Of a stretch of 44,642 bases of DNA, positions 1 through 44,642 are shown in pieces. The position numbers and the translations under genes are program-made. Every line of letters begins with the position of its first letter. Positions within the stretch are counted from its first letter, which is position 1. The notes under the pieces were generated by a model. That model was not told the origin of the DNA and did no database searches. It saw only the letters and a list, made by a program, of their open reading frames with translations. Origin of the DNA: a virus; IMG/VR virus record IMGVR_UViG_3300021403_000022, positions 1 through 44,642 of that record, one strand, 5' to 3'.

Positions 1-36
1 CTGGACGACCTGCGAGCCAAAGCCCACCTCAACTGA
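1..36 (+). CDS. 3' end of an unidentified gene
   Basis: Eleven codons (ending ...KAHLN) and a TGA are open from the first base in frame 1. The next gene starts 10 nt later, as is usual for tightly packed genes in this window. Too little remains to assign a product. Confidence 0.6.
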   Translation: MDDLRAKAHLN

Positions 37-46
37 GGACACGACA

Positions 47-244
47 ATGACCTGCTCGCGTTGTAACGACACCGGCATCGAACCGGGCACCATCGTCATC
101 TCGCCAGGCAGCGGATCGGGCTTCAACTCGCTCGACCCAGACCCGCTGGATCGAGGCAGCTACGTCCCGTGCAAAGAATGCGGCGACCGTCTCGGCAACG
201 GCGCTCGGGGACAAGAAACAACTTCCGTCCCACCTGCGGGGTAG
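47..244 (+). CDS. small zinc-ribbon protein, unknown function
   Basis: A 65-residue protein with a CSRC motif at residues 3-6 and a CKEC motif near residue 43, the spacing of a four-cysteine zinc ribbon. The first motif is followed by NDTG, reminiscent of DnaJ-type zinc modules. The linker is rich in Gly, Ser, Asp and Pro. The start is the ATG 10 nt after the preceding stop, with only a weak TGAGGA purine stretch upstream. High third-position GC supports coding. The partner or nucleic acid target is unknown. It is the first of many CxxC micro-proteins in the window. Confidence 0.65.
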   Translation: MTCSRCNDTGIEPGTIVISPGSGSGFNSLDPDPLDRGSYVPCKECGDRLGNGARGQETTSVPPAG

Positions 245-318
245 CCAGTCATGCCTGCGACCAATGGGCACAGCGTGGATCGACGGAGCGGCCACCGGCC
301 CGCACGGAATGGCCGCAC

Positions 319-444
319 ATGAGCGACCACCAGCTCGTCCGGATCAAACGCGACTGGGTACCCGACTGGTTGTGGCGCACATTCTGCGTTGGGAACCTCG
401 CGACGTTCACCCCGTTCCGGGAGATCCTGACCCGACGGCCATGA
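319..444 (+). CDS. 41-residue hypothetical protein
   Basis: A short basic and aromatic protein (MSDHQLVRIKRDWVPDWLWR at the N-terminus) of unknown function. Third codon positions are strongly G/C. Its TGA overlaps the next ATG as ATGA at 441-444, the coupling used throughout the window, which supports translation of this frame. A still shorter frame at 251-322 also ends in ATGA overlap with this start, but I do not consider it safe to call. Confidence 0.55.
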   Translation: MSDHQLVRIKRDWVPDWLWRTFCVGNLATFTPFREILTRRP

Positions 445-599
445 GCGAAACGGACGTTCGTTCCCTGACCTTGGCTATCGGAGCGGTCGCGCTCGCGTGC
501 GTAAGCATCGCGTACGCCATCATCGGATCGCCTCGGGACGCTCGTGTGATGGCGCTGCTGGCGGTCGCTGCGCTGCTTGGATCGGAGCTGATCCTGTGA
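441..599 (+). CDS. small two-TM membrane protein
   Basis: A 52-residue protein with two hydrophobic segments, about residues 8-26 (LTLAIGAVALACVSIAYAII) and 33-51, separated by a short GSPRDAR loop. It is predicted to sit in the cytoplasmic membrane. The ATG overlaps the preceding stop by 4 nt and the stop overlaps the next GTG, so translation is probably coupled. No family was recognised. A holin-like role is possible by size and topology alone, but the clear endolysin lies 11 kb away. Confidence 0.6.
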   Translation: MSETDVRSLTLAIGAVALACVSIAYAIIGSPRDARVMALLAVAALLGSELIL

Positions 600-829
600 G
601 CGCCACCCGCGACCCAACCAGACCACCACCACCCAACGACCCCGGTGGTGACGACGGCGACGGATGCTGCTGGGGAGGGAAACACCTCCCGGTGATCGTC
701 TACAGCCGCCGGGCTCGCGACCTGTTTCGCCGCCGGTTCTGGTTGCTGTGCTGGGAGTGCGACTTCGAGCGTGGGCCGTTCGAGATCATCGCGATGGCCG
801 AGCTGGAACGCGACATCATTGAGCGATGA
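596..829 (+). CDS. 77-residue hypothetical protein, Cys-containing
   Basis: Starts at the GTG that overlaps the preceding TGA (GTGA). The N-terminus is a Pro/Asp/Gly-rich tail, followed by GCCWGGKHLPVIVYSRRARDLFRRRFWLLCWECDFERGPF split over residues 22-62. The Cys pair near 23-24 and the CWEC motif near residue 51 could together bind a metal. The C-terminal MAELERDIIER looks helical. Function unknown; it belongs to a coupled run from 319 to 903. Confidence 0.6.
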   Translation: MSATRDPTRPPPPNDPGGDDGDGCCWGGKHLPVIVYSRRARDLFRRRFWLLCWECDFERGPFEIIAMAELERDIIER

Positions 830-903
830 ACTGGCAGGAAGCTGTGTTTCTCGTGATCCTCCTCGGCGCGGTCGCGCTTGTCGTGATCGGGTCGAGACAC
901 TGA
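826..903 (+). CDS. 25-residue single-TM micro-protein
   Basis: A very short frame whose ATG overlaps the previous TGA. It encodes MNWQEAVFLVILLGAVALVV followed by a short polar tail (IGSRH). Residues 6-22 form one transmembrane helix. It resembles the very small membrane peptides common in phage early regions. The hydrophobic composition with GC-rich third positions makes it more likely real than random, but no function can be given. Confidence 0.5.
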   Translation: MNWQEAVFLVILLGAVALVVIGSRH

Positions 904-927
904 ACGCCGGACCGCGTCAGACAATGA

Positions 928-1098
928 GCCATCGAACCGCCAGACCCGATCCAAACGGTCGCGAAACAGATCGAGGATCTTCAGCTCGCCCGCGCAGGGA
1001 TCGTGGCTGTGCGCGCCGGGGAGATCGCCGGGCTGATCACCAAAGCGCTGGCTGAGCCATGTCCGACAGCCACTGCTCCGCGTGCAACACCCTGCTGA
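928..1098 (+). CDS. coding-looking frame without a standard start
   Basis: After a TGA at 925-927 this frame stays open for 57 codons with strongly coding third positions and a sensible helix-rich product (IQTVAKQIEDLQLARAGIVA in the middle). It has no ATG or GTG near its beginning: the candidate is ATC at 931, and an ATG in another frame lies at 924. Either a rare start codon is used, a base has been lost or gained around 924-931, or translation begins at a GTG about 24 codons in. It overlaps the next gene by 40 nt. Function unknown. Confidence 0.3.
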   Translation, partial: AIEPPDPIQTVAKQIEDLQLARAGIVAVRAGEIAGLITKALAEPCPTATAPRATPC

Positions 1099-1313
1099 TC
1101 TGGGCGATCACACCCGCCGGGAAGCGAGCGCCGATCACCGCAGCGACCCATGAGAACGGGAACGTGCTGATCCTCCAACCGCGCGGGCTGGGGCAGTCGT
1201 TGGCGATCACCCTGTCCGGCGACAGTCTCGAACTGGCGCGCAAGCACGCGCTTCCCCTGCATCTCAGCCACTTTGCGGATTGTCCGAACCGTGAGGACTT
1301 CAAGACCGGTTGA
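1059..1313 (+). CDS. small zinc-binding protein, unknown function
   Basis: An 84-residue protein with CSAC at residues 6-9 (after SDSH) and a C-terminal CPNR motif, a possible zinc site. The middle has a beta-like pattern (GNVLILQPRGLGQSLAITLS). The start ATG lies shortly after the GCTGAGCC context. No SD of note was seen. No family recognised; its neighbours are also small unknown proteins. Confidence 0.6.
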   Translation: MSDSHCSACNTLLIWAITPAGKRAPITAATHENGNVLILQPRGLGQSLAITLSGDSLELARKHALPLHLSHFADCPNREDFKTG

Positions 1314-1341
1314 GCGTGGCGTTAGGTCAAGGACTGTACTT

Positions 1342-1377
1342 TTGTGCTGTCCGGCCGGTTGGGTATCCACTCCGATC
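1342..1377 (+). promoter_or_regulatory. putative promoter for a leaderless transcript
   Basis: A TTGTGC -35-like element at 1342-1347 and a TATCCA -10-like hexamer at 1364-1369 are 16 nt apart. The hexamer ends 8 nt before the ATG at 1378 and no Shine-Dalgarno sequence is present, so transcription could start at or next to the start codon. It is the weakest member of this class in the window. Confidence 0.35.
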
Positions 1378-1581
1378 ATGGAGTCCTTCACCGACATAGC
1401 TGTGCGCATGGCGCACCGCATCGCCCGCGAGCGTGGTTGCGAGCTGGCTGGCTTCTCTCTCAACGACGTGGAGATCGACCACGACGAGCACGGCAACGAG
1501 GTCGTGCACGTCGTCGCAACGATCCAGATAGCCCCGGCGCAAATCCCGGACGAGATCCCGTTCCAACTGGACCCCGCATGA
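1378..1581 (+). CDS. 67-residue hypothetical protein
   Basis: An acidic small protein with an N-terminal helix (MESFTDIAVRMAHRIARERG) and then a beta-hairpin-like segment DEHGNEVVHVVATIQIAPAQ. Upstream in-frame codons exist, but the ATG at 1378 lies just behind a possible -10 box and begins the region with coding third-position bias. The stop overlaps the next ATG (ATGA). Function unknown. Confidence 0.6.
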   Translation: MESFTDIAVRMAHRIARERGCELAGFSLNDVEIDHDEHGNEVVHVVATIQIAPAQIPDEIPFQLDPA

Positions 1582-1775
1582 ACCCGAATCTCGACACGTG
1601 CGTCAAACACCTCGACGGGCTCGACTGCCCTGTGCACGGCCCTGCGCGAAAGAAGGCCCCTTTTGAACCTGCCATCCACCAAGACCGTGTGGTCGATACG
1701 TCCGTGCTCCGTGTGCGGCAAGGGCGTGAAGTGCGAACCGGGTTACCCAATGGAGATCCGGGTCGTGTGCGCTGA
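1578..1775 (+). CDS. Cys/His small protein, probably frame-shifted at its 3' half
   Basis: Begins by ATGA overlap with the preceding gene and encodes 28 convincing residues with a C-x2-H-x5-C-x2-H pattern (CVKHLDGLDCPVH). After the run CCCCTTTT at 1657-1664 this frame loses coding character (arginine-rich, low GC3), while the +1 frame becomes a good zinc-ribbon gene (1663-1836). Either two genes overlap here, or a one-base shift at the homopolymer run joins them into one Cys-rich protein. I list the open frame as it stands. Confidence 0.45.
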   Translation: MNPNLDTCVKHLDGLDCPVHGPARKKAPFEPAIHQDRVVDTSVLRVRQGREVRTGLPNGDPGRVR

Positions 1776-1836
1776 TTGCATCGCCCACCCGCCAGATCCT
1801 GACGTTTGGACCGCCTGTTCGCCTACGACCGTATGA
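1663..1836 (+). CDS. zinc-ribbon protein with TTG start
   Basis: 57 residues with CSVC near residue 14 and CADC near residue 35, a four-Cys zinc ribbon. The TTG start is preceded by AGAAGG seven nt upstream, and the TGA overlaps the next ATG in the standard ATGA manner, so the frame is well supported at its 3' end. The 5' end may instead be joined to the frame starting at 1578 by a +1 shift at CCCCTTTT. Function unknown. Confidence 0.5.
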   Translation: MNLPSTKTVWSIRPCSVCGKGVKCEPGYPMEIRVVCADCIAHPPDPDVWTACSPTTV

Positions 1837-2033
1837 CCGACCTCACCCTGTCCCTCAAAACGCTGGGTCTGTTCGCTCCCGACGGCCTGGAGTGCGCCGA
1901 GGGCGGCACCCACGCGATCCTCGAACCCGAGCTGCAAGTCGCGGTCGCGGACGCGCACGCTGACGGGATGGCTGACGTGCGCTGCCAAAAATGCGGACAG
2001 CCGGTGGACCTGCGCCTGTTGAGCCAGCTCTAA
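1833..2033 (+). CDS. small protein with C-terminal CxxC
   Basis: 66 residues. The N-terminus LTLSLKTLGLFAPDGLEC is followed by an acidic alanine-rich segment and a CQKCGQPVDLRLL zinc-knuckle-like end. The start overlaps the previous stop by 4 nt. It is the last gene before the 1 kb regulatory region, so the operon from 1378 probably ends here. No family recognised. Confidence 0.6.
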   Translation: MTDLTLSLKTLGLFAPDGLECAEGGTHAILEPELQVAVADAHADGMADVRCQKCGQPVDLRLLSQL

Positions 2034-2339
2034 ACGTTCGCTGAAGCCTTGCGCGCCGGGCTCGCGACCCGCACCATGCTGGTGGGGTGTCGGCGATTCC
2101 GTGAAACCCGGCTGGTCGCTCCGACTGCCGACGCCCCATCTCTCCCTCTCAGCACTGGTGGGCGTGGTGGGTGTCGGCTCCGGTGGTCCCCCGGCCAACA
2201 GCCGACACCTGCCGCCTACTAGCTCGTGTTGTGCGCTACGCTGTGGTTGCGCTGTTCGCAGCGGACAGTTTCCCTCCAGCGTTCCCCAACCCCTGGTGGT
2301 TGAGGCAAGCTGGGTACTGGGCCTGCTCGGGCGGCGCAT
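2034..2339 (+). other. 306-nt stretch without a convincing gene
   Basis: Several open frames cross this stretch but none has coding bias throughout. A sequence at about 2219-2242 (TAGCTCGTGTTGTGCGCTAC followed by GCT) strongly resembles the extended -10 promoters found before 10615 and 17286, yet it has no gene with an SD behind it. It faces the 3' end of the - strand gene at 2340, so it may drive an antisense or untranslated RNA, or be a decayed cassette. Confidence 0.35.
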
Positions 2340-2609
2340 CTATCTGCCGATCACCTCGTAGCGCGCGGTGCGCATCTCCCTGACACCAAGCTGATCGTCG
2401 CGGCGCATGCGGATACGTGGGGTGGTTCCTCCGACGCCGTAGATCATTGGTGGGGTGCAGGACATGGCCTGGAAGCGTCTGGGAGCGAATCTGACGGGCT
2501 GGAAGCACCTGGGTAGGTGGAGGTCCTTCATCTCGACGCAGGCGAGCACAGGTTCGATCTGACGTTGGGTGCGTGGCGCACGGTTTCTGATCACAACTTG
2601 GTAGCTCAT
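2340..2609 (-). CDS. 89-residue minus-strand protein, possible regulator
   Basis: One of only two - strand genes I trust. The frame has high third-position GC along its length and encodes a basic protein (MSYQVVIRNRAPRTQRQIEP at the start, GVGGTTPRIRMRRDDQLG near the end). I recognise no DNA-binding motif. Upstream on the same strand a perfect TTGACA -35 (complement of 2641-2646) and a TTCTAA -10-like hexamer (complement of 2616-2621) lie 19 nt apart, the latter ending 6 nt before the ATG, which suggests a leaderless transcript. Its position beside strong inverted repeats, opposed to all neighbouring genes, would suit a repressor or control protein, but that is inference. Confidence 0.5.
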   Translation of the reverse strand: MSYQVVIRNRAPRTQRQIEPVLACVEMKDLHLPRCFQPVRFAPRRFQAMSCTPPMIYGVGGTTPRIRMRRDDQLGVREMRTARYEVIGR

Positions 2610-2615
2610 GTTGTG

Positions 2616-2646
2616 TTAGAAGGAGCGTTGCTGCCGGGAATGTCAA
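2616..2646 (-). promoter_or_regulatory. minus-strand promoter with consensus -35
   Basis: Read on the - strand: TTGACA, 19 nt spacer, TTCTAA, 6 nt, then the ATG of the 2340-2609 gene. The -35 matches the bacterial housekeeping consensus exactly; the spacer is longer than ideal. No SD lies between promoter and start codon. Confidence 0.45.
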
Positions 2647-2697
2647 ACCACGCGAAAGTTGTCGTTCTGCCGAACGTTGGTTGATCGGGGGCACGCG

Positions 2698-2734
2698 GCT
2701 GCTCGACGCGCTTCCCTGAGGTGCGTCGAGCAGC
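2698..2734. terminator. 12-bp perfect hairpin, terminator or operator
   Basis: GCTGCTCGACGC at 2698-2709 pairs perfectly with GCGTCGAGCAGC at 2723-2734 around a 13-nt loop. There is no T tract on either side, so intrinsic termination is uncertain. Stems of this kind without U tracts are common at actinobacterial transcript ends. Confidence 0.5.
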
Positions 2735-2760
2735 AGCACCAACCTAGCCCTTACTCGCGC

Positions 2761-2799
2761 TTACGAAACCCCGAGAATCCGCCGGTTTCGTAACGGCGG
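2761..2799. promoter_or_regulatory. overlapping, mutually exclusive inverted repeats
   Basis: TTACGAAACC (2761-2770) and GGTTTCGTAA (2784-2793) form a perfect 10-bp inverted repeat with a 13-nt spacer. A second stem, CCGCCG with CGGCGG ending at 2799, uses bases of the first arm and its flank, so both cannot form together. As DNA it could be an operator for a dimeric regulator; as RNA it could act as a switch. Confidence 0.45.
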
Positions 2800-3018
2800 A
2801 TAGGCGCTGTATGCCTGAATGCCATACACGCATATAGGCGCGTGAACAGAAGCCCCGGCCGATGTCGCAAAAGCAAAGACCGAGGCTTCCGCCCACTCGA
2901 TAGTTGGCAACCGCTGCGCGGGGGGCGTCAGAAGGTCGCCATCCGGCAGTCCCGTAGCAGCCGGGGTAGTGGCCGCAACCGCCGGAACGCGGAACTTAGC
3001 ACACAACAGACGCGATGG

Positions 3019-3048
3019 TATAGGCTGAGGATGCAACCGACCGAGGAG
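3019..3048 (+). promoter_or_regulatory. promoter plus CGACCGAGGAG ribosome-binding cassette
   Basis: A TATAGGCT -10 region at 3019-3026, with a possible TTAGCA -35 seventeen nt upstream, is followed by the 11-mer CGACCGAGGAG at 3038-3048, 8 nt before the GTG at 3057. It is the first complete copy of the recurrent module described for 28394-28436. Confidence 0.6.
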
Positions 3049-3056
3049 GACACGAC

Positions 3057-3377
3057 GTGAGCCGAATCATCCTGAGCAGATACCCAACCGGGCAGGAACA
3101 CTTCGTCGTGGGCTGGGACCACCCATGCCACGGAGCGTTCTGGACCGAGTTCAACGAGGAGCCCGCGTTCGGACCACCCGACGACGAATGGAAAGAAGTC
3201 CTCCGTGAAGCAGGGTTCTACCGAGGCATCCCGTTGGAGAGCTTCCGCGACACGCTGCCGGAGGACCTTGAACCGCTCGTGACCGACGAGGTGATGAACC
3301 TCCTCGCCAAGCACGCCGCCGACCCTGACTCCGGAACACGCGGCGCTATCGACCTCGCTGCGCTGCGCGATGCCTGA
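3057..3377 (+). CDS. 106-residue hypothetical protein
   Basis: The GTG start is fixed by the promoter/SD cassette directly upstream. The protein is acidic with aromatic patches (HFVVGWDHPCHGAFWTEFNE) and a helical C-terminal half (LVTDEVMNLLAKHAAD). It is the first gene of a long coupled operon reaching at least 5754: its TGA overlaps the next ATG by 8 nt. No family recognised. Confidence 0.65.
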   Translation: MSRIILSRYPTGQEHFVVGWDHPCHGAFWTEFNEEPAFGPPDDEWKEVLREAGFYRGIPLESFRDTLPEDLEPLVTDEVMNLLAKHAADPDSGTRGAIDLAALRDA

Positions 3378-3573
3378 GACGACCCGACCGTTGGGAGCTA
3401 ACCATGCGCTGCTGTGCGGCATGGTCGCCGGGGCGCTCGCTTGCGTTGAGAGTGACAACTTCGAGGTCACGTCGGAGGTGGATGGGAATGACTTCACCGG
3501 CCGCACGCTGATCACCAGACCGTCTGGCGTGTGGGCTGTCGAGGTTGTGCCTGTCAAGGTGAAAGAGCTGTGA
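3370..3573 (+). CDS. 67-residue hypothetical protein
   Basis: The ATG overlaps the preceding gene by 8 nt. The N-terminal half could form a helix (ANHALLCGMVAGALACVE); the C-terminal half looks like a small beta sheet (FEVTSEVDGNDFTGRTLITR). The stop is embedded in the next GTGA. Function unknown. Confidence 0.6.
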   Translation: MPETTRPLGANHALLCGMVAGALACVESDNFEVTSEVDGNDFTGRTLITRPSGVWAVEVVPVKVKEL

Positions 3574-3752
3574 GCCAAGCTCTCGATCTTGGCCGACGGT
3601 ACCTCGCTGACTTGTGGCTCAAAGCGACACCCACACGTGAACTGAAAGCGGAGCTGAGTGACTGCCGGAACAGCCCGACACTGATGGGTGAAGGTGCGGC
3701 CCGTTTGATCGCTGCTGAGCTAGACCGTCGGGAACGGGACAAGGGCAGATGA
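3570..3752 (+). CDS. 60-residue helical protein
   Basis: Starts at GTG overlapping the preceding TGA. It contains two likely helices, LGRRYLADLWLKATPTRELK and GEGAARLIAAELDRRERDKG, with a short DCRNSPT turn. It is strongly charged and probably cytoplasmic. Coupled by ATGA to the next gene. No family recognised. Confidence 0.6.
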   Translation: MSQALDLGRRYLADLWLKATPTRELKAELSDCRNSPTLMGEGAARLIAAELDRRERDKGR

Positions 3753-4102
3753 CCGGGATCAGCGGTCGCGTTGAGATCGTGCTGAACGAGCTGCATGTAG
3801 CTCGCCAGAAGATCGAGCGGCTGGAGGCCGAGATCGACCGGTTGAAGCGCGAGGGCACGCCTGGCGTGATGCACGAGGTGGACAAGGCGTTCTACGACCT
3901 GACCGTCACAGAGCGCGATCACGAGCGTCAGACGGTCGATGCGCTGAAGCAGGAGATCGCCCGACTGCGAGACGCGCTCGCCTACCTCGCCGATCCCGAA
4001 AGCTGGCAGGGCAACCCGGACGATCACGCATCTGTTCTGCTGGGGCACTTCACACCCTACGAGCTGGCTCGCGAGACACTCGGGCTGGAGCGCAGCGAAT
4101 GA
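3749..4102 (+). CDS. coiled-coil hypothetical protein
   Basis: 117 residues. Residues 5-37 (VEIVLNELHVARQKIERLEA and following) form a coiled coil with leucine/isoleucine heptads, and a second charged helix follows at about 65-85 (VDALKQEIARLRDALAYLAD). The C-terminus (HFTPYELARETLGLERSE) is also helical. Likely oligomeric and soluble. Both ends overlap neighbours by ATGA. Confidence 0.65.
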   Translation: MTGISGRVEIVLNELHVARQKIERLEAEIDRLKREGTPGVMHEVDKAFYDLTVTERDHERQTVDALKQEIARLRDALAYLADPESWQGNPDDHASVLLGHFTPYELARETLGLERSE

Positions 4103-4581
4103 CCGCGTACGCCACCACCTCCGTGCCCGTCGAGCGTTCGCAGACAGAGATCCGGACACTGTTGCAACGCTTCGGGGTGGAACGCCTCGCGTTCGGGGAG
4201 GAGCGCGACGGGAATAAGCAGCGGTGGGCAGCGGTCACGTTCCAAACCCGCGCGCTTGGAGTCCGGATGCGCGTCCCGTTGAAAGTGATCAACGAACACG
4301 ACGTGCGCGCCAAAGCAGTCCGGGCTCGCACCAAGGGAGTGGACCAGATCCGCAACGAGATGTACGCGCAGGAGGAACGCCGAATCTGGCGTGTGCTGGC
4401 CTGGAATCTCAAAGCGCGGCTCGTGGCCGTGGACGAGGGGCTGGAGAGCTTCGAGGAAGCGTTCCTGCCGCATCTGATCGACCCGCGCACGAACCGCACG
4501 ATCTATCAGCAGCTCGCTGATGACGGTCGCGTGGAGCTTCCGGGACCGCTGCTCGCGCTCCCGGCCGGTGCCGATGGTTGA
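4099..4581 (+). CDS. conserved phage protein of unknown function
   Basis: 160 residues. The N-terminus TSVPVERSQTEIRTLLQRFG followed by an alternating beta region (RWAAVTFQTRALGVRMRVPL) and a helical ERRIWRVLAWNLKARLVAV block resembles a family I have seen in many tailed phages, usually annotated as hypothetical. It is among the larger proteins of the operon. ATGA overlap upstream; its stop overlaps the next ATG by 8 nt. I cannot name its activity. Confidence 0.65.
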   Translation: MTAYATTSVPVERSQTEIRTLLQRFGVERLAFGEERDGNKQRWAAVTFQTRALGVRMRVPLKVINEHDVRAKAVRARTKGVDQIRNEMYAQEERRIWRVLAWNLKARLVAVDEGLESFEEAFLPHLIDPRTNRTIYQQLADDGRVELPGPLLALPAGADG

Positions 4582-4777
4582 CAACGCCTGGGAAGGCGTC
4601 CCACGTGCTGTCCTGGCCAGCCTTGAACGCGAGGCCGATGGACGCGAGATCGCCGGGATTGATCATCCGATGCCGAACGGGTGTTGGCGGTGTATCGGAT
4701 GTGGGCGGCTGCTCCCAAGGGATCGAGACTGGAATCAGTGCGTCGATTGCGACACGCGCGACCCTGAGGACTACTGA
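4574..4777 (+). CDS. zinc-ribbon protein
   Basis: 67 residues. CWRCIGC near residues 37-43 and CVDC near 56-59 make a treble-clef or zinc-ribbon pattern with extra Cys. The N-terminal half is helical (EGVPRAVLASLEREADGREI). The ATG overlaps the preceding stop in the ATGGTTGA arrangement. It is the first of four CxxC proteins within 1.2 kb (with 4782, 5189 and 5527). Confidence 0.65.
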   Translation: MVDNAWEGVPRAVLASLEREADGREIAGIDHPMPNGCWRCIGCGRLLPRDRDWNQCVDCDTRDPEDY

Positions 4778-4781
4778 GCTT

Positions 4782-4973
4782 ATGGAGAGCGACTGCGAGT
4801 TCGTGTACCGCAATAGTTGGGACGACCTTGCGGACATCAGGTCCGATCCGACCGACCGACCGTCGAGCGCTGGCGTCTGCCAGGTCTGCGGCAAGCATGC
4901 TCCGAAGCGCTATGGCGGCATGGGCCGCTATCTCGCCATGTGCATTGACTGCTGGGAGGCGGTCGATGCCTGA
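4782..4973 (+). CDS. zinc-ribbon protein
   Basis: 63 residues with CQVCGKHAPKRYGGMGRYLA at 33-52 and CIDC at 54-57, a compact zinc ribbon. The N-terminus is acidic. It starts 5 nt after the preceding stop and ends inside the next ATG. Function unknown; a role as a small nucleic-acid or protein-binding adaptor would fit the fold but is inference. Confidence 0.65.
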   Translation: MESDCEFVYRNSWDDLADIRSDPTDRPSSAGVCQVCGKHAPKRYGGMGRYLAMCIDCWEAVDA

Positions 4974-5196
4974 TTTGAGCGAGCTTGAACAGATGGCACG
5001 CGAGGTTGTGAGCGTCTACGAGGGTGTGACGATCACCGGCGACTGGCCGCAACTGTCGATCCCGATAGTCGCGCTGCGTGCCGCGCTGTGGCGCATCGAC
5101 GGGGTGATCCCACCGGACGAAGCTCGGCCGCTGCCTCAGCACGGTTCGCGTTGGTACACCGAGAGCCAGGACGAGGAGTGGTGGGGCGATGGCTGA
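4966..5196 (+). CDS. 76-residue hypothetical protein
   Basis: The ATG overlaps the previous gene by 8 nt. Helix-rich N-terminus (LSELEQMAREVVSVYEG) and middle (SIPIVALRAALWRIDGVIPP), then an acidic aromatic tail ending DEEWWGDG. Unlike its neighbours it lacks cysteines. Function unknown. Confidence 0.6.
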   Translation: MPDLSELEQMAREVVSVYEGVTITGDWPQLSIPIVALRAALWRIDGVIPPDEARPLPQHGSRWYTESQDEEWWGDG

Positions 5197-5362
5197 CGTG
5201 GGCCAAAGCGTGTGTTCTCTCTGCGACGACACGGGCGAGCTAGAGGAAGGCTGCTCCTGCTACCAGTGCGAATACGACGACAGCGCGCACCGCTACGTCT
5301 ACCCGTGCCCGGACTGCCACCCCGACGAATACGAAGCAGAACGAGGGCAGAGCGATGGGTGA
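5189..5362 (+). CDS. 57-residue multi-CxxC zinc protein
   Basis: This short frame carries CSLCDDTG (residues 9-16), CSCYQC (residues 23-28) and CPDC, like a miniature DnaJ-type cysteine-rich module. It overlaps its neighbours by 8 nt on both sides (ATGGCTGA and ATGGGTGA), which fixes the start. Probably zinc-binding; partner unknown. Confidence 0.65.
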   Translation: MADVGQSVCSLCDDTGELEEGCSCYQCEYDDSAHRYVYPCPDCHPDEYEAERGQSDG

Positions 5363-5534
5363 CGACGAGCGTGAGCTGCTCCGCAAGATCGAGGAGCGAC
5401 GCGGCGACCGCGAGTTCATGGCGCGTCTCCAACGGATCGTGGAGGAGCAGCAAGACGTGCTCGACTCGCTCGCGGTTGATCCCGACTCGACAATCTTCCC
5501 GATGCCGCAGATGGACGTGGGCGACGATGATTGA
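5355..5534 (+). CDS. 59-residue coiled-coil protein
   Basis: Highly charged and helical (MGDDERELLRKIEERRGDRE, then FMARLQRIVEEQQDVLDSLA), with an acidic C-terminus ending VGDDD. The 8-nt overlaps with both neighbours support the start. Function unknown; it could be an oligomerisation partner of the adjacent zinc proteins. Confidence 0.6.
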   Translation: MGDDERELLRKIEERRGDREFMARLQRIVEEQQDVLDSLAVDPDSTIFPMPQMDVGDDD

Positions 5535-5754
5535 CGTGTGCGAGCACTGCGGGTCTGACGCGCACGACGCGGACAACTGCACGGTCAAGGCCGCGACCAT
5601 GCGAATCCTCGCGGGCTACCGGCCACGAGGCGCGACCGTAGGGGTGGCGTGCCCGAACTGCCATGTTGACGGCATTTGGACGTGGCTTTACGACGCGAAC
5701 GGCAAGCAGTATTTGGGCTGCATGGACTGCGCAGCGCCGGAGCCTCACTCATGA
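5527..5754 (+). CDS. two-module zinc-binding protein
   Basis: 75 residues. The N-terminal CEHCGSDAHDADNC resembles a zinc knuckle, and the C-terminal CPNCHVDGIWTWLYDANGKQ followed by CMDC resembles a zinc ribbon. Together they could bind two zinc ions. It starts by ATGATTGA overlap with the preceding gene and is the last clearly coupled gene of the run that began at 3057. Confidence 0.65.
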   Translation: MIDVCEHCGSDAHDADNCTVKAATMRILAGYRPRGATVGVACPNCHVDGIWTWLYDANGKQYLGCMDCAAPEPHS

Positions 5755-5802
5755 TCGAGCGGTGTCAAGCTGATCCTTTCGATGCAGTCAGGAGCATCCC
5801 CC

Positions 5803-6357
5803 ATGCAGACCACCCAAGCAGCCGCTGAAGCTCGCACCGTCGAACACGCCATCGAGAAGCGCGTCCCGCTGCTCGCGCTCGACATCGACGGCACCGTCCG
5901 CGAAGGCAAAGACGACCCGCTCGGCCGGTTCGTGAACGGTCCCGAGGACGTGCGCGTGTTCCCCGAAGCGGTGGAGCAGATGCGCCGCTGGAAACGCAAC
6001 GGCGGGAGGATCATCGGCGTCTCAAACCAGGGCGGGATCGCGCTCGGGCTCGTGCCGTACGCCAAGGTCGCGGCGGCGATGTCCGAAACGTACCGGCAGG
6101 CCGACAAGCTGTTCGACAAGCTCGCGTGGTGCCAGCATCACCCCAACGCCGACGCGCCCGAGATGGCGTTCTGCTGGTGTCGCAAACCATCGCCGGGGCT
6201 GCTGATCGAAGCGGCGCTCGATCTGGCGCACCACTACGACGAGATGTACCCGCCGCACATGGGCCTGTTCGTCGGCGACCGCCCCGAGGACGAGGAGTGC
6301 GCCAGGCTTGCGGGGTTCCCGTTTCAGTGGGCAGCGGACTGGCGGGCCGCAGCGTGA
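5803..6357 (+). CDS. HAD-superfamily phosphatase, GmhB/HisB-like
   Basis: 184 residues from the ATG at 5803, chosen over 5782 because GGAG lies 8 nt upstream. HAD motif I is ALDIDGT (nucleophile D27, acid D29), motif II is SNQGG at 74-78, Lys128 in CRKPSPG is motif III and GDRPEDEECA (D159) is motif IV. CQHHPNADAPEMAFCWC at 110-126 matches the zinc loop of the GmhB/HisB phosphatase branch. Likely removes phosphate from a small sugar, histidinol-type or nucleic-acid 3' end substrate in the cytoplasm; related domains occur in phage polynucleotide kinases, but no kinase domain is present here. A 25-codon frame at 5751-5828 overlaps the start and is doubtful. Confidence 0.85.
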   Translation: MQTTQAAAEARTVEHAIEKRVPLLALDIDGTVREGKDDPLGRFVNGPEDVRVFPEAVEQMRRWKRNGGRIIGVSNQGGIALGLVPYAKVAAAMSETYRQADKLFDKLAWCQHHPNADAPEMAFCWCRKPSPGLLIEAALDLAHHYDEMYPPHMGLFVGDRPEDEECARLAGFPFQWAADWRAAA

Positions 6358-6629
6358 TGGTGCATCTCGATGTGTGCCCGCAGTGCGCGATGCCCGCGCA
6401 TTCCCACGGGCTTGACCCACCGCCGCACCACCCGTGCAAAGTGGACTTCGAGGAGTTCGTCCCACAGCTCTACGTCCCCGCGCCGTCTCTGGCTGAGGTC
6501 GAAGCGTTGCTGTGGGCCATCGAACGTGCCCAATCGAAACAGTTGCCGGTCGGGGATCGTCTAGGTTCCGCTCGCGCGTGGCTGGAGCAGATACGTGACG
6601 AGCTGGCTAACGACGTGATCGAGGCGTAA
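6357..6629 (+). CDS. Cys/His-rich small protein
   Basis: 90 residues. CPQC at 7-10, followed by a [13 protein letters not shown] stretch, suggests a metal site; the C-terminal half is helical ([20 protein letters not shown]). It starts in the TGATG overlap with the phosphatase gene, so the two are probably co-expressed. Its own stop codon TAA is the first part of a TAAGCT hexamer that may serve as the -10 of the next promoter. Function unknown. Confidence 0.6.
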
Positions 6630-6632
6630 GCT
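6627..6632 (+). promoter_or_regulatory. putative -10 element overlapping a stop codon
   Basis: TAAGCT at the end of the preceding gene is identical to the -10 hexamers proposed at 30464 and 33780. It would give a leader of about 55 nt ending in a strong SD, GAAGGGAG, before the ATG at 6694. No clear -35 was seen. Confidence 0.4.
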
Positions 6633-6693
6633 GGGCGACGCACCCGGCGCTGGGTCACGGAGCCCGGCGTTCTGTCCAACTGAAGGGAGACAA

Positions 6694-7629
6694 ATGAGGA
6701 AGGCGTCGCTAGCCGCCACGGTGGCGGCTGTATTCATGTTCGTGCTCTCGGGCACGGCGCTCGCAGGACAACAGGGCGGGTATCAGCCGCCGAAACCACC
6801 ACCCCCGCCGAACATGGGGATCACGGTGGTGCCCGAACCGCCGGGGGCGAACTGTCCTGCTGGTGGGATCAAGGTGATCGTCCCGGTCAACCACGACGGG
6901 ATGGTCGGCTACGTCAAGAGCCATGACGGCAACGACGGCGTTGAGGTGTTCTTTGTATGCAACGGGGTGAATGGAATGCCAGGCGCTCCCGGAGCACCAG
7001 GCATGCCAGGTACGCCCGGAGCACCCGGTGCTGCTGGCCCGACCGGTCCTGCTGGACCGTCCGGCGCGACAGGCGCTACCGGAGCGCCAGGTCCTGCCGG
7101 AGCGCCAGGAGCCAACGGGCAGAACGGCAACAACGGTCTGAACGGCCAGAATGGCAACAACGGGCTGAATGGGCAGAACGGCCAGAACGGAGCGCCAGGA
7201 GCTGCTGGTCCCGCCGGGCCGCAAGGGCCTGCTGGTGTGACCCCGGTGATCACAGTCGTGCCTGGTCCTGGTGCCGGGCAGTTCACGATCACGGTCAACG
7301 GCGTTCCGACCACGATCACGATGCCAACCCCGAAGCCAGCGCCCGAGTGCGTGAACACGCTGAAGTCGGCGCTGATGGGACCGCTGCCGCACACGTTCAA
7401 GGTGGGGATGAAAGTCACCATCGAGAGCCGCAACCACTCGCAGACCGGGACCGTGATCGCCGAGCGGAAGGTTCGCGTCAACACGACCGGCGTGCCGTGC
7501 GGCACCTACGCCATCTCGATCCACAACCCGAAGGTCAAACGCCCCGCGTGGCGAATCTGGCAGTTCACGGGAGGCAACGGACTGATCCGCTTCTGGTTCC
7601 CAGGAGCGCCGCTGATCAGTAACTTCTGA
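6694..7629 (+). CDS. secreted collagen-like protein
   Basis: 311 residues with a strong SD (GAAGGGAGACAA before ATG). Residues 1-24 are a Sec signal peptide ([20 protein letters not shown], then TALA). A proline-rich stretch and a small Cys-containing domain precede a collagen Gly-X-Y region at about 93-180, including asparagine-rich [11 protein letters not shown] repeats. The C-terminal domain (about 185-311) is beta-rich with two cysteines. Collagen stalks are common in phage fibres, but a cleavable signal peptide is not expected on a cytoplasmically assembled virion protein, so export to the infected cell surface is the simplest reading. The adjacent glycosyltransferase may modify it. Confidence 0.8.
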
Positions 7630-7658
7630 TCGCGTGAACTTGGGACGCCAAGCCAGCA

Positions 7659-7707
7659 GGCGAGGGTCGTTGGTGGGACGCCACCAGCATGCACAGCGAC
7701 CCTCGCC
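7659..7707 (+). promoter_or_regulatory. long hairpin directly against a start codon
   Basis: GGCGAGGGTCG (7659-7669) pairs perfectly with CGACCCTCGCC (7697-7707), and inside it TGGTGG (7671-7676) pairs with CCACCA (7681-7686) around a GACG loop. The stem ends at the base before the ATG at 7708, and the only SD-like purines (GCGAGGG) are inside it. It may end the upstream transcript, hold the downstream start closed, or both. Confidence 0.6.
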
Positions 7708-8742
7708 ATGACCATCGCGCTCGCGATGATCGTCCGGGACGAGGCCGCGACTATCGAACGGTGCCTGAAGTCCGTTCACGGGCTCGTGGATAGCGTGGTG
7801 ATCGTGGACACCGGCTCCACCGACGGGACGCAACAGGTCATCAAGGACTGGGTGGCGACCACCGACATCCACGGGTGGATGCACGACCGGCCGTGGGTCA
7901 ACTTCGGCCACAACCGCACCGAGCTGATGGACCTCGCGTTCGGCAAAGCCGACTGGCTGCTGCTGCTCGACGCCGACCACACCGTCGTGCATGACGGCCC
8001 ACCGGACCTGAACGGCAGCGCGGACAGCTACATGCTGCGTCACGCCGACGAACCCGAATACTGGGTCAAGCGTCTCGTGGCCGGGCACAAGCACTGGCAT
8101 TTCGTGGGTGCGACACACGAGTTCATCGCGACGAACGAGGCGGAGATCCCACCGAGCCGCCTGCGTGCGATCACCGTCCACCACCACGCCGACGGTGGGC
8201 ATCGCCCCGAAAAGTTCGAGCGCGACCTCCTGCTCCTCAAAGACGAGGAGCAGCGCAACCCAGCCGATCCACGCACCGTGTTTTACCTCGCGAACACGCT
8301 TCGTGACCTTGGTCGCAAAGACGAAGCCGTTGAAGCGTACGAACGTCGCGCCGTCCTTGGCGGGTGGGTTGAGGAGCACTACTGCGCGCTGTACGAAGCC
8401 GGACGCCTGACCGGCGACGTGCAGAAGCTCCTCGCAGCATGGTCGTTCCGTCCCACCCGCGCGGAACCGCTGTACGAGATCGCGTGGCGGATGCGCCGCC
8501 AACGGTTCTGGGCTGCCGCGCACCTCGTCGCGGAACGAGCGCAGCGCATCCCGATGACCGACGACGCGCTGTTCGTCCACCGTTGGGTGTATGAGTGGGG
8601 CTGCGAGTTTGAGCTGTCCATCGCCGCCTGGCACGTCGGGAACATCGAGCAGGCACGCGAATCATCCGACCGGTTACTGGAGTGCGAAACACTGCCACCG
8701 AAATATCGCGAGCACGTGATCGAGAACCGCACGTTTCTGTGA
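7708..8742 (+). CDS. family 2 glycosyltransferase with C-terminal helical repeats
   Basis: 344 residues. The GT-A core is clear: IALAMIVRDEAATIERCLKS at the N-terminus, DTGSTDGT at 34-41 for nucleotide binding, and the metal-binding DAD at 88-90. After about residue 175 the sequence becomes TPR-like (RTVFYLANTLRDLGRKDEAV, AYERRAVLGGWVEEHYCALY), as in SunS-type and other GT2 proteins with TPR tails. It would transfer a sugar from a nucleotide-sugar donor to an unknown acceptor. The collagen-like protein next door is a plausible acceptor by position only. Its start has no accessible SD and abuts the hairpin at 7659-7707. Confidence 0.85.
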   Translation: MTIALAMIVRDEAATIERCLKSVHGLVDSVVIVDTGSTDGTQQVIKDWVATTDIHGWMHDRPWVNFGHNRTELMDLAFGKADWLLLLDADHTVVHDGPPDLNGSADSYMLRHADEPEYWVKRLVAGHKHWHFVGATHEFIATNEAEIPPSRLRAITVHHHADGGHRPEKFERDLLLLKDEEQRNPADPRTVFYLANTLRDLGRKDEAVEAYERRAVLGGWVEEHYCALYEAGRLTGDVQKLLAAWSFRPTRAEPLYEIAWRMRRQRFWAAAHLVAERAQRIPMTDDALFVHRWVYEWGCEFELSIAAWHVGNIEQARESSDRLLECETLPPKYREHVIENRTFL

Positions 8743-9173
8743 CCGCGAAGGTCGCGTGCGGGCTCCAAGGGCACGTGTGGTCCCCGTGGCAGGCGCAGAT
8801 CGAGCTGCCAACCAAAGCGAGGCAGTGCCACCGCTGCGGTAGACGGGAGGCGTATTGGCTGACCGCCTCGGACTACCGGCGCTCAACGATCCCTCGCGTC
8901 GAGTTCGAGGGTAAGCCCACGATGCTGCAACGGTTCTGGGCGGCGCTGTCGATTACCGCAGCCTGGTTGGCAGGGTTGCTCAAGCTGTGTGCTCGGAGGG
9001 CGGCAGCGTGGCTGACAGCAGCCCACAGCCACCTTGACGCCCTCATTCGAGGGACCAAAACCGGAAGTTTGTCCCGCGAGGCGGTGCGAGAGCGTACGTT
9101 GCAAGCAGCTTCGACACCGACCGAGGAGAACCATGAACGAGACGAGGATGACCTTCGACCTGGTGGACGCTGA
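8739..9173 (+). CDS. zinc-finger protein with a hydrophobic helix
   Basis: 144 residues from the GTG overlapping the glycosyltransferase stop (GTGA). An N-terminal C-x3-H (CGLQGH) with CHRC at about 32-35 forms a likely zinc site. Residues about 65-80 (FWAALSITAAWLAGLLKLCA) are hydrophobic enough for a membrane or amphipathic helix. The tail after about 115 loses coding character and runs through the promoter/SD of the next gene, overlapping it by 41 nt, so the true C-terminus may be shorter if there is a sequence error. Function unknown. Confidence 0.55.
   Translation: MTAKVACGLQGHVWSPWQAQIELPTKARQCHRCGRREAYWLTASDYRRSTIPRVEFEGKPTMLQRFWAALSITAAWLAGLLKLCARRAAAWLTAAHSHLDALIRGTKTGSLSREAVRERTLQAASTPTEENHERDEDDLRPGGR
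9095..9128 (+). promoter_or_regulatory. CGACCGAGGAG ribosome-binding cassette with weak -10
   Basis: The 11-mer at 9118-9128 sits 4 nt before the ATG at 9133. A TACGTT hexamer at 9095-9100 is the only -10 candidate, weaker than in the other copies, so this gene may depend partly on read-through. Confidence 0.5.
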
Positions 9174-9483
9174 CGGCCACCGGATCATGTCCGTCACAGC
9201 AACGTCAGGGCACGAGGCCCGCGACCTGTTCAAAGCACGTTTGGAAGGAGCGGTTGTGCGAGCCGTCGCGCGCTTCAACGTCTGCCAGTTCTGCGGCGAG
9301 TCGATCAACGCGCTGACGGACTACCAGGACGTGAGCGGCCAGGAGCGCATCCACCGCCCTGACGGCGGCACGAACGGGGTGCGTCTACCGGACCGCACGT
9401 CACCCCGCCGCGCGTGCTTTGACTGCGTTGACCGCCTAGCGAACGGGCTGTCGGTCGGCCAGGAATCGTTCGACTTCGCCTAA
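9133..9483 (+). CDS. zinc-binding protein, unknown function
   Basis: 116 residues. The N-terminal half looks like a small alpha/beta unit (MTFDLVDADGHRIMSVTATS, then HEARDLFKARLEGAVVRAVA). CQFC near residue 51 and CFDC near residue 95 form a probable zinc site separated by a polar loop. The start is set by the cassette 4 nt upstream. No family recognised. Confidence 0.65.
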   Translation: MNETRMTFDLVDADGHRIMSVTATSGHEARDLFKARLEGAVVRAVARFNVCQFCGESINALTDYQDVSGQERIHRPDGGTNGVRLPDRTSPRRACFDCVDRLANGLSVGQESFDFA

Positions 9484-9501
9484 CCGGGTAGGTAGGAGGC
9501 C

Positions 9502-9660
9502 ATGATCATTCTCGGACTGGCCTTACTGATCATCGGCCTGCTCGTACCGAAGCTCGCGATCCTGTTCACCATCGGGATCATCGTGCTGATCGTCGGGCTG
9601 ATACTCGTCGCGCTCGGGGCTGCTGGTCGCCCCGTCGGCGGTCGAGCGTACTGGTTCTAG
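9502..9660 (+). CDS. small actinobacterial-type membrane protein (DUF6131-like)
   Basis: 52 residues, almost entirely two transmembrane helices (LGLALLIIGLLVP and LFTIGIIVLIVGLILVALG) and a short GAAGRPVGGRAYWF tail. This architecture and the GRxxGGRxxW end match a very common short membrane protein of actinobacteria and their phages that I know as DUF6131. A good SD, TAGGAGG, lies 2-3 nt before the ATG at 9502. It supports an actinobacterial host. Function unknown. Confidence 0.75.
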   Translation: MIILGLALLIIGLLVPKLAILFTIGIIVLIVGLILVALGAAGRPVGGRAYWF

Positions 9661-9664
9661 GACA

Positions 9665-9703
9665 CGCCGCCCCCCGGCTATTAGGGATGGGCGAGGGGCG
9701 GCG
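9665..9703. terminator. bidirectional terminator between convergent genes
   Basis: CGCCGCCCC (9665-9673) and GGGGCGGCG (9695-9703) form a perfect 9-bp stem with a 21-nt loop. It sits just past the stop of the + strand gene at 9660 and about 110 nt past the stop of the - strand gene at 9816, the place where a two-way terminator is expected. No T tract on either strand. Confidence 0.6.
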
Positions 9704-9815
9704 CAGCACCGGATCTTAGGCTCGTGTCGTCAGGGACGGGTTGACGAGGTTTGGGAAGGCGTGGGCCGGGTTGGGAAGTCGAGTCGGGTGCTGGAGCACA
9801 GCTTCAGGCACCGCA

Positions 9816-10415
9816 TCAGCTTACCCTCCGCCAGGTCACGTCACAGATCCCTCCGCACCCCAGGGCATCTTTGAGACTGACGTTGAGGTCAAATGTCCGC
9901 CCGGCTACATAGGGACCGTGGTCGTTCATCGTTGCGGTGACGCACGTCGAACCGTTGCAGATCACGATTTGTGCTCCGCAAGGCAGGATCAACGACGCGA
10001 ACGCATACCCCGACTGGGCTGGTGCGCCGCACGCACCGTCCCCCGTAAGGTCGTAGTAGGACGCGACCGCGCTCTGCATTGCCGGGGTTGGTGCCGGAGC
10101 TGGAGCTGGGCCGCTTGCTGGCAGGTTCGGCCTGAAGTGATGCGACTGATGCGACGCGGCCGGGTACGCGACCGGACCGATCATCCGGTGCAGCACGTCG
10201 GTCGAGGTCAACACCCGCTGGTCGGTCGCGCGTTCGTGGCAGGTGCGATCCGCGCCCATCAGCTTGCAACCAGCGGCGTGGAGCCCGAGCATCTGCACGA
10301 CGTGCGCGTAGGCGTGGTAGTAGGCGTGCTTCTGGGTGTGGGATAACCGCGCGTCTGCGGCTCCGGGTAAAGCAACGGCCAGCACCAAGCTGGCCGTGAG
10401 AGTCAAGCGCTTCAT
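9816..10415 (-). CDS. secreted RlpA-like double-psi beta-barrel protein
   Basis: 199 residues on the - strand. Residues 1-22 are a Sec signal peptide with an ADA cleavage site (MKRLTLTASLVLAVALPGAA then DA). A His-rich central part and an Ala/Pro linker (PAPAPAPTPA, about 103-112) lead to an RlpA/expansin-type barrel at 115-199: ASYYDLTGDGACG, the LPCGA turn, MNDHGPYVAGRTFDL with D165 and D176, and a C-terminal CDVTW. Extra cysteines could form disulfides outside the cell. RlpA-type domains bind or cleave peptidoglycan glycan strands. AGGAG lies 6 nt before the ATG. As a lone - strand exported wall protein it looks like a separately controlled cargo gene (moron) rather than part of the + strand programme. 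Confidence 0.8.
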   Translation of the reverse strand: MKRLTLTASLVLAVALPGAADARLSHTQKHAYYHAYAHVVQMLGLHAAGCKLMGADRTCHERATDQRVLTSTDVLHRMIGPVAYPAASHQSHHFRPNLPASGPAPAPAPTPAMQSAVASYYDLTGDGACGAPAQSGYAFASLILPCGAQIVICNGSTCVTATMNDHGPYVAGRTFDLNVSLKDALGCGGICDVTWRRVS

Positions 10416-10577
10416 TGACGACTCCTGACGGTCTTAGGTCACTGATCAGCAGCCGGGTCTGGTTCCTCTACTCGCTTACGTTCAAGGGACCCGAGCTAGT
10501 TGGCCGTGCGGTGCGACTCCTTTCGTGTGGGTAAACGGCCGGTAAGGAAGCGCCGCACTCTATCACCAGTTGTGCGC

Positions 10578-10608
10578 TATGCTCCAAACCGATTTTTCGA
10601 CCGAGGAG
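10578..10608 (+). promoter_or_regulatory. promoter plus CGACCGAGGAG cassette
   Basis: TGTGCGCTATGCT with -10 TATGCT at 10578-10583, then CGACCGAGGAG at 10598-10608, 6 nt before the ATG at 10615. It restarts + strand transcription after the divergent RlpA-like gene. Confidence 0.65.
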
Positions 10609-10614
10609 ACGGCA

Positions 10615-10851
10615 ATGGCCGACGAGGCCCAAGAGCTACGAGCAGAAAACGACCGTCTCCGCGACGAGATCACCGAGGCGTACGAGGAACGCAACCACGC
10701 ACGCGACGGTTGGGAACAAGCGCGAGGGCAGGCTGCCGAGTTCAAAGCTGCTCTGACCACCATCGGCGAGGGTCGAGTGCCGCTCGGACCGTACGGGGAG
10801 ATGTGGCAGGCGATTGAGGCGTACGCCCGCGAGGTGCTCGCCAACGTATGA
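10615..10851 (+). CDS. 78-residue coiled-coil protein
   Basis: The N-terminal 45 residues are a charged coiled coil (EAQELRAENDRLRDEITEAY and EERNHARDGWEQARGQAAEF). The C-terminal part (GPYGEMWQAIEAYAREVLAN) is another helix. Start set by the cassette upstream. Probably cytoplasmic; it is the first gene of the transcription unit that includes lysis genes. Function unknown. Confidence 0.65.
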   Translation: MADEAQELRAENDRLRDEITEAYEERNHARDGWEQARGQAAEFKAALTTIGEGRVPLGPYGEMWQAIEAYAREVLANV

Positions 10852-10946
10852 TCCGCGTGTCTGAAGGTATCGGCCCGTCAGCAGGTCGATGGATGGATGG
10901 GAACCATCTAGGCGGGGTTAGGGTGATGAGTCGAGATGAAGGCTGA
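10848..10946 (+). CDS. possible 32-residue micro-protein
   Basis: The ATG overlaps the preceding TGA (ATGA) and the frame ends 11 nt inside the next gene. It encodes a Gly/Arg/Met-rich peptide (MIRVSEGIGPSAGRWMDGNH). The overlap style fits the region, but the length and mixed codon use keep this uncertain. The alternative is an 84-nt non-coding gap. Confidence 0.3.
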   Translation: MIRVSEGIGPSAGRWMDGNHLGGVRVMSRDEG

Positions 10947-11211
10947 CCTCTCTCACGACGAAGCCCGCCCCGCTGCTTCTGACCCTGAGAATGGGATGAT
11001 GGCTCCGCGACAACCCCGCCGCCTACGCCGACGCAAGGTGCGTCTGCGTTGGGAGCGGTTCAAGGACGCCGAGGTGTACTGCTTCCTGAGCGTGTTGCAG
11101 GAGCTGGATCAGCGCCACCAGTTCAACCGTGGGATCGAACCGGAACGGTCGCTGCTCGCGGAGCTGGAACGCGAATGCCGACGCCGTGGGATCGTGGGCG
11201 ACGACGACTGA
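10936..11211 (+). CDS. 91-residue basic helical protein
   Basis: A strongly basic middle (PRQPRRLRRRKVRLRWERFK) precedes an acidic helical end (LSVLQELDQRHQFNRGIEPE, then LLAELERECRRRGI). The basic patch could bind nucleic acid. Start context is poor; ATG 10936 gives the longest frame and an internal ATG at 10996 is possible. The stop overlaps the next ATG (TGATG). Unknown family. Confidence 0.55.
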   Translation: MKADLSHDEARPAASDPENGMMAPRQPRRLRRRKVRLRWERFKDAEVYCFLSVLQELDQRHQFNRGIEPERSLLAELERECRRRGIVGDDD

Positions 11212-11615
11212 TGAGCGAACCGCGCGTACTGGTCGAGAGCTTGAGCGCAGGTGATCTCGTGCGCGCCGTCCCAGGCGGTCCACAAGGCCGTGTGATCGAC
11301 CCTGCGCGCTACGGGTGGACCATCGTCAAGTACCGACCTCGTGACGCGGCTGTGCCGTACAGGCACGGCACAGCCCGGCTGTATCTACTACAAGGGGGCA
11401 AGGTGGAACCGGACGACGAAGACGACAACTACAAGGGGTGGGTCATCTCCGAACAGGTCGTCGGCGACAGCATCCGAGTACGCCAGCAACGTGTGCTGGT
11501 CGTGTACCGCGCGAACGGCGGGTACGCCGACAGCGAAGGGCCGAGCTTGTACTCGCTCGATGAGCTGGAGGACTTCATCCGCGACCTCCGCGAAGCCGCC
11601 AGCAACGTGTGGTAA
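11211..11615 (+). CDS. 134-residue hypothetical protein upstream of endolysin
   Basis: A mostly beta protein: LVRAVPGGPQGRVIDPARYG, WTIVKYRPRDAA and YLLQGGKVEPDDEDDNYKGW, ending in an acidic helix (SLDELEDFIRDLREAASNVW). The first part resembles a small SH3- or KOW-like barrel by pattern. It starts in a TGATG overlap and its TAA overlaps the endolysin ATG (TAATG), so it is translated together with the lysis genes. No family recognised. Confidence 0.6.
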   Translation: MSEPRVLVESLSAGDLVRAVPGGPQGRVIDPARYGWTIVKYRPRDAAVPYRHGTARLYLLQGGKVEPDDEDDNYKGWVISEQVVGDSIRVRQQRVLVVYRANGGYADSEGPSLYSLDELEDFIRDLREAASNVW

Positions 11616-12268
11616 TGCCACCCGAGAACGGCAAACTCCCCGCGTCCGCGCTCGCGCCCATCGCCGCAGGGCAGCTAGAGAAGCACGCCGCCGCAGCGTG
11701 GAACGCCATGAACGTCGAAGCCAGAGCGAACGGGCTGGAGCTGCGACCCACCGGCTCGATGTCGAGCTACCGCACCTACGCCCAACAGGTCTACCTGTAC
11801 GAGCTGTACCGCTCCGGGAAAGGCAACCTCGCTGCGACACCCGGCACCTCCAACCACGGCTGGGGCCTCGCGGTCGATCTCGCAACCACGCAGATGCGGG
11901 CGATGCTCGACCGGATCGGCCGGAAGTACGGGTGGGCGAAGGAGTGGTCCGACGCGCAGTCGGAGTGGTGGCACATCAAGTATCGGTCCGGTATCTGGTC
12001 CGGACCTGATCCAGGACCGGACGGCAAAGCCGCGCCGGTTGTTCCCGAAATACCGAAAATGCCGAAGGGGATCAAGCCAATGGCAATCGCAGTCGGACAG
12101 ATGAAGGACGGTCGCTTCGAGGTGTTCGTAGAAGCACAGCCCGCCAAGGCCGGTGAGGCCGGTGAGGTGTTCCACGCCTGGCAGGTGAAGGAAGGCGGTT
12201 GGGCTGGCGCGGTGAAGGGCAAGAAGAACGCGACCTGGCAGTCGCTCGGAAAGCCGGGCAAGCAGTAG
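11615..12268 (+). CDS. endolysin: M15 (VanY/LAS-type) peptidase with C-terminal beta-blade domain
   Basis: 217 residues from the ATG in the TAATG overlap. Residues about 20-128 are a LAS/M15 metallopeptidase: SSYRTY at 50-55, the SNHGWGLAVD motif with zinc ligands H81 and D88, and the SEWWH end with catalytic E117 and ligand H120. Such enzymes cut peptide cross-links of peptidoglycan. After a Pro/Gly linker (130-150), residues about 155-217 contain a GQMKDGRFEVFVEA...GEVFHAWQ...GGWAGAV...WQSLGKPG pattern typical of one blade of PLL/sialidase-like propellers, here probably a wall-binding unit. A holin candidate follows at 12559, which supports a lysis role. Confidence 0.85.
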   Translation: MPPENGKLPASALAPIAAGQLEKHAAAAWNAMNVEARANGLELRPTGSMSSYRTYAQQVYLYELYRSGKGNLAATPGTSNHGWGLAVDLATTQMRAMLDRIGRKYGWAKEWSDAQSEWWHIKYRSGIWSGPDPGPDGKAAPVVPEIPKMPKGIKPMAIAVGQMKDGRFEVFVEAQPAKAGEAGEVFHAWQVKEGGWAGAVKGKKNATWQSLGKPGKQ

Positions 12269-12272
12269 CCGC

Positions 12273-12596
12273 ATGCTGATCATCGAAGTGTGGAACGGCA
12301 GCCGCTGGCGGGTTGCCGCGAAGGTCAAACCAGGGGTGACGCACGCGATGCTCGACTACCGCTCACGGGACGACACCGACGTGCTGCGGTTCGAGGTCGA
12401 GCCCGAGCGGACCACGATCACGATTGACGGAAGCACCACCGTGATCGAGCTGCGTGCCCGCTCTGAACCGTGGGAGCGGATGCTGCACGCGAAGTGGATG
12501 CGAGCCCCGATGATGTGCCGCCTGCACCATCGGAGCGAGCCCCTACGATTCGTCGGCTATGGCCGCAACGGGCAGCCACGAGCAGCACGACCGTGA
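12273..12596 (+). CDS. 107-residue hypothetical protein between endolysin and holin candidate
   Basis: The N-terminal 75 residues have a clear beta pattern (MLIIEVWNGSRWRVAAKVKP, VLRFEVEPERTTITIDGSTT), perhaps a small immunoglobulin-like or binding domain. The Arg/Met/His-rich C-terminus overlaps the holin candidate by 38 nt, so the real end may be earlier or the overlap genuine. It starts 5 nt after the endolysin stop. Unknown function. Confidence 0.55.
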   Translation: MLIIEVWNGSRWRVAAKVKPGVTHAMLDYRSRDDTDVLRFEVEPERTTITIDGSTTVIELRARSEPWERMLHAKWMRAPMMCRLHHRSEPLRFVGYGRNGQPRAARP

Positions 12597-12807
12597 CTGG
12601 CGTCCGGTAGCAATCGCCAGCCTGATAGTCCTCGCGCTCACGCTGCTCGGGGTGATCGCCGGACTGGTCATCCTCGGCCGCCGCGACGACGCGGTGCAAG
12701 ACTCCATCACCGGGCTCGCGACCATCGGAGCCGGGTTGACAGGCGGGTTCGCAGGCTGGTTCGCTCGTGGTGTGGCGCACCGCGAGGACGGCGATACTGG
12801 TGAGTGA
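12559..12807 (+). CDS. two-TM protein, holin candidate
   Basis: 82 residues with a polar N-terminus (MAATGSHEQHDRDWRPVAIA), transmembrane segments at about 17-40 (SLIVLALTLLGVIAGLVILG) and 52-70 (GLATIGAGLTGGFAGWFARG), and an acidic tail. Size, topology and position after the endolysin are typical of class II holins, which make the membrane lesion that releases endolysin. There is no SD; a TACGAT hexamer ends 9 nt before the ATG. Another small membrane protein could serve instead (441 or 25041). Confidence 0.65.
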   Translation: MAATGSHEQHDRDWRPVAIASLIVLALTLLGVIAGLVILGRRDDAVQDSITGLATIGAGLTGGFAGWFARGVAHREDGDTGE

Positions 12808-12980
12808 TGCGACCCAAACCTGAGGATGAGCTGCGCCAGATCGAGGCGTGCATCGTCGCTCCTGACGAGCGCCAACCGGGCCGCACCTACGAACGGGTCC
12901 AGGAGCTGCTGCTGGAGCTGTACACCCTCCGCCAACTAGCCGGGCTGGGCGACGCCGCTGGCGTCCACGACGACCGCTAG
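12807..12980 (+). CDS. 57-residue helical protein
   Basis: Charged helices DELRQIEACIVAPDERQPGR and TYERVQELLLELYTLRQLAG. Start in a TGATG overlap with the holin candidate. Its TAG stop is also the first three bases of the TAGTTT hexamer proposed as the next -10. It could be a lysis accessory by position, but nothing in the sequence proves it. Confidence 0.6.
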   Translation: MRPKPEDELRQIEACIVAPDERQPGRTYERVQELLLELYTLRQLAGLGDAAGVHDDR

Positions 12981-12983
12981 TTT
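12978..12983 (+). promoter_or_regulatory. -10 element for a leaderless transcript
   Basis: TAGTTT ends exactly 6 nt before the ATG at 12990, so the expected transcription start is the A of the start codon. No SD is present. Best-fitting of the leaderless class together with the one at 30464. Confidence 0.5.
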
Positions 12984-12989
12984 GCACGC

Positions 12990-13181
12990 ATGGCATTCGC
13001 GCCTGTTCTGACCTCCGGCCGGGTCTTCCTGGCGGACGATCCAACGACACCCATCGACGCGCTCCACATCGCGATTGTGGGCGACGGCAAGATTCACGTC
13101 ACGACCGGTGAGCCCGACGCGCCGACGCTCACCGCATACGACCCGGCGGACATCGACCACATCGACTTCCAGACCGCCTAG
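12990..13181 (+). CDS. 63-residue beta-rich protein
   Basis: Short strands [20 protein letters not shown] and [20 protein letters not shown], ending in an acidic IDHIDFQTA. It has the look of a small virion decoration or fibre-associated protein but no family was recognised. It is probably translated from a leaderless mRNA. It is the last gene before the leader of the second collagen-like gene. Confidence 0.55.
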
Positions 13182-13443
13182 CTCCTGTGGTGAGATAACT
13201 CCCCACCGCGCTGGGGATTCACGAGAAAGACTCCCGCGTTCGCTGACAGCGAGTAGGATCGGCAACGGCCGCGAGAGCACCGTGGCCGACTCTGAAGCTA
13301 ACCAGTTCCACTGTCTGTGTGACGGGGGCACCGAGTCGCTGCTCCCAGACAGGGGCACAAGCAGGAGGAGGGCAGACGGGAGAGGAATGAGGGCAGGACT
13401 TCAAGACGGTCCACGGGGGAAAACTTCAAACCGAAAGGTCAAG
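13179..13443 (+). promoter_or_regulatory. promoter and long leader of a collagen-like gene
   Basis: TAGCTCCTGTGGTGAGATAA followed by CT (13179-13200) matches the 17220 promoter over its first part and gives a -10 near 13195-13200. A CCCCA/TGGGG mini-hairpin follows (13201-13216), then a second possible -10, TAGGAT, near 13252. The remaining leader contains no gene with coding bias; an in-frame extension upstream of 13444 exists (from a GTG near 13280) but precedes the signal peptide and has poor codon use. Confidence 0.4.
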
Positions 13444-14205
13444 ATGAAGCTGAAGCACAATCTCAGGCTGCTGCTCGTAGGAGCGGTCAGCACAGGCGTG
13501 ATCGTGGCGGGTGCCACGGCCGCGAGCGCAGGTGCGCACGCGACCGCGCATCACAAGACTGTCTCGCACAGCAACCTTCGCGGGTTGCGCGGGTTCCCAG
13601 GCAAGATCGGCCCGATTGGACCTCCCGGTCCCGCAGGCCCAGTAGGTCCAGTAGGCCCGATGGGTCTGATGGGTCTGCCAGGTCCCGCTGGTCCCGCTGG
13701 TCCGGCCGGTCCGGCTGGTCCTGCTGGTCCGAAGGGTGACGCCGGTCCCGCCGGTCCCGCAGGTCCCGCTGGTCCGCAAGGCGCGACAGGTCCTGCCGGT
13801 CCGTCTGGTGCGAGTGATCACACGTCGCAGTTCGTCTTCAAGGGCGACATCAACACGCCGACTACGCAAGTGACGATGCTCGATGGCGTGAAGCTGAACG
13901 CCTCCTGTGACGCGCTTGGGCGTGTAACGCTGACGGCCGTGGCGCTGAACGTCGCTCCGGGCATCCTGACCGAGCGTGACGGCATCAACTTCGTCGTCAC
14001 ACCGCGATTCGGGACGGCGAACACCACCGCTGACATCCTGATCAACCCGCTCAGCCCGGCCAGCTCGCGTGCCGATGTGACAGTCCACTACCTGTCCAAC
14101 GCTGGACAGAACACCACCATCAACGTTGCAGCAGTCGATCTCGCCGATGGACCAAATGGCGAGGGCGAGGCTTGCGTCGTTTTCGGAACGGCAACCACGT
14201 TCTGA
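13444..14205 (+). CDS. secreted collagen-like protein
   Basis: 253 residues. Signal peptide at 1-29 ([20 protein letters not shown], then ASA). Then [20 protein letters not shown] opens an uninterrupted Gly-X-Y run at about 47-124, dominated by GPAGPAG triplets. The C-terminal 129 residues form a beta-rich globular domain ([20 protein letters not shown] ... [11 protein letters not shown]) with two cysteines, perhaps the trimerising head. AAAGG lies 6 nt before the ATG. The DNA of the collagen part is highly repetitive (GGTCCCGCT-type units), so repeat number may vary. Exported trimeric surface fibre is the likely nature; a role in adhesion or superinfection is unknown. Confidence 0.8.
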
Positions 14206-14220
14206 GCTAATCCCGCAGAT

Positions 14221-14254
14221 CCCCAGGACACGGTGGACCACCAACGTCCTGGGG
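14221..14254 (+). terminator. terminator hairpin after the collagen-like gene
   Basis: CCCCAGGAC (14221-14229) pairs perfectly with GTCCTGGGG (14246-14254), and GGTGG/CCACC inside extends the stem. It begins 16 nt after the stop codon. No T tract, but the long stem is terminator-like. Confidence 0.65.
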
Positions 14255-14267
14255 GTCGCGCGGGTAG

Positions 14268-14273
14268 TAGGTT
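14268..14273 (+). promoter_or_regulatory. -10 element for a leaderless transcript
   Basis: TAGGTT ends 7 nt before the ATG at 14281, immediately after the terminator hairpin, and there is no SD. A terminator followed at once by a start-proximal -10 box argues for a new transcription unit here. Confidence 0.45.
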
Positions 14274-14280
14274 TCGTTGG

Positions 14281-14562
14281 ATGCTTGACGTGGCTGAGCT
14301 GCCGCTGCCGGTGATCGCGAAGCTCGCGAACATGGAGCACCGAGCTGAGTGCGCCGAAGCCGCGCTCCAACGCGAACGTGACCGCGCCGCCGAGCTGCAC
14401 GGCGAGGTGACGTTGCTGCGCTCCATCGTCGGCGAGATGCAAACGCTCGCCGCCGAGCTTCAGGAACGCGCCGGGGATGTCGCCCTGGTCGCGAAGCAGG
14501 GCAGCGTGATCGTGCGCTCCGTCGCCGAGTACGAGGCCGCGTTCGGGCCGCACGTGACCTGA
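14281..14562 (+). CDS. 93-residue coiled-coil protein
   Basis: After a short N-terminus (LDVAELPLPVIAKLANMEH), residues 19-65 form a long coiled coil (AECAEAALQRERDRAAELHG, EVTLLRSIVGEMQTLAAELQ). The C-terminus is GSVIVRSVAEYEAAFGPHVT. First gene after the terminator and probably leaderless. Function unknown. Confidence 0.6.
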   Translation: MLDVAELPLPVIAKLANMEHRAECAEAALQRERDRAAELHGEVTLLRSIVGEMQTLAAELQERAGDVALVAKQGSVIVRSVAEYEAAFGPHVT

Positions 14563-14602
14563 GCTGGACGCTCGCGTCAACACCCAGGCTGCCGACGGGT
14601 CG

Positions 14603-14752
14603 ATGCTGTGGCGCGAGGCACGGCTGACGGTTGACGGACGGTGGGTCTGGCGGTGGGTCAGCGACTGGACCCCTCGACCTGAGCAACCGCCCACACCAAT
14701 CGCCCCAAGGCTCACGATTCGCGATACCTTCGCGATGGAGGACCGAGCATGA
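14603..14752 (+). CDS. 49-residue Trp-rich hypothetical protein
   Basis: Tryptophan and arginine in the first half (MLWREARLTVDGRWVWRWVS), a proline-rich middle and an acidic end. The TGA overlaps the next ATG as ATGA, supporting the frame. The same frame is open and coding-like back to 14558 (ELDARVNTQAADGS precedes the Met), so a CTG start at 14564 is possible. Function unknown. Confidence 0.5.
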   Translation: MLWREARLTVDGRWVWRWVSDWTPRPEQPPTPIAPRLTIRDTFAMEDRA

Positions 14753-14985
14753 GCCTGCGGCTGTTCTACTCCCCATACGACGAGATCGAAGACCGCCGCC
14801 GAGCGTGCTCCCAACGTGCGCAGCACCAATGCCGGTGCGGGTGTTGCGGACGGTTCGCGATCCAAACGGGGTTGCGTTACGGGGCGGTGTGCGACCACTG
14901 TGTTCGCGACACACGATCTGCGATACGTCGAAAAGTAGAGCAGGCCGAGAAGTGGTGGCAACTCGTTGCTGCGCACCCCCTGTGA
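14749..14985 (+). CDS. zinc-finger protein
   Basis: 78 residues. CRCGCC near 28-33 and CDHC near 48-51 make a compact multi-Cys zinc site within QCRCGCCGRFAIQTGLRYGA; the C-terminus is helical (RSAIRRKVEQAEKWWQLVAA). GGAGG is located about 9 nt upstream of the ATG. Unknown function; similar in style to the zinc ribbons at 4574-5754. Confidence 0.65.
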   Translation: MSLRLFYSPYDEIEDRRRACSQRAQHQCRCGCCGRFAIQTGLRYGAVCDHCVRDTRSAIRRKVEQAEKWWQLVAAHPL

Positions 14986-15007
14986 GCTACAGCGCCGCCT
15001 GTGGCGT

Positions 15008-15013
15008 TAGCAT
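15008..15013 (+). promoter_or_regulatory. putative -10 element TAGCAT
   Basis: Within CCTGTGGCGTTAGCATGGCG, which echoes the CCTGTGGTG and CCTGTCGTG contexts of the 13179 and 17220 promoters. Transcription would begin near 15020; an 11-codon frame from the ATG at 15023 to 15058 could be a tiny leader peptide before the gene at 15139. Confidence 0.35.
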
Positions 15014-15138
15014 GGCGCACAAATGCAGCCTGGCTTGGCAGCTCCGCGAGAGGAGTAGAGGGGACGGGACCGGTGCTGGAAAGGGGACTAGCGGTTGATC
15101 TACCGCGAGGTCATCCTGAGGAGTTCGCAGGCTTAGCG

Positions 15139-15381
15139 ATGACACCAGCGGAACAGATCCGTGTCCTCTTACAGCGCAAGAAGTCGCAGGGCATCACCGA
15201 CTGGTCGCGGGTGTGGCCGTGGGCTGTCGGCAGGGTCCGCTGGCCGCATGATCGCGACGAGCGGCACGAGTGGAAACGCACGATCCAATGGGCGGAGCCC
15301 GCGTACCACGCCGCCTACGAAGGCCGGTTGTGGGTGGTGGACATGAGCGCCCTGATCGTCGTTATCCCCATCACGATCTAG
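15139..15381 (+). CDS. 80-residue hypothetical protein
   Basis: Begins MTPAEQIRVLLQRKKSQGIT, then a Trp/Arg-rich middle (DWSRVWPWAVGRVRWPHDRD) and a hydrophobic C-terminus MSALIVVIPITI. In-frame codons continue upstream to 15001 but third-position bias drops there, so I place the start at 15139; a GTG at 15073 is the alternative. Function unknown. Confidence 0.5.
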   Translation: MTPAEQIRVLLQRKKSQGITDWSRVWPWAVGRVRWPHDRDERHEWKRTIQWAEPAYHAAYEGRLWVVDMSALIVVIPITI

Positions 15382-15396
15382 ACTCCGGTCGTGTGC

Positions 15397-15425
15397 TAGC
15401 CTCGGAGGTCAACCCGACCGAGGAG
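15397..15425 (+). promoter_or_regulatory. promoter plus CGACCGAGGAG cassette
   Basis: TCGTGTGCTAGCCT with -10 TAGCCT at 15397-15402, then CGACCGAGGAG at 15415-15425, 9 nt before the GTG at 15435. CTCGG next to the -10 can pair with CCGAG of the 11-mer, partly covering the SD. Confidence 0.7.
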
Positions 15426-15434
15426 AGACACATC

Positions 15435-15836
15435 GTGAGCCACGTCTATCACGAGGGTCTGGACGGCTACGACGCCCGGCAGATCCTTCACGACCACTGC
15501 CCTGAGTGCGAGGCGCGCGGCAAAGACCTGCCGATGGCGCTTGCGCACATGGACAACCAGCGCTTCCGCAAAGCGTGGCGACGGTCCTACGACTGGCTTG
15601 GGTCAAACGGCGACTACAACGCTGTGGGTCCTGTCAGCCACGCTGAGGTGGAGCTACTGAACGTCCTGTGGGGCGTCCAGGTGATCTTCGAGCGTCTCGG
15701 GATACCGCTCACCGGGGAGGTCCCCGCCATGACTGACGAGCTTCAACGCCAACGCGAGGAGTCGCTGCGTCTGACTACCGCGTCCACCGAGCAGGAGCAC
15801 TGGCGCAAGCACGACGAGGGCCGCACCGATGGCTGA
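15435..15836 (+). CDS. 133-residue hypothetical protein
   Basis: GTG start set by the cassette. CPEC near residue 20 within HDHCPECEARGKDL may bind zinc with nearby His. The middle is helical (HMDNQRFRKAWRRSYDWLGS; HAEVELLNVLWGVQVIFERL), and the tail is charged with QRQREESLRL. Overlaps the next gene by 8 nt (ATGGCTGA). Unknown function. Confidence 0.6.
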   Translation: MSHVYHEGLDGYDARQILHDHCPECEARGKDLPMALAHMDNQRFRKAWRRSYDWLGSNGDYNAVGPVSHAEVELLNVLWGVQVIFERLGIPLTGEVPAMTDELQRQREESLRLTTASTEQEHWRKHDEGRTDG

Positions 15837-16134
15837 GAGCATCCTGCGGATCATCGGGCTCACGACCGGCAAACCAACCCCGCTCGACGGCAAGTACGTC
15901 GTTGCCTACGACCCGTCCGGCCAACTGGTGTCGGGAATCGTGGTCACCGACGATCCCGCGCTCGCGTACCGAGCGCCCGCCGCGACACTGCTGGAACTGT
16001 GGCGTGCCGTTGACCCGAACGAGCCGGTCCGTTCCGACGGCAAGGCCAACCGGCCGCTGACAGCTTTCACCGTCCAAACGCTGCCCGCGCCCGGCGTGAT
16101 CGGCCCGGACAACGAGGAGCTGGATGTCGGATGA
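15829..16134 (+). CDS. 101-residue hypothetical protein
   Basis: Beta strands MAESILRIIGLTTGKPTPLD and GKYVVAYDPSGQLVSGIVVT, then a helix AYRAPAATLLELWRAVDP and a final strand TAFTVQTLPAPGVIGP. It looks like a compact alpha/beta fold. Translationally coupled on both sides (8-nt and 4-nt overlaps). No family recognised. Confidence 0.6.
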   Translation: MAESILRIIGLTTGKPTPLDGKYVVAYDPSGQLVSGIVVTDDPALAYRAPAATLLELWRAVDPNEPVRSDGKANRPLTAFTVQTLPAPGVIGPDNEELDVG

Positions 16135-16547
16135 GCAAGTACAGCCGCTGGAACCCAAACCGGGTTTACCTGGAGCACGGCCAGCCGACGATCTACAACA
16201 AGGTCGATAAGCCGATCAGAGTGTGGGAAGCCGAGCGGCAGTTCAAAAAGGCTGTCCACACGATGCACACGTGGGCGACACGATCCTTCCGGCTGTCAGC
16301 CGCCGCACCGGACCCCGAGATGCGCGACTACTACCTGCGGAACGTGGAGTGGGAGCTGGGCAACATCGCGGCGTGGCTCGATTCGATGCACGAAGTGCTC
16401 GCAGAGGCGCGCGGTAAACAGCGTGAGCAGGAGAAGATCGACAAGCTGCTCGCCCTCGCGGAACGCACAACGTTCCCTGAGGAGGCCGACACCGCCCGCC
16501 GGATGGCTGCCGAGCGCCAACGCGACCTGGATGGAAACGCAGCATGA
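16131..16547 (+). CDS. helical protein with a DUF2786-like segment
   Basis: 138 residues. The N-terminal 95 are helix-rich (VWEAERQFKKAVHTMHTWAT; DYYLRNVEWELGNIAAWLDS). Residues about 101-130, EKIDKLLALAERTTFPEEAD followed by TARRMAAERQ, match the KIxKLLALAExTxFPxEAxxA signature I know from DUF2786 proteins, though the usual following domain is missing. Function of that family is not established. Overlaps neighbours by ATGA on both sides. Confidence 0.6.
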   Translation: MSKYSRWNPNRVYLEHGQPTIYNKVDKPIRVWEAERQFKKAVHTMHTWATRSFRLSAAAPDPEMRDYYLRNVEWELGNIAAWLDSMHEVLAEARGKQREQEKIDKLLALAERTTFPEEADTARRMAAERQRDLDGNAA

Positions 16548-16870
16548 TCGGCTGGGCCATCGGCTGGCTGATGGGCGAACGCCGAGGCCGACGCGAAGCG
16601 CAACGCGAAGCGGACGAAGCGTTCCTCGAAGCACAAGCCGAACGTCAACGCCTGCGAGCACCCGAACCGGGACCGGACAACACCGTGCTGCTCCCACCGC
16701 CGTCCTACCTGGTTGGTCGTCGGCGGCAACGGGCCAGTTCGCTGCCGTGGAGCTTCTGGATCGTCGCGGTGATCCTGATAGTCCTCGCGATGACGGTCAA
16801 CGCCTGGATACTGCTGATCGGACTGTTGGTGTACGGCGCAATCAAGGCGTTCACGGCCGATCCGCGCTAA
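16544..16870 (+). CDS. membrane protein with charged N-terminal helix
   Basis: 108 residues. An amphipathic, Arg/Glu-rich helix (GERRGRREAQREADEAFLEA) and a Pro-rich linker lead to two closely spaced transmembrane helices near the C-terminus (FWIVAVILIVLAMTV and AWILLIGLLVYGAIKAF). Start by ATGA overlap. Predicted cytoplasmic membrane anchor for the N-terminal helix; role unknown. Confidence 0.6.
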   Translation: MIGWAIGWLMGERRGRREAQREADEAFLEAQAERQRLRAPEPGPDNTVLLPPPSYLVGRRRQRASSLPWSFWIVAVILIVLAMTVNAWILLIGLLVYGAIKAFTADPR

Positions 16871-16886
16871 CTTCGCGACGGAGACG

Positions 16887-16979
16887 TTGTATCGCTATGG
16901 CACGTTTATCCGGTTCATCGCCATCTTCGTGATGTACACCGTGGCGTTGCTCGTGATCAAAAGCTCGCTATTTGCGTAG
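16887..16979 (+). CDS. 30-residue hydrophobic micro-protein (TTG start)
   Basis: LYRYGTFIRFIAIFVMYTVA followed by LLVIKSSLFA is one transmembrane helix. The TTG at 16887 has GGAG a few nt upstream; no ATG in frame precedes it, and an internal ATG at 16932 would leave too little. The region is less GC-rich than its neighbours. Plausible small membrane protein, uncertain start. Confidence 0.4.
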   Translation: MYRYGTFIRFIAIFVMYTVALLVIKSSLFA

Positions 16980-17035
16980 GAAACGCACGACGGGAGCTAC
17001 CCGACCGTCCGCCGTCCTGGGAAACTACGGGTCTG

Positions 17036-17221
17036 ATGGACCCCGAGCACATCGACGTGATGCTCTGCGAAGGGATCGCGTTCGACACCATCGAGGACCG
17101 GATCGAGCAGGCGACGCTGGACCCGGACGCCAAGAGCCTCCTCTGGCTATATGCGTGGACAGGACTCGCTCGCGATGGTCAGCGGGACATAGTGCGCGGC
17201 ATGCTCGCCGACCTCGCCTAG
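17036..17221 (+). CDS. 61-residue acidic helical protein
   Basis: MDPEHIDVMLCEGIAFDTIE then DRIEQATLDPDAKSLLWLYA and a C-terminal helix. Rich in Asp, Glu, Ile and Leu. No SD is obvious. Its stop is immediately followed by the next promoter. Small acidic phage proteins of this type are often host-protein inhibitors or anti-defence factors, but nothing specific supports that here. Confidence 0.55.
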   Translation: MDPEHIDVMLCEGIAFDTIEDRIEQATLDPDAKSLLWLYAWTGLARDGQRDIVRGMLADLA

Positions 17222-17235
17222 CTCCTGTCGTGTGC

Positions 17236-17279
17236 TAGTATTTGGGGTGCGGTGATTACGCCGCGAACCGACCGAGGAG
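17236..17279 (+). promoter_or_regulatory. promoter plus CGACCGAGGAG cassette
   Basis: TAGCTCCTGTCGTGTGCTAG begins near 17219, with -10 TAGTAT at 17236-17241. A small GCGG/CCGC stem (17249-17264) lies between, and CGACCGAGGAG is at 17269-17279, 6 nt before the ATG at 17286. Confidence 0.7.
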
Positions 17280-17285
17280 CAAACG

Positions 17286-17492
17286 ATGACCCGCGAGCAG
17301 GACGCAACGATGGAACGGATCGCGGAGATGTTCGGCCGCGTGCACGTTCGCACCGGCTACACCGACCGCTATGTCGAGATGACCGTGCCGACCGGCGCGT
17401 GTTGGCGTGTGCTGGAGAACGGTGTCGCCCGCGAGGCCAAGCCTGACTTCTCCATCGACTGGCATCGGGAGATGTTCGATGCTCAAGCGTGA
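17286..17492 (+). CDS. 68-residue hypothetical protein
   Basis: Helical N-terminus (MTREQDATMERIAEMFGRVH) and beta middle (YVEMTVPTGACWRVLENGVA). Start set by the cassette. Overlaps the next gene by 14 nt. First gene of a coupled run to 19298. Function unknown. Confidence 0.6.
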   Translation: MTREQDATMERIAEMFGRVHVRTGYTDRYVEMTVPTGACWRVLENGVAREAKPDFSIDWHREMFDAQA

Positions 17493-17739
17493 CCCGACCG
17501 AGTGGACGGCGATCCACCCGCGCCAGTTCATCGACCGGCGGATGCGACTGACCCGCGAGTCCGGGATCGTCCGCCAAAGCGTCCGCGCGTTCCGAGGGCA
17601 GATCGTCCGACGCGGCGAAGACGGCCAAGCCGAGTACGACCACTGCGGCCACGCGCACAACAAACCGAAGGTCGCCCGGCAGTGCGCTGAGCGCGAAGCA
17701 CGCCGCCGCAACCGCGAACTCAAGAAAGCAACGACGTGA
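17479..17739 (+). CDS. basic DNA/RNA-binding-like protein, unknown
   Basis: 86 residues, about one third Arg/Lys/His. IHPRQFIDRRMRLTRESGIV is followed by YDHCGHAHNKPKVARQC, which places Cys and His as a possible zinc site, and a basic C-terminal helix (EREARRRNRELKKATT). Basic charge suggests nucleic acid binding; no fold recognised. GTGA overlap with the next gene. Confidence 0.6.
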   Translation: MLKRDPTEWTAIHPRQFIDRRMRLTRESGIVRQSVRAFRGQIVRRGEDGQAEYDHCGHAHNKPKVARQCAEREARRRNRELKKATT

Positions 17740-18323
17740 GCTTGGCCGAAACAGCCGAGCAGACGCTCGCGCCGCTGGAGAAATGGGCGCAACAGTGCCA
17801 CGCCGCAAGCGTCAAGCTGATGAACTCCGGCGAGTTCGGCACCTGTCGCGTAGCGCGCGGAGCTGCCGACGGGGTGATCGGACAGCACTCATGGCTGGTG
17901 CTGGGCAACGACTGCTACGCCAACGACGCGGTGATCATCGACCCGACAGCGTGGAGCTACGACGAGAGCGTGCAGGGCGTGTGGGTCGGGACCTACCGCG
18001 ACGGTCGCCACCGCCCGCACGGCAAAGGCTCGATCTGGAACTGGGGACGCCCCAACGCGCCAACCGGACCGGTGGTCGAGCTGACGCCACGCGAACCGTT
18101 CTCCCAGTCCGCGAGAGGTTTCTTGGACATCCTCGGACCGCTCGATGAGAACGGCTGGGTGATGCTCGCGCACGCGCCCGTGGAGGGGTGGCCTGCCAGC
18201 GAGATCATCGACGCGCTGTACAACACCCCGACGTTCACGGGTCGGGTGCCTATCGACATCGTGGGGATGGTCACCACGGTGAACCCTGGAGGGCTGTACC
18301 TCCCAACGACCGAGGAGACGTGA
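17736..18323 (+). CDS. possible papain-like-fold protein (Cys-His-Asp)
   Basis: 195 residues from the GTG overlapping the previous stop. In order it shows GTCRVARG (C37), GQHSWLVLGNDCY (H51) and AVIIDPTAWSY (D69), the Cys, His, Asp order and spacing style of transglutaminase/NlpC-like folds, in which the HSW and DPT motifs lie on adjacent strands. The C-terminal half (LTPREPFSQSARGFLDILGP onward) is unfamiliar. It may be a peptidase, amidase or an inactive relative; substrate unknown. The gene at 27800 shows a similar trio. Coupled with the next gene, whose start has the 11-mer SD inside this gene's 3' end. Confidence 0.6.
   Translation: MSLAETAEQTLAPLEKWAQQCHAASVKLMNSGEFGTCRVARGAADGVIGQHSWLVLGNDCYANDAVIIDPTAWSYDESVQGVWVGTYRDGRHRPHGKGSIWNWGRPNAPTGPVVELTPREPFSQSARGFLDILGPLDENGWVMLAHAPVEGWPASEIIDALYNTPTFTGRVPIDIVGMVTTVNPGGLYLPTTEET
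18307..18317 (+). promoter_or_regulatory. CGACCGAGGAG ribosome-binding site without promoter
   Basis: The identical 11-mer occurs inside the end of the preceding gene, 5 nt before the ATG at 18323. No -10 of the recurrent type precedes it, so here it serves translation only, within an operon. Confidence 0.7.
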
Positions 18324-18673
18324 TGGCTGAGTTTTCCTACGAGCACCCACCGACCGCACCGTTCGACGGTCAACCGGTGTTCTTTCGCCGCGAGTGGGGT
18401 GGCAACCCGCAGGAACCGTATATGCGGGACGGGATGGTGTACATCTCAATGGAACCCGCCGAGGTCATCACGATCTACGGGTACAGCTTCGCGCTGACAG
18501 GCGAGGACGCAACGACCGCCAAGTACGCCTGGGAAGCGCGGCGGAGCTTCTGCGCATGGTGCTACAGCGTGATGGAACCGCGTGGCGAACCGGGGTTTGT
18601 GCCGCTCGCCGACGTGCAGGAAATCACTCGTGAGGAGTTTGAGCAGGCCGCAGCCGCAAGGTGGAACCAATGA
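18323..18673 (+). CDS. 116-residue hypothetical protein
   Basis: Beta-rich, with DGQPVFFRREWGGNPQEPYM, MVYISMEPAEVITIYGYSFA and a CAWC motif (residue about 74) before EPGFVPLADVQEITREEFEQ. The CAWC pair alone does not define a zinc site. Start confirmed by the strong SD and the TGATG overlap. Function unknown. Confidence 0.65.
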   Translation: MAEFSYEHPPTAPFDGQPVFFRREWGGNPQEPYMRDGMVYISMEPAEVITIYGYSFALTGEDATTAKYAWEARRSFCAWCYSVMEPRGEPGFVPLADVQEITREEFEQAAAARWNQ

Positions 18674-18924
18674 GCAAGCTCAAGGTGTACGGCTACGCCG
18701 GTTTCGTGACCGGCGACTCGGGACGACGGTCACAGCGTGTGATCGTCGCGGCCCGCTCGCTCGCGGAAGCGCGACGGATCATCGACGCCACGCCGCGCAT
18801 AGGGTGGCCCGGCCGCGACTACATCGGTGAGACACGCAACATGGAGGAGCTGGCGCTTGCGACAACCCCCGGTGACGTGTACGCCAAACCGCTCGACACG
18901 CGAGAGAACTGGGTGAAGCTATGA
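18670..18924 (+). CDS. 84-residue hypothetical protein
   Basis: Starts with MSKLKVYGYAGFVTGDSGRR, then RVIVAARSLAEARRIIDATP, a beta-alpha pattern seen in small phage regulators and inhibitors, and ends in a charged tail. ATGA overlaps on both sides. No family recognised. Confidence 0.6.
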   Translation: MSKLKVYGYAGFVTGDSGRRSQRVIVAARSLAEARRIIDATPRIGWPGRDYIGETRNMEELALATTPGDVYAKPLDTRENWVKL

Positions 18925-19298
18925 ACGAGCACTACGAGCTGTCTCGCGTTCCGATCACCGCCGAACGGTGGGAGAAGGTGTACGGCTGGAAACCCAAGGA
19001 CGCCGCCGCGATGGACGGCAACGGAACCGAGGTGCGACTGCACCACGTCGATGCTGATGGCACCAAACGTGATTTAGCGCCGGGGTACGACGGATCGTTT
19101 GAGTACGGCTACGGCGGCTCAGGACCGCACGAGAGCGCACGCGCCATCGTCAAGGACATCCAGGGCACCGACCCGTACCTGTCGCCGCAGGATCTGCGAG
19201 AGGCCGTCCCAGAGGTGTTCGATGACGTGCACGACGCCAAGCAGGTGATCGTCTACCTCACCGACGTGCGGATGCGGCTGGGTCTAGACCCCGAATGA
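18921..19298 (+). CDS. 125-residue hypothetical protein, end of operon
   Basis: ERWEKVYGWKPKDAAAMDGN, a Gly/Tyr-rich loop (GYDGSFEYGYGGSGPHESAR) and a C-terminal helix with QVIVYLTDVRMRLGLDPE. The stop codon touches the terminator hairpin, so it closes the operon that began at 17286. Function unknown. Confidence 0.6.
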   Translation: MNEHYELSRVPITAERWEKVYGWKPKDAAAMDGNGTEVRLHHVDADGTKRDLAPGYDGSFEYGYGGSGPHESARAIVKDIQGTDPYLSPQDLREAVPEVFDDVHDAKQVIVYLTDVRMRLGLDPE

Positions 19299-19321
19299 AA
19301 TGGGACATGTGTGTCCCATTT
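19298..19321 (+). terminator. intrinsic terminator, 10-bp perfect stem
   Basis: AAATGGGACA (19298-19307) pairs perfectly with TGTCCCATTT (19312-19321) around a TGTG loop. It is the most classical terminator in the window: short loop, perfect stem, T residues at the end, directly at a stop codon. Confidence 0.75.
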
Positions 19322-19378
19322 GCCTCACCGTGCCGTGAAGCTCTGCGACGAGAATGATCGGGTAGCGCACGTCTGGCG

Positions 19379-19412
19379 CTATACTCGCGCCCAGTGCAAT
19401 CCCGACCCGAGG
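19379..19412 (+). promoter_or_regulatory. promoter with near-consensus -10
   Basis: GGCGCTATACT gives a TATACT -10 at about 19380-19385. An SD, GAGGAAGG, within CCCGACCCGAGGAAGGTCCC is located a few nt before the ATG at 19421; this is a variant of the recurrent 11-mer. It follows the terminator and starts the unit of two winged-helix-like genes. Confidence 0.6.
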
Positions 19413-19420
19413 AAGGTCCC

Positions 19421-19891
19421 ATGTCCGAAACTGAGAACGGCACCGCTCCGCTGCCGGAAGCGGAGCCGATCATCGCGCAGTTACGCGCACTGGTCGAAAC
19501 CCGCCAGGGCGCGCTCGCGGAACACGACCGGTTGCGTGCGCAGATCGTCAACGAGCTGCGGACCTACGAGAAAGCGCTTCAAGCGCTCCAAGGCGAACCG
19601 CGTAAAGCTGGTCGCCCGAAAAGCCCGTCGCGCACAGCCCCGGCGAAGCTCAGCGAAGAACGAATCAGCGAGATCGAGGCGGTCGTTCGCGAGTACGCCA
19701 TCGACCACGAGGAGTTCCGCCAGGTTGACCTGCGCTCCGCGTACGGCAAGCTGCCAAGCGGCGGAACGCTCACCTCGGGGATCAGCGCAATCGCGTTCGA
19801 GGAGCTGCGCCAACGCAACGTGATCAGAGTCGCGAGGCAGGACGGCAACTCGAAGTTCTACCGCCTGACTCGTGAAGCCCTGAACGCATGA
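19421..19891 (+). CDS. coiled-coil plus winged-helix-like protein, putative regulator
   Basis: 156 residues. Residues about 15-62 form a coiled coil (IIAQLRALVETRQGALAEHD, RLRAQIVNELRTYEKALQAL). A Pro/Lys/Arg linker follows, and residues about 80-156 resemble a winged helix: ISEIEAVVREYAIDHEEFRQ, VDLRSAYGKLPSG, IAFEELRQRNVIRVARQDGN, FYRLTREALNA, with helices then the wing. Likely binds DNA as a dimer. Placed behind its own promoter and terminator and coupled to another winged-helix candidate, it may control phage transcription. Confidence 0.6.
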   Translation: MSETENGTAPLPEAEPIIAQLRALVETRQGALAEHDRLRAQIVNELRTYEKALQALQGEPRKAGRPKSPSRTAPAKLSEERISEIEAVVREYAIDHEEFRQVDLRSAYGKLPSGGTLTSGISAIAFEELRQRNVIRVARQDGNSKFYRLTREALNA

Positions 19892-20355
19892 GCAGCTCAA
19901 AGAATGGGCGTGTTGACGCGACCCTGTTCGGGATCTCCGACGCCGAGATTCTCGGGATCGTGGACGACCTTGCTGACGAGAACGGGTGGACCGCAACACA
20001 CGCCGTGCGTCTCCAGCTTGGGGAGAACGTGACCGACACCGACAAACGATCCGGGATCGGGATTCGCCTCGCGTGGCTGCGCCGGTACGGGTGGTTGGAG
20101 AAGGGTGAGCGGGAGAAGATCGAGCAGTCCGACGGCGCGTGGGTGTGGACCACACGGTGGCGGTTGACGGCGATGGGTCACGCGCTGTTGGACAACCCGA
20201 GCCTCAGCAAGGCTGTCGAGAGCGCACTCAGCAAACTGAACCCGGCGCAGCGTTTGAAGCTGACCCGTGAGATGGGCGAGGCCGGGCACGGCACCGTCCC
20301 GGAAATCCGCTCGGCGCTGCGCAGACAGTGGCAACGCTCGATGCGCGGCTACTGA
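19888..20355 (+). CDS. second winged-helix-like protein
   Basis: 155 residues, ATGA-coupled to the previous gene. ISDAEILGIVDDLADENGWT, THAVRLQLGENVTDTDKRSG, IGIRLAWLRRYGWLEK and WTTRWRLTAMGHALLD read like a replication-terminator or MarR-type winged helix (helix, helix, recognition helix, wing ending in the RWRLTxxG motif). The C-terminal helix region (LSKLNPAQRLKLTREMGEAG) may mediate association. Regulator or replication accessory; not certain. Confidence 0.6.
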   Translation: MSSSKNGRVDATLFGISDAEILGIVDDLADENGWTATHAVRLQLGENVTDTDKRSGIGIRLAWLRRYGWLEKGEREKIEQSDGAWVWTTRWRLTAMGHALLDNPSLSKAVESALSKLNPAQRLKLTREMGEAGHGTVPEIRSALRRQWQRSMRGY

Positions 20356-20357
20356 CG

Positions 20358-20753
20358 ATGCCGCCCGATCCGACTGCTATCACGCAGGGCTTGACGTTGA
20401 CCGCCGCACGAGCGCGTCTCGCGAACCGCCGCTGGAAGCAGGTGCAGAGGGGCGCTGACGGGCTTGGTCTGTGGCGTCACGGGGCGCGGCAGGTCGCGCT
20501 GATCCACTCGGTCGCGTACGAGCAGGATGGTGAGCTGTGGGAGCACGTGTCGGTGTCCAGGGCCGACGGGGAGATGCCGAGCTGGGCTCAGGTTCGCGAC
20601 GTGTTTCGCGATGTCTGCGGCGATGACGCGCTCGGGATCATCGTGGTGCCCCCTAAGTCTGAACACGTCAACATCTCCGAGGTTGCGCACGTCTGGCGTT
20701 GCGTGACGAAACGTCCGCTGCCGGACTTCACGCAGGGCTCCGGGAGCATCTGA
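20358..20753 (+). CDS. DUF7694-like protein
   Basis: 131 residues. The C-terminal half, LWEHVSVSRADGEMPSWAQV followed by RDVFRDVCGDDALGIIVVPP and HVNISEVAHVWRCV, matches a widespread phage and bacterial domain I know as DUF7694 (WEHVSVSR...MPSWxxxxxxxxxFxGxDxxxxxxxPPxxxHVNxxxxxxHLWR). Function unestablished. It starts 3 nt after the previous stop. Confidence 0.7.
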   Translation: MPPDPTAITQGLTLTAARARLANRRWKQVQRGADGLGLWRHGARQVALIHSVAYEQDGELWEHVSVSRADGEMPSWAQVRDVFRDVCGDDALGIIVVPPKSEHVNISEVAHVWRCVTKRPLPDFTQGSGSI

Positions 20754-20981
20754 ATGGGCTACCCCAACGATCCGGGCGACCTCGAAAGCTGGGATGAGGA
20801 CAAGCTGCTCGCTGAGCACCGCGAGCTGCTCGCCACGGTCGATCACTTCACCGCCAGGATCGCCGACCTTCGCTCCCGCGCGGCACCCGCGCAACGGGAC
20901 ACGTACACCGTGGTGCTCGGGCAGCTTCACGCCGTGGGGCTGATAGACGAACCGACGTGGCAGCACGCGCTGAGCCTGTGA
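20754..20981 (+). CDS. 75-residue helical protein
   Basis: SWDEDKLLAEHRELLATVDH and FTARIADLRSRAAPAQRD are charged helices, followed by TYTVVLGQLHAVGLIDEPTW. The ATG directly abuts the preceding TGA. No family recognised. Confidence 0.6.
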   Translation: MGYPNDPGDLESWDEDKLLAEHRELLATVDHFTARIADLRSRAAPAQRDTYTVVLGQLHAVGLIDEPTWQHALSL

Positions 20982-21421
20982 TCACCGCCCGCGATCACGG
21001 TCACGCCGGACTCTGGTACCTCGTGGCCGTGCACTACCCAACGGCACTCCAGGCCAAGGCTGCGTGGGAGCACGCCGAACGCAAACTGATCCGCCGCCCC
21101 GGAGACGAGGGGATCGGCGTGTACCGACTCAGCCCAAACCCTGACAGCGCAGCCTGGGAAAGCGGAGCGCCAGCCGACGCTCACGCCGTCGTGGCCGTCA
21201 CCCTGGACGAACAAATCGCCCGCAAAGCCCAACGGCTGCTTCGAGGCGGCACCGGTTGGACACCGACCGACAGCTTCGCTGACGCGCTGATCCTCCGCCG
21301 CGCGAAGGTCGTGACCACCGTCGGGGACACTGGCGGTCGCCTCGTGATCCGCCGCCCTGACGGTCGCGGCGGGCATCTCACCCCTGAGGGTGACATGCGC
21401 GAGCAGACGGGCGAGGGATGA
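20978..21421 (+). CDS. 147-residue hypothetical protein
   Basis: I choose the GTG at 20978 (GTGA overlap) rather than the upstream GTG at 20957. Strands and helices alternate: GHAGLWYLVAVHYPTALQAK, AAWEHAERKLIRRPGDEGIG, VAVTLDEQIARKAQRLLRGG, ADALILRRAKVVTTVGDTGG. The last part contains two similar blocks (ARKAQRLLRGG and ALILRRAKVV). Unknown fold and function; ATGA overlap with the next gene. Confidence 0.55.
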   Translation: MITARDHGHAGLWYLVAVHYPTALQAKAAWEHAERKLIRRPGDEGIGVYRLSPNPDSAAWESGAPADAHAVVAVTLDEQIARKAQRLLRGGTGWTPTDSFADALILRRAKVVTTVGDTGGRLVIRRPDGRGGHLTPEGDMREQTGEG

Positions 21422-21837
21422 GCAGACACGGCCCGGCGAAAGCCCCGTGCCGCTCATGCCCGTACCGCCGCGACGTGCCGTCCGGCGTGTGGGCCAAAGA
21501 GGAGTACGCCAAGCTCCCCGGCTACGACGGCACCACAAGCCAACAGCTCGACGCTGGGGCGATGGGCGCGTTCTTCTGCCACCAGCAATCCGGTCGTCTG
21601 TGCGCCGGGTGGGTTGGCTGCCACGACATGAACGAGTCGCTCGGACTGCGGCTCGCGGTGATGCACGACTCGATCAGCGAGGAGGATGTCGAGGCGGCGT
21701 TTGACTACGTGAGCCCCGTCCCGCTGTTCGACTCCGGTGCGGAAGCAGCAGCACACGGCTTGGCTCAACTCGAAGAACCCGGCGAGCAGGCGCGGCGCAC
21801 CATCGACCGGTTGGAACGCAAGCAGCCACGACGCTGA
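21418..21837 (+). CDS. DUF6283-like Cys/His protein
   Basis: 139 residues. CRSCPYRRDVPSGVWAKEEY with KLPGYDGTT, then FFCHQQSGRLCAGWVGCHD, closely matches a family common in actinobacteria and their phages that I know as DUF6283. Conserved C11, C14, C54 and C62, C68-H69 suggest a metal centre. The helical tail ends in ARRTIDRLERKQPRR. Function is not established. It supports an actinobacterial host. Confidence 0.75.
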   Translation: MSRHGPAKAPCRSCPYRRDVPSGVWAKEEYAKLPGYDGTTSQQLDAGAMGAFFCHQQSGRLCAGWVGCHDMNESLGLRLAVMHDSISEEDVEAAFDYVSPVPLFDSGAEAAAHGLAQLEEPGEQARRTIDRLERKQPRR

Positions 21838-21870
21838 ACATTCGAGTGCGCCCCGGCGGCTAGACGGCCA

Positions 21871-21876
21871 TACGCT
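21871..21876 (+). promoter_or_regulatory. -10 element for a leaderless transcript
   Basis: TACGCT ends 7 nt before the GTG at 21884, in a 46-nt gap between genes, and there is no SD. It would make the large zeta-toxin-domain gene the head of a new transcription unit. Confidence 0.45.
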
Positions 21877-21883
21877 TCCGGGT

Positions 21884-24463
21884 GTGCCGCTGATCGCACC
21901 CAAGCCGCCGAAGCTCCCGAAGGCGCAAACGAAACCGCTGAACCGTGCCGGTGGCACCGCAGGCGGACAGTTCGAGGAGCTACACCCACGCGGTCGTGGC
22001 GGCAAGTGGATCGCGAAACCCGGTGACGGGTACGGCTCCCAAGGCCCTGACCAAACGACAGCGCAGCTTCAACGGCGGCTGAATCAGCTTGGGTTCAAGG
22101 TGCCGGTGGACGGCCAGTACGGTCAGCAGACCGCCGAGGCGGTGCAGGAGTTCCAGAAGCGCTACGGACTGTCCTCGAAGCTGGGGGTGGATGCCGCGAC
22201 CCGCGAGCTGCTGATCAACCCGCCCGCGCAGACGTTGGCGCAGGTGCAGCGCGAGAAGGGCATCGGGCCGTTCTCAAAGACCGCTCGTGCCGCCCGCGCG
22301 TCGAAGTCGAAGTCGAGCAGCAGCTCCTCGACCAAGAAGATCACCCCGGCGCAAGCGGCGGTGGACACGACCGTCTCGAAGGAAACGAAGCAGGCGATCA
22401 AAGCGTCCGTGGACGCCGCGAACCAGGCGCACCAGACGAGGGTGGACACCAACATCAAGGATGCCCGCCACGACGTACAGCAGGCGCGTGGTGACGCCGC
22501 TCGCGCTGAGAAGCTAGCCCAGGACGCGAAGGCCGCAGCGGCCGGTGGGAGCGCCCAGGCACGGAAGGACGCGAGAGCAGCGGCGCACACAGCCAGGTCA
22601 GCGGAGCGAGACGCGAAAGGAGCGCTCAAGGCTTTGAACTCCCTCAAGAAGCAGCTAGCGAAGGAGAAGGCCGCGCGGCTCGCACGAGCCCAGGCACCGT
22701 TACCAGGCGAGGTTGCAGTGCTCGCACACGGCCCGGTGCACGTCCATGCCGGTGGAGGAGGAACGAGGATGAAACTGACCCCGCCGATCAGGCGTAGCGG
22801 CACCCCGAAGGTGTCCGGCGGGAAAGCGAACGTGCAGGTCGCGACCTCCGCCGAGCTGCCAACCGAACAGCCAGGGTTGGAGGAAGGCACGTGGCCCGGT
22901 GGTAACGGGGTGCCGAACACAACAACGGTCGCGTTCGGCTACGGCGGCGCTCCGTCGCTTGCGATCCCTGATGGTCGTGCGTTGACACCGCCGCCGTCGG
23001 CGGATCTCACGATCCCGGACGGGCGCGATACCCAGCCCGACGTGCTGGCGATGCTGCTGCACGAGGCTGTTGCCGCACGCAAGGCAGCCAAGACCGGTGC
23101 GGAGTTCACTAGGGCGCTCGCTCGCGAGCGTGTGCTGCGAGCCCGGCTTGCGGAAGGACTGTGGGATTCGGCCAGGCACCCGCGTGGTCGTGGTGGGAAG
23201 TGGGTGGAGGTGCTGAACAAGCTGATGGGCGGCGGCGGTGCCCCCGCGAGGCTGCACATGCGCCACCTGGAGGACATGGGCGACCCGTACCTGAACGCCC
23301 GGCTGCACCCCGACAGTGACGCGACCGACGCGGAGCGCAGCAAGATCCGAGACATCCAAGCCCGCCGACGCCGCAGCGGTGTCCCAAGCGCACAGCGACC
23401 ACTCTCCCAAGTCCAGAGGCCGCTCGCGAAGATCCAACGACCCCTGTCCCAAACGCAGAAGCCGTTGGCGAAGATCCAACGGTCGCTCGCGGACGTGCAG
23501 AAACCGCTGTACGAAGCGTCCTACGAGGAGGTGCTGCACCCACGAGGCCGTGGCGGAAAGTGGATCGACAAGCTCGGCGGTGAGGTGCACGCACCTGCCG
23601 CACCCGCTGAACCTCACTTACCCGAGGCTGCGACCGACGCGATCATCGGCTCCCTGGGCGGCAAGCGCGGCCCTGAGGCATACGACGCACTCGTGGGCGG
23701 CGCAGCCGTAGACACCCAGAAGCACCACCAGACCGACGGGAAGTACACCCTCGCCAGGCAGGTGTTGCACCAGCAGATCGTTGATCACTTCTTCGAGAAG
23801 GCGCAGCCCGCGACCGGCAAACCGAAGGCGATCTTCACCGCTGGCGGCGCGGCGTCCGGCAAGTCGGCGCTGGCAGGCCAGGCGAGGTCGGCGGAGCACA
23901 ACCTCGACGTTCCCAAGGGCGCGGTGTACATCAACCCGGACGACATCAAGGAGATGCTGCCGGAGTACAACGCGCTGAAGAAACAGGGACGCGAGGACGT
24001 TGCCGCCGCCGCGACCCACGAGGAATCAAGCGACCTCGCAAAGCTGATGACCGGACTGGCGATGAACGGCCACTACCCGATCATTGTGGACGGCACCGGC
24101 AACTCGCACGTCGGGAAGTTCGGCACCAAGCTGAAGGCCGCAGCCGACGCCGGGTATGACGTTGAAGCCCGGTACGCGCACGTGCCGGTCAAGGAGGCGA
24201 TCTCCCGTGAGCAGAGTCGCGCGAAACGCACAGGCCGCAAGGTCGCGGAGCGGCTGTTGCGCGAGCAGCACCAGACGGTCGCTGAGAGCTACGTCAAGGA
24301 CGTGGCGAAGATGCCGAACGTGCACGTCAAGGTGTTCTCGACCGTGGAGCGCGGCCGACCGAAGCTGATCGCTGACAAACCGGCGGGCAAGGCGGTGCAG
24401 GTCCACGACCAGAAGCAGTACGACGAGCACGTCGCCAAAGCCACGGAGGTGACAGGGGCATGA
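21884..24463 (+). CDS. large modular protein: PG-binding domain, HPRGRGGKW repeats, zeta-toxin-like kinase
   Basis: 859 residues from GTG 21884. A Pro/Lys-rich start leads to HPRGRGGKW at 34-42, a peptidoglycan-binding-1 type domain at about 58-112 (LQRRLNQLGFKVPVDGQYGQ, TAEAVQEFQKRYG), an Ala/Lys/Ser-rich helical region (130-280), a second HPRGRGGKW at 432, six tandem 7-residue units of the type QRPLSQV (504-545), and a third HPRGRGGKW at 552. Residues about 590-840 resemble zeta toxin/UDP-GlcNAc kinase: Walker A GGAASGKS at 654-661, INPDDIKEMLPEY, HEESSDLAKLM and PIIVDGTGN. Zeta kinases phosphorylate UDP-GlcNAc and block wall synthesis. HPRxxxGKF-type motifs are frequent linkers in phage head-associated proteins, so this is probably a virion protein, possibly with an injected effector. 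No antitoxin was recognised. Confidence 0.75.
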   Translation: MPLIAPKPPKLPKAQTKPLNRAGGTAGGQFEELHPRGRGGKWIAKPGDGYGSQGPDQTTAQLQRRLNQLGFKVPVDGQYGQQTAEAVQEFQKRYGLSSKLGVDAATRELLINPPAQTLAQVQREKGIGPFSKTARAARASKSKSSSSSSTKKITPAQAAVDTTVSKETKQAIKASVDAANQAHQTRVDTNIKDARHDVQQARGDAARAEKLAQDAKAAAAGGSAQARKDARAAAHTARSAERDAKGALKALNSLKKQLAKEKAARLARAQAPLPGEVAVLAHGPVHVHAGGGGTRMKLTPPIRRSGTPKVSGGKANVQVATSAELPTEQPGLEEGTWPGGNGVPNTTTVAFGYGGAPSLAIPDGRALTPPPSADLTIPDGRDTQPDVLAMLLHEAVAARKAAKTGAEFTRALARERVLRARLAEGLWDSARHPRGRGGKWVEVLNKLMGGGGAPARLHMRHLEDMGDPYLNARLHPDSDATDAERSKIRDIQARRRRSGVPSAQRPLSQVQRPLAKIQRPLSQTQKPLAKIQRSLADVQKPLYEASYEEVLHPRGRGGKWIDKLGGEVHAPAAPAEPHLPEAATDAIIGSLGGKRGPEAYDALVGGAAVDTQKHHQTDGKYTLARQVLHQQIVDHFFEKAQPATGKPKAIFTAGGAASGKSALAGQARSAEHNLDVPKGAVYINPDDIKEMLPEYNALKKQGREDVAAAATHEESSDLAKLMTGLAMNGHYPIIVDGTGNSHVGKFGTKLKAAADAGYDVEARYAHVPVKEAISREQSRAKRTGRKVAERLLREQHQTVAESYVKDVAKMPNVHVKVFSTVERGRPKLIADKPAGKAVQVHDQKQYDEHVAKATEVTGA
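23393..23518 (+). repeat. six tandem heptapeptide units
   Basis: Six consecutive 21-nt units encode QRPLSQV, QRPLAKI, QRPLSQT, QKPLAKI, QRSLADV and QKPLYEA. The Q-[RK]-P/S-L core is invariant or nearly so while codons vary, so the protein pattern is under selection. Confidence 0.8.
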
Positions 24464-24633
24464 CCGAGGACCGCATCCCGCCCGACAGCGCCGAGTACCT
24501 CTCCGGCCCGATGCCCAAATACCAGGACAGCACGTTCACGGTCAAGGGCAAGAAGGTGGACGCCAGCAAACTCAAACCCCTCGACCCCGAGCCGGTCAAG
24601 AAGAAGCTGAAGAAGCCAAGGAGAGGACGATGA
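24460..24633 (+). CDS. 57-residue lysine-rich protein
   Basis: MTEDRIPPDSAEYLSGPMPK, then TFTVKGKKVDASKLKPLDPE and a very basic end (VKKKLKKPRRGR). ATGA overlaps on both sides put it in one operon with the large modular protein and the DUF6582-like protein. It could bind nucleic acid or the capsid interior by charge; not recognised. Confidence 0.6.
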   Translation: MTEDRIPPDSAEYLSGPMPKYQDSTFTVKGKKVDASKLKPLDPEPVKKKLKKPRRGR

Positions 24634-24992
24634 CCGTGCAGCTAGCCCCCGACCCGTGGTACGTGCTTCAGGAGGCCATCGACGCACGGCAAGCAGCGAC
24701 AGACACCCACGAGTTCGTGGGCGCGTGGGCACGCGAGCGTCATCTCCGCCAGCTCGAAGAACGCAACGTGAGCACCAAGGAGCGCGCCGACCTGGAAAAG
24801 AAGGGCCAGGCGATGCCCGGCGGGCGCTACCCCATCAAGCACGGCGGCGATCTCGACGCGGCGATCCAAGCGTTCGGTCGTGGCAACCCGCCGGACAAGT
24901 CTGCGATCAAGGCGCACATCGTGAAGTGCGCGAAGAAGCTCGGGCTCGCTCACAAGCTCCCAGCAGGGTGGACCGCCGACAGCGGCGGGTGA
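24630..24992 (+). CDS. DUF6582-like virion-associated protein
   Basis: 120 residues. Residues about 47-115, STKERADLEKKGQAMPGGRY, PIKHGGDLDAAIQAFGRGNP, AIKAHIVKCAKKLGL and LPAGW, match a short domain frequent in actinophage head regions, often at the end of portal or protease proteins, which I know as DUF6582. The N-terminal 40 residues are helical. Function unknown, structural association likely. Confidence 0.65.
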   Translation: MTVQLAPDPWYVLQEAIDARQAATDTHEFVGAWARERHLRQLEERNVSTKERADLEKKGQAMPGGRYPIKHGGDLDAAIQAFGRGNPPDKSAIKAHIVKCAKKLGLAHKLPAGWTADSGG

Positions 24993-25040
24993 TCGTGAGG
25001 TGGTGTCTGGGGATGGGCGAGGCACAGACAATGCCTGACG

Positions 25041-25388
25041 ATGTTGGTGAGTGCTGCCATCGACTTTGCCGGGTTCACAGCTTTAGCCATCGGGGTCTTT
25101 GGGGTCGCGGGGATCATCTTCACGGCCCTGCGGTTCCGCCGGGACGACACCACGGCCGTGGTCACCCAGCAGAGCCAGATCACGACCGAAATGAAGACGC
25201 TGAACGACGAGCTGCGAGCAACGACCGCGAGCTTGCGCGAGGAACGCGACCAGTTACGGTTGGAGGTCCAACGATTGTCGGGGCAGATCGACGTGCTTCG
25301 TAGCGAACTTCACACCGCACAAGCCCAACTGACCGGCAAGGTGTCCCGGCTGGAGCGAAGGATGGACGATGCCGCCGGATCAGAATGA
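25041..25388 (+). CDS. single-TM coiled-coil protein
   Basis: 115 residues. Residues about 5-30 are a transmembrane helix ([20 protein letters not shown], then IIFTAL); the rest is a long coiled coil ([40 protein letters not shown]). The topology is reminiscent of spanin-like or holin-accessory proteins, but also of membrane anchors. Overlaps the next gene, also membrane-anchored, by 20 nt. Confidence 0.6.
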
Positions 25389-26469
25389 ACTGCTCGACCA
25401 GATAGCCGTCCAGACCAAGAAGGCGCTCCAGTATTCGCGCCGCCGGTTCCTCGGCACATGGTTCTTCGGTTGTCTGCTGTCGCTGATGACAGCCGTTGCG
25501 CTGTGGGTTTCAATCGCGACCGCTGCGCACCAGAACGACACCGCCAAGCTCGCAGCGGCGGAGGCCAACCACAAGGCCAAAGGTGCGCAGGACTCAAGCG
25601 ACCAGATCGTGCTCTACCTCCAGGGCAAGCAGGGCATCCCCGGCGTTCCCGGTGCCAACGGCCAGGACGGAGCACCCGGCCAGCCGGGCACCAACCCGCC
25701 GCCAGCCAAGCCGGGCAAACCCGGCCCGCGCGGACCGACAGGTCCCGCCTCGAACGTTCCCGGTCCTGAGGGACCAGCCTCGACCGTTCCAGGACCGCAG
25801 GGTCCCGCCGGTCTGTCTGGTCCTGTGGGGTTGGCTGGGACTGCTGGTCCCGTCGGGCCACAAGGCGCGCTTGGCGCGACTGGCGCTCCGGGTCCTGCCG
25901 GTGCAGAAGGCGCTGTCGGTCCTGCTGGACCGGAGGGCGCTGCTGGTCCAGTCGGACCTGCCGGTCCTACTGGCTCGACTGGCGAAACTGGACCCACTGG
26001 AACGGGCGACACAGGCCCGGCAGGCTCAACGGGCGACACGGGTCCTACTGGCGATACTGGTCCCAGGGGCGACGCCGGGCCGACAGGACCGCGCGGCGAT
26101 GCGGGTGCCACCGGGGCGATAGGGCTCACCGGACCGGAAGGAGCAACCGGACCGCAAGGACCGGCTGGACCTATAGGAGCGGCAGGTCCTGCCGAACCAA
26201 TCGACGTGCAACTGGTCAGCGCACAGTCTGATAACGACACGACAGCCGCCAAAGAGGTGACAGTCCAGTGCCCTACCGGTTCTGTGGCGATCAGTGGTGG
26301 GTGGCATTGGACACCAGCAACCGCAGGGATATCGGTGAGCGCCGACGAGCCCGTGACAGCAACCAGTTGGCATGTTGAGGCGATCCGCGACACGTTCCCT
26401 CTAAACACCACCTGGCAGTTGACAGCGTTCGTTTTGTGTAACACCCCCTTGTCAGCCACCCCGAGGTGA
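25369..26469 (+). CDS. membrane-anchored collagen-like protein
   Basis: 366 residues. A cytoplasmic N-terminus with SRRR is followed by a TM helix at about 29-52 ([20 protein letters not shown]), a helical stalk, and a Gly-X-Y region at about 86-275 of nearly 190 residues with GPAGP and [10 protein letters not shown] repeats. The C-terminal domain (about 278-366; [19 protein letters not shown] ... [11 protein letters not shown]) is homologous by eye to the end of the next protein. As a type II membrane protein the collagen part would face outward. Such an anchor is not expected in a virion fibre, so cell-surface display is likely. Confidence 0.8.
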
Positions 26470-26477
26470 GGATTGCC

Positions 26478-27143
26478 ATGACCCGTCTCACAGCGTTCGT
26501 TGCAGCAGGCATCTCGATGCTGGTCCTGGCAAGCGCAACCGCAGCACAGCCAAGAACAACGTTCGTGGCTGCGTGCGTGCAGAGAACAGGAGGCCACGAG
26601 AGCGTCGGCGATCTCAACGTGCTGCTGCACACAGCGTGCGCCAAGGGACAGAAACCGTTCGAGCTGGCGCTGTGGCCGGTCGAGGTCACGACCGGGGCGC
26701 AAGGTCCGCAAGGACCACAAGGCATTCCCGGCCCGCAAGGACCGCAAGGCGTTCCAGGCAGCGGCGGCACCGGCACAGGACCACCAGGTCCCGTTGGGCC
26801 AGCAGGACCGCAAGGACCACAAGGACCAGCCGGGACGAAGGGCGTGACTGGAGCTACAGGACCTTCAGGACCAGCCGGTCCGTCCGGCGTGTCGCACTAC
26901 TCGACTCACATCGCGAACTCCGGGAACAGCAGCTCGGCGACCCTCAAAGAGGTCCAGGCCGACTGTCCGGCTCACACCAAACCGCTAGGCGGCGGCGGTG
27001 AGATCAGCCCCGCCGACAGCGAAGGCGTGGGGCTCGTGTCGAGCTACGTGCGCGGGAACGGGTGGTTCGTCAAGGCGCAGACGTTCGTCGGGTCGCAGCG
27101 CTGGAAGCTGATCGTCCACGTCATCTGCGCCACGGTGAGCTGA
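26478..27143 (+). CDS. secreted collagen-like protein
   Basis: 221 residues from the ATG with GAGG 6-7 nt upstream (a GTG at 26466 overlapping the previous stop is the alternative). Signal peptide at 1-23 ([20 protein letters not shown]). A Cys-containing N-terminal part, a Gly-X-Y run at about 73-137 rich in GPQGPQG, and a C-terminal domain (138-221) with [20 protein letters not shown] and [14 protein letters not shown]. That domain shares the KEV..xCP...GGG...C pattern with the previous gene. Domains of this type follow collagen repeats in secreted proteins of Thermoleophilia as I remember them. Confidence 0.75.
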
Positions 27144-27241
27144 TGGTCCTCCAGATCGTGCAGACGGTCGGGTGGATCGTGGTCGGCACCGCCGGGTTCT
27201 ACATCAGCTACCGCATGATCAGATCAACGAGAAAGGGCTGA
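27143..27241 (+). CDS. 32-residue single-TM micro-protein
   Basis: [20 protein letters not shown] followed by ISYRMIRSTRKG: one transmembrane helix with a positively charged end. TGATG overlap with the preceding collagen-like gene makes translation likely. Possibly a partner of the surface proteins upstream; not testable from sequence. Confidence 0.55.
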   Translation: MVLQIVQTVGWIVVGTAGFYISYRMIRSTRKG

Positions 27242-27244
27242 GCT

Positions 27245-27748
27245 ATGCCGTACACCGTGCAGGGCACCACAGTCATCCGCGAGGACACCGGTCAGGTCGT
27301 CAAGGAGCACTCGTCCAAGACCAAAGCGCTCGCGCACCTCCGCGCGCTGAAGGCAAACGTCGCGGCGCAGGAGGCGGAGTGGGCCGCGCTCGATGAGCAG
27401 GCCGAGGGGTGGCTTCCTACCGTCGAGCAGCTCGCGCTCGCGGAGAGCACCGAGACGGCTGCGCTGTCTGTCACACCGTCCCCGTTCTCTACGTCGAAGA
27501 CCTCGAACTGGATCGCTCGCGTGGGTGGGCTACCGGCGTACATCCAGAACGTCGCGAAGGGGATCATGAAGACCGGCAAGTCGGAGTCCCAAGCGATCCA
27601 GATGGCGATTGGTGTGATCCGCAACTGGGCCAGCGGACGTGGGAAGGTCAGCCCCGAGGTGCGCGCTGCTGCCGCGAAGGCGCTTGCGGAGTTCGAGGCC
27701 AAGCGCGCCGCGTCACACGCGAAGACGGCAGCCAAAGCAGCAGGCTAG
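27245..27748 (+). CDS. phage head-region protein with a C-terminal helical domain
   Basis: 167 residues. The N-terminus is a small strand-and-helix part (YTVQGTTVIREDTGQVVKEH, KALAHLRALKANVAAQEAEW). Residues about 90-165, NWIARVGGLPAYIQNVAKGI, GKSESQAIQMAIGVIRNWAS, KVSPEVRAAAAKALAEFEAK, match a helical domain often found next to portal or protease genes in actinophages. Function unknown. Confidence 0.65.
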   Translation: MPYTVQGTTVIREDTGQVVKEHSSKTKALAHLRALKANVAAQEAEWAALDEQAEGWLPTVEQLALAESTETAALSVTPSPFSTSKTSNWIARVGGLPAYIQNVAKGIMKTGKSESQAIQMAIGVIRNWASGRGKVSPEVRAAAAKALAEFEAKRAASHAKTAAKAAG

Positions 27749-27766
27749 CTAGCTCGCATCCTGTGC

Positions 27767-27793
27767 TACCCTTCTCGGGAATCGACCGAGGAG
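27767..27793 (+). promoter_or_regulatory. promoter plus CGACCGAGGAG cassette
   Basis: TAGCTCGCATCCTGTGCTAC contains the start of -10 TACCCT at 27767-27772. CTCGG downstream can pair with CCGAG of the 11-mer. CGACCGAGGAG is at 27783-27793, 6 nt before the ATG at 27800. Confidence 0.7.
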
Positions 27794-27799
27794 AAGCAC

Positions 27800-28378
27800 A
27801 TGGATATCGAGAGCAGGTTGCGCCAGGAAGCCGAGGCGTGGGAGCGCGTAGGCGTCCCGAGCGAGAAGAACCTGCACAGGGCGATCCTGGAACACGGCCA
27901 AGCCTACGAGCTAGACCGTGAGGCGTCCGCGCAACAGCCGAACGGGAAGCTGAAGGAGTGCTTCCGCAACGCGGCGCTCGCGGCGTACGACCACGACGAC
28001 CTGACCTACGTCGAGGGGTTCGCGCACCGCAAGGACGGGGTGCTGGTCGCCCACCACGCCTGGGTGATCAACGAGGACGGCAAAGCGCTGGAGGTCACGT
28101 GGCGCGACGGAGGCGACGAGTGCGGGTTCTGCGAGGACGGCCTCTGCGACCGTGACGTGGACGACCCCGAGTACGACGAGGCCGACGAGAGCACATGGAT
28201 TGCAGAGTGCGGGTACTGCCACGGTGTCGGTGTGCGCGACTTCGTGCACGGGTCGTTGGAGGGCGCACAGTATTTCGGCATCCCGGTTCCTGACGGGGTG
28301 CTGTTCGCGGCGATGCGCGACCGCAACGTGTGGGGGTTCTTCACCTCGCAGGCGGACATCCAAGCCGCACTCGACTAA
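27800..28378 (+). CDS. papain-like-fold candidate with an inserted zinc module
   Basis: 192 residues. GKLKECFRNAALAAYDHDDL (C54), TYVEGFAHRKDGVL, AHHAWVINEDGKALEVTW (H86, E98) follow the Cys, His, acidic order of a phage family with the CFRNA...YVEGY...HAW...DxTW signature, probably a transglutaminase/NlpC-like fold. Between that core and the final block (LEGAQYFGIPVPDGVLFAAM) is an inserted Cys-rich segment, CGFCEDGLC at 109-116 and CGYC at 137-140, like half of a DnaJ zinc module. Enzymatic activity is not demonstrated. Monocistronic, with its own cassette and another behind it. Confidence 0.65.
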   Translation: MDIESRLRQEAEAWERVGVPSEKNLHRAILEHGQAYELDREASAQQPNGKLKECFRNAALAAYDHDDLTYVEGFAHRKDGVLVAHHAWVINEDGKALEVTWRDGGDECGFCEDGLCDRDVDDPEYDEADESTWIAECGYCHGVGVRDFVHGSLEGAQYFGIPVPDGVLFAAMRDRNVWGFFTSQADIQAALD

Positions 28379-28393
28379 GCGCGCATCGTGTGC

Positions 28394-28436
28394 TAGTCTT
28401 GTTGGTGCGGGCAGTCCGCTCGCATCGACCGAGGAG
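28394..28436 (+). promoter_or_regulatory. promoter, stem-loop and CGACCGAGGAG cassette
   Basis: The clearest copy. AAGCGCGCATCGTGTGCTAG opens the promoter; -10 TAGTCT is at 28394-28399 with a TGC extension, and a TCGACT -35-like hexamer 17 nt upstream. GCGG (28407-28410) and CCGC (28416-28419) form a stem near the predicted 5' end. The 11-mer is at 28426-28436, 6 nt before the ATG at 28443. Confidence 0.75.
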
Positions 28437-28442
28437 GCAAAG

Positions 28443-28850
28443 ATGGGACTTCTGACCAGGGCGCTTGTGCCCCGCAGCGTGCGTCGAGCGACGCACCCCG
28501 TACGGACGGCCAAGAGCGCCGTCACCCCGCGCGTCGTCAAGCAGGCGCGCAATGTGATGAACCCGGTGGACAGCGCCGTCTACTACGGCATCGAGCGTCC
28601 GCTGAACACGAAGCCGCGCAAGAGCAGGAAGGGAACGACCCAGGCGCAGCAGGTGGAGTACGAGTACGTCGAGCAGGTAGAGGCCAACACGCCCGAGAAG
28701 GACCGGGCGATCAGCCGGATCGTGCTTGCCGTCGCCGCTGTTGTGATCGTCGCGTACGTTGTCCTGAGCCTGATCTTCGGGTGGGTGCCAGTGCTCCTAT
28801 CGACCATCGCCTTCGCGTACGTTGCGTACAAGATCGTGACCATCCGATAA
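28443..28850 (+). CDS. two-TM membrane protein with basic N-terminus
   Basis: 135 residues. The first 65 are basic (RALVPRSVRRATHPVRTAKS), followed by an acidic QVEYEYVEQVEANTPEKDRA and two C-terminal transmembrane helices (SRIVLAVAAVVIVAYVVLSL and VPVLLSTIAFAYVAYKIV). Monocistronic with its own strong promoter cassette, so likely needed at high level. No family recognised; a membrane-associated host-takeover factor would fit but is inference. Confidence 0.65.
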   Translation: MGLLTRALVPRSVRRATHPVRTAKSAVTPRVVKQARNVMNPVDSAVYYGIERPLNTKPRKSRKGTTQAQQVEYEYVEQVEANTPEKDRAISRIVLAVAAVVIVAYVVLSLIFGWVPVLLSTIAFAYVAYKIVTIR

Positions 28851-28865
28851 GCACGTATCGTGTGC

Positions 28866-28907
28866 TAGTCTTGTGAGTGCGGGCAAGTGCCCGAATCGAC
28901 CGAGGAG
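28866..28907 (+). promoter_or_regulatory. promoter, stem-loop and CGACCGAGGAG cassette
   Basis: AAGCACGTATCGTGTGCTAG, -10 TAGTCT at 28866-28871; CGGGCA (28880-28885) is inverted by TGCCCG (28888-28893); the 11-mer is at 28897-28907, 8 nt before the ATG at 28916. Nearly the same promoter sequence as at 28394. Confidence 0.75.
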
Positions 28908-28915
28908 CAGTTCTG

Positions 28916-30466
28916 ATGACCACCACCCTGAAAGCCGTTTACGAGCGCCAGCAAGCCGCGTACGAAGCACAGCGCGAGGTGTCCGCCGCCTACGAAGACA
29001 TCTACTGGAGCCTGGAGCCCAAAGCACGCGCCAGCGCCAACGTGTACGACCACCCCGTCGTGATCGCCGCGCAGAAGCACGCCGAGAAGCTCGTCGCCGA
29101 AGTCGCCGCGTTGCGCGAAACGGTCGGCGGGCGCGTGTTCCGCGTCGTTGACAGCAAGCTGCCCGAGCTGACCGCCCGGATCGCGAAGCTGAACAAGAAA
29201 GCGATCCGGCTTGGAACCGACCCGATCCTCCTGACCGTCTCCGGCGAGAAGGACCAGATCACCCGCAAGGTCCCCGTCGTGGACTCCGTGACCAGCGCGC
29301 TCCACGAGATCGAGGGCACCTGGTCCGAGTTCACCGAGGAGGTCGTGGACTTCACGTACATCACCGTGGACGGTCCCACTCCGATGCTCGCCGGGTTCGT
29401 GTTTCTCGCGACCCTCGACCACGACGCTGACCAGGGCGCTGACGAAAGCGTCGGCATCCGCCGCGCGCCCGTCGGAACCGGCCTGGTCAACCAGATCGGT
29501 GAGGAGGCCGCTGCCGCTGTTGAGGCCAATGACCTGACTGCTTACCGGCACGCCGGACCTGACTGCGACCACTGCAAGTTCGACCGCAAGCGCAAGCAGA
29601 CCTACGTGCTGTACGAGGTCGCGACCGGGCAACTGCGCCAGATCGGCACCAAGTGCGTCAAGGACTACATCCCGAACGCGAACAACCCCGAGAAGGTCGC
29701 AGCGTGGGCAGAGTGGCTTGAGGGCCTGTACACCGACCTCGGGTTCGAGAGCGGCGGCGGGTTCGGTGACATCGAGGTCGGGTCGGGTCGCCCCGCGATT
29801 CCGACGCTCGGCTACTTGACGAACGTCGCGGCGATGATCCGCACAGTTGGGTGGACGCCCCGCTGGACGAAGGACCACTACGGCGAGTTCTCCCGCAACT
29901 ACGGCGCGACCGCCGACAAAGCGAAGGACAACTTCCTGGAGCGTGACGAGAAGCTGCGGACTCCGCTGTCAGCCGAGGATCTGGAGCTGGCGACCACGGC
30001 GCTGACGTGGGTGCGCGACGACCTCGCTGAGCGCGACGAGATCAACGAGTTCGAGCACAACCTCACGACATACGCCAAGAGCGACTTTCTGCCGGAGAAG
30101 GGCGACGGGTTCATCGCGTCGATCATCGGCGCGTACCAGCGCGAACTGGCACGCAAGCTGGAGGCCGAGAACGCCAAGAACTCCGAGTGGATCGCAGCGG
30201 TCGGCGAGCGGATCAAGGACCTGACGTTCACCGTCACGTTCGTCAAGGGCTTCGAGGGCGACTATGGCACCCGGTGGCTGACCAAGGGCTACGACGCCGA
30301 CGGCAACCAGATCGTTTGGTGGGGTGCCGGTGGCCTGGATCAGGGCACGACCTACACCTGCTCAGCGACGGTCAAGAAGCACGAGACGGACAGCTACAAC
30401 GGTGGCGCGAAGGTCACGCAGGTCACGAACCTCCGCTCGATCAAAGAGGTCCAGGCGGTCGCGTAA
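28916..30466 (+). CDS. large zinc-containing phage protein, possible nucleic-acid binder
   Basis: 516 residues. N-terminal coiled-coil and alpha/beta part (KAVYERQQAAYEAQREVSAA; GGRVFRVVDSKLPELTARIA). At 217-247 it has CDHC, FDRKRKQTYVLYEVATGQLR and GTKC, a treble-clef-like zinc site of a kind found in a widespread phage family. A helical middle (about 330-440) and a C-terminal beta domain (TFTVTFVKGFEGDYGTRWLT ... YTCSATVKKHETDSYNGG) resembling an OB-fold complete it. That composition suggests DNA or RNA binding, possibly replication or recombination. It has its own strong promoter. Confidence 0.65.
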   Translation: MTTTLKAVYERQQAAYEAQREVSAAYEDIYWSLEPKARASANVYDHPVVIAAQKHAEKLVAEVAALRETVGGRVFRVVDSKLPELTARIAKLNKKAIRLGTDPILLTVSGEKDQITRKVPVVDSVTSALHEIEGTWSEFTEEVVDFTYITVDGPTPMLAGFVFLATLDHDADQGADESVGIRRAPVGTGLVNQIGEEAAAAVEANDLTAYRHAGPDCDHCKFDRKRKQTYVLYEVATGQLRQIGTKCVKDYIPNANNPEKVAAWAEWLEGLYTDLGFESGGGFGDIEVGSGRPAIPTLGYLTNVAAMIRTVGWTPRWTKDHYGEFSRNYGATADKAKDNFLERDEKLRTPLSAEDLELATTALTWVRDDLAERDEINEFEHNLTTYAKSDFLPEKGDGFIASIIGAYQRELARKLEAENAKNSEWIAAVGERIKDLTFTVTFVKGFEGDYGTRWLTKGYDADGNQIVWWGAGGLDQGTTYTCSATVKKHETDSYNGGAKVTQVTNLRSIKEVQAVA

Positions 30467-30469
30467 GCT
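30464..30469 (+). promoter_or_regulatory. -10 element overlapping a stop codon, leaderless
   Basis: TAAGCT includes the TAA stop of the preceding gene and ends exactly 6 nt before the ATG at 30476. There is no SD. Transcription would start at the A of ATG. Confidence 0.5.
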
Positions 30470-30475
30470 GCGACC

Positions 30476-31252
30476 ATGAGCACGTCCCAGCCAGATCGCT
30501 CGCAGGACTGGCTGGGACAACCGCTCTACGTGGACCTGGATGAAAACCCGCGCCTGTACGTAGACCTCACGACCCCGTACGTCGCGCCAAGCAACATCAC
30601 GCCACCTCCGCTGCCGGATGATCCGACCGTCGAGGAGCCGACCATGCTCGCCACCGCCACGTCGGAAGCCGGTCCGCTCGCCATCACGACAGAGGTCGCA
30701 GCACCACCCGACAGTTTGATCGTCGTTTCCGTCGCAGCGTTCAGCGGGACGGTCACTGCCATCGCCAACAGCGACACGCCGCTGACCTGGACTGTCAACT
30801 CCAGCCCCATCGGCGATAACACGAACGCCGTGAACATCTGCACCGCCAAGGCCGGATCGGATGGGTTGCCCGCTGGCAGCACGATCACGGTTAGCATCTC
30901 GTCGGCGAGCCAGACGATGGTCGGTCTGGCTGCCGCGTTCCCTGGGGCCAGCGATGTCGTGAACGCAACGTCGGGCAACCTCAATGGTCGCAGCGTCACT
31001 GACTGGGACGCTGGCCTGCTGACGCCCGTGGCCGCGAACAACCTGCTGGTCGCCGCCGGGTACAACAGCGGTGAGACTACGACCAATACGTTCACCAACG
31101 CCGAGGATCTGGCGGCGGTGTCCCAGGACGACCGGACCGTGGCCGTGGGGTATGTCCTGAACGCTCCCGCTGAGAGCATCACGCTCGCTGGGCTGTGGGC
31201 GGATGCGGCCAACTTCTCCCCCGCTGTTGCGGTTGCCCTCAGCGTGATTTGA
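30476..31252 (+). CDS. beta-rich virion or fibre protein
   Basis: 258 residues. The N-terminus (SQPDRSQDWLGQPLYVDLDE) looks like an attachment segment; from about residue 60 the protein is a beta sandwich rich in Thr, Ser, Ala and Val (SLIVVSVAAFSGTVTAIANS; GSTITVSISSASQTMVGLAA; NNLLVAAGYNSGETTTNTFT). Low charge and no signal peptide fit a tail-fibre or decoration protein assembled in the cytoplasm. It is the first of three adjacent fibre-type genes. Confidence 0.65.
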   Translation: MSTSQPDRSQDWLGQPLYVDLDENPRLYVDLTTPYVAPSNITPPPLPDDPTVEEPTMLATATSEAGPLAITTEVAAPPDSLIVVSVAAFSGTVTAIANSDTPLTWTVNSSPIGDNTNAVNICTAKAGSDGLPAGSTITVSISSASQTMVGLAAAFPGASDVVNATSGNLNGRSVTDWDAGLLTPVAANNLLVAAGYNSGETTTNTFTNAEDLAAVSQDDRTVAVGYVLNAPAESITLAGLWADAANFSPAVAVALSVI

Positions 31253-31255
31253 CGC

Positions 31256-31345
31256 ATGCGCCGTTGGTGGCGGCGACGGCGATCCATCTGGAGGCGCTGG
31301 CGGCAGCGGCGATCCATCTGGGACCTAGCAGCAACCTCGCCTTAG
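31256..31345 (+). CDS. possible 29-residue Arg/Trp-rich peptide
   Basis: A short ATG frame of [14 protein letters not shown] followed by [15 protein letters not shown] lies 3 nt after the preceding stop and in the same frame. It spans two copies of a 24-bp direct repeat. The alternative is that the +1 frame, which reads [19 protein letters not shown], is a Gly-rich C-terminal extension of the preceding protein after a frameshift or sequencing error. No SD was seen. Listed because the composition is striking. Confidence 0.25.
31268..31321 (+). repeat. two direct repeats of 24 bp, 30-bp period
   Basis: Units at 31268-31291 and 31298-31321 share TGGCGG...CGGCGATCCATCTGG with three mismatches in the centre. 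Repeats of this type fit Gly-rich coding sequence, either present or degenerating. Confidence 0.6.
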
Positions 31346-31348
31346 CAT
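31343..31348 (+). promoter_or_regulatory. -10 element for a leaderless transcript
   Basis: TAGCAT ends 7 nt before the ATG at 31356, with no SD between. It resembles the TAGTAT boxes before 35258 and 41078. Confidence 0.45.
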
Positions 31349-31355
31349 CTCGGGC

Positions 31356-32540
31356 ATGGCGACGCTGACCGGCCCGTGGCTGATGAAACGCGGGGCATTG
31401 GCCCCGCCGTACCGGGCGACGCTTCGCCAGGCGAACGGCGCAGCCATCGACCTGTCGCTGTATGACCACGTGAACTTCTTGATGCGCGAGCGCAACACAC
31501 TCACGCCCATCGTGGACGCCGAGGTCGCGATCCTTCAGGAGGGCGATGCTGAGACGGGCACGAACGTGGGGATGGTCGAGTACGACTGGGTGGCTGGCGA
31601 CACCGACACGACCGGCGACTACTACGCCGAGTTCGCGATCTACGACGACCAGGGGAACATCGTTCTGCGCGTCCCAAGCGACGACTACCAAGAGGTCCGG
31701 ATCGTCGGGAACCTCTCGACCGTGCAGATGGACAACGGCAACGGCAACGGCAACGGTGGCTCGGGACCTGGTGAGACTGGCCCAACCGGACCGACTGGTG
31801 ACACCGGACCGACCGGCCACACAGGACCCACCGGGCCGACTGGCGCGACGGGACCAGCAGGCCCTGCCGGACCAACCGGTCCCGCTGGCGCAACCGGGAT
31901 CGCCGGACCGACAGGAGCAACTGGAGCGCCAGGCGTCGTGGGAGCAACCGGCACGCAGGGTGTCGCCGGACCTGCGGGACCGACAGGCGCGACGGGCACG
32001 GCAGGACCAACCGGACCGCAGGGCGACGCTGGACCCGCCGGGGCGACAGGCTCACCCGGCACGCCCGGCGCGACCGGAGCGCCAGGCACCCAAGGTGTCG
32101 CCGGACCGACCGGACCGACTGGCGCAGCCTCAGTCGTACCAGGACCAACCGGGCCGACGGGCGCAACAGGGTCTGTGGGCTCACAGGGGCCTACTGGAGC
32201 GACAGGCGCGACCGGTCCGGCAGGACCGCCCCAGATCGCCGGAACCGTGCAGACAGGCGCTGCCTACACGTTCGCGCTCGCGGACGCGGGCACGGTGGTC
32301 GAGGGCAACAGCGCCACCGCGCAAACGTTCACGATCCCACCGCACGCGACCGTCGCGCAAGCCGTCGGCGCTGTGATCGAGGTGTTCCAGTACGGCGCAG
32401 GACCAATCACGATTGCTGCCGGGGCCGGGGTCACGTTGCGCTCGGACGGCGGCAGGGTCAAGACCGCCGCGCAGTACGCGACCATCGGGCTGCGCCAACG
32501 CGCGACCGATGAGTGGGTTTTGAGCGGCGATCTCGCGTAA
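31356..32540 (+). CDS. tail fibre/baseplate protein: BppU-like N-terminus, collagen stalk, beta tip
   Basis: 394 residues without signal peptide. Residues 1-118 ([46 protein letters not shown]) follow the pattern of BppU N-terminal domains that fix fibres to the baseplate. [11 protein letters not shown] hinges to a Gly-X-Y stalk at about 137-293 ([13 protein letters not shown]). The C-terminal 100 residues are a beta domain ([20 protein letters not shown] ... [12 protein letters not shown]) found at the tips of many actinophage fibres. Probably a trimeric host-binding fibre. Unlike the collagen-like proteins at 6694, 13444, 25369 and 26478, this one has virion-type ends. Confidence 0.8.
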
Positions 32541-32549
32541 GGGCGATCC

Positions 32550-33758
32550 GTGAGCATCATCACGCCCTCGCGCAGACGGGCCTATGCGACCAGTCCAGGC
32601 GGCGTTGTCCTGCCGCAGCTCACGCTGACGCAGGTCGCGTCAGACGACTTCAACCGGGCCAACGGTGCGCTCGCCGGAACGAACGGGTGGATCGCGACCG
32701 CTGACGGCAGCCCCGCGATCACCGCCAACGAACTGTCCGGGGTCGGAGCGTCGCTGGCTGGCGCGTACCGCCCCGAGCTGTACAGCGGCGACCAGTACGC
32801 GCAAGGAGTCGTCGGATCGCAGAACAACATCTCCGCCGACTTCGTGGGGCTGACGCTGCGTCACAACGCGAGCACCAACGCCGAGTACGCGATGCTCTAC
32901 TACATCAACGGCACCACCCCGGCGCTGAACTTCTACTACCGCCTCGCGCCCGGCACGTACACGCAGATCGGCGGACAGTCACTCCCCGGCGCTGGGCTCG
33001 CGCCCGGCACGGTGCTCCAGTTTTACGTCATCGGCAACGTGCTCGTGGGGCTAGTCAACGGCGTTCAGATGATGTCGCTGATCGACAACCAGATCCCGTC
33101 CGGCGGCGTGCCTGGGGTGATCACGTTCGGTGGGATGACGATGGACAACTACGTCTGCGGGAACGCGAGCATGGGCGCGTCGTTGGGTGCGGCCATCGGC
33201 ACCGACAACTTCAACCGCGCGAACGGCAACGCCTCCACCGGGCAGTCGGCGTTCTGGACCGCTGTCACCGGCACGTTCAGCGGTGTCGCGAGCCACGACG
33301 GGGTGATCGTCTCTAACGAGCTGAACGTCTCCGACGCGAACCATCACACCGCCGCGCGAGTCGAGACGTACAACGCCGACCAGTGGGCGTCCATCGGGAT
33401 GGGCTCGACGCCACCACCAACCGGCTCGGGCGCGTTCGTCGGCGTGATCCTCCGGTGGAACGGGACGCAGGGCTACATGTTCTGCTACTTCCTCAACGTC
33501 CCGGTCAGCTACCGGATCTACTTCATCCAGACCGGCACCTCCTCGGTCGAGCTGGGCGCTGGCTGCCCCGCGCACGGGTCGAACACGAACCCGACCGGCA
33601 CCATCTACACCGGGGTCGCGAAGGGCACTCGACTCTCGATCAGGGTCAACACCTGCGAGGTCTTCTCCGTCACCGACACGCGAGCGACCGTCGGACAGCC
33701 TGGCTACCAGATTTTTCCGACGACGACCGCCGACAACTTCGCCGCCGGAAACGCCTAG
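32550..33758 (+). CDS. tail-fibre protein with two jelly-roll-like domains
   Basis: 402 residues from a GTG. A short N-terminus precedes two tandem domains of about 190 residues, each opening with FNRANG (DDFNRANGALAGTNGWIATA and DNFNRANGNASTGQSAFWTA) and continuing with a lectin/LamG-like beta pattern (FVGLTLRHNASTNAEYAMLY; AFVGVILRWNGTQGYMFCYF). Such domains usually bind glycans. It is likely a receptor-binding or cell-wall-binding fibre component encoded next to the collagen fibre. Confidence 0.75.
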   Translation: MSIITPSRRRAYATSPGGVVLPQLTLTQVASDDFNRANGALAGTNGWIATADGSPAITANELSGVGASLAGAYRPELYSGDQYAQGVVGSQNNISADFVGLTLRHNASTNAEYAMLYYINGTTPALNFYYRLAPGTYTQIGGQSLPGAGLAPGTVLQFYVIGNVLVGLVNGVQMMSLIDNQIPSGGVPGVITFGGMTMDNYVCGNASMGASLGAAIGTDNFNRANGNASTGQSAFWTAVTGTFSGVASHDGVIVSNELNVSDANHHTAARVETYNADQWASIGMGSTPPPTGSGAFVGVILRWNGTQGYMFCYFLNVPVSYRIYFIQTGTSSVELGAGCPAHGSNTNPTGTIYTGVAKGTRLSIRVNTCEVFSVTDTRATVGQPGYQIFPTTTADNFAAGNA

Positions 33759-33779
33759 CCTCAAGCGCACAGCGTGTGC

Positions 33780-33825
33780 TAAGCTGTAGGTACCGCACAA
33801 GAGAGGTGCGGCATCGACCGAGGAG
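33780..33825 (+). promoter_or_regulatory. promoter, stem-loop and CGACCGAGGAG cassette
   Basis: AAGCGCACAGCGTGTGCTAA, -10 TAAGCT at 33780-33785; CCGCAC (33793-33798) pairs perfectly with GTGCGG (33806-33811); the 11-mer is at 33815-33825, 6 nt before the GTG at 33832. Confidence 0.75.
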
Positions 33826-33831
33826 GCTCAA

Positions 33832-34179
33832 GTGAGCACCAGATACGACACGACGACGCACTGCCACTGCGGCGCGGCGTACAACGGGAGCGACCACTGC
33901 CCGGTCTGCGCCTGCGAGCAATACGAGTCCGGCGACTGCGGCCACGAGGCCACGATGGAGGAGCACGGCTGCGCCTGGCTGATCGAGGTCGCGAGCGGCA
34001 ACCCCGAACCCGACTTCCCCGAGGACCTCTACAAGGTGGTCGAGTGCGGCGGGAAGCTGACCTTCAACCAGTACGGCTCCTGGACCTGCGAATACGGCCA
34101 CGAGCACGTCAGTTTCGATGACCCGGCGCGTGACGCGTACGAGGCCGAGCAGGCGTTCACAGAGCGGCAGGAGGGATGA
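33832..34179 (+). CDS. Cys/His-rich zinc protein
   Basis: 115 residues. HCHCGAAYNGSDHCPVCACE in the first 30 residues supplies two CxC/CxxC pairs, and CGHEATMEEHGC and CEYGHEH add further ligands, so at least one and possibly two zinc ions are likely. GTG start set by the cassette. First gene of the operon 33832-34989. Function unknown. Confidence 0.65.
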   Translation: MSTRYDTTTHCHCGAAYNGSDHCPVCACEQYESGDCGHEATMEEHGCAWLIEVASGNPEPDFPEDLYKVVECGGKLTFNQYGSWTCEYGHEHVSFDDPARDAYEAEQAFTERQEG

Positions 34180-34517
34180 CCATGAGCTACGAGTTCGACT
34201 TCGATCCGTACGACATCGACCCGCGCGTCGAGGATGCCTACGACGCCTGGGTCGAAGCGCAGCACGACAAGTGGGCAGAAACCGCGACCGAGTGCGGCAA
34301 CTGCGGCCACCTGTGGCAGGCCGAATACCACCGCGCGACCCGCATGGACCCCGGCTACTACGAGCAGCCCGACTGCCCCGCGTGCGGCGAGTGGCAGATC
34401 GGCGACGACGCACCCGAGCGTGAGGTGCCCGAACCGCCGAAAGCGGACACCGGGTGGATCGCCGACCTGTTCGCCGAGCAGTTCCCTGCCGATCCCAACG
34501 CGGAGCAGCCGTTCTGA
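34176..34517 (+). CDS. acidic zinc-ribbon protein
   Basis: 113 residues. A very acidic N-terminus (SYEFDFDPYDIDPRVEDAYD), then CGNC at about 40-43 and CPAC at about 68-71, a four-Cys zinc ribbon, and an acidic tail (ADLFAEQFPADPNAEQPF). ATGA overlap upstream; TGATG overlap downstream. DNA-mimic or adaptor roles are possible from the charge but unproven. Confidence 0.65.
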   Translation: MTMSYEFDFDPYDIDPRVEDAYDAWVEAQHDKWAETATECGNCGHLWQAEYHRATRMDPGYYEQPDCPACGEWQIGDDAPEREVPEPPKADTGWIADLFAEQFPADPNAEQPF

Positions 34518-34837
34518 TGCCCGCCGAGATCGTCACCCTCGAAGACTGCGCGAGCTGCTTCGGCGTCTACGACGTGGAGGGCTCCAAGGGCGACCAGTAC
34601 ATCGTCCAGTTCCACGGCGAAACGGGCGTTCACTGCACCTGCCCCGGCTTCAAATACCGCCAGGACTGCAAGCACGTATCGAGCGTTTACAAGACCGCGT
34701 GCATGTACAACCCGCAGTACAACAAAGGCAAGCCGGAACCGAAGATTCGCCCGCGCGACTACACCTACGACCAGTTCTCCAAGACGCCGTGCCCAGCGTG
34801 CGGCGGACCAACGGTCTACGTCAGGCGAGCGGTATGA
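34517..34837 (+). CDS. SWIM-type zinc finger protein
   Basis: 106 residues. GETGVHCTCPGFKYRQDCKH holds the CxC...CxH signature of SWIM domains (C40, C42, C51, H53), normally DNA- or protein-binding. Additional pairs CASC (11-14) and CPAC (near 92) suggest a second site. Some phage and plasmid proteins of this size carry a single SWIM. Possible role in DNA transactions; partner unknown. Confidence 0.7.
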   Translation: MPAEIVTLEDCASCFGVYDVEGSKGDQYIVQFHGETGVHCTCPGFKYRQDCKHVSSVYKTACMYNPQYNKGKPEPKIRPRDYTYDQFSKTPCPACGGPTVYVRRAV

Positions 34838-34989
34838 CCCGCGAACACGACCTGCGCGAGCACCTCCGCACCGTGGAGGCGCAGATCGCAGACGCGCGCC
34901 GCGACGGCCACAAAAGCCTGCTGCGCAACCTCCAACGCGAACGGCGGGCTATCCTCGACGCGCTCACCGCGTACGACAAGGCAATGTGA
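34834..34989 (+). CDS. 51-residue helical protein
   Basis: A single long charged helix: REHDLREHLRTVEAQIADAR, RDGHKSLLRNLQRERRAILD, ALTAYDKAM. ATGA overlap with the SWIM protein gene. It may be a coiled-coil partner of it. Function unknown. Confidence 0.6.
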   Translation: MTREHDLREHLRTVEAQIADARRDGHKSLLRNLQRERRAILDALTAYDKAM

Positions 34990-34996
34990 TCATCCG

Positions 34997-35203
34997 TTGG
35001 TAGTGGCGACTGACGCGCTCTACATTCTGCTCACAGTCGTCTTCTTCAACGGGCTCGCGTTCGGCGGCGGCTGGTACGGCGAGAAGCTGCTCTACCGCCA
35101 CCGGCACCGCATCGCTCACGCTGTGCTTCAACAGCGACGGCTGCCGTGGCTGTGGCGCGAGCGGATCGTCAAAGCGCTCTACCGCCTGTACCCACTGCGC
35201 TAG
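34997..35203 (+). CDS. small single-TM protein with basic tail
   Basis: 68 residues if started at TTG 34997; GTG at 35003 is equally possible. One hydrophobic segment (ALYILLTVVFFNGLAFGGGW) is followed by a strongly basic, amphipathic C-terminus (YRHRHRIAHAVLQQRRLPWL, WRERIVKALYRLYPLR). No SD is visible. Last gene before the head operon. Unknown function. Confidence 0.5.
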   Translation: MVVATDALYILLTVVFFNGLAFGGGWYGEKLLYRHRHRIAHAVLQQRRLPWLWRERIVKALYRLYPLR

Positions 35204-35239
35204 CCCACCAGAATCAAAGTGTGGGCCTGTGCAAAACGG

Positions 35240-35251
35240 GTCTTAGTATCG
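35240..35251 (+). promoter_or_regulatory. virion-gene promoter, leaderless type
   Basis: The 12-mer GTCTTAGTATCG, with -10 TAGTAT at 35244-35249, recurs unchanged at 41022-41033. The hexamer ends 8 nt before the ATG at 35258 and there is no SD, so the protease-scaffold mRNA is probably leaderless. Confidence 0.55.
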
Positions 35252-35257
35252 CGTGGC

Positions 35258-36733
35258 ATGAGCGCTCTTGCCGAAACTTCAGAGATCCCTGCCGACGTAA
35301 CCGTCCTGCGCGAGTCGATGTACGCGCTCTCGCGCGACACCGTGGAGTTCCCGCCAGAGCTGGCCGAACAGCGCGTCGAACGGCTCGTGCAACGCGGGCT
35401 GAGCCTGGAGGAAGCAACCTCCACCGAGGAGCAGGAACGCTCCAAGCTGATCCCCGTGCACATCCTGCGACCGTGCCTCGGCCGGGGCCGTGGCCGTCAC
35501 GTGTACGAAGCCAGCATGCTTCAGGAGAACGCGCACAAGTTCGCGGGCTGGCGACAGTACATCGACCACCTGTCACCCGAGGCGCGCAAAGCGGCGAAGG
35601 GACTGCCCCGCTCGATCCGTGACCTTGGCGGCAGGATCGTGGAGAGCTACTGGGACGGTGACGTGCCCGCCGACGAGAGCAAACGCTTCGGGCAGGGCGC
35701 TGTCGTTGGATGGTCGCTGCCAACCCCGTTCATCCGCGAGCTGGCCGAGAACGACCCCGAGCTGGTGGAAGCGTCGATCTCCGCGAACGCGACCGGTGTG
35801 CAGCCCACGATGCGTGACGGTCGCCGTGCGTGGCTGGTCGAAGGGATCGAGGATCACGGAAGCGTTGACTGGGTGACAGAAGCCGGTGCTGGTGGCCGCG
35901 TCGTCCAACTGATGGAGGCTGCCTACAAGGAGGACGGGATGAGTTTGCTGGAGAACATGACCGACGAGGAGTTCGTCGCCTACGTCGAGGAAGTCCGTCC
36001 GCACCTGCTCGCCGAGCAGACCGCCGCCGCTGACACCGACGACGACAGCGCCGGACCTGACGCCGACGACGAGCTTGAAGCGATGGTCGCGAAGCTGATG
36101 AAGCGCAACCCCAAGCTCAAGCAAGCCCAGGCCGAGACGATGGCCAAGCAGGCGCTGAAGAACACAGAGGAAGCCAACACGGAGGAGACGGATATGGGTG
36201 TCACCCCAGAGGCGCTCCAGGAAGCTCTCCAGAGTGAGGACTTCCAAGGTGCGCTGAAGACGCTGGTCGAAGCAGCGGTCGCCGACGAGCGCGAGCTGAT
36301 CAGGGCCGAGGCACGCGCTGACGCCGACCGGCAGCTTGACCTGCGCGACATGCGCGACGCCGCGCACCGCCAGATCCAGGAGTCAAAGCTCCCGGAGGCG
36401 TTCGCGTCCAAGACCAAGGCGCTGTACGAGATCACCGACGACGGGCCGACCTCAGGGCTCGACATCGTTGACGACGTGGACGACGACGGCAAGGTCACCA
36501 AGAAGGCGGAGGACAAGCTCACGGAGTCCGTGGCCGCAGCGATCCAGGAGCAACAGGATCTGCTCGCGACTGTGAACCCGACGAAGGTGCGCGGCCAAGG
36601 CGTCGGCGCTCCCGCGAAGCGAGGCGAGGGCGAAGGCGGCGATGGTGACGACACCAAGGCGGGTGAGGGGACTCTGTGGGGAGCGGTCCTTCAAGAGGCA
36701 GGGGTCGATCCCGCGAAGGCGTGGAACGACTGA
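35258..36733 (+). CDS. capsid maturation protease fused to scaffold
   Basis: 491 residues. Residues about 60-225 are a prohead serine protease of the herpes-protease-like/S78 group: H104 in YIDHLSPEARK, S173/S175 in VEASISANATG, and SVDWVTEAGAGG (D204) near the end. From about 228 to 491 the protein is an acidic, helix-rich scaffold (DDELEAMVAKLMKRNPKLKQ; ALQSEDFQGALKTLVEAAVA). The protease normally trims scaffold and capsid subunits during head assembly. An upstream in-frame GTG at 35219 is less likely because the -10 box lies between. Decoration and major capsid genes follow directly, supporting the call. Confidence 0.8.
   Translation: MSALAETSEIPADVTVLRESMYALSRDTVEFPPELAEQRVERLVQRGLSLEEATSTEEQERSKLIPVHILRPCLGRGRGRHVYEASMLQENAHKFAGWRQYIDHLSPEARKAAKGLPRSIRDLGGRIVESYWDGDVPADESKRFGQGAVVGWSLPTPFIRELAENDPELVEASISANATGVQPTMRDGRRAWLVEGIEDHGSVDWVTEAGAGGRVVQLMEAAYKEDGMSLLENMTDEEFVAYVEEVRPHLLAEQTAAADTDDDSAGPDADDELEAMVAKLMKRNPKLKQAQAETMAKQALKNTEEANTEETDMGVTPEALQEALQSEDFQGALKTLVEAAVADERELIRAEARADADRQLDLRDMRDAAHRQIQESKLPEAFASKTKALYEITDDGPTSGLDIVDDVDDDGKVTKKAEDKLTESVAAAIQEQQDLLATVNPTKVRGQGVGAPAKRGEGEGGDGDDTKAGEGTLWGAVLQEAGVDPAKAWND
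35939..36733 (+). CDS. nested in-frame scaffold protein
   Basis: An internal ATG at 35939 in the protease frame is preceded by a perfect SD, AAGGAGG (35927-35933), 5 nt upstream, exactly where the protease domain ends. It would give a free 264-residue scaffold. A second internal ATG at 36194 has GGAGGAG 6 nt upstream. Nested scaffold genes inside protease genes are known in lambda (C/Nu3) and other phages. Confidence 0.6.
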   Translation: MSLLENMTDEEFVAYVEEVRPHLLAEQTAAADTDDDSAGPDADDELEAMVAKLMKRNPKLKQAQAETMAKQALKNTEEANTEETDMGVTPEALQEALQSEDFQGALKTLVEAAVADERELIRAEARADADRQLDLRDMRDAAHRQIQESKLPEAFASKTKALYEITDDGPTSGLDIVDDVDDDGKVTKKAEDKLTESVAAAIQEQQDLLATVNPTKVRGQGVGAPAKRGEGEGGDGDDTKAGEGTLWGAVLQEAGVDPAKAWND

Positions 36734-36768
36734 GGCCAAGGTAAGGGAAAGGGAAAGGAACACACGAA

Positions 36769-37146
36769 ATGCCATATAACCGCCCTGGCCCCGGCGTCTA
36801 CGTCACGAACGGCGGCACGGCTGTCCAACACGGAGCGGCTGTCGAGATCGACAACTTCGTTGGCGTCGCGGTCAAGCAGCAAACCCCGCCGTGGACGCAG
36901 GGATTCCAGTCCCCGGCGATGATCGCCGCAAACGAACCGTTCTTCATCATCACGAAGGGGGTCGTGCAAGTGCCGTCCGCCGGGATCACCACACCCACGA
37001 AGGGCGACACGCTGTACATCACCGGCCCTGGCGCTCTCGCGAAAACCGGCACGGTCAAGTTCGGCCGGATCGTGGAGGTCGGAGGCGAACGCGGCACCCC
37101 CGCGAACTCCATTCGGGTTGACCTCGACGCGAAGGACAGCTTCTGA
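36769..37146 (+). CDS. capsid decoration/stabilising protein (DUF2190-like)
   Basis: 125 residues. GVYVTNGGTAVQHGAAVEID, NFVGVAVKQQTPP, PFFIITKGVVQVPSAGITTP and KGDTLYITGPGALAKTGTVK are the beta pattern of the DUF2190 or gpD-like small head proteins encoded between protease/scaffold and major capsid genes. A purine-rich SD region (AAGGGAAAGGGAAAGGAA) precedes the ATG. It probably binds the outside of the expanded capsid. Confidence 0.75.
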   Translation: MPYNRPGPGVYVTNGGTAVQHGAAVEIDNFVGVAVKQQTPPWTQGFQSPAMIAANEPFFIITKGVVQVPSAGITTPTKGDTLYITGPGALAKTGTVKFGRIVEVGGERGTPANSIRVDLDAKDSF

Positions 37147-37254
37147 GTCGAGGCCGAGTAGGTTTCTGACCCTCCCAGGTTGCCCCCCCTGAGGATGCGG
37201 CTGACGCCATTAGGCGCTTAGTGGGCTCGGATTGGCCATGAACAAGGAGCAACG

Positions 37255-38310
37255 ATGAACGGCAACCCATACGGTGAGTTCGGCAGGCCGATCCGCCTGC
37301 TGGAGGCGTACAAGGAGTGGCGCGACGAACGGATCTTGCAGGAGGCCGACTCGAAGGCAGACTTCGCGTCGTTCCTGTTCGGCCCGGTACGCCAGTCGAT
37401 GTGGACTGGCTACAGCCGCGCGCAGGCGCAATACCAGCGCTACACCCGGCAGGAGAACGCGCCCGACTTCCGCCAGCGCAGGCTGCGCGGCCTGAACGGC
37501 CTGCTCGGGATCGGGTACGTGGGCGACCACGGCCACTACCCAGGGATGCACCGCACCGAGCGCCCACCGGCCACGCTGTCGGTGGACACGTACGGTGGCG
37601 TGTACCAGATCACCCGCCAGGCGATCATCAACGACGACTCCAGCGAGCTGCTGAACCGCAACCCGGCGGACATGGGCTACGCGGCCGGAGTGTTCATTCT
37701 CCAGACCGTGATCGCTGCCATCGAGAACCCAGGGCTCGCGCCGGACGGCCAACCGTTCTACTCATCCGCCCGTGGGAACCAGGTCAGCGACGCGCTGTCG
37801 GAGGACTCCCTCGCGGACGCCATCGCGTTCATGGAGTCCCAGGTGGACGACGATGGCAACCAGATCGTCGTGACCCCGGCGGTCCTGGTCGTCAAGAACG
37901 CACGGATGCAGTTGATCGCCCAGCGCATCCTGAACTCGGCACAGACCGGCACGACCGTCAACTGGACGGGAGCACCCGGTGTCGGCGGGGACGTGTTCGA
38001 CAAGGGCACCCTGAACCCGCTCGCGGGCATCCTCCCGGCCGACGGCGTGATCCGCGATCCGTGGTTCAGCGACTCGAACGACTGGTATCTGTTCGCTGAC
38101 CCGAACGACGTGCCAGGGTTCGCTGTCGGGTTCCTGAACGGTCAGTCGGAGCCGCAGGTGATGCTCCGCGACCCGATGGTCCGGATGGCGCTCGGCGCGG
38201 GCACAGACCCGTACCAGTTCGAGCTGGATTCGGTGGACTTCAAGGTGCGCTCTGACTACGGTGTCGGCGTGATCGACCCGCGCGGCGCGTACCGCTCGGT
38301 GGTCGCCTGA
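37255..38310 (+). CDS. major capsid protein, HK97-fold
   Basis: 351 residues. An N-terminal helical arm (LLEAYKEWRDERILQEADSK), then TLSVDTYGGVYQITRQAIIN DDSSEL (E-loop to P-domain region of Mu gpT-like capsid proteins, written here in two parts), YAAGVFILQTVIAAIENPGL, PAVLVVKNARMQLIAQRILN and a C-terminal FELDSVDFKVRSDYGVGVID PRGAYRSVV. Length, position after a decoration protein and a terminator behind it agree with the main shell protein. AAGGAG lies 5 nt before the ATG. Confidence 0.85.
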   Translation: MNGNPYGEFGRPIRLLEAYKEWRDERILQEADSKADFASFLFGPVRQSMWTGYSRAQAQYQRYTRQENAPDFRQRRLRGLNGLLGIGYVGDHGHYPGMHRTERPPATLSVDTYGGVYQITRQAIINDDSSELLNRNPADMGYAAGVFILQTVIAAIENPGLAPDGQPFYSSARGNQVSDALSEDSLADAIAFMESQVDDDGNQIVVTPAVLVVKNARMQLIAQRILNSAQTGTTVNWTGAPGVGGDVFDKGTLNPLAGILPADGVIRDPWFSDSNDWYLFADPNDVPGFAVGFLNGQSEPQVMLRDPMVRMALGAGTDPYQFELDSVDFKVRSDYGVGVIDPRGAYRSVVA

Positions 38311-38335
38311 GCGCACGTAGCGGATAGAGGCTGTG

Positions 38336-38373
38336 GTGCCCTAGCAGGCGGCGGGCTGCCGCTTGCAGGGCAC
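38336..38373 (+). terminator. terminator hairpin after the major capsid gene
   Basis: GTGCCCT (38336-38342) pairs with AGGGCAC (38367-38373), and the enclosed GCAGGCGGC/GCCGCTTGC arms extend the stem to well over 15 bp. It starts 25 nt after the stop of the capsid gene, a common place for partial termination. Confidence 0.7.
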
Positions 38374-38409
38374 GATGGCTTGTAGTTTGTGAGGGCATCC
38401 GGCGAGGGT

Positions 38410-38415
38410 AGCCTT
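38410..38415 (+). promoter_or_regulatory. putative -10 after the capsid terminator
   Basis: TAGCCT in GAGGGTAGCCTTCAGCGG, with TTTGTG about 17 nt upstream as -35, then SD TGAGGAG 7 nt before the GTG at 38444. It would restart transcription of the connector and tail genes. Confidence 0.45.
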
Positions 38416-38443
38416 CAGCGGTAATCAACCTGAGGAGCTTGAC

Positions 38444-38896
38444 GTGCCCAGAGGATCAGACGCAGATGCAGCGGGCGAGGAACTGACCGCTCGCACAGGG
38501 TTTACGCCGAACGCGGAGCAGATGATCGCGGAGAACCAGGACCGCTTCTCGAAGGAGCTTCGCGCGGCGAGCAATCGGGCCATCGACCATGCCGCGACGG
38601 ACGAGATGGACGAGGACGACGCGGCAGGTTACCTGGAGGACAGCGACGACGTGACCGTGCTCGACTACGCCGTGCGCGGCCCGTTCGTGGTCATCGTCTA
38701 CGAGGACGAGGACGGTGTGATGCACAAGGAGGCTCACACGCTGAAGGGCAAGGAGAAGTCCGCCGAGCGTCTCACTCGCAACCAAGGTCGCGGCAAAGAC
38801 GAGGAGCCCGACGAGAGCGACGACTCCGAGAAGCAGGCCAGCAGCTCACGGACTACGCGCCGCTCCACGGCCGCGTCAGCTTCCAGCAGCGAGTAG
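38444..38896 (+). CDS. acidic head-associated protein
   Basis: 150 residues from GTG. DEMDEDDAAGYLEDSDDVTV, a beta part (LDYAVRGPFVVIVYEDEDGV) and a charged, Ser/Thr-rich low-complexity tail (SRTTRRSTAASASSSE). Located between capsid and connector genes, it may be a head-fibre, minor capsid or scaffold accessory protein. No family recognised. Confidence 0.6.
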   Translation: MPRGSDADAAGEELTARTGFTPNAEQMIAENQDRFSKELRAASNRAIDHAATDEMDEDDAAGYLEDSDDVTVLDYAVRGPFVVIVYEDEDGVMHKEAHTLKGKEKSAERLTRNQGRGKDEEPDESDDSEKQASSSRTTRRSTAASASSSE

Positions 38897-38911
38897 GCAG
38901 GCAGGTCCCCG

Positions 38912-39523
38912 TTGACCATCGTTGATCCCGCGCCGGGTGACACGACAACGCTGCTGCCACCCACGGTCGAGCAGATCAAGGGATGGAGCCGCGTTGAGTT
39001 CGGGGACCTAGACCAGCCGTTCACAGACGCAGACCTTCAGGTCAGAATCGACCGGTCCGTGGCCGAGTTGACAGCGATCACGGGCCGGTTGTTTGACGAC
39101 ACGATGCCGACACCGCTGGTGTCCATCGCCCAAGAAGCGGTGCAGCTTCGCGTTGAGCAGATGGCCTACCAGGAGCAGGAGGACTACGCCGAGACGGTCA
39201 GCGACGACCTGATCCAGTCGTTCACCGCAGGCAACTACTCCGAAACGAAGAAAAGCCCCCGCGACCGCTACACCGGTCTGACGACCGGGCTGCCGGAGAT
39301 CAACTCCAACCCGTGGCTGAACCGCGACATCTGGCTGCTGTGCACCGACGACATGCGCAACTACTGGACCGAAACGCTGCTCGGCCAGGCTGCCGCAGCC
39401 CTGATCCCGAGCTTCGAGGTGACCGAGGCTGACTGGGGCAACTACGACGGGCTGTACCCCTACTCGTGGGGTGTCGGCGCGTTCAACAGCCCGCTAGTAG
39501 GTCTGGATACCTGGGGGGCGTAG
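38912..39523 (+). CDS. head-tail connector (adaptor) candidate
   Basis: 203 residues with TTG start; GCAGG lies upstream. TVEQIKGWSRVEFGDLDQPF TDADLQVRIDRSVAELTAIT GRLF (given in blocks) and ISIAQEAVQLRVEQMAYQEQ-like helices (actual: VSIAQEAVQLRVEQMAYQEQ) match the all-helical gp6/gp15-type adaptors, which have a D-x-Q-x-x-I-x-x-x-x-x-x-x-x-x-x-I-T-G start. The C-terminal 70 residues are extra. Position between capsid and the next connector genes supports it. Confidence 0.65.
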   Translation: MTIVDPAPGDTTTLLPPTVEQIKGWSRVEFGDLDQPFTDADLQVRIDRSVAELTAITGRLFDDTMPTPLVSIAQEAVQLRVEQMAYQEQEDYAETVSDDLIQSFTAGNYSETKKSPRDRYTGLTTGLPEINSNPWLNRDIWLLCTDDMRNYWTETLLGQAAAALIPSFEVTEADWGNYDGLYPYSWGVGAFNSPLVGLDTWGA

Positions 39524-39922
39524 GTGGCGTTCACGGGCTGCCTGGTGGACCGTGCACGCCGCGTCGTGCGAGCCCCAACCCCGATCCGGGTGGAAGGCAC
39601 CACCCAGTTCGAGACGCTCCACTACCCGTGGTTCAAATGCCGGTTCACGTACAACCCCGCACCGGACGCGAACGACACCCAGGGCGGGCTGCGTCGCGTG
39701 CCGCGCAACGGGCAGATCATGTGCGGACTGCGCGACGCCGACGGCAACGACCTTCAGATCAACGCCTCAGACCGACTGGAGATCGACTCCAGACAGCTTG
39801 GCCGCGCGGTCTTTGAGATCACTTCCGACGGCGAACCGATCCGCAAGAAACGCCGGATGCTTGGGTGGGTCACGACCGTCGTTCGTGTCGAGGAGCACCC
39901 GTTCACGAGGGCTGAGCCGTAG
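39524..39922 (+). CDS. head-completion/stopper-type protein candidate
   Basis: 132 residues from GTG, directly after the adaptor. A beta-rich protein: ARRVVRAPTPIRVEGTTQFE, YPWFKCRFTYNPA, GQIMCGLRDADGNDLQINAS, DRLEIDSRQLGRAVFEITSD and WVTTVVRVEEHPF. Small beta-barrel proteins in this position are usually stoppers (gp16 of SPP1 or HK97 gp7 relatives). Assignment rests on position and pattern only. Confidence 0.55.
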   Translation: MAFTGCLVDRARRVVRAPTPIRVEGTTQFETLHYPWFKCRFTYNPAPDANDTQGGLRRVPRNGQIMCGLRDADGNDLQINASDRLEIDSRQLGRAVFEITSDGEPIRKKRRMLGWVTTVVRVEEHPFTRAEP

Positions 39923-40443
39923 CCAACTACGACTGGAAATACTTCGGTCCTGACCTCACCGAGCTGTTCGACCCGTCCGTCGCCGAGAAGGCAGCCCGGC
40001 GGATGGCGAACAGCGGCGGTGACGCTTTGCACGGCCGGATTGCGGAGAACACCCCGGTGCACACCGGCAACCTCCGGACAAGCTGGTATCGCGTGGAGGC
40101 GGTCGGGCTCGGTGACCGTTACGAAAGCTGGGTTCGGACCGAGGTGGACTACGCGCCGTACGTCAACTACGGCACCGGTCTGTGGGGACCGGAGCATCGC
40201 AAGTACGAGATCAAACCGATCCCCCCGAACCAGGTGCTGTCGTGGTTCGATCCTGGCAGCGGCGGCAGGGTGTACGCCCGGTCGGTGTGGCATTCCGGCA
40301 GCCCTCCGGCGCACATGGTCGAGTCCGGCGCAGCGAAGGTCGAGGCGGAGATCGAGATGATCCTCGCGCCGGACCTGGAACTGTTCAAGGACGAGATGGA
40401 GGCGCTCGCGCTCAAAGCGCAGGCGCGCACCAGCCTTGGCTGA
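39919..40443 (+). CDS. HK97 gp10-like tail/neck protein, non-standard start
   Basis: The frame is coding from its first codons: NYDWKYFGPDLTELFDPSVA, EKAARRMANSGGDALHGRIA, ENTPVHTGNLRTSW, YAPYVNYGTG and PPAHMVESG, the PVxTGxLRxS...YAxxVxYG signature of the HK97 gp10 family, which connects head and tail or terminates the tail. A TGA at 39913-39915 closes the frame upstream and the only codon at the right place is GTA (39919), overlapping the previous TAG; the first ATG is at 40003 and would cut off conserved residues. Possible non-canonical initiation, reinitiation or a base error. Confidence 0.7.
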   Translation, partial: VANYDWKYFGPDLTELFDPSVAEKAARRMANSGGDALHGRIAENTPVHTGNLRTSWYRVEAVGLGDRYESWVRTEVDYAPYVNYGTGLWGPEHRKYEIKPIPPNQVLSWFDPGSGGRVYARSVWHSGSPPAHMVESGAAKVEAEIEMILAPDLELFKDEMEALALKAQARTSLG

Positions 40444-41017
40444 CGCGCCGCCACTGGACTCCGGTCGCAGCCACCAGGACGCTTTGCGCTCCGTGAAGCG
40501 CTACGTCGCCGTCGCGCTCGGTGACGAGTGGGAAGTTCGCATCTCCCGCGAGGAGGGCGCGTTCGCCCGCCCGTTCGCCCGCGTGTGGCAGGTCGCCGGA
40601 ACCACGTACCCGTTGACGAGCGGTCGGTGGCTGTCGGACATGGTGCAGCCGTTCGTGATCGCCGCGTACCCGGAGCAGGGTCGTGACCCGGACGAGGCGC
40701 TCCTGAAAGCGCAGAAGGTCGAGAACTGTCTGTACCGCGCGTTTCGTGTGGGCGTGGAGGACGGTCGGGCGATGCGCGTCCCGCTGTACAACTACTACCG
40801 CGTCAAGAACTGGGACGCGGGGACGTGGTATCCCAGGGCGTTCATGCGCGTCAACGATCTCTCCACCCAACCGTTCGTGGACCCCGACGAGGACACGCTC
40901 TGGACCGTCGTGTGCGACGTGCGGCTGACGTGGCGCAGGATCGCGGAAACGATCCCCTCCTCGCCCATCCTGGAGAGCGTCACCGCGACCCCAAGTCCAT
41001 CTGTGACCCCCGGCTAA
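40436..41017 (+). CDS. tail terminator/completion protein candidate
   Basis: 193 residues with a TTG start overlapping the previous gene by 8 nt (TTGGCTGA). HQDALRSVKRYVAVALGDEW, RPFARVWQVAGTTYPLTSGR, VIAAYPEQGRDPDEALLKAQ, KVENCLYRAFRVGV and TLWTVVCDVRLTWRRI suggest an alpha/beta fold like tail-terminator proteins, encoded just before sheath and tube in many myoviruses. Position-based assignment. Confidence 0.55.
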   Translation: MADAPPLDSGRSHQDALRSVKRYVAVALGDEWEVRISREEGAFARPFARVWQVAGTTYPLTSGRWLSDMVQPFVIAAYPEQGRDPDEALLKAQKVENCLYRAFRVGVEDGRAMRVPLYNYYRVKNWDAGTWYPRAFMRVNDLSTQPFVDPDEDTLWTVVCDVRLTWRRIAETIPSSPILESVTATPSPSVTPG

Positions 41018-41021
41018 TCGC

Positions 41022-41071
41022 GTCTTAGTATCGGCTCCTAGCCCGTCCTGTGGGGTTCACAGAGAGGAGCC
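41022..41071 (+). promoter_or_regulatory. virion-gene promoter and SD-covering stem
   Basis: GTCTTAGTATCG (41022-41033) is identical to the box at 35240. GGCTCCT (41033-41039) is the exact complement of AGGAGCC (41065-41071), which holds the SD of the gene at 41078. A transcript started here (near 41038) would lack most of the left arm; a read-through transcript would contain it. Confidence 0.5.
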
Positions 41072-41077
41072 AACGAG

Positions 41078-41341
41078 GTGGCAACGGAAGAATCAGAGCA
41101 GGAAGCTGCGCCGCCGACGCGCGGCAAGAGCAAGCAGGCGGAAACGAAGGCTGACGTGCAGATACCGGACATGCCGGTCAGCCAGTTGGTCGAGGGCGCG
41201 ACCGCGTACCTCGGGTGCCCATCTTGGACAGCGGCAGGCGCTCTACGCGGCCATGAGCCCGACGAAATGATGAGCGTGGAGACGGCCAAGGCCGAGATCG
41301 AGAAGTGGCGCGAAACGCCGCTTGAGAACGGGGAGGAGTGA
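41078..41341 (+). CDS. 87-residue hypothetical protein before tail sheath
   Basis: A charged N-terminus (EESEQEAAPPTRGKSKQAET) and a helical rest (VSQLVEGATAYLGCPSWTAA, MMSVETAKAEIEKWRETPLE). Small proteins of this kind, with an LGxxxxxxxxAL...T..E pattern, often precede sheath genes and have no assigned function. GTG start with GAGAGGAG 8 nt upstream. Confidence 0.6.
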   Translation: MATEESEQEAAPPTRGKSKQAETKADVQIPDMPVSQLVEGATAYLGCPSWTAAGALRGHEPDEMMSVETAKAEIEKWRETPLENGEE

Positions 41342-41344
41342 CAG

Positions 41345-42826
41345 ATGCCGGGTTCCTTCTCCAAGGACGCGCGGCCGGTACGGCCAGGTGCGTACTTCAA
41401 CTGGGAGGCCACACCGACCACCACGATCAGCCCGAACATCGGTTCGGTTGTGGCGCTGCCGATCATCCACGACTGGGGTCCCACGAACCAGATCGTGTCG
41501 TGCCTGTCGCTCGGTGACTTCCAGGCGACGTTCGGTCCTTCGACTGACACCCCCGGCTACGCCGCTGTGATGCAGTGCTTCCGAGGCGAGGGTGTTGGTG
41601 GCCGAGGTGGCGCTGGCGAAGTTCTTGCCTACCGGATCGCTGGGTCCTCCGCCGCGCCAGGGACGATCAACCTGAAGAATGCGACCGCTGACGCGATGAC
41701 GTTGACGGCGCTGTACGCCGGGTCCTACAGCGACAACCTTGGGGTGCGTGTGCGCGTCTCCAGCGTGCCGACGAACACCGACGTGCTGATCACCCTGAAC
41801 GGCACGATCATCGAGCAGCACACCGCCAGCTCGGCGGGCACCACTCCGATCCAGGCGATGGTCGATCAGATCCTCGCGACCTCGAAGTGGGTCAGCGCCG
41901 AAGTGGTCGTGGACGGCACCCCGCTCGACACCTCTCAACCCGCCACGATCCAAGCGTTCGAGGACGGGGACGACGGCGGGACCTTGCTGCCCGCCGACTG
42001 GATGGACGCGCTCGATCAGCTCTCTGCCGCACGGTTCGGACTGTTCGCTCCCTACGACCTGACCGACGATCAGATCCAAGCGTCGATCCAGACGTGGAGC
42101 GCGACGCTCAACACCAGCGGCAAACGGTTCATGGTCGTCGTTGGTGGCGGACCGGCCGACACTGCCGCGTCAGCCGTCACTCGCTCCGCGTCACTGACCG
42201 GTCTGCCGGGCAACGGCGGTGGGGAGAACATCGTCAACCTCGGTGTTGGGACGCTGATTGACGACGAGCTGGGGACGCTCTCCACCTCGCAGCTAGCGCC
42301 GCGCATCGCCGGGATTCTCGCCGCCCGAGGCGAGTCGATGAGCCTCACGTTCGCCAGGATGGCCGGGTGCACTGCCGGGACGCTGCCGTCTGATAGCGAC
42401 GTGTCGCTGTGCTTCGACGGTGGCGTGGTCGTGTTCGGGATGGACTCCAACCCGGACGCCCCGATCCGCGTCGAGAAGGGCCTGACGACCTACGTCGGCG
42501 GCGATGACTCCAAGCCGTACCTGATCTACCGCAACCCGAAGTTCGTGCGCACGATGCACGGCATCGAGTCCGACATCACCGACTGGGCGACATCCTCCGC
42601 CATCGGCCTGTTGCAGGTCAACGACCAAACCAGAGCGCTGGTCGTCGGCTACGGGCACCAGGTGATGGAAGCCCGCGCCGGGCTCGGGGTCATCCAAGAC
42701 GGGTACACCGTCGGTACCGACCCGCAGCCGCCACCGTCCGACGAGGACGAGTTCGTTGCCGTGGTGTACGGGATCGCGTTCGGCCGCTCGGTCGAGCAAA
42801 TCTTCAACACCGTCTACATCTCATAA
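41345..42826 (+). CDS. contractile tail sheath protein
   Basis: 493 residues. PVRPGAYFNWEATPTTTISP, VVALPIIHDWGPTNQIVSCL, GGAGEVLAYRIAGSSAAPGT, TALYAGSYSDNLGVRVRVSS, NIVNLGVGTLIDDELGTLST, APRIAGILAARGESMSLTFA and the C-terminal FVAVVYGIAFGRSVEQIFNT are in the order seen in phage sheath proteins: N-terminal PGxY, G-x-W/GNxLxV beta domain, APxxAGxxA motif in the core domain and the C-terminal strand that links subunits. It establishes a contractile (myovirus) tail. The tube gene follows. Confidence 0.9.
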   Translation: MPGSFSKDARPVRPGAYFNWEATPTTTISPNIGSVVALPIIHDWGPTNQIVSCLSLGDFQATFGPSTDTPGYAAVMQCFRGEGVGGRGGAGEVLAYRIAGSSAAPGTINLKNATADAMTLTALYAGSYSDNLGVRVRVSSVPTNTDVLITLNGTIIEQHTASSAGTTPIQAMVDQILATSKWVSAEVVVDGTPLDTSQPATIQAFEDGDDGGTLLPADWMDALDQLSAARFGLFAPYDLTDDQIQASIQTWSATLNTSGKRFMVVVGGGPADTAASAVTRSASLTGLPGNGGGENIVNLGVGTLIDDELGTLSTSQLAPRIAGILAARGESMSLTFARMAGCTAGTLPSDSDVSLCFDGGVVVFGMDSNPDAPIRVEKGLTTYVGGDDSKPYLIYRNPKFVRTMHGIESDITDWATSSAIGLLQVNDQTRALVVGYGHQVMEARAGLGVIQDGYTVGTDPQPPPSDEDEFVAVVYGIAFGRSVEQIFNTVYIS

Positions 42827-42843
42827 GGAGGAGGTGAACTTCT
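42827..42843 (+). promoter_or_regulatory. very strong Shine-Dalgarno of the tail tube gene
   Basis: AAGGAGGAGGTGA, starting just after the sheath stop codon, is nearly a full complement of the 16S rRNA 3' end. It fits the high copy number of tail tube subunits and contrasts with the SD-less starts elsewhere. Confidence 0.75.
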
Positions 42844-43392
42844 ATGGCTGAGGTCGGCTCAAGTGAGGGCCTATATCGCATCAGCGGGATGTACGGCTAC
42901 GCGATCATGGACGGCTTTGTCCGTGCCGAGATCACGAACGTCACCGCGACCATCACCATCGCGAAGATCGAAGTGCCGCTCGTTGGCGCGACCCGCATGG
43001 GCATCAAGCCCGGTCGGGAAACCCGCGACGGGACGTTCAACATCCAGAAGATCGACACGTACTGGGAGAAGTACATCCACGGGTACATGTCCCAGAGCCT
43101 CGCTGCCCGCCGCGCTGCGCGCGGTACCCAGGCAGGAGCGATGCGGTCGTTCTCGATGCAGGTCTGGTTGGACGATCCGGACGCGCTCGGTGCCGAGGTG
43201 TGGCAGCTCAACGGGTGCATGCTGTGGGACCTGCCGTTCGGGTTCGATATCACCACCGACGTGATCGACAAGTCGCTCAGCTTTGGCTGGGAGACAGAGA
43301 AGCCGTTGCAGAGCTTCGAGATCATCGAGGGGCAGACGAACCCGATCACCGGCCAGCCCGCGATTCGCTATCTGGATTCGCTGAGCAGCTAG
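42844..43392 (+). CDS. tail tube protein
   Basis: 182 residues. GFVRAEITNVTATITIAKIE, VPLVGATRMGIKPGRETRDG TFNIQKIDTYWEKYI, SFSMQVWLDDPDALGAEVWQ, LWDLPFGFDITTDVIDKSLS and FGWETEKPLQSFEI give the beta pattern and GxxExRxGTxxxxxVD...W motif of the XkdM/gp19-like tube family. Position between sheath and assembly chaperone is canonical. Confidence 0.85.
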   Translation: MAEVGSSEGLYRISGMYGYAIMDGFVRAEITNVTATITIAKIEVPLVGATRMGIKPGRETRDGTFNIQKIDTYWEKYIHGYMSQSLAARRAARGTQAGAMRSFSMQVWLDDPDALGAEVWQLNGCMLWDLPFGFDITTDVIDKSLSFGWETEKPLQSFEIIEGQTNPITGQPAIRYLDSLSS

Positions 43393-43399
43393 GCCGGTC

Positions 43400-43606
43400 G
43401 TGGTCGTTGACTACGAGAAAGCCTGGCTTGACTTGAAAGCCTATGTCGTGGAGAAGAACTCGCACGGTCAACGGGACCTTCTCTCAAAGATGAGCCGCAT
43501 CGAGGTGCAGTGCCGCCTGCCTGAAGGCGAGCGCAACTTCGACCCGACCCCCCTGGAACACCGGCCCTCTGCGCGAGCACTCCGTGAGGTGACGCGAAAT
43601 GGCTGA
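43400..43606 (+). CDS. 68-residue protein between tube and chaperone
   Basis: VVDYEKAWLDLKAYVVEKNS and HGQRDLLSKMSRIEVQCRLP are followed by a Pro/Arg-rich end. No family recognised; small helical proteins here may assist tail assembly. GTG start 8 nt after the tube stop. A 35-codon frame from the ATG at 43599 (overlap ATGGCTGA) begins at its end but loses coding character. Confidence 0.55.
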   Translation: MVVDYEKAWLDLKAYVVEKNSHGQRDLLSKMSRIEVQCRLPEGERNFDPTPLEHRPSARALREVTRNG

Positions 43607-43650
43607 TCTGTCAAACCGTCGCGAGGCGAAAGCCCCGAAGGAGCCGTCCC

Positions 43651-44292
43651 ATGCCCGATGTCGTTACCGGCGAGTCGCCGGACGTTCGAGTCGCACATCC
43701 TCCTGAGCCGCCTGCGCGGCCTGTAGGCCGTCAACGCCAGCAGCAGCAGGAACAGCCGCTGCCCCCACCGACGACGCTCAGAGGGCGGGAGGATCGCCCA
43801 CAGGACGAGGATCGTGGCACCCCCGAGGTGCTCGCGGATCTCGCGGCCGACCGGAGCGTGGCCGACTCCGAGGTGTCCTCCGCACTGGACTGGTTCCTGT
43901 CCGAGGAGCCCGACGAGGAAGCAGAACCAACGCACGTGGTCGAGATCAACGTGGGCGTCGGCGATCACCCACGTTGGGTGGAGTGGACTGTGCGTCCCAT
44001 CGACACCGACGAGCTACGGCGGATTCAGCGCACCACCTCAGCGCTGCGCCGCCGTGGCCGTCAGGACGACCTCGCTATCGACCAGCTCGGGAACCTGAAG
44101 GTCATCATCGCCGGGTCCGTTGAACCCGACATCGAAGCGCTCGCCCGCGACCGTGGGATGACACCCGAGGCGCTGCTCCAAAAGCAGTTCCGGATGAAGC
44201 CCGGTCTGATCGCCCAACTGTCCACCCAGATCATGGCCCTGTCCGGCTTCGATGACGAGGACGTGCGGGACGCGCTGAGCGCAAAAAACTGA
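43651..44292 (+). CDS. tail assembly chaperone, upstream (G-like) product
   Basis: 213 residues; AAGGAG lies 8 nt before the ATG. The first 70 residues are low complexity (VGRQRQQQQEQPLPPPTTLR). The folded part, VVEINVGVGDHPRWVEWTVR, PIDTDELRRIQRTTSALRRR, NLKVIIAGSVEPDI and TPEALLQKQFRMKPGLIAQL, resembles the XkdN/gpG-type chaperones that bind the tape measure protein. It ends at A AAA AAC TGA, a classic -1 slippery site just before the stop. Confidence 0.75.
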   Translation: MPDVVTGESPDVRVAHPPEPPARPVGRQRQQQQEQPLPPPTTLRGREDRPQDEDRGTPEVLADLAADRSVADSEVSSALDWFLSEEPDEEAEPTHVVEINVGVGDHPRWVEWTVRPIDTDELRRIQRTTSALRRRGRQDDLAIDQLGNLKVIIAGSVEPDIEALARDRGMTPEALLQKQFRMKPGLIAQLSTQIMALSGFDDEDVRDALSAKN

Positions 44293-44546
44293 TCAAGGCC
44301 GGGGGCGAAGCCCAGATGCTGTTCCTGGCCTGGAGGTACGGCGGTGAGGACCCCTACAAGCTGTACAACGGCCTGGACGCGGACTACCGCCCGCTCGGAC
44401 ATCCCGACGAGCTGTCACGTCCGCCGCGCTACCCATCACGTCTACGGCACTTCCTGTACGGCGCAGGTTTGTACGCCGCTGACATCGAGTCGAAGCTCGC
44501 GGCCGGGGCGACCGGTGCGAAGGCCGTCAGGTCGATGGGGGGCTAG
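43651..44546 (+). CDS. tail assembly chaperone, -1 frameshift (GT-like) product
   Basis: At A AAA AAC (44283-44289) a -1 slip moves reading into frame 0: KKLIKAGGEAQMLFLAWRYG GEDPYKLYNGLDADYRP, then SRLRHFLYGAGLYAADIESK to the stop at 44546. The downstream part has no SD of its own and is open back to the slippery site, and the combination upstream of a tape measure gene is conserved in tailed phages. The full product is about 298 residues. GGGGGC-type G runs after the site could help pausing. An independent start at ATG 44316 is the alternative. Confidence 0.75.
44283..44289 (+). promoter_or_regulatory. programmed -1 frameshift site A AAA AAC
   Basis: The heptamer is in the correct phase for the chaperone frame (GCA AAA AAC TGA), one codon before the stop, and the -1 frame is open downstream for 86 codons of coding-like sequence. 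Confidence 0.8.
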
Positions 44547-44549
44547 CCG

Positions 44550-44642
44550 GTGGCTGTAACCGTCGAGAGCGCGTTCGTTCTGATCGACAAGGCGTCGGGT
44601 CCTCTGAAGAAGATCCAGGCGCAGGCGATGCTGACCAACAAG
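44550..44642 (+). CDS. probable tape measure protein, 5' end
   Basis: GTG start 3 nt after the chaperone stop; open to the window edge for 31 codons: VAVTVESAFVLIDKASGPLK KIQAQAMLTNK (given in two parts). The VESAFVLIDKASGPLKKI pattern (F-x-L-x-D-x-x-S-G-P-L-x-x-I) is typical of tape measure N-termini, and position after the frameshifted chaperone genes is canonical. The rest lies outside. Confidence 0.7.
   Translation, partial: MAVTVESAFVLIDKASGPLKKIQAQAMLTNK

What the first reader, a model, noticed from the sequence alone, without database searches (positions are those of the whole stretch)
21884..24463. Giant modular protein joining a PG-binding domain, HPRGRGGKW linkers and a zeta-toxin-like kinase
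Three nearly identical HPRGRGGKW blocks (residues 34, 432, 552) separate a peptidoglycan-binding-like domain, a long Ala/Lys helical region, a heptapeptide repeat and a kinase with Walker A GGAASGKS. Zeta kinases poison wall synthesis by phosphorylating UDP-GlcNAc. A virion-borne wall-targeting kinase could be delivered with the DNA to weaken the cell or exclude rivals. No antitoxin is visible nearby.
Basis: partly seen in the sequence, partly recalled or inferred. Interest (0 to 1): 0.75.

Follow-up and report, generated by a model that had tools for sequence, protein, structure and literature searches.

The report
Phage head-cargo kinase with shipping tags
A large soil phage carries a modular protein that ends in an intact enzyme of the zeta-toxin kinase family, and the short repeated block that joins its parts turns out to be a label found across many phages on the portal, the head protease and dozens of enzymes likely to be injected with the DNA; it looks like a shipping tag for cargo, and the kinase probably does not act on the cell wall as first guessed.

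Summary
In detail: an 860-aa protein (21884-24463) with PG_binding_1, three HPRGRGGKW blocks, a 7-residue repeat and a C-terminal Zeta_toxin-family kinase (E=2.7e-24). Relatives change the reading. (1) The kinase is a swappable module: it is 72% identical at the end of MuF-like polyproteins in other contigs, while the nearest relative of the window's scaffold (L013) stops exactly where the module begins. (3) All published zeta catalytic residues are kept, but the UDP-GlcNAc-binding ones are replaced (E100 to K, R120 to D/N, T128 to K); the best solved fold match is the NAD 3'-kinase AvrRxo1, about level with zeta itself. The wall-poison idea is not supported. (4) Virion delivery is likely: relatives are fused to MuF, portal or protease, and a cultured relative (P-SS2 ORF030) was abundant in virion proteomics. 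(5) HPRGRGGKW is one form of a widespread tag; its form NPYHDxxGRF alone retrieves portals, MuF, prohead proteases and effectors. I found no description of this tag.

The parts
21884..24463 (+). modular protein: tag 1 - PG-binding - Ala/Lys helical region - tag 2 - 7-residue repeats - tag 3 - kinase (860 aa)
21983..22009 (+). tag 1, HPRGRGGKW
22061..22174 (+). PG_binding_1 domain (residues 109-146 of the 908-aa ORF)
   Evidence: E=2.4e-11
23177..23203 (+). tag 2, HPRGRGGKW
23393..23518 (+). six 7-residue repeats Q(R/K)(P/S)Lxxx
23513..24629 (+). mobile cassette: tag 3 + kinase + 57-aa ORF, placed between scaffold end (..QKPLY) and the gene at 24630; relative L013 has a stop at this point and then the next gene
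23537..23563 (+). tag 3, HPRGRGGKW, heads the kinase module
23795..24334 (+). zeta/AvrRxo1-superfamily kinase domain (Pfam limits; modelled 23507-24460, pLDDT 86.5, pTM 0.84)
23843..23866 (+). Walker A GGAASGKS
23939..23941 (+). catalytic Asp (zeta D67 equivalent), invariant in 43/43
24445..24452 (+). Shine-Dalgarno GGAGGTGA of the small ORF, inside the kinase gene
24460..24633 (+). 57-aa ORF that travels with the kinase module; candidate immunity/partner protein

Best explanation
The gene encodes a cargo protein of a large soil myovirus. Each HPRGRGGKW block is a copy of a short protein tag that phages place on proteins of the prohead interior (C-terminal tails of portal, MuF and maturation protease) and at the head of enzymes to be carried inside the capsid. 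The tag most likely docks the cargo in the prohead, or is the site where the maturation protease frees it. At infection the cargo enters the cell with the DNA. Here the last cargo module is an active P-loop kinase of the zeta/AvrRxo1 superfamily that phosphorylates a small nucleotide-type metabolite, more likely NAD or a similar adenine nucleotide than the wall precursor UDP-GlcNAc, to disable the host or its nucleotide-based defence early on. The kinase and the 57-aa gene behind it move as one cassette; the small protein probably keeps the kinase inactive while the producing cell makes virions. Shown here: domains, intact catalytic residues, loss of UDP-GlcNAc residues, module swapping, co-travel of the small ORF, protein-level conservation of the tag, and its association with head proteins. 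Inferred: packaging, injection, acceptor, role of the small ORF, role of the tag.
For: Kinase: Pfam E=2.7e-24; model pLDDT 86.5, pTM 0.84; K46, D67, K70 and R158 equivalents 43/43, R171 42/43. Acceptor: UDP-GlcNAc residues replaced (PezT control); AvrRxo1 is the top PDB fold match (8.6e-10 over 298 columns; zeta 2.3e-8) and shares the N-terminal PERxxLH and VHxESS motifs that zeta lacks; published as an NAD 3'-kinase (PMC5087710, PMC5491322). NUDIX and ADP-ribosyltransferase modules sit in sister proteins. Virion: 15 of 50 relatives are fused to MuF, 3 to portals, 3 to XkdF protease; in 16 of 28 contigs MuF or portal lies within 1.6 kb upstream on the same strand; P-SS2 ORF030 (MuF + zeta domain) averaged 96.5 MS peptides in virions (PMC2784084). 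Modularity. Small ORF: 4/4 contigs with the close kinase against 0/14 tag contigs without (Fisher p=3e-4), pN/pS below 1 in every pair. Tag: synonymous codons vary freely; NPYHDxxGRF alone retrieves portals (13), MuF (9), XkdF protease (6) and ADP-ribosyltransferases, zeta, NUDIX and 2H domains among 75 ORFs (PHROG: portal 18, head maturation protease 13).
Against: No MuF, portal or terminase was found in this contig fragment, so virion location is by relatives. The MuF identity of the sister polyproteins is weak by sequence (hhalign E=3e-4, probability 38%; phrog_241 E=0.07), though named fold matches are almost all minor capsid or head-morphogenesis proteins. TM-scores to AvrRxo1 and zeta are about equal (0.54-0.55), the sequence-profile E-value is better for zeta (3.6e-19 against 1.5e-14), and acceptor choice from sequence is unsafe. 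The 57-aa protein resembles no known antitoxin. HPRGRGGKW and NPYHDxxGRF are linked by intermediate forms, not by a proven common origin.
Confidence: 0.6

Rival explanations
1. One reading: a true zeta-type UDP-GlcNAc kinase delivered by the virion to weaken the wall or exclude rival phages.
For: Same Pfam family and fold; zeta 1gvn has the best sequence-profile E-value (3.6e-19); published suggestion for MuF-fused zeta kinases (PMC5512222); the same protein has a PG-binding domain.
Against: E100 is K in 35/43, R120 is D or N in 38/43, T128 is K in 35/43; PezT keeps them. In relatives the same kinase module sits on proteins with no PG-binding domain, so the pairing is not conserved.
Confidence: 0.15
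2. The HPRGRGGKW block is only a flexible linker or a DNA-level recombination joint that favours module shuffling, with no role in packaging.
For: It lies between modules and marks swap points; the core DNA of the three window copies is 22-24 of 27 identical.
Against: All codons vary freely among 51 copies, so protein is selected, not DNA; in half of NPYHD-tagged ORFs it is within 60 aa of the N-terminus of a stand-alone protein, and two portal-sized ORFs end 16 and 33 aa after it, where no linker is needed; the tag alone retrieves mostly head-interior proteins and effectors.
Confidence: 0.2
3. The tag is a cleavage site for the prohead maturation protease, which cuts the polyprotein into separate injected enzymes.
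For: Prohead proteases themselves carry it; acidic-aromatic residues precede it; precedent in phage P1, where a large Dar protein is cleaved before packaging (PMC5512222).
Against: Stand-alone effectors with the tag near the N-terminus would gain little from a cut; no cleavage data.
Confidence: 0.3
4. The kinase is not a weapon but a helper enzyme (nucleotide salvage or repair) in an early-infection kit, like other tagged modules.
For: Other tagged modules include cytidylate kinase, CCA-adding/polyA polymerase with HD domain, NUDIX and GNAT.
Against: The co-travelling small ORF and AvrRxo1-like architecture suggest a product that must be held in check.
Confidence: 0.25

Closest known systems
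MuF polymorphic toxins / phage polyvalent proteins (Jamet 2017 PMC5576092; Iyer 2017 PMC5512222; Bxa PMC11699363)
   Same: Head-gene proteins with exchangeable C-terminal enzyme domains, small ORF directly downstream; zeta-like kinases already noted in MuF fusions.
   Different: The window protein has a PG-binding scaffold instead of MuF; modules are joined by a recurrent tag that I did not find described in those papers.
Zeta toxin / PezT (PF06414)
   Same: P-loop fold, all catalytic residues.
   Different: UDP-GlcNAc-binding residues not conserved; no epsilon-type antitoxin upstream; has VHEESS and PERxxLH motifs zeta lacks.
AvrRxo1 NAD 3'-kinase
   Same: Best full-length fold match, PERxxLH, VHxESS, toxin gene followed by a small gene.
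   Different: About 18% identity; the 57-aa ORF lacks the KExFD..ExxYY motif reported for Arc1; activity untested.
Cyanophage P-SS2 ORF030 (1500 aa)
   Same: MuF plus the same kinase family; abundant in virions by MS.
   Different: Cyanobacterial siphovirus, about 33% identity, no HPRGRGGKW block.
T4 capsid targeting sequence on internal proteins
   Same: Short signal that marks proteins for the head interior (proposed analogy, from general knowledge).
   Different: Sequence unrelated; here also on portal, MuF and protease and often internal.

Membership tests
Zeta toxin (UDP-GlcNAc 3'-kinase) | PF06414 domain and fold | tested here: met
   E=2.7e-24; zeta 2.3e-8
Zeta toxin (UDP-GlcNAc 3'-kinase) | catalytic residues K46, T47, D67, K70, R158 | tested here: met
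   K, D, K, R 43/43; T47 position S/T in 34/43 (S in the window)
Zeta toxin (UDP-GlcNAc 3'-kinase) | UDP-GlcNAc-binding residues E100, T118, R120, T121, T128 | tested here: not met
   E100 2/43, R120 0/43, T128 0/43, T121 T 6/43 and S 24/43, T118 37/43; PezT keeps E100, R120, T121, T128
Zeta toxin (UDP-GlcNAc 3'-kinase) | epsilon/PezA antitoxin gene | tested here: not met
   neighbour 24460-24633 lies downstream and has no NCBIfam or PADLOC match
Zeta toxin (UDP-GlcNAc 3'-kinase) | phosphorylates UDP-GlcNAc | not testable with these tools
   needs biochemistry
AvrRxo1-type NAD kinase | full-length fold incl. N- and C-terminal parts | tested here: met
   top hits 4z8t/u/v/q over 285-298 columns; profile 21-252 of 260
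AvrRxo1-type NAD kinase | VHxESS motif | tested here: met
   H 42/43, E 43/43, S 41/43, S 40/43
AvrRxo1-type NAD kinase | Arc1-like partner (KExFD..ExxYY) | tested here: not met
   57-aa ORF has no such motif
AvrRxo1-type NAD kinase | phosphorylates NAD | not testable with these tools
   needs biochemistry
MuF polymorphic toxin / polyvalent protein | MuF domain in the same protein | tested here: not met
   window protein has PG_binding_1 instead; sister proteins L002/L003 are MuF-like only weakly
MuF polymorphic toxin / polyvalent protein | exchangeable effector domains in one polypeptide | tested here: met
MuF polymorphic toxin / polyvalent protein | small ORF directly downstream of the toxin domain | tested here: met
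MuF polymorphic toxin / polyvalent protein | encoded with head genes | tested here: inconclusive
   same strand as capsid (37255), neck and sheath genes, 13 kb upstream of the capsid gene; portal and terminase not found in this fragment

The most novel reading that the evidence does not exclude
The [HNQ]P-x-(R/D)-x-x-G-(R/K)-(F/W) block is a general encapsidation and delivery tag of tailed phages and archaeal proviruses: one short peptide decides which enzymes are loaded into the head, so it can be used to find the whole injected arsenal in any phage genome. In this phage it carries a kinase that writes a 3'-phosphate on NAD, which would also block NAD-derived immune signals.
Probability: 0.35. 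Interest if true: 0.85.

Novelty: new variant of a known kind. Interest (0 to 1): 0.62.

Why it matters
Which proteins a phage injects with its DNA is usually known only from proteomics. A recognisable tag on head-interior proteins and on many enzymes (ADP-ribosyltransferases, kinases, NUDIX, CCA-adding enzyme, 2H, proteases) would let injected arsenals be read from sequence and would offer a handle for loading chosen proteins into laboratory phages. The kinase also shows that 'zeta toxin' labels on phage proteins should not be read as cell-wall toxins without checking the acceptor site.

Tried and rejected
DNA-level recombination site: rejected, codons vary freely. Simple linker: less likely, tags also occur near the N-terminus of stand-alone ORFs and near portal C-termini. 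UDP-GlcNAc kinase: acceptor residues absent. No related phage at nucleotide level. Scan with the whole P-SS2 protein found nothing. Genome scan gave only three distant relatives, no host. PADLOC: no hit. Scan for further copies of the small ORF found only a contig already known. MuF identity of the sister N-terminus: weak by hhalign and PHROG, low-confidence model, consistent but not significant fold hits. The header regex used on zeta ORFs (12 of 45 against 2.1 expected by shuffling) was partly shaped after seeing the data, so it is not used as proof. The AvrRxo1 sequence (an effector of a crop pathogen) was not fetched as a yardstick; only database alignments and papers were used. Papers: no text hit for NPYHD, HPRGRGG, HPRDPGG or HPRDRGG, but subscription papers and figure-only motifs are not covered.

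Full report
What is there. The gene is an ORF of 908 codons at 21737-24463. Pfam finds PG_binding_1 at residues 109-146 and Zeta_toxin at 687-866. The contig is a fragment of a myovirus: capsid gene at 37255, neck, sheath and tube genes follow on the same strand. Relatives of the gene at 28877, 55-77% identical, lie in soil contigs of up to 125 kb. Portal and terminase were not found in this fragment.

The kinase is an interchangeable module. Residues 586-902 are 72% identical to the end of a 2006-aa protein in L002 and of a 1328-aa protein in L003. Those proteins have a different N-terminus (MuF-like), then a NUDIX domain and a weakly matching ADP-ribosyltransferase, and they use the same HPRGRGGKW blocks at module borders. 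The nearest relative of the window's own scaffold, L013, has the PG-binding part, the helical part and the 7-residue repeats, and then stops at ..SIQKPLY, with the next gene 16 bp later. The window reads ..DVQKPLY, then tag 3, the kinase and a 57-aa ORF, and then that same next gene. So a cassette of about 1.1 kb, tag + kinase + small ORF, sits at a defined joint. L018, another scaffold relative, has a different insert after tag 2.

The small ORF. ATG at 24460 overlaps the kinase stop codon, with GGAGGTGA seven bases upstream. Homologues follow the kinase at the same overlap in L002, L003 and L042, with pN/pS of 0.32-0.73. None occurs in 14 other HPRGRGGKW contigs without the kinase, including MuF-like polyproteins with other last modules, and a scan of IMG/VR found no further contig. 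Only parts of most contigs were held, so the 14 are a partial control. MuF toxins typically have a small downstream immunity ORF, shown experimentally for Bxa (PMC5576092, PMC11699363). I therefore read it as a candidate immunity or partner protein; this is inference.

What the kinase does. A profile of 43 phage relatives matches solved zeta toxin 1gvn (3.6e-19), AvrRxo1 (1.5e-14) and PezT (2.2e-10). The model is confident (pLDDT 86.5, pTM 0.84); Foldseek ranks AvrRxo1 first (8.6e-10, 298 columns), then zeta (2.3e-8, 252 columns) with similar TM-scores. The published catalytic residues K46, D67, K70 and R158 are invariant in the phage family and the T47 position is S or T in 34 of 43. The published UDP-GlcNAc-binding residues are not kept: E100 is K in 35 of 43, R120 is D or N in 38, T128 is K in 35. 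In the same alignment PezT keeps E100, R120, T121 and T128. The phage family instead shares VHxESS and an N-terminal PERxxLH helix with AvrRxo1, which phosphorylates NAD and NAAD at the 3'-hydroxyl and does not use UDP-GlcNAc appreciably (PMC5087710, PMC5491322). The enzyme is thus likely active, probably not a wall-precursor kinase, and possibly an NAD-type kinase. My estimates: active kinase 0.9, acceptor other than UDP-GlcNAc 0.75, NAD or close kin 0.4.

Is it in the virion? In 50 relatives from IMG/VR, 15 also contain MuF, 3 a portal domain and 3 the XkdF protease. In 28 contigs, MuF or portal lies within 1.6 kb upstream on the same strand in 16. Cyanophage P-SS2 ORF030, 1500 aa with MuF and this kinase family, was detected in purified virions with on average 96.5 peptides, second only to the tape measure protein among the rows I read (PMC2784084; domains). 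That shows virion presence for a relative, not for this protein, and does not show that the kinase part stays attached. Delivery of MuF-fused zeta kinases was proposed in 2017 (PMC5512222).

The tag. Among 51 distinct copies the consensus is L(Q/E)E(A/G)x(W/Y/F)xExL-HPRGRGGKW-(I/V)xKLG. Proline, glycine and arginine codons vary freely, so selection is on the protein. In whole contigs there are 44 copies and none of the reversed pattern. In L021 a protein with a tag followed by cytidylate kinase is followed in turn by three ORFs each with a tag near its N-terminus, one of them an ADP-ribosyltransferase; in L015 a tagged ORF carries a CCA-adding/polyA polymerase with HD domain. Related forms appear elsewhere: L005 has portal, MuF and then four separate ORFs each starting with NPYHDxxGRF (a zeta kinase, an ADP-ribosyltransferase and two others); Gordonia phage GodonK gp67, next to the portal gene, starts with HPRGADGRWIDKLG; an archaeal provirus portal ends with NPYHDERGRF beside a RelA/SpoT gene; phage ctUhy936 has it in portal and prohead protease. 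Of 96 complete-start tagged ORFs, 50 have the tag within 60 residues of the N-terminus; two portal-sized ORFs end 16 and 33 residues after it. Among 75 non-redundant tagged ORFs Pfam finds portal 13, MuF 9, XkdF protease 6, ADP-ribosyltransferase families, zeta, NUDIX, 2H and a papain-fold toxin; PHROG adds portal 18 and head maturation protease 13. Since the query was ten residues, that list points to what the tag is for: proteins of the prohead interior and their cargo. Whether it docks, or is cut by the maturation protease, is open. I found no description of it in the open literature.

Verdict. The class (phage head proteins with exchangeable enzymes, zeta-like kinases included) is known. 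New here are the recurrent tag and its spread over head-interior proteins and effectors, the kinase + small-ORF cassette at a defined joint, and the acceptor-site test that argues against the wall-poison reading.

Noticed in passing
L003:5170-7083: A GHKL-type ATPase (HATPase_c_3, E=2.6e-7) directly upstream of the MuF-like polyprotein.
   Followed up: no
L033:2531-4510: A LAGLIDADG element, with intein-like flanks by eye, inside a tagged protein whose C-terminal part resembles an ADP-ribosyltransferase.
   Followed up: no
window 6694-7629, 25369-26469, 26466-27143, 31356-32540: Four collagen-like ORFs; a GT2 glycosyltransferase with TPR (7708-8742) follows the first, possibly a modifier of collagen-like fibres.
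   Followed up: no
L015:5761-7719; L021:4685-7291; L027:3359-6514: Housekeeping-type enzymes (CCA-adding/polyA polymerase with HD domain; cytidylate kinase) carry the same tag, which suggests repair or salvage enzymes travel in the head.
   Followed up: partly
L039:3792-5808: An archaeal provirus portal ends with the NPYHDERGRF tag and overlaps a RelA/SpoT-domain ORF.
   Followed up: partly
window 11609-12268: VanY-type D-Ala-D-Ala carboxypeptidase, probable endolysin.
   Followed up: no
L194 (IMGVR 3300008735_000174), L205: Stretches with 8-10 NPYHDxxGRF tags in 14 kb, including a 2594-aa ORF with six tags: large tandem cargo arrays.
   Followed up: no
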